Origin: Spirochaetaceae bacterium
GTDB taxonomy: Bacteria > Spirochaetota > Spirochaetia > SZUA-6 > RPPD01
Reading direction: 5' to 3'
Length of the DNA stretch: 14,078 bases
Assembly: GCA_003818675.1 (NCBI GenBank)
Contig: RPPD01000009.1
Coordinates: forward strand, 1 to 14,078
Both the position numbers and the translations under genes were made by a program. The notes beneath the pieces were generated by a model that saw only the letters and a list, made by a program, of their open reading frames with translations, did no database searches and was not told the DNA's origin. Of this stretch, positions 1-14,078 are shown piece after piece; position 1 is the first letter of the stretch, and every line of letters begins with the position of its first letter.

Positions 1-594
1 AACAACAAATGGATCGGCAATGTCAAACGCAAAGATCGTTTTCTCCTGGTGCGCGCGCTCTGCCGCCTTGTTTATTATTTCCCTCCCTGAGGGTGAATCC
101 CACATGTATCCTGCGCAATAGAAAACTGATGCCTCTCCGATCAAGGAAAAATCCACATCCCCGATTCCGACCTGGAGTGAAGCACCCAAAAAGGTGAACA
201 TGGTCCGCTGTGAATCAGGTGTCACGGCTACAATTGACGCGCCTGTCCTTGCATTTTTCCTGACTATCCTGTCTGTCACTCCGCAGGAGGAAAGCAAGCG
301 TACGTAATCAGAACCTGCTTCATCCTCGCCAACAGCCCCAAAATAAACAGGGGACGGCACAGGCCTGCTTTTGGCCAGCCAGGCGATACCGCGGAGAGTA
401 TTGGCACTCGATCCACCAGGTATAATACGGCCAGAATCCAGTTTCCCATGAATTTCCAAAAACTTTTTTTCATCCACCAGGTTCATGGTTCCGGGCACTG
501 CCTTGATTTCTTCAAGGAATTCCCGGGAAACATGATTTAGATGGTCCAGAAGCGGGTTGCATACCGCCATAACCGAATATGTTCTTCGTTCCAT
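1..594 (-). CDS. PfkB-family carbohydrate/nucleoside kinase (adenosine-kinase-like), 3' end missing
   Basis: The first 198 codons are in the window and the gene continues past its left edge, so the ATP-binding C-terminal half with the catalytic Asp is not visible. Reading from 594 the protein starts MERRTYSVMAVCNPLLDHL. It contains PGGSSANTLRGIAWL at about residues 60-74, the N-terminal PfkB signature (GG-x-x-x-N) that binds the sugar, followed by YFGAVGEDEAG and a domain resembling adenosine kinase and related ribokinase-fold enzymes. Such enzymes phosphorylate a sugar or nucleoside with ATP in the cytoplasm; the substrate cannot be told from this half. The ATG at 592-594 is preceded by GAGGAGAGG (610-602) at about 7-8 nt, a good ribosome binding site. 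It is divergent from the PilZ gene with a gap of about 100 bp and no obvious functional tie to the flagellar genes. Confidence 0.85.
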   Translation of the reverse strand, partial: MERRTYSVMAVCNPLLDHLNHVSREFLEEIKAVPGTMNLVDEKKFLEIHGKLDSGRIIPGGSSANTLRGIAWLAKSRPVPSPVYFGAVGEDEAGSDYVRLLSSCGVTDRIVRKNARTGASIVAVTPDSQRTMFTFLGASLQVGIGDVDFSLIGEASVFYCAGYMWDSPSGREIINKAAERAHQEKTIFAFDIADPFVV

Positions 595-648
595 TTCAAG
601 GCCTCTCCTCGCGCTGATATATGTCTTTCAGGTCAATATTTGGCAACA

Positions 649-677
649 TTGACATTATATAAGCATCTCTTTATACT
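649..677 (+). promoter_or_regulatory. Sigma70-type promoter for the PilZ-TPR genes
   Basis: TTGACA (649-654) and TATACT (672-677) are separated by exactly 17 bp, a near-consensus housekeeping promoter. The start point would fall near 684, only about 12 nt before the PilZ ATG at 696. The mRNA would therefore be almost leaderless, and the weak GGGAA at 682-686 would sit at its very 5' end. Confidence 0.75.
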
Positions 678-695
678 TATTGGGAACAAACTGCA

Positions 696-1565
696 ATGTC
701 AATAACCACAAGCCAGCAGATACAGAAATACTTCTCACTCTACCAGAATTCCGAGGTCACATTCACCAAGGAAATTATCAAGGCATTGAAGCTCATTCCT
801 TCACAAATCTATTTCAAGAGCCTCGGGAATCACTGGCCCTGCCTGATATACTCCACTTCCATGAGCCAGGTAAGGATTCTTGCAACGCTTAATGATTCCT
901 TTTATGAACAGGTTAAAAAATCAGGCAACAACATTCAGATACGCTTTGCTTTCAAACGGGAAGGCAAGCTGGATCCTATAACCTTTTTCATAGCGGCAAA
1001 AATTTCGGGGTTTACACCGTATGGAAAATCAGACAAAGACATCAATTTCATAGCAGCCACCTACACCCAGAGACCGCCAGACAGCTTTATCGAGATAATA
1101 GGTAATCTGCTGGATGCCACTGCCAATAGCCAGAAACGCCATGAGGAACGTGTTGTAATCACTCCTGACAGTGCTGAACGTATCGGACTTAAATCCAAAG
1201 ATGCCACAGTCCTTGTAGATAGTGTGCCCAGGAAATGCATAATAAGGGACCTGTCTTTTGGTGGAGCAAAAATACTGCTCATTGGCCTGGCTAAATTCCT
1301 GATTGACAAACCTGCCATGCTCCAGATCCAGTTGGAAGGCCAGACAGAGTTTACCCTTCTTCACGGGAAAATTGTCCGCAATGAGGAAGTTTCCGGACGC
1401 AAGGATATCGCAGCCCTTGCCATTCAGTACGATGATGAAAAAATTCCGGTTGAATACAAGATGGCGTTAAACCAGTTTTTCAAACACTTCAAGATAAAGG
1501 AATTGGGCAGACAGGAACCCAAGCCCCCAGCACATTCGTCAGCACCCTCAAATGAAGGGAAATAA
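696..1565 (+). CDS. PilZ-domain protein (putative c-di-GMP receptor)
   Basis: A protein of 289 residues. The C-terminal half carries both c-di-GMP-binding motifs of PilZ domains: RHEER (148-152, RxxxR) and DLSFGG (185-190, D/NxSxxG), followed by beta-strand-rich sequence to about residue 260 and a proline-rich tail. The first 140 residues form a separate domain of the kind found ahead of PilZ in flagellar-brake-like proteins; I cannot name it more precisely. PilZ proteins bind c-di-GMP in the cytoplasm and pass the signal to a partner by protein contact. Its place at the head of a flagellin cluster suggests control of motility, which is inference. The linker between the two motifs (about 32 residues) is slightly long. 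The stop codon is 4 bp before the preferred start of the TPR gene, so the two are probably cotranscribed from the promoter at 649-677. An in-frame alternative start was not seen; a TTG start at 680 is in another frame. Confidence 0.85.
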   Translation: MSITTSQQIQKYFSLYQNSEVTFTKEIIKALKLIPSQIYFKSLGNHWPCLIYSTSMSQVRILATLNDSFYEQVKKSGNNIQIRFAFKREGKLDPITFFIAAKISGFTPYGKSDKDINFIAATYTQRPPDSFIEIIGNLLDATANSQKRHEERVVITPDSAERIGLKSKDATVLVDSVPRKCIIRDLSFGGAKILLIGLAKFLIDKPAMLQIQLEGQTEFTLLHGKIVRNEEVSGRKDIAALAIQYDDEKIPVEYKMALNQFFKHFKIKELGRQEPKPPAHSSAPSNEGK

Positions 1566-1569
1566 ACTT

Positions 1570-2688
1570 ATGCCCGGCTCACACAACCCCTCCTCCCCTG
1601 ATCAGATGGAATCCATCAATTTTATTATTATCCCCAAACACCTGCTTTCTTCCCTATCGCCTGAAATAGATCCTGATATTCCAATCCCATGTGAAAAAAA
1701 ATTGGAAAACAGGCCTTTTTCACCAGCAGACCTGAGCATGGAAGCTATAATAGCGGGCATGATACGTGTGCTCATTTACCAGCCAGATCACAAGCATTCG
1801 GATTATTACGCCAAACTCGTCAAGAGCCTGCGCCCAGGAATAAAGGATGAATTTACAACTGCAGGTATTACAAAGGCGAAACTCGGAGATTTTCCTGTGG
1901 CCATTGAAGTATTCCAGGGTCTCAGGAGATTATTCCCGGATTGCCCCAATACAGCCTTAAACCTGGCCCTTGTTCTTGAGTCATCCGCCAGAGAAAGCAA
2001 AAATGACCAGGAAAAGACAGATAAATTTCTGGAAATGGCCCATAAAGCATATCGTGATGCTTTTGAATTAGACCAGGAAATGCCAGAAATTCTCCTCAAC
2101 TTCGGTTATTTTCTTCTGGAACAGCAGAATTATGAAAAAGCGGCCCAGCTTCTAACCTCCTTCCTTGAGCATGAAAAGGATGAAAAAAAGCATGCTTCAG
2201 TCAAAAAAATGCTGGATTCCCTCAAAGATTCGCTGAAATTGGACACTCTTTTCAAGGAATCTTATGACAATATCATGATGGGAAAGGAACAGGAGGGAAT
2301 TGACAAAATTCGCACTGTACTGGCCAAAAATCCTGATTTCTGGAATGGCTGGTTTCTCCTTGGATGGGGAAACAGGCGGCTTGGCCTGTATCCAGAGGCA
2401 AAGGAAGCCTTTTTGAAAGCCCTGGACTTTGAGGATTCAAACCCGGATCTTCTAAATGAACTGGCTATATCATGCATGGAACTTGGTGATTTCGAAGAAA
2501 GCATTGATTACCTCGGACGAGCTTTAAAAGTGGAACCAGGCAACACCAAGGTGATGTGCAATCTTGGCATTGTCAGGCTTAAAATGAACGAAACCGACGA
2601 GGCAATCCACATTTTCAAGGCAGTTTTGGACTTTTCTCCAGATGACCCGATTGCAAAAAAATATCTCGAAATACTTGAAAAAAAATAA
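1570..2688 (+). CDS. Tetratricopeptide-repeat protein
   Basis: A protein of 372 residues from the ATG at 1570. I prefer this over the ATG at 1552, which overlaps the PilZ gene, because GAAGGGA (1554-1560) lies 9 nt ahead of it. The first 90 residues have no clear motif. From about residue 95 on, the sequence is helical, with TPR-like 34-residue units. The clearest are three in the last 120 residues: WFLLGWGNRRLGLYPEAKEAF, then LLNELAISCMELGDFEESIDY, then VMCNLGIVRLKMNETDEAIHI. Each shows the alternating small and aromatic residues of TPR helices A and B. TPR arrays act as scaffolds for protein-protein contacts. There is no signal peptide, so it is probably cytoplasmic. Sitting between a PilZ receptor and the flagellins, it could be the partner that PilZ acts on, but that is a guess. 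The flaB1 sigma28-type promoter begins 11 bp after its stop codon. Confidence 0.85.
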   Translation: MPGSHNPSSPDQMESINFIIIPKHLLSSLSPEIDPDIPIPCEKKLENRPFSPADLSMEAIIAGMIRVLIYQPDHKHSDYYAKLVKSLRPGIKDEFTTAGITKAKLGDFPVAIEVFQGLRRLFPDCPNTALNLALVLESSARESKNDQEKTDKFLEMAHKAYRDAFELDQEMPEILLNFGYFLLEQQNYEKAAQLLTSFLEHEKDEKKHASVKKMLDSLKDSLKLDTLFKESYDNIMMGKEQEGIDKIRTVLAKNPDFWNGWFLLGWGNRRLGLYPEAKEAFLKALDFEDSNPDLLNELAISCMELGDFEESIDYLGRALKVEPGNTKVMCNLGIVRLKMNETDEAIHIFKAVLDFSPDDPIAKKYLEILEKK

Positions 2689-2698
2689 TAAAAAACAT

Positions 2699-2726
2699 TA
2701 AAGTATAAAGTAGCTGGTGCCGAAAG
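2699..2726 (+). promoter_or_regulatory. Sigma28 (FliA/WhiG-type) flagellar promoter for flaB1
   Basis: TAAAGTAT (2699-2706), then 12 bp, then GCCGAAAG (2719-2726). The sigma28 consensus is TAAAGTTT-N11-GCCGATAA, so both boxes are close matches and the spacing is one base longer. It is the only such match I found in the window and lies ahead of the first flagellin gene. Initiation near 2733 would give a leader of about 225 nt. Confidence 0.75.
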
Positions 2727-2790
2727 ATTGAATAAGGCTAAGTCTTCTTCACCGCGGGGGAAGGATTTGGTCTTGTCCCTTGTCTTTTAA

Positions 2791-2957
2791 TTCGGTATCC
2801 GAACTTGAGAGATTTAGGACTATTTAATTAAAAATGTTGCTGCCAACTGGCAGACCCGTATGGATTGTACGGGAACACTGTTCTCCTGGAGAACAGAAAC
2901 TTTTGGGCAAGGATGCCCGGGGCAAGGATGCCCTGAAACAGTTTCAAGGAGGAAACT
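2791..2957 (+). promoter_or_regulatory. flaB1 mRNA leader: tandem hairpins with GGA loops (putative CsrA target) and SD in a loop
   Basis: Consecutive perfect stem-loops read directly from the sequence: 2791-2803 (TTCGG/CCGAA, loop TAT); 2840-2853 (CTGCC/GGCAG, loop AACT); 2855-2873 (CCCGTA/TACGGG, loop TGGATTG); 2878-2896 (CTGTTCTC/GAGAACAG, loop CTG); 2905-2918 (GGGCA/TGCCC, loop AGGA); 2920-2933 (GGGCA/TGCCC, loop AGGA); 2940-2957 (AGTTTC/GAAACT, loop AAGGAG). The last loop is the Shine-Dalgarno sequence of flaB1, just before the ATG at 2958. CsrA/RsmA dimers bind GGA in hairpin loops, with a preferred ARGGAUG context, and repress translation by covering the ribosome site. Four loops here carry GGA. 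In Bacillus, CsrA with FliW controls flagellin (hag) this way. The CsrA assignment is inference; neither csrA nor fliW is in the window. Confidence 0.7.
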
Positions 2958-3818
2958 ATGATAATCAATCACAACCTGAGCGCGATCTTCGCGAACAACA
3001 GACTCAAGCAGAATGTTCTCATGACCGACAAGGCGCAGGAAAAACTCGCCTCTGGTTTGAGGATCTTCCGTGCTGGTGACGATGCTTCGGGACTTGCAGT
3101 TTCTGAAAAGCTTCGCTCACAGATCAGGGGTTTGAACCAGGCTGAGAAGAATGCCGAGAACGGCATTTCTTTCGTCCAGGTCGCAGAAGGCTATCTACAG
3201 GAATCACAGGACGTTCTGCAGAGAATCCGTGAACTCGCAGTCCAGGCTTCCAACGGAATCTATTCCGATGAAGACCGGATGCAGATCCAGGTAGAAATTT
3301 CCCAGCTCATCGACGAAGTGGACCGCGTTGCGTCTCATGCGCAGTTTAACGGCATGAGCATGCTCACAGGCCGCTTTGCGAAGCAGACCGGCGAAAACGT
3401 CGTCACATCTTCCATGTGGTTCCACATCGGCGCCAACATGGACCAGCGCATGCAGGTATACATCGGCACGATGTCGGCCTACGCCCTCAAGGTAAAAGAG
3501 ATGGGCTCTGATGAGATCCTCTCTCTCGAAACCCCGGACGGCGCGAACAAGTCAATCGGCGTTGTTGACGAGGCTCTTACAAAGGTTTCCAAGCAGCGCG
3601 CAGACCTCGGTGCCTACCAGAACCGCCTTGAGCATGCAGCACGTGGACTTGCAGTCGGTTCTGAAAACATGCAGGCTTCAGAGTCACGCATCCGCGATGC
3701 AAACATGGCAAGTGAAATGGTCGAATTCACAAAGAATGCTATTCTTGTGCAGTCGGCTACAGCCATGCTGGCTCAGGCCAACACACGGACCCAGACAGTC
3801 CTCCAGCTTCTTGGTTAA
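2958..3818 (+). CDS. flaB: Flagellin FlaB, first copy (filament core protein)
   Basis: A flagellin of 286 residues, the size of spirochaetal FlaB core proteins: D0/D1 ends only, with no variable D2/D3 domain. The N-terminal half has [16 protein letters not shown], a [22 protein letters not shown] segment and [15 protein letters not shown]. The C-terminal half has [16 protein letters not shown] and ends [18 protein letters not shown], the coiled D0 helix that packs in the filament core. There is no signal peptide; FlaB is exported by the flagellar type III system to the periplasmic filament. IFRAGDD is unusual, since flagellins mostly read IN-x-A-x-DD at this point and the second copy keeps IN. 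The start is fixed by AAGGAGG (2946-2952). It is expressed from the sigma28-type promoter at 2699-2726 through the hairpin leader. It has long near-identical stretches with the next gene. Confidence 0.95.
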
Positions 3819-3885
3819 TTAGGAGTACTTGACGGGTATTAACCGTTCGGATCTTTGAAAAACAAACCCTTCTTGGGTGGTGCCT

Positions 3886-3931
3886 AGGCAAGAGAGGTTC
3901 CCCGCCCCGCGGCGGGGATACCTCTTTGCCT
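3886..3931 (+). terminator. Long GC-rich hairpin between flaB1 and flaB2 (partial terminator or 3' stabiliser)
   Basis: A 20-bp stem with two single-base bulges (G3892, T3919) and loop CCGC (3907-3910). AGGCAAGAGAGGT plus TCCCCGCC on the left pairs with GGCGGGGA plus ACCTCTTTGCCT on the right. Only three T follow, so it is a poor intrinsic terminator. It more likely allows partial read-through or protects the 3' end of the flaB1 message. A second hairpin follows at 3955-3985 (GCGGAAAG/CTTTCCGC, 15-nt loop). Confidence 0.55.
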
Positions 3932-4013
3932 TTACAGAGTAAATGGGAACGGAAGCGGAAAGACCGCGCGATAAAGGCTTTCCGCGCCACTTTGTACAGG
4001 TGACCACAAACAA

Positions 4014-4063
4014 GGCAATGGATGCCGAAGGCAGCTTCAGGCTGCCTATATTAACAAGGAGGG
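4014..4063 (+). promoter_or_regulatory. flaB2 leader: GGA-loop hairpin, second hairpin and strong SD
   Basis: GGCA-ATGGA-TGCC (4014-4026) places GGA in a loop with the ATGGATG context favoured by CsrA. Directly after it comes AGGCAGC-TTCAG-GCTGCCT (4029-4047), a 7-bp stem. The ribosome site AAGGAGGG (4056-4063) sits 4 nt before the ATG. Unlike in flaB1, the SD is not in a hairpin. I see no clear sigma28-type promoter in 3819-4067, so flaB2 is either read through from flaB1 or has a promoter I cannot recognise. Confidence 0.5.
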
Positions 4064-4067
4064 TTTT

Positions 4068-4931
4068 ATGATAATAAACCACAACATCAGTGCGATGTAT
4101 GCCAATCGGCTTCTCAGATTTAAGGGAAAAGATGTCACTTCGGACATAGAGAAGCTTTCATCCGGCATGCGGATCAACAAAGCAGGCGACGATGCGTCAG
4201 GACTCGCAGTTTCTGAAAAGCTCCGCTCGCAGGTCCGCGGCCTAGTCCAGGCGGGAAAGAATATCGAAAATGCAATTTCGTTTATTCAGACCTCCGAGGG
4301 ATACCTGCAGGAAACTCAGGATATCCTCCATAGGATGAGGGAACTTGCAGTGCAGTCAGCAAACGGGATCTATTCCGATGAAGACCGCATGCAGATCCAG
4401 GTTGAAGTTTCACAGCTTGTCGACGAAGTTAACAGAATCGCCGAACACGCAGAATTCAATGGCATGAAGCTCCTTACCGGCCGGTTCGCCCGCTCCACGG
4501 GTGAAAACACCGTAACCGGTTCAATGTGGTTCCAGGTGGGTGCGAATGTCGATCAGCGCGAACAGGCGTTTATCGGCACGATGACCGCACAGGCACTTGG
4601 ACTCCAGGGAGCCCAGGGATCAGATGAACAGATCTCCATTCAGAATCCGGATGAAGCCAACAAGACAATCGCCACAGTTGACTCTGCGCTGACCGTTATT
4701 TCCAAGCAGAGAGCCGATCTCGGTGCATACCAGAACCGTTTTGAGCACGCCGCAAGGGGCGTGGCGGTTGCTGCTGAAAACATGCAGGCTGCCGAGTCAC
4801 TGATCCGTGACACAGACATGGCCGAACAGATGACAAGTTTCGTGAAGAACCAGATTCTTGTACAGTCTGGCACAGCGATGCTTGCCCAGGCCAATCTGAA
4901 GAACCAGGCAGTACTCCAGCTGCTAGGTTAA
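4068..4931 (+). CDS. flaB: Flagellin FlaB, second copy (filament core protein)
   Basis: A flagellin of 287 residues, collinear with the first copy and also without D2/D3. It begins [20 protein letters not shown], keeps the standard [18 protein letters not shown], carries the [15 protein letters not shown] tract, and ends [18 protein letters not shown]. Several FlaB isoforms commonly co-assemble in the spirochaetal periplasmic filament core, and differing dosage along the filament tunes its shape; the two copies here fit that. The start is well supported by AAGGAGGG. Its leader shares one GGA-loop hairpin with the flaB1 type of leader but is otherwise different, so the two copies are probably regulated differently. 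It is 249 bp from flaB1 and 133 bp from flaG. Confidence 0.95.
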
Positions 4932-4969
4932 GCTACTGTATCAAACCGTTCCTGAAAACGTTCCTTTAT

Positions 4970-4998
4970 GAAAGAGGTCACTGGACGTCACCTTTTTC
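4970..4998 (+). terminator. Stem-loop with U-rich 3' arm downstream of flaB2
   Basis: GAAAGAGGT (4970-4978) pairs with ACCTTTTTC (4990-4998): 9 bp with one G-T pair and an 11-nt loop that contains GGA. The five T lie inside the 3' arm rather than after it, so this is a weak terminator at best. It could contribute to a drop in transcript after flaB2. Confidence 0.4.
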
Positions 4999-5006
4999 AA
5001 AGGGTT

Positions 5007-5045
5007 GATGATGGGGAGGGAATCGCGCTCCCTCCTTCATCTTTT
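5007..5045 (+). terminator. Intrinsic terminator/attenuator between flaB2 and flaG
   Basis: GATGA (5007-5011) and GGAGGGA pair with TCCCTCC and TCATC (5037-5041), separated by a small internal bulge, followed directly by TTTT (5042-5045). The flaG ribosome site AAGGAGG (5051-5057) comes 5 nt later. Partial termination here would keep FlaG and FliD far below flagellin, as filament stoichiometry requires. The strength of termination is not known. Confidence 0.55.
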
Positions 5046-5064
5046 AAAACAAGGAGGTAGTCCT

Positions 5065-5403
5065 ATGGGTATTGAAGTCCCCAAAGTGATTACACCGAAT
5101 CACCAAACTCCTCATGCTGAAAGACCTGTGCAACGTGAACATATTACGCAGGCCGCTATACAGAAATCAATGGAACTCTCCACTGAGGATATCCGCATTG
5201 CGCTTGATGCACTCGCCAGGGCGGCAAGCGTCTTCAACAAGAGATTGAGTTTTTCGGTCAACGAGGAGATCGGACGCGTCGTGGTCAAGGTAATTGACAC
5301 TGAGTCCGATAAGGTAGTTAAGGAGATCCCGCCCCCGGAGATGCAGCGGCTGCTTGCAAGGCTCAAGGAGACCGTTGGTCTGATCGTCGACGAGATGATT
5401 TAG
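5065..5403 (+). CDS. flaG: FlaG family flagellar protein
   Basis: 112 residues from the ATG at 5065, chosen because AAGGAGG (5051-5057) precedes it by 7 nt. An in-frame TTG start at 5005 would lie inside the terminator hairpin. The C-terminal 55 residues are the FlaG domain: LSFSVNEEIGRVVVKVID followed by KVVKEIPPPEMQRLLARL, where the IPP-E motif is diagnostic. The N-terminal 50 residues are polar and variable, as usual. FlaG is a small protein encoded next to flagellin and cap genes and affects filament length or flagellin assembly; its exact mechanism is unsettled. It is followed after 64 bp by fliD, and they are probably cotranscribed. Confidence 0.9.
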   Translation: MGIEVPKVITPNHQTPHAERPVQREHITQAAIQKSMELSTEDIRIALDALARAASVFNKRLSFSVNEEIGRVVVKVIDTESDKVVKEIPPPEMQRLLARLKETVGLIVDEMI

Positions 5404-5467
5404 GACTTTTTGGACTCCCATCGAGAGCAAGGACATTATAGATGCCGGGCGGAGGGGAACACATGAA

Positions 5468-7474
5468 ATGTCCGATTTGACCATTCCTGGGGTTACGAGC
5501 AGAATCGACACCAAAAAGATGATCGATGCGATCATGGACGCAGAACGTGTGCCCCTGAAGCGCATGGAGACCGATGTCGAGACCTATACCAAGACCAAAC
5601 GTATTTGGCAGGATCTCAATCTCACGGTTTCCAAATTCAAGGAAAGCGTCAATGAACTGTTCAGCTTCAACTCTCCCTTTAATGCAAAAAAAGGCGTCTC
5701 AAGCGATGAAACGATACTGACAGCCATAGCCACCCGCAAGGCGGTTATAGAACAGAAAGATATAATTGTTCACCGCATTGCCACAGCAGACAGATTCATG
5801 TCAGGCAGTCTTCCCAAAGATTTTAAAGTCAAGGCAGGAACATATACCTTCCAGGTTGGCGATAAATCTGTCAGTTTTTCTTACAACGGCGGCACTATCT
5901 CTGATTTTGCCGATGCCATCAACAGGAAGGCCGGCAAATACGTAAGCGCCTCGGTTGTAAACAACACATCAACAACCCAGGTCATTCTAATTGAAGCAAA
6001 ACTCACAGGTTCGCGCAATACACTTGTCCTAAAGGATGCTGCTATAGAGTTCGGCGAGACTTCCGGTATGTTCGTAAGAAAACAGACAGGGAACAGGGAT
6101 GTCCCGCTGGACCAGACTTCGGTCCCGCAGACATCTTCCGCACAGAACAAGGGCAGCATTGCAGTCAAGGACGGGGAATTGACCATGCAGCCCAAATCAC
6201 AAGTGACACTCCCCATAAAACCCGCCACACCCATCACACCGCCCATGGTGCTGGAATACGAGGTCAAGACTACACTTCTATCTGAGGACCAGATACCGGA
6301 AAAAGAAGTTCCGCCAGGACCCGATGTACCTGTTCCTGGCAGCATGACATACAAGGACATACAGATCTACAATGAAAAATCAGTAGTGATAATGCCGGAC
6401 CAGCAGGAAACACCTCCCCCTGCCAGGGTGGATGATTTGAATGTCTTTGCAGTAACTGGAAACGGCAAAAAAATCCCCCTGCCCCCAATCAAGGATACCG
6501 GGGAATATACAAAAGTGTCAGTTCCTTTGGCTGGATTTACAGAGACAGTTGACAGTATAGTCATAGAAAATAAAAACACGCACCGTGTTATATCCGTACG
6601 GAATATCAGGATCTCCGACCCGACTCAACGCGGGGACTTTGTCCCCACAAATGCCGTAACCGAAGCGCGTGACGCCCTGCTGGAACTAAATGGCATAGAA
6701 GTGGTACGCGAGTCTAATGAAATCGCTGACCTCATACCCGAGGTCACGCTCAATTTGCATGACGCAAGTCCTGAAAAAATAAAACTTTCAATAGAGCATG
6801 ACCGCGAGGCCATAAAATCATCCATAATCTCTTTCGTCGGAAACTACAACAGGCTTTTAACGGAGATAGATATTCTCACACGTGCCGAGGAAAACGTCAT
6901 TGAAAGCGCGCGGTTTCTTACAGAGGAAGAGCGTACGAAGGCCTACGAAAGGCTTGCGATCCTGAAAGGTGACTCGACCCTGATGCAGCTAAAGTCGCGG
7001 CTGCAGACCTTCATGATGAACTCCTACAAAACCACTGCCGGACCCGAAATGGCACTCCTTGTCCAGATGGGTATTGCCACTAACAGCTCCAGTGCGGGCA
7101 ATATAGACAAAACACTTTTGCGCGGATACCTGCAGATAAATGAAGATAAACTTGACGCGGCAATAGCCTCAAAAGCAGACCTGATGAAAGAACTCTTTGG
7201 CCGCGACTCTGACAATGACCTTGTGATTGATTCAGGCCTGGCTTGGTCAGTGGATAATTATCTTAAACCATACGTACAAACAGGCGGCGTTTTCGCCTCA
7301 CGCGTCTCCACATTAGACAACCAGATCGCCAGCAAGCAGAGGGAAATCACGTCCTTTCAGCGCCACCTGGAACAGTATGAACAACAGCTTAAGCAAAAAT
7401 ACGGAGCGATGGAAGGCATGATCGACCAGCTCCAGAAAAGCCAGGAATCTCTCCGTAACATGAACCCAAAATAA
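5468..7474 (+). CDS. fliD: Flagellar filament cap protein FliD (HAP2)
   Basis: A protein of 668 residues, a normal size for spirochaetal FliD, which is longer than the enterobacterial form. The N-terminus MSDLTIPGVTSRIDTKKMI is the FliD_N start (about residues 1-100). FliD_C runs from about 395 to 655, beginning ARDALLELNGIEVVRESN and DLIPEVTLNL. The end (about 610-660) is a coiled coil, SKQREITSFQRHLEQYEQQL, needed for cap assembly. Between them, about residues 245-315, lies a proline-rich stretch with many PP pairs that looks like an exposed linker. FliD forms the cap at the filament tip, where flagellin folds in. The start is supported by GGAGGGGA (5451-5458); the ATG at 5463 is in another frame. 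Downstream, 11 bp separate it from the 302-residue gene. Confidence 0.93.
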   Translation: MSDLTIPGVTSRIDTKKMIDAIMDAERVPLKRMETDVETYTKTKRIWQDLNLTVSKFKESVNELFSFNSPFNAKKGVSSDETILTAIATRKAVIEQKDIIVHRIATADRFMSGSLPKDFKVKAGTYTFQVGDKSVSFSYNGGTISDFADAINRKAGKYVSASVVNNTSTTQVILIEAKLTGSRNTLVLKDAAIEFGETSGMFVRKQTGNRDVPLDQTSVPQTSSAQNKGSIAVKDGELTMQPKSQVTLPIKPATPITPPMVLEYEVKTTLLSEDQIPEKEVPPGPDVPVPGSMTYKDIQIYNEKSVVIMPDQQETPPPARVDDLNVFAVTGNGKKIPLPPIKDTGEYTKVSVPLAGFTETVDSIVIENKNTHRVISVRNIRISDPTQRGDFVPTNAVTEARDALLELNGIEVVRESNEIADLIPEVTLNLHDASPEKIKLSIEHDREAIKSSIISFVGNYNRLLTEIDILTRAEENVIESARFLTEEERTKAYERLAILKGDSTLMQLKSRLQTFMMNSYKTTAGPEMALLVQMGIATNSSSAGNIDKTLLRGYLQINEDKLDAAIASKADLMKELFGRDSDNDLVIDSGLAWSVDNYLKPYVQTGGVFASRVSTLDNQIASKQREITSFQRHLEQYEQQLKQKYGAMEGMIDQLQKSQESLRNMNPK

Positions 7475-7485
7475 CAGGAGAACTC

Positions 7486-8394
7486 ATGACAATATTAATT
7501 AACGAAGAAAAGATCGATTTCACGCTGGAAAATGAAAAAACATTTACAGATGTGCTATCTTCAGTGGAAACATGGTTAAATAAAGCAGGAATGACCACCA
7601 CTCGCATCAAGTGGAACAGCAGCTATATATTTCCCAAAGACCTTTCTGCAGTGGGAGGCACCCCGGTCTCTTCAATCGGTATGCTCGAGTTTTCCGCATC
7701 TCCTGTCACGCTCAAGCGCAGCGAGGAACTCGCGTCACTTCTGGATTATCTGGTCAAATTAAAAAATGCCATCATCAAGTTTGACAAAAAGATTTTATCA
7801 GAACTTCTGCCACAGTTCCCGGATGCCGAAGAGACGCTCGCAGCCTATCTGCCCGATCTGGCTATTGAGGGTAAAGACAACATCACAGAACAGCTTTCAA
7901 GACTGCTTGAGGGTTCCACTCCAGAGATGATAGGTCTTCTTAAAGAAAAGGAAAAGACAACCCTTGAGAGCGCACTTTCAGACGCAATTGGCATTCTTGG
8001 CGCTGTGAGCTCTTGCCTTAAAGCCAACAATGGCGTGCTTTCATCTGTTTCAATTGACGAACTTGAACCTGTAGTTGCACGGTTAGGTGATGTGCCCGTA
8101 CTGCTGCAGACTGGAAAGGACAGCCAGGCCATGGAAGCTATAGCAAAGTTTTCAGAAATGGCCCAGGCATTCCTCGACAAAGCTGGCAACATGTTTTCCA
8201 CAAATCCCAAAGGATTTTCCATTGACGGAAAGCCATTTGATGAATACTCGCGCTCATTAAATGAGCTTCTTCGTGAACTTGTGGGCGCGTTTGAGAAAAA
8301 AGACTACATTCTTATTGGCGATCTGTGTGAATACGAGATTCAACCGCGCATTACCAAGATAATTGACAAGGTTAAGGGATCTCTTTCTGCGTGA
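7486..8394 (+). CDS. Unrecognised protein encoded directly after fliD
   Basis: A protein of 302 residues that I cannot assign to a named family. It starts MTILINEEKIDFTLENEKT with a good site (AGGAG, 5 nt ahead). The first 40 residues look like a short beta hairpin followed by a helix; the rest is predicted by eye to be almost entirely helical, with many Leu/Glu/Lys heptad-like stretches. The C-terminal part reads LLRELVGAFEKKDYILIGDL followed by CEYEIQPRI, which resembles a four-helix-bundle end. There is no signal peptide and no membrane segment. Being 11 bp behind fliD, it is almost certainly cotranscribed. A role as an export chaperone or assembly factor for FliD or flagellin, in the position where FliS or FliT often occur, is possible but only inferred. 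It ends 4 bp from the end of the convergent transferase gene. Confidence 0.85.
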   Translation: MTILINEEKIDFTLENEKTFTDVLSSVETWLNKAGMTTTRIKWNSSYIFPKDLSAVGGTPVSSIGMLEFSASPVTLKRSEELASLLDYLVKLKNAIIKFDKKILSELLPQFPDAEETLAAYLPDLAIEGKDNITEQLSRLLEGSTPEMIGLLKEKEKTTLESALSDAIGILGAVSSCLKANNGVLSSVSIDELEPVVARLGDVPVLLQTGKDSQAMEAIAKFSEMAQAFLDKAGNMFSTNPKGFSIDGKPFDEYSRSLNELLRELVGAFEKKDYILIGDLCEYEIQPRITKIIDKVKGSLSA

Positions 8395-8398
8395 TTTT

Positions 8399-9514
8399 TC
8401 AGCCAGTCTTTGATTTTTCTATCTGATCGTTTTTTGCCTTGAGTTCCCTCTTTTTTGATTGGATCAGGTGGAGAATACCATATCCCAAAATAAGGCCTAT
8501 CCATACAATTAAAACTATGAAAACATTTATTGCCTTGTCAGGCATGATCTCCGAAGTAATGGAAATGGAGATGACCGACAGATACAGGCAGATTGAGTAA
8601 ATTACAGCCAGAATCTTCTTTTCACTGAATCCGAGATCCAGAAGCTTGTGATGAATGTGTTCCTTGTCAGGCGCTGCAATGGAGGTTCTCTTTTTTATCC
8701 TTCGGATTATGGCAGCCAGGGTGTCAATTATTGGAACCATAAGCACTGTAATGGGAATTAAAAGCGCGGAAAAAGAGCCCGCCCGTGAAATTCCCATCAA
8801 TGGCAGAACTGCCAGGGCAAATCCAAGGAAAAGGCTCCCTGAATCTCCCATAAATATTTTTGCTGGCGGAAAATTGAACTTGAGAAAACCAATAATCGCC
8901 CCAAAAAGCGCAAAAGCCATTATTGCAGGGGCGACTTCATTCTGTATTAAAGAGATTATCCCCATTGAGAAAGAGGCAAAGGCGGCTATTCCGCCACCCA
9001 GACCGTCCATCCCATCTACCAGGTTTAAGGCATTTGTGATTCCGACAATCCAGATTATCGTCAGGGGGTAAGCTAAAACGCCGAGCGGGAAAGTTCCTAT
9101 GTAAGGCAGAGTGATTTTGTTTACAACATATCCTCCAGCGGTGACCACACTCGCGGCCACAATCTGGATCAACAGCTTAAATATTGCCTTCAGGCTCACG
9201 AAATCATCCATCAGACCAAGAAGGTATATTATAAAAAAACCAAGGAATATGCTTAAAAACCGAATGTCAAGTGAATTGTAGGACTGTATATTGAAAAAAG
9301 CATTGAAAACAATCGGGACAATGATGATTGAAAGAAAGAATGATGTAAAAATACCAACTCCGCCAAGCCGCGGAATCATAACCTTGTGGATTTTCCTGTG
9401 GTTTGGACGGTCATACCATCTGAAATGGTGCGAGATCCTGATTATGCTGGGAGTGAGTATGAGATTCAGCACAAGTCCTGTAGCAGCTACAGCAACAACT
9501 AGGAGCGGTTCCAT
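8399..9514 (-). CDS. Polyprenyl-phosphate glycosyl-1-phosphate transferase (WecA/TagO/MraY family)
   Basis: An integral membrane protein of 371 residues with about ten hydrophobic segments. Family motifs are all present: DRPNHRKIHKVMIPRLGG (35-52), the DD pair in GLMDDF (103-104), NALNLVDGMDGL (161-172), FMGDSGSL (221-228) and HIHHKLL (286-292), the cytoplasmic loop that in WecA and TagO reads HIHHRLL. Enzymes of this family transfer a sugar-1-phosphate, usually GlcNAc-1-phosphate, from a UDP-sugar to undecaprenyl phosphate on the inner face of the membrane. That starts a surface glycan. HIHHK and DRPNHRKIH point to the WecA/TagO branch rather than true MraY. The start ATG at 9514 has GAAGG 4 nt upstream. 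It converges on the 302-residue gene with 4 bp between stops, leaving no room for a shared terminator. The C-terminal 20 residues are strongly charged. Confidence 0.92.
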   Translation of the reverse strand: MEPLLVVAVAATGLVLNLILTPSIIRISHHFRWYDRPNHRKIHKVMIPRLGGVGIFTSFFLSIIIVPIVFNAFFNIQSYNSLDIRFLSIFLGFFIIYLLGLMDDFVSLKAIFKLLIQIVAASVVTAGGYVVNKITLPYIGTFPLGVLAYPLTIIWIVGITNALNLVDGMDGLGGGIAAFASFSMGIISLIQNEVAPAIMAFALFGAIIGFLKFNFPPAKIFMGDSGSLFLGFALAVLPLMGISRAGSFSALLIPITVLMVPIIDTLAAIIRRIKKRTSIAAPDKEHIHHKLLDLGFSEKKILAVIYSICLYLSVISISITSEIMPDKAINVFIVLIVWIGLILGYGILHLIQSKKRELKAKNDQIEKSKTG

Positions 9515-9613
9515 ACGCCTTCTTTTGGTATCTATTATTTGGAATCAGACAGATACCCTATATTATAAATCTAACACAATTCCATGAAAAAAACCTTCAC
9601 TTTTTATTCTTTG

Positions 9614-9642
9614 ACCATACCTTACAGCGTCCGGTATGTCAA
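9614..9642 (-). promoter_or_regulatory. Possible sigma70 promoter for the transferase gene
   Basis: On the minus strand TTGACA (9642-9637) and TATGGT (9619-9614) are 17 bp apart: a perfect -35 box with a moderate -10. It lies in the 141-bp gap behind the J-domain gene. A second, weaker -10 (TATAAT) appears further downstream on the same strand. The rest of the gap shows no terminator. Confidence 0.45.
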
Positions 9643-9655
9643 TAAAGTTTTGTAT

Positions 9656-10102
9656 TCAGGCAGAATTCCTGTTCTCTTCAAAATCCCGAATTTTCTGGTA
9701 TGACTGGTTGATTTTCTGTGTAATTTCCGTGGCAAGCTTTTGCTTTGCAGGGTCTGAAGCATGTTTATCAGGGTGGTATTGCCGCAGAAGCTTTTTGTAG
9801 GAATCCTTGACCACTTGAAAGGAAGCCCCGAAGGGGACCTTTAGGTTGGCGTAATCCTGTTTCAGGGCTTCTTGCCTTGCCCTTCTGCGAAGTTGATTTA
9901 CATCAGCTTTTTGACTTGTCTCAGCCCTTTTTGTTCTGGGTTTTTGGTCTGCCTTGCCCTCGTTAAGATAGTCCTCAAGCTCATCCCAGGCATCCTGCAT
10001 GTCATCGTTAAAATACCTTCGAGAACCCTCTCCTGTTTGCTTTTCATCTTCAGTAAAAATTGATTTGAAAATTGACCCCAAACGGTCAAAAAAATCAGAC
10101 AT
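9656..10102 (-). CDS. Small protein with C-terminal J domain (DnaJ-like co-chaperone)
   Basis: 148 residues from the ATG at 10102 (MSDFFDRLGSIFKSIF), preferred over an in-frame ATG at 10150 because AAAGGCGGG precedes it by 3-4 nt and the extra residues (a run of four Cys) look unlike a protein N-terminus. The last 65 residues form a J domain: DYANLKVPFGASFQVVKDSY, then the invariant HPD at 110-112 within LLRQYHPDKH, then a helix with KINQSYQKIRDF. J domains stimulate the ATPase of a DnaK partner. The order is unusual compared with DnaJ itself, which has its J domain at the N-terminus. Here about 80 residues precede it: an amphipathic N-terminal helix that could touch the membrane, an acidic stretch, and a Lys/Arg-rich linker. 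There are no Gly/Phe or zinc regions. It lies 69 bp after the DapF-like gene on the same strand. Its client is unknown. Confidence 0.85.
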   Translation of the reverse strand: MSDFFDRLGSIFKSIFTEDEKQTGEGSRRYFNDDMQDAWDELEDYLNEGKADQKPRTKRAETSQKADVNQLRRRARQEALKQDYANLKVPFGASFQVVKDSYKKLLRQYHPDKHASDPAKQKLATEITQKINQSYQKIRDFEENRNSA

Positions 10103-10171
10103 GTACCCGCCTTTAGATACAAAGATACAACAACAACAGGAATTTGACAACAGTGGATAAAAAATAACAGG

Positions 10172-11011
10172 TCAATCCTCTATGTAATATCGCCCTGAAA
10201 ATACATATTCTGCCATTCCAGTACAAAACAGCTTGCCGCTGGTCTGGTCCCATTCCACAAACAAATCTCCAGTCTTAAGATGTACCACTACCTCACGCTC
10301 AACAAAGCCGGACAGGACCGATGCAACAACAGCCGCCCCGGCACCTGCTCCACAACCTGAGGTTTCGCCGGTTTTATGTTCCCAGCTCCTCACAATTATT
10401 TCATCTCTGGCAACCACCTTTACGAAGTCAATGCTCTCCTGTCCCTGGAAACGCATTTGTTGTTCAATTTTTCTGACAAAGCCCTGGGCAGGGAACTCAT
10501 TTTCACCAACGAACATTACCATCCTGTATGAATCTATGATACAGGGGGTGAACGAATATTCACGGTTGTCTATGAGAATACTTTCAGTGAACTTTCTGTC
10601 TAATGACTCAGTAATAATACGTTCTCCATCCGTGGTCCTGGGATACCCAATTTCAGCCCTGATGCTTGACGAGTCCATCACCTCGCAGAGCAATAGCCCA
10701 TCCATGGTTTCAACAGAGAAGGAATCCTCATTTACAAGGCCTGTATCATATGCGTATCTCGCGGCACATATGAGCGAGGCTCCATTGGATAGCACCTCCT
10801 GCCCTGTTGGCTGAAAATTCCTTATTCTCAGGCTGAGCTTTTCACCTGGCTGCAGTATTACTAATCCTTTGCCACCTACCCCAAAATGTCTATTACATAT
10901 TTTTTTTGCGAGAACTGTGACATCTGCATCTCGTTTTAAGGGAGATTTGAATGCGTCATATATGATGTAGTCGCTTCCAGCACTCTGTAGTTTTAAGAAT
11001 TCTGTTTCCAT
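10172..11011 (-). CDS. DapF-fold protein lacking the first catalytic Cys (not a standard diaminopimelate epimerase)
   Basis: 279 residues from the ATG at 11011; 294 from the ATG at 11056. The shorter form aligns with DapF N-termini, but neither start has a clear ribosome site. The fold is clearly DapF: KLQSAGSDYIIYD near the start, RHFGVGG, LICAARYAYDTG, and TGETSGCGAGAGAAV with the second catalytic Cys at 220. Against E. coli DapF as I recall it, the first active-site loop aligns without gaps, and Asn76 takes the place of Cys73. CGNGAR becomes NGASLI, the substrate motif GNDF becomes GSDY, GNPH becomes DSYR, and ERG becomes EHK. A two-Cys racemase mechanism therefore cannot operate as known. 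It may be a divergent isomerase or a non-catalytic relative. Treponema-type spirochaetes use ornithine instead of diaminopimelate in peptidoglycan, which would relax selection on true DapF. It leads the minus-strand gene group. Confidence 0.85.
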   Translation of the reverse strand: METEFLKLQSAGSDYIIYDAFKSPLKRDADVTVLAKKICNRHFGVGGKGLVILQPGEKLSLRIRNFQPTGQEVLSNGASLICAARYAYDTGLVNEDSFSVETMDGLLLCEVMDSSSIRAEIGYPRTTDGERIITESLDRKFTESILIDNREYSFTPCIIDSYRMVMFVGENEFPAQGFVRKIEQQMRFQGQESIDFVKVVARDEIIVRSWEHKTGETSGCGAGAGAAVVASVLSGFVEREVVVHLKTGDLFVEWDQTSGKLFCTGMAEYVFSGRYYIED

Positions 11012-11067
11012 ATTTGTTTTTAGAGTATACTCCAAAAACAATACATCTGCACTCATTTTTTTAAACT

Positions 11068-11119
11068 GCAGAATTATAAAAAACCCGCCTTGTTGGCGGG
11101 TTGTATTTTATAATTCTGC
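11068..11119. terminator. Extended palindromic hairpin, bidirectional-looking terminator
   Basis: GCAGAATTATAAAA (11068-11081) pairs perfectly with TTTTATAATTCTGC (11106-11119). Inside it, AACCCGCC (11082-11089) pairs with GGCGGGTT (11095-11102) around the loop TTGTT. Only GTA (11103-11105) is unpaired. A GC core flanked by A-run and T-run on both sides is the shape of a terminator acting in both directions. It would insulate the DapF-like gene from the tRNA region. The DapF-like gene starts on the far side, so any promoter for it must lie within or beside this hairpin; TATAAT is present on the minus strand at 11078-11073. Confidence 0.75.
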
Positions 11120-11217
11120 CTTTTGGGCAAGCCATATTTTATCACATTTCATCCAGCTGCATATAAAGGCCAAAAATCCAATATTACGCAGTCAGCATTT
11201 GCCTATATACAGGGCGT

Positions 11218-11261
11218 GGAGTTTCACGCAGTGAAACTCCTAACGTTCGCCTTCGGCGAAC
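11218..11261. repeat. Pair of perfect palindromic hairpins behind the tRNA gene
   Basis: First: GGAGTTTCAC-GCA-GTGAAACTCC (11218-11240), a 10-bp perfect stem. Second: GTTCGCC-TTC-GGCGAAC (11245-11261), a 7-bp perfect stem, 4 bp away. They lie 4 bp from the 3' end of the tRNA (the tRNA is on the minus strand). No T-run follows on either strand, so they are not obvious terminators. They resemble REP-like intergenic palindromes or processing signals in the tRNA trailer. The rest of 11120-11217 shows nothing I can interpret. Confidence 0.6.
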
Positions 11262-11265
11262 ATTA

Positions 11266-11337
11266 AGCGCCTGATCGGAATCGAACCGACATCTTTAGCT
11301 TGGAAGGCTAAGGTAATAACCACTATACGACAGGCGC
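11266..11337 (-). tRNA. tRNA-Gly (anticodon UCC)
   Basis: A 72-nt cloverleaf on the minus strand. The acceptor arm is GCGCCTG (11337-11331) with CAGGCGC (11273-11267), then discriminator T (minus strand). The D arm has GTATAGTGGTTATTAC, the anticodon arm is TTAGC-CTTCCAA-GCTAA with anticodon TCC, and the T arm is TCGG-TTCGATT-CCGA. It closely resembles bacterial tRNA-Gly(UCC). CCA is not encoded: TAAT follows the discriminator. It decodes GGA and GGG. The integrase gene lies beyond its 5' end, which is not the usual side for a tRNA-targeting element. Confidence 0.95.
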
Positions 11338-11400
11338 ATTTTCTTTTCCAGTATCAAGTTACGCTTTTCAGGTTTCCGTCTGAAACCCTCACTCGCAACA

Positions 11401-11429
11401 AATATACAACAATCGTTGACTATTTGCAA
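11401..11429 (-). promoter_or_regulatory. Promoter for tRNA-Gly, overlapping the integrase promoter
   Basis: On the minus strand TTGCAA (11429-11424) and TATATT (11406-11401) are 17 bp apart. Transcription would start near 11394, about 57 nt ahead of the mature tRNA. The -35 region overlaps the plus-strand integrase promoter at 11416-11444, so the host tRNA and the element's integrase may compete for polymerase. Confidence 0.5.
11415..11425 (+). repeat. 11-bp direct repeat GTTGACTATTT, copy 1 (ahead of integrase)
   Basis: GTTGACTATTT occurs here and again, identical, at 12562-12572 just after the integrase. Each copy contains the -35 box of a promoter. It could be an operator or an integrase arm-type site shared by the two promoters, or a chance similarity driven by the -35 hexamer. 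Confidence 0.5.
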
Positions 11430-11444
11430 TACTTTATATAAACT
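11416..11444 (+). promoter_or_regulatory. Integrase promoter, apparently leaderless
   Basis: TTGACT (11416-11421) is followed by an A/T-rich -10 region, either TATAAA (11437-11442, 15-bp spacer) or TAAACT (11439-11444, 17-bp spacer). The start point would be about 11449-11451, i.e. at the integrase ATG (11451). No Shine-Dalgarno sequence precedes that ATG, in agreement with a leaderless message. Confidence 0.5.
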
Positions 11445-11450
11445 TTTTAT

Positions 11451-12566
11451 ATGAGAAATGAATATATCCTGTTCAAAAGGAAGGGTCAAGCGGTTTGGTA
11501 CTTCTATTATTATCAGGGCAACAAGCGAGTAAATAAGAGCACCGGGAAGACCACAAAGGCCGAGGCTACAAAATACGCTAAGGACTTCACGGCCGACCGC
11601 AGGGCGAAAACACAACAGACTTTTGGAGAGTTTACCAAAGATTTTTTCATATGGGGTTCATGCCGATGGATTAAAAACCAGCTTGCTTTCAAGCGCAGAA
11701 TATCGGAGCGGTGGGCGGGCATAAAGCGGAAATATCTTGAAAACCACATCCTGCCCGTTTTCGGTGATCGTATCCTCGGGGAGATCACGAAGGCGGACAT
11801 CAGGGATTTTATTGTTGACCTTCCGGGAAGTGGGCAACACAAAAACCATGTACTTTATACGCTGAAGCAGATATTACAGGAAGCAGAAGACCGGGAGATC
11901 ATCGAGGTATCAAAAGCCACAAGCATGAAGGGTTTTACAATTGACACGCTGGTACAGGAAAAAGCTCGGGGTGTGTTTACCGACGATGAAAGCTCCCTAC
12001 TCTTCCCCGCCGATAAAAAACAAATGCTTGAGATCTGGAACGATGAGAAACACGCCGCCCTCTTCCTGATTCTTGAAAGTACAGGAATTCGGCTGGGCGA
12101 GGCCAGGGCGCTATTTTGGGAAGACTTCGACGGGGAAAGCCTTTATATCCATCGGGCCGTCAAGGATGAGCACGGGACAGTCGGCACCACAAAAACAGGT
12201 GTTGAGCGTTATGTGTTCCCTTCCCCGCTTGCCCTGGAGTACATGACAAGCACCACTTTTATTGCAGATAACGGCTTGATGTTCCCAGGCGAGGACGGGA
12301 CAAAGCCCTACACACAGCGCGGCCTCTTTCATTCATTCTTGCAAGCACTGAAGCGCACGGAAATAATAAAAGGCAACAGGTCCATACATTCATTCCGTCA
12401 CGGCTATAACACGCGCTTAATAAACGCGGGTATTGATCCTGATTCAATACGGCTACTCATGGGGCATAAAACCGCACGGATGACGGCCAACTACGACAAG
12501 CCTTCACAACAAGAACTTAAAACCAGAATGAAAAAGGCTTTAAAAATATTAGGCAAAGATAGTTGA
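11451..12566 (+). CDS. int: Tyrosine recombinase/integrase
   Basis: A protein of 371 residues with the full catalytic set of the tyrosine recombinase family: Arg214 in STGIRLGEA, Lys248 in TTKTG, His313 and Arg316 in IHSFRHGYN, His339 in LLMGHKTARM, and the nucleophile Tyr348 in ANYDK. The N-terminus (about 1-50, WYFYYYQGNKRVNKSTGKT) resembles the arm-binding domain of phage integrases, and about 55-150 is the core-binding domain. It cuts and rejoins att sites to integrate or excise the element. The ATG at 11451 has no ribosome site, and the promoter places the RNA 5' end at or next to it. The stop codon (12564-12566) is inside the -35 box of the next promoter. It lies 113 bp from the 5' end of tRNA-Gly and points away from it. 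Confidence 0.93.
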   Translation: MRNEYILFKRKGQAVWYFYYYQGNKRVNKSTGKTTKAEATKYAKDFTADRRAKTQQTFGEFTKDFFIWGSCRWIKNQLAFKRRISERWAGIKRKYLENHILPVFGDRILGEITKADIRDFIVDLPGSGQHKNHVLYTLKQILQEAEDREIIEVSKATSMKGFTIDTLVQEKARGVFTDDESSLLFPADKKQMLEIWNDEKHAALFLILESTGIRLGEARALFWEDFDGESLYIHRAVKDEHGTVGTTKTGVERYVFPSPLALEYMTSTTFIADNGLMFPGEDGTKPYTQRGLFHSFLQALKRTEIIKGNRSIHSFRHGYNTRLINAGIDPDSIRLLMGHKTARMTANYDKPSQQELKTRMKKALKILGKDS

Positions 12567-12572
12567 CTATTT
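12562..12572 (+). repeat. 11-bp direct repeat GTTGACTATTT, copy 2 (after integrase)
   Basis: Identical to the copy at 11415-11425. It overlaps the integrase stop codon and supplies the -35 box of the promoter for the RNA/excisionase transcript. Confidence 0.5.
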
Positions 12573-12590
12573 TTAACATTGCGCTATATT
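12563..12590 (+). promoter_or_regulatory. Promoter for the structured RNA and excisionase operon
   Basis: TTGACT (12563-12568), a 16-bp spacer, and TATATT (12585-12590). Start would fall near 12597. The -35 box overlaps the integrase stop codon, so there is no gap between integrase and this transcription unit. Confidence 0.6.
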
Positions 12591-12596
12591 ATTAAT

Positions 12597-12760
12597 CATC
12601 GTGGAACTATAGCTTGTAAAAACCAGGCGACGGCGAACCGGAGAGACAGCCGGAAACCCCGCCAGGATGAGGAGAGAAGCACCCCAGAAGGTCCACGCGG
12701 ACAGGATCACTTTTCTGTGACAACCCCGATAAGTTAAATCTAACTTATGGGGGTTTTTTT
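12597..12760 (+). ncRNA. Structured RNA or regulatory leader between int and xis (unrecognised class)
   Basis: About 164 nt between a promoter and a strong terminator, with no open reading frame of note. Pairings I can read: a long-range closing helix CGTGGA (12600-12605) with TCCACG (12692-12697); GGCG (12626-12629 or 12632-12635) with CGCC (12660-12663), enclosing CCGG-AGAGACAG-CCGG (12638-12653); ATCAC/GTGA-type hairpin TCAC-TTTTCT-GTGA (12707-12720); and the terminator. GTCC-ACGC-GGAC (12691-12702) competes with the closing helix. AAACCCC (12654-12660) can pair with GGGGTTT (12750-12756) in the terminator, a possible alternative fold. It could be a free small RNA, or a riboswitch-like leader that decides whether polymerase enters the excisionase gene. 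It does not match any RNA family I can recall, but I could not run a covariance search. Confidence 0.5.
12722..12760 (+). terminator. Strong intrinsic terminator abutting the xis start codon
   Basis: AACCCC (12722-12727) with GGGGTT (12750-12755), one G-G mismatch, then ATAAGTTA (12729-12736) with TAACTTAT (12741-12748), loop AATC, followed by seven T (12754-12760). The next three bases are the ATG of the excisionase-like gene, so read-through is needed for its expression from the promoter at 12563. The five G of the 3' arm are the only SD-like bases before that ATG. Confidence 0.8.
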
Positions 12761-13021
12761 ATGCCTACCAAGACGATCCAAAGAGAAAACGAAAAAAAAG
12801 ACATCATTTTCGATCGGGAACAGTTCATCAATACCAGGGAACTGGCCGAGCTTCTGCACAAACCTATTGCTACAATTCATCAATGGACTTTCAAGGGACT
12901 GATCCCTTTCTACAAAATCGGACGTGATTCCCTCTACAAAAAAACAGACATTGTGAAATGGATCGAATCCAAGTTTCACAAAGTAACTGAAGAGGCCGGG
13001 GCCGCAAGGAAGGGGGCATAG
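12761..13021 (+). CDS. Excisionase-like HTH protein (MerR/AlpA-type helix-turn-helix)
   Basis: A protein of 86 residues. Residues 22-70 form a winged helix of the excisionase (HTH_17) type: FINTRELAELLHKPIATIHQ as the first helices, WTFKGLIPFYKIGRDSLYKK as recognition helix and wing, then DIVKWIESK. The first 20 residues are charged and the last 15 are a Lys/Ala tail. Such proteins bind direct repeats in att sites and direct integrase toward excision, or act as transcription regulators of the element. The ATG follows directly after the terminator T-run, with only GGGGG (12749-12753) as a possible ribosome site 7 nt ahead; no alternative ATG precedes the HTH. Its expression is therefore tied to the upstream RNA. 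The next gene starts 2 bp after its stop. Confidence 0.85.
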   Translation: MPTKTIQRENEKKDIIFDREQFINTRELAELLHKPIATIHQWTFKGLIPFYKIGRDSLYKKTDIVKWIESKFHKVTEEAGAARKGA

Positions 13022-13023
13022 TC

Positions 13024-13191
13024 ATGTCAAATTATCATAAAATCAATCAGCACTTTGTAGAAACATGGAGTCCGCTGTGCGAAGAAATAAAAGAAAAGCT
13101 TGAACTTGGATATTCCGAGGAACGGGTAAACGAATTCATAAACACACCCGAGATCAGGGCAAAAATCATAGACGCAGTGAGGCGCACATGA
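13024..13191 (+). CDS. Small unknown protein (55 residues)
   Basis: An ORF of 55 codons starting MSNYHKINQHFVETWSPLCE and ending RAKIIDAVRRT. It is well supported by context: AAGGAAGGGGG lies about 7 nt upstream, inside the end of the excisionase-like gene. The gap to that gene is 2 bp, and its TGA overlaps the next ATG as ATGA (13188-13191), the mark of translational coupling. The sequence is mixed-charge and mostly helical by eye, without a motif I recognise, a signal peptide or a membrane segment. It is probably a small DNA-metabolism or regulatory accessory of the element; no function can be given. Confidence 0.7.
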   Translation: MSNYHKINQHFVETWSPLCEEIKEKLELGYSEERVNEFINTPEIRAKIIDAVRRT

Positions 13192-13541
13192 AAATAAAGC
13201 AGATCATTCCAGCAACCGACTTTATTTGTTTTTGGGTACATCCCGACGAGGTGGCAGAATACGTAAAGTCTCATACAATTGAAACGCCTGTCATCGCCTG
13301 GGCGATTGTCGATGAAATACTTGAGGAAAATGAAGACTACCCGGACGAACAGTGCGCGGATGAAATCAGACCTGTTGTGATGCAGGATAAAGGCCGGTAT
13401 GTCGGTCCGCTTTCCAGCCTCGACAATTATTTTGTATATCACAAGGAAACACCACAGACCATCATCGACGAACAGAAACAGAGCGTCATCGACTTCGCCA
13501 TTTCAAAGGGCCAGTGGTATGCGGAAAAGCATCCGCAATAA
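13188..13541 (+). CDS. Unknown acidic protein (117 residues)
   Basis: A protein of 117 residues starting MKIKQIIPATDFICFWVHPD, coupled to the preceding gene by an ATGA overlap, with GTGAGG about 6 nt upstream. It is acidic, with the richest stretch in the middle (EILEENEDYPDEQCADEIRP). It has several aromatic beta-strand-like segments (VIAWAIVDEIL, RYVGPLSSLDNYFVYH) and ends in a helix, QKQSVIDFAISKGQWYAEKH. I do not recognise the family. Position between an excisionase-like gene and a primase suggests an early gene of the element. The 63 bp to the primase gene hold only its ribosome site. Confidence 0.75.
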   Translation: MKIKQIIPATDFICFWVHPDEVAEYVKSHTIETPVIAWAIVDEILEENEDYPDEQCADEIRPVVMQDKGRYVGPLSSLDNYFVYHKETPQTIIDEQKQSVIDFAISKGQWYAEKHPQ

Positions 13542-13604
13542 AAGGGAAACTTGTATTGCAGATATAGAAGATCAATTCAATATGATTTTTGGGAGAGTTA
13601 ATAC

Positions 13605-14078
13605 ATGGACAATCAATCATGGGTACAAAAGTACCTTACGATAGGCAGCGACAAAGGCGAATGGTGGCAAGTATGGTGCCCGCTTCACAAAGGCGATCCA
13701 GGAAAAACAAACGCAAGTGTAAAAATGCCGGATGGTATTTTTCACTGTTTTGAATGCACCAAAAAGGGTGAAGACCTGCCGCTTTTCAAGCTTGCGGAAA
13801 AAATGGGCGTCGAAAAACCGGACAATCCAAACTGGAAAAAACATTCCAAAAGCGAACCGGATCACGTCTATCACTATTACAAGGCAGACGGCACACTACA
13901 TTTTAAAATATGCCGCAAAGATGCAACCGGCAAAGAAGAAAAAGCTATATGGAGAGATCCGACAGGAGTAAAAGGCCCGAACCCACTTTTTAAGCTTGCG
14001 GAATTATTGAAGGACACGAGGCCGGTGCTCCTCCTTGAAGGTGAAAAAAAAGTAGAACTTGCACAAGCGGCCTTGCCC
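13605..14078 (+). CDS. Phage/plasmid-type DNA primase with CHC2 zinc finger and TOPRIM start, 3' end missing
   Basis: The first 158 codons are visible; the gene continues past the right edge. It starts MDNQSWVQKYLTIGSDKGEW, with GGGAG about 9 nt upstream of the ATG. A CHC2-type zinc site is formed by Cys25 and His28 (WCPLH) and Cys48 and Cys51 (FHCFECTKKG). After a variable region, RPVLLLEGEKKVELAQ (about 140-155) is the first TOPRIM motif, with the Glu that binds metal. This is the layout of DnaG-like and phage primase-helicases, which lay down RNA primers for replication of the element. Whether a helicase domain follows cannot be seen. An HFKICRKDATGKEEKA segment in between is common in primases of mobile elements. 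Confidence 0.85.
   Translation, partial: MDNQSWVQKYLTIGSDKGEWWQVWCPLHKGDPGKTNASVKMPDGIFHCFECTKKGEDLPLFKLAEKMGVEKPDNPNWKKHSKSEPDHVYHYYKADGTLHFKICRKDATGKEEKAIWRDPTGVKGPNPLFKLAELLKDTRPVLLLEGEKKVELAQAALP

Follow-up and report, generated by a model that had tools for sequence, protein, structure and literature searches.

A hairpin array in a spirochaetal flaB1 leader, best read as the local enlargement of a conserved two-site element and a likely CsrA target

Is the row of short hairpins in front of the flagellin gene flaB1 of a Spirochaetaceae bacterium a target of CsrA, a sponge for it, or both? The window analyzed here, a stretch of 14,078 nucleotides at the start of contig RPPD01000009.1, carries flaB1 in tandem with a second flagellin gene, flaB2. 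A sequence-only reading had described six perfect stem-loops in under 120 nt of the flaB1 leader, compared them to a CsrB-type sponge, and proposed that the flagellin message could be repressed by CsrA and also titrate it. The features on which the argument turns are the following.

2699..2723, + strand: sigma-28-like promoter TAAAG-N15-GCCGA, weak taken alone
2734..2833, + strand: 5′ part of the leader, with long stems in the fold of 2734-2960
2840..2853, + strand: hairpin 1, without GGA (hairpin search, fold)
2855..2873, + strand: hairpin 2, loop with ATGGATT, a weaker candidate CsrA site, absent from the closest leaders (hairpin search, fold)
2878..2896, + strand: hairpin 3, with GGA at the loop edge only and no A-N-GGA (hairpin search, fold)
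2905..2918, + strand: hairpin 4, GGGCA-AGGA-TGCCC, upstream copy of candidate CsrA site BS1 (CAAGGATG at 2908)
2920..2933, + strand: hairpin 5, GGGCA-AGGA-TGCCC, Shine-Dalgarno (SD)-proximal copy of candidate site BS1, at the conserved position (covered by the match of covariance model R1, see below)
2940..2957, + strand: hairpin 6, SD sequence AAGGAGG in the loop, candidate CsrA site BS2 (CAAGGAGG at 2945)
2958..3818, + strand: flaB1 flagellin, 286 aa (Flagellin_N and Flagellin_C domains)
4014..4026, + strand: single ANGGA hairpin GGCA-ATGGA-TGCC in the flaB2 leader (weak R1 match at 4009-4070, 14.9 bits, E 0.024)
4068..4931, + strand: flaB2 flagellin, 287 aa (domain search)
11266-11337, - strand: tRNA gene (Rfam)

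The hairpins of the flaB1 leader are real and go beyond chance. All six lie within 2840-2957, where the sequence-only reading had placed them, and the folding it had proposed as a check bears it out: the minimum-energy fold of 2834-2960 holds every one of them (-51.2 kcal/mol, z -4.49, a stability matched by none of 200 shuffles), and the longer stretch 2699-2960 is likewise more stable than its shuffles. Pairing probabilities in the fold of 2734-2960, checked at two pairs per hairpin, ranged from 0.725 to 0.997. Six perfect hairpins with stems of at least 5 pairs were found in 2834-2957 in none of 1000 shuffles (mean 0.6, maximum 4), and five whose 4-7 nt loop contains GGA, again with perfect stems of at least 5 pairs, in none of 2000 (mean 0.06, maximum 2). 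Elsewhere in the window, the same rule picks out scattered GGA hairpins, four on the + strand and three on the - strand, together with a further one on the - strand that is the complement of hairpin 3.

Not every hairpin of the row carries the CsrA motif. The earlier description of a GGA-loop array holds for five hairpins, one of which (hairpin 3) falls outside the A-N-GGA form, and fails for hairpin 1. Similarly, the count of four GGA sites stands when a site is defined as A-N-GGA in a hairpin (2860, 2909, 2924, and 2946; a fifth A-N-GGA, at 2761, lies outside the six) and drops to three when it is defined as CANGGANG (2908, 2923, and 2945), the ATGGATT loop of 2855-2873 being the poorest match. 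Hairpins 4 and 5, previously called near-copies, proved to be letter-for-letter identical, each reading GGGCAAGGATGCCC at a 15-nt step. The last hairpin does enclose the SD in its loop, and the distance from hairpin 5 to the SD, measured from GGA to GGA, is 22 nt (2926 to 2948).

The upstream box at 2699..2723 is called sigma-28-like by comparison to the sigma-28 consensus, and the start of the flaB1 transcript is placed by inference. The pattern TAAA-N14..18-GCCGA matches once in the window versus 0.50 times by chance, with at least one match in 81 of 200 shuffles; a similar box, TAAA-N15..17-YCGA, was counted without a control in 24 of 47 flaB1 leaders from the best 80 of 573 loci. By eye, region 2699-2833 and the same part of four other flaB1 leaders (L001, L008, L015, and L117) display an inverted repeat around the GCCGAT of the promoter-like box, as well as a CCCTACTCTA-like stretch, and this 5′ part is possibly a second structured domain of these leaders. 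Also by eye, the flaB1 leaders of L006, L011, and L019 have a second, stronger SD-like AAGGAGGTGATGAT approximately 150 nt 5′ of the flaB1 start. An ORF at 2834-3079 (81 aa) spans the hairpins and runs into flaB1 in a different frame; it was set aside. A terminator or attenuator in the leader was considered and rejected: a single weak + strand site was found at 2743-2764, and the two sites in 2600-4100 compare to 1.8 in shuffles. At the gathering score, the Rfam scan of the window returned the tRNA gene alone, and within 2690-2975 Rfam gave just two chance-level matches (E 0.24 and 0.47). The tRNA gene is adjoined by a phage-type integrase-like ORF (11451-12566) and an excisionase-like small ORF (12761-13021), both named by eye; region 11266-13021 is possibly an integrated element.

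To place the leader among its homologs, the best 80 of 573 loci from a scan with the FlaB1 protein, all spirochaetes by title, were combined with the window into a set of 130 flagellin leaders, comprising 47 from flaB1 genes in tandem with flaB2 (window included), 48 from flaB2 genes, and 35 others. Within these best 80 of 573 loci, an ANGGA hairpin (at least 4 pairs, at most one mismatch) precedes the SD in all 46 other tandem flaB1 leaders. Under a stricter stem rule, it was found in 41 of the 47 versus 1.9% of shuffles, the six misses being due to a mismatch or a short stem, as well as in 29 of 48 flaB2 leaders (2.7% shuffled) and 24 of 35 other leaders (2.3%). The flaB2 leader of the window escapes the stricter rule because its four-pair stem is below the threshold. 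Motif CANGGANG lies over the SD in all 47 flaB1 leaders, window included, and occurs in the BS1 region of 37. Twelve flaB2 leaders, Treponema-type by title (L045, L046, L050, L051, L053, L056, L059, L064, L067, L075, L076, and L080), keep the hairpin with a CANGA loop instead of CANGGA, suggestive of a lost CsrA motif.

The stem of the BS1 hairpin covaries. In a gapless alignment of 46 hairpins (43 distinct), standard pairing over its six stem pairs reaches 93.4% versus 60.4% in shuffles, compensatory changes on both sides occur at all six pairs, and pairing falls to 48.8% or less once one partner is slid by 1-3 columns; the invariance of the A and GGA columns in this alignment arises partly because the leaders were chosen by A-N-GGA. 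For the SD hairpin, 67.1% of pairs are standard versus 57.4% in shuffles, but 66.3% are retained after a slide by one column, so that pairing weakly supports this hairpin in the relatives. Its covariation score of 0.216 exceeds all 500 shuffles and all slides, and some leaders seem to use another register of the SD hairpin, which falls outside the pairing count. The GGA-to-GGA distance is 21-28 nt in 42 of the 47 flaB1 leaders (median 24), a count in which the window was entered with its upstream copy (37 nt); its nearer copy, at 22 nt, retains the usual distance. By this comparison, the conserved core consists of two candidate sites, namely, an ANGGA hairpin followed by a GGA in the SD. Stems and GGA are accordingly kept in homologous leaders for two of the four sites, and the extra sites are not conserved.

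The same two-site element recurs widely in the class. Covariance model R1, which describes both hairpins and was built from 44 of the 46 leaders with the window excluded from training, matched the window at 2915-2960 (52.5 bits, E 2.9e-11). It was found in all 20 genomes of relatives at E up to 1, with a best match of 5.9e-5 or lower in each; most of these genomes had supplied training leaders. Across the class, 180 of 297 genomes contain a match at E up to 0.01. A flagellin start pattern was present in all 53 of the R1-match loci that were read (L115 and L116 are outside this count), and 17 of these belong to flagellins of 290 aa, a class absent from the training set. As for the candidate regulator, csrA is present in 221 of the 297 genomes, comprising 168 of the 180 element-positive versus 53 of the 117 element-negative ones; at the E threshold of 0.01, 12 genomes have the element without csrA and 53 have csrA without the element. 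This co-occurrence may merely reflect having flagella. In the 20 genomes of relatives, both csrA and fliW are present, with adjacent coordinates in every case, and their frames overlap in the nearest relative and its family mate.

This arrangement resembles the CsrA/FliW-controlled flagellin leaders of B. subtilis hag, B. burgdorferi flaB, and C. jejuni flaA, which combine an upstream GGA hairpin with a GGA over the SD. In the flaB1 leader, a hairpin with GGA in its loop lies 5′ of the SD, a second GGA overlaps the SD, and the csrA-fliW pair is found in the relatives. The spacing is also alike, 21 nt in C. jejuni flaA versus 22 nt here (PMC4894983). In contrast, B. subtilis hag and C. jejuni flaA are described with two sites (available parts of PMC7652899 and PMC4894983), and the present leader has four candidate A-N-GGA sites, including a tandem copy. 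Among spirochaetes, CsrA represses FlaB of Borrelia, and sites near the SD of flaB1 and flaB2 have been proposed in Treponema denticola, which shares with the present case the spirochaetal flaB genes and the position of the sites and, with the relatives of the window, a fliW-csrA pair, there in a flagellar cluster (PMC9481697). That proposal, however, appears in the discussion and, in the available part of the paper, comes without structure, covariation, or number of sites (PMC9481697).

The two-site layout, the C. jejuni-like spacing, and the csrA-fliW pair of the relatives suggest that translation of flaB1 is repressed by CsrA and that FliW lifts this repression; the leader is likely a CsrA target, as the sequence-only reading had proposed and as the compensated stem, the loop GGA, the SD GGA, and the csrA-fliW adjacency in relatives now support well. 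There is good reason to regard it as the RNA component of a flagellin switch run by CsrA and FliW, in which the anchor has been doubled and a weaker site added. By analogy with the known systems, a CsrA dimer would be anchored by the ANGGA hairpin near the start (BS1) and would then cover the GGA in the SD hairpin (BS2), keeping the ribosome off; once flagellin is exported, FliW would be freed and would remove CsrA, allowing flaB1 to be translated. The doubled anchor and the weaker upstream site should raise CsrA occupancy of the flaB1 message. CsrA binding, translational repression, release by FliW, and any consequence of the additional sites are all carried over here from those systems, and hairpins 1-3 fall outside what the switch explains. 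A function without CsrA, such as a 5′ stabilizer or a thermometer that closes the SD, would fit the position of the SD in a hairpin loop and the lack of A-N-GGA in hairpins 1 and 3, but it leaves unexplained both the constancy of the ANGGA loop against freely changing stems and the company of csrA and fliW, and is considered highly improbable.

The two extra A-N-GGA sites are not shared by the closest leaders. The two closest leaders read, L001 and L117 (254/286 and 252/286 FlaB1 identity, respectively), have one ANGGA hairpin and an SD hairpin under the strict rule. The former has a further weak four-pair TAAA-TGGA-TTTA, which the minimum-energy fold places in a stem, and, at the position of hairpin 3, a hairpin whose loop lacks GGA; L119 (197/286 identity) has one extra GGA hairpin of its own. 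With the strict rule, more than three GGA hairpins are counted in only one of the 47 flaB1 leaders (best 80 of 573 loci), that of the window, and in none of a set of 89 leaders. This uniqueness rests on the counting rule, since a looser one (GU pairs, longer stems) gives the window three ANGGA hairpins, the two tandem hairpins being merged, and gives three to one other leader of the 47. Across the class, the tandem BS1 pattern occurs in 2 of 297 genomes, neither followed by a flagellin start in the stretch read, and a looser three-site pattern gives 73 matches in 34 of 297 genomes, with the reversed control giving 10 in 6; several of the 73 look like coding repeats. On these comparisons, the array is best understood as a conserved two-site element that has been enlarged locally.

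Whether the enlargement has a function bears on two further accounts, both compatible with the switch. The extra hairpins could have arisen by recent local duplication and drift and have no role of their own, leaving only hairpins 5 and 6 to matter; the identity of hairpins 4 and 5 at a 15-nt step and the single copy in relatives fit this account, but hairpin 2 carries its ANGGA loop on a different stem, so that a single duplication cannot yield all extra sites. This account is a tentative one, plausible yet somewhat doubtful. Alternatively, an abundant flaB1 message with four ANGGA hairpins might soak up CsrA and relieve other targets, acting as target and sponge. Four A-N-GGA sites, three of them CANGGANG, within less than 120 nt are in keeping with such titration, and the flaA message of C. 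jejuni titrates CsrA with two sites, so that a dual target-and-titrator flagellin message would not be new (PMC4894983). However, the extra sites are missing from the two closest leaders read, and the comparison therefore gives no sign of a four-site array kept for titration; moreover, a single CsrA dimer may be shared by neighboring hairpins at this 15-nt spacing, in which case no additional CsrA would be bound. A role as sponge is possible, though judged unlikely.

The CsrB-type likeness itself is only partial. CsrB and RsmZ sponges are stand-alone non-coding RNAs with many sites. The flaB1 leader shares with them a row of several GGA-loop hairpins but is joined to an ORF, its hairpins stopping at the flaB1 start codon, and relatives keep two sites rather than many. 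No terminator-like site was found on the + strand from the hairpins to 4100; a separate short transcript is still compatible with the data. No related paper on Treponema, CsrA, and a sponge was found in the literature searched, as judged by title.

Similar hairpins occur in other spirochaetal RNAs, which are leads rather than results on this window. The 3′ hairpin of Rfam Termite-flg (RF01729) is an ANGGA hairpin with loop AnGGAU; in contrast to the flaB1 element, Termite-flg sits in flaB2 leaders and has further 5′ structure. Of 8 loci searched in termite-type spirochaetes and their kin, 7 have it 5′ of flaB2 (L047:3538-3642, L018:9931-10036, L048, L065, L069, L074, and L079), its end lying approximately 20 nt before the start. 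Among 27 genomes, 5 match at E up to 0.1, 2 of these above the cut-off, and the nearest relative, G001, has no match. The window has no Termite-flg match at the gathering score, nor has region 2690-2975 up to E 1. Termite-flg is marked as RNA and cis-regulatory in a table of the available part of PMC2864571. GCGC[AG] at -140..-40 is present in 46 of 48 flaB2 leaders (that of the window included, by eye) versus 16 of 82 others, which suggests that the element may extend beyond the Rfam model.

Rfam TD-2 (RF03162), whose two consensus hairpins bear AuGGAu and AcGgAU in their loops, has matches in 28 of the 297 genomes, 18 of them above the cut-off; the copies per genome are a lower bound, with 13 candidates scored in each. 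Among 20 copies, one each from 20 of the 28 genomes, at least 11 have an ANGGA hairpin, at least 7 have two, and others have different loops (copy L207 was counted without its first 13 bases and is thus underestimated). The full CsrA SELEX consensus, RUACARGGAUGU (PMC7652899), occurs in 1 of the 20 copies and at four places in L199-L201. Of the TD-2 genomes, 25 of 28 have csrA versus 221 of 297 overall (p 0.07), and the same 25 have fliW. The notion of TD-2 as a general CsrA decoy appears only partly borne out by these sequences. No paper on TD-1 or TD-2 was found in the literature searched, nor any mention in the available main text of PMC2864571. ANGGA hairpin arrays outside flagellin genes were also observed in L186:929-1257 (+ strand), L187 (- strand), and L185, in addition to TD-2 copies L199-L222. 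The arrays of G020 (L185-L187) overlap matches to TD-2, of which these three loci hold 10 at E up to 0.5 and two above the cut-off, arrays L188-L193 gave none up to E 0.5, and ten non-flagellin array loci had no Rfam match at the gathering score. Intergenic-looking arrays in L145, L146, L147, L152, L160, and L162 alternate ANGGA hairpins with ANGGA hairpins inside a longer outer stem, and in G150 and G157 arrays are present, with neither csrA nor fliW found. It is a speculative and quite improbable generalization that ANGGA hairpins are a common CsrA currency of spirochaetes, with flagellin leaders acting as target and buffer, and with Termite-flg and the many-copy TD-2 of some Treponema acting as CsrA sites or decoys beside FliW.

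The joint action of FliW and sRNAs on CsrA is described as undetermined in any species in the available part of a review (PMC7652899); with csrA and fliW in 25 of 28 TD-2 genomes, some Treponema may suit this question. For flagellin control, what had been a proposal for one spirochaete becomes, through the comparison, a conserved RNA element with covariation that accompanies flagellin genes and is matched by the model in 180 of 297 genomes of the class. The flaB1 leader, in which the anchor is naturally doubled, offers a setting in which to see if additional CsrA sites make repression tighter or serve to titrate the protein.
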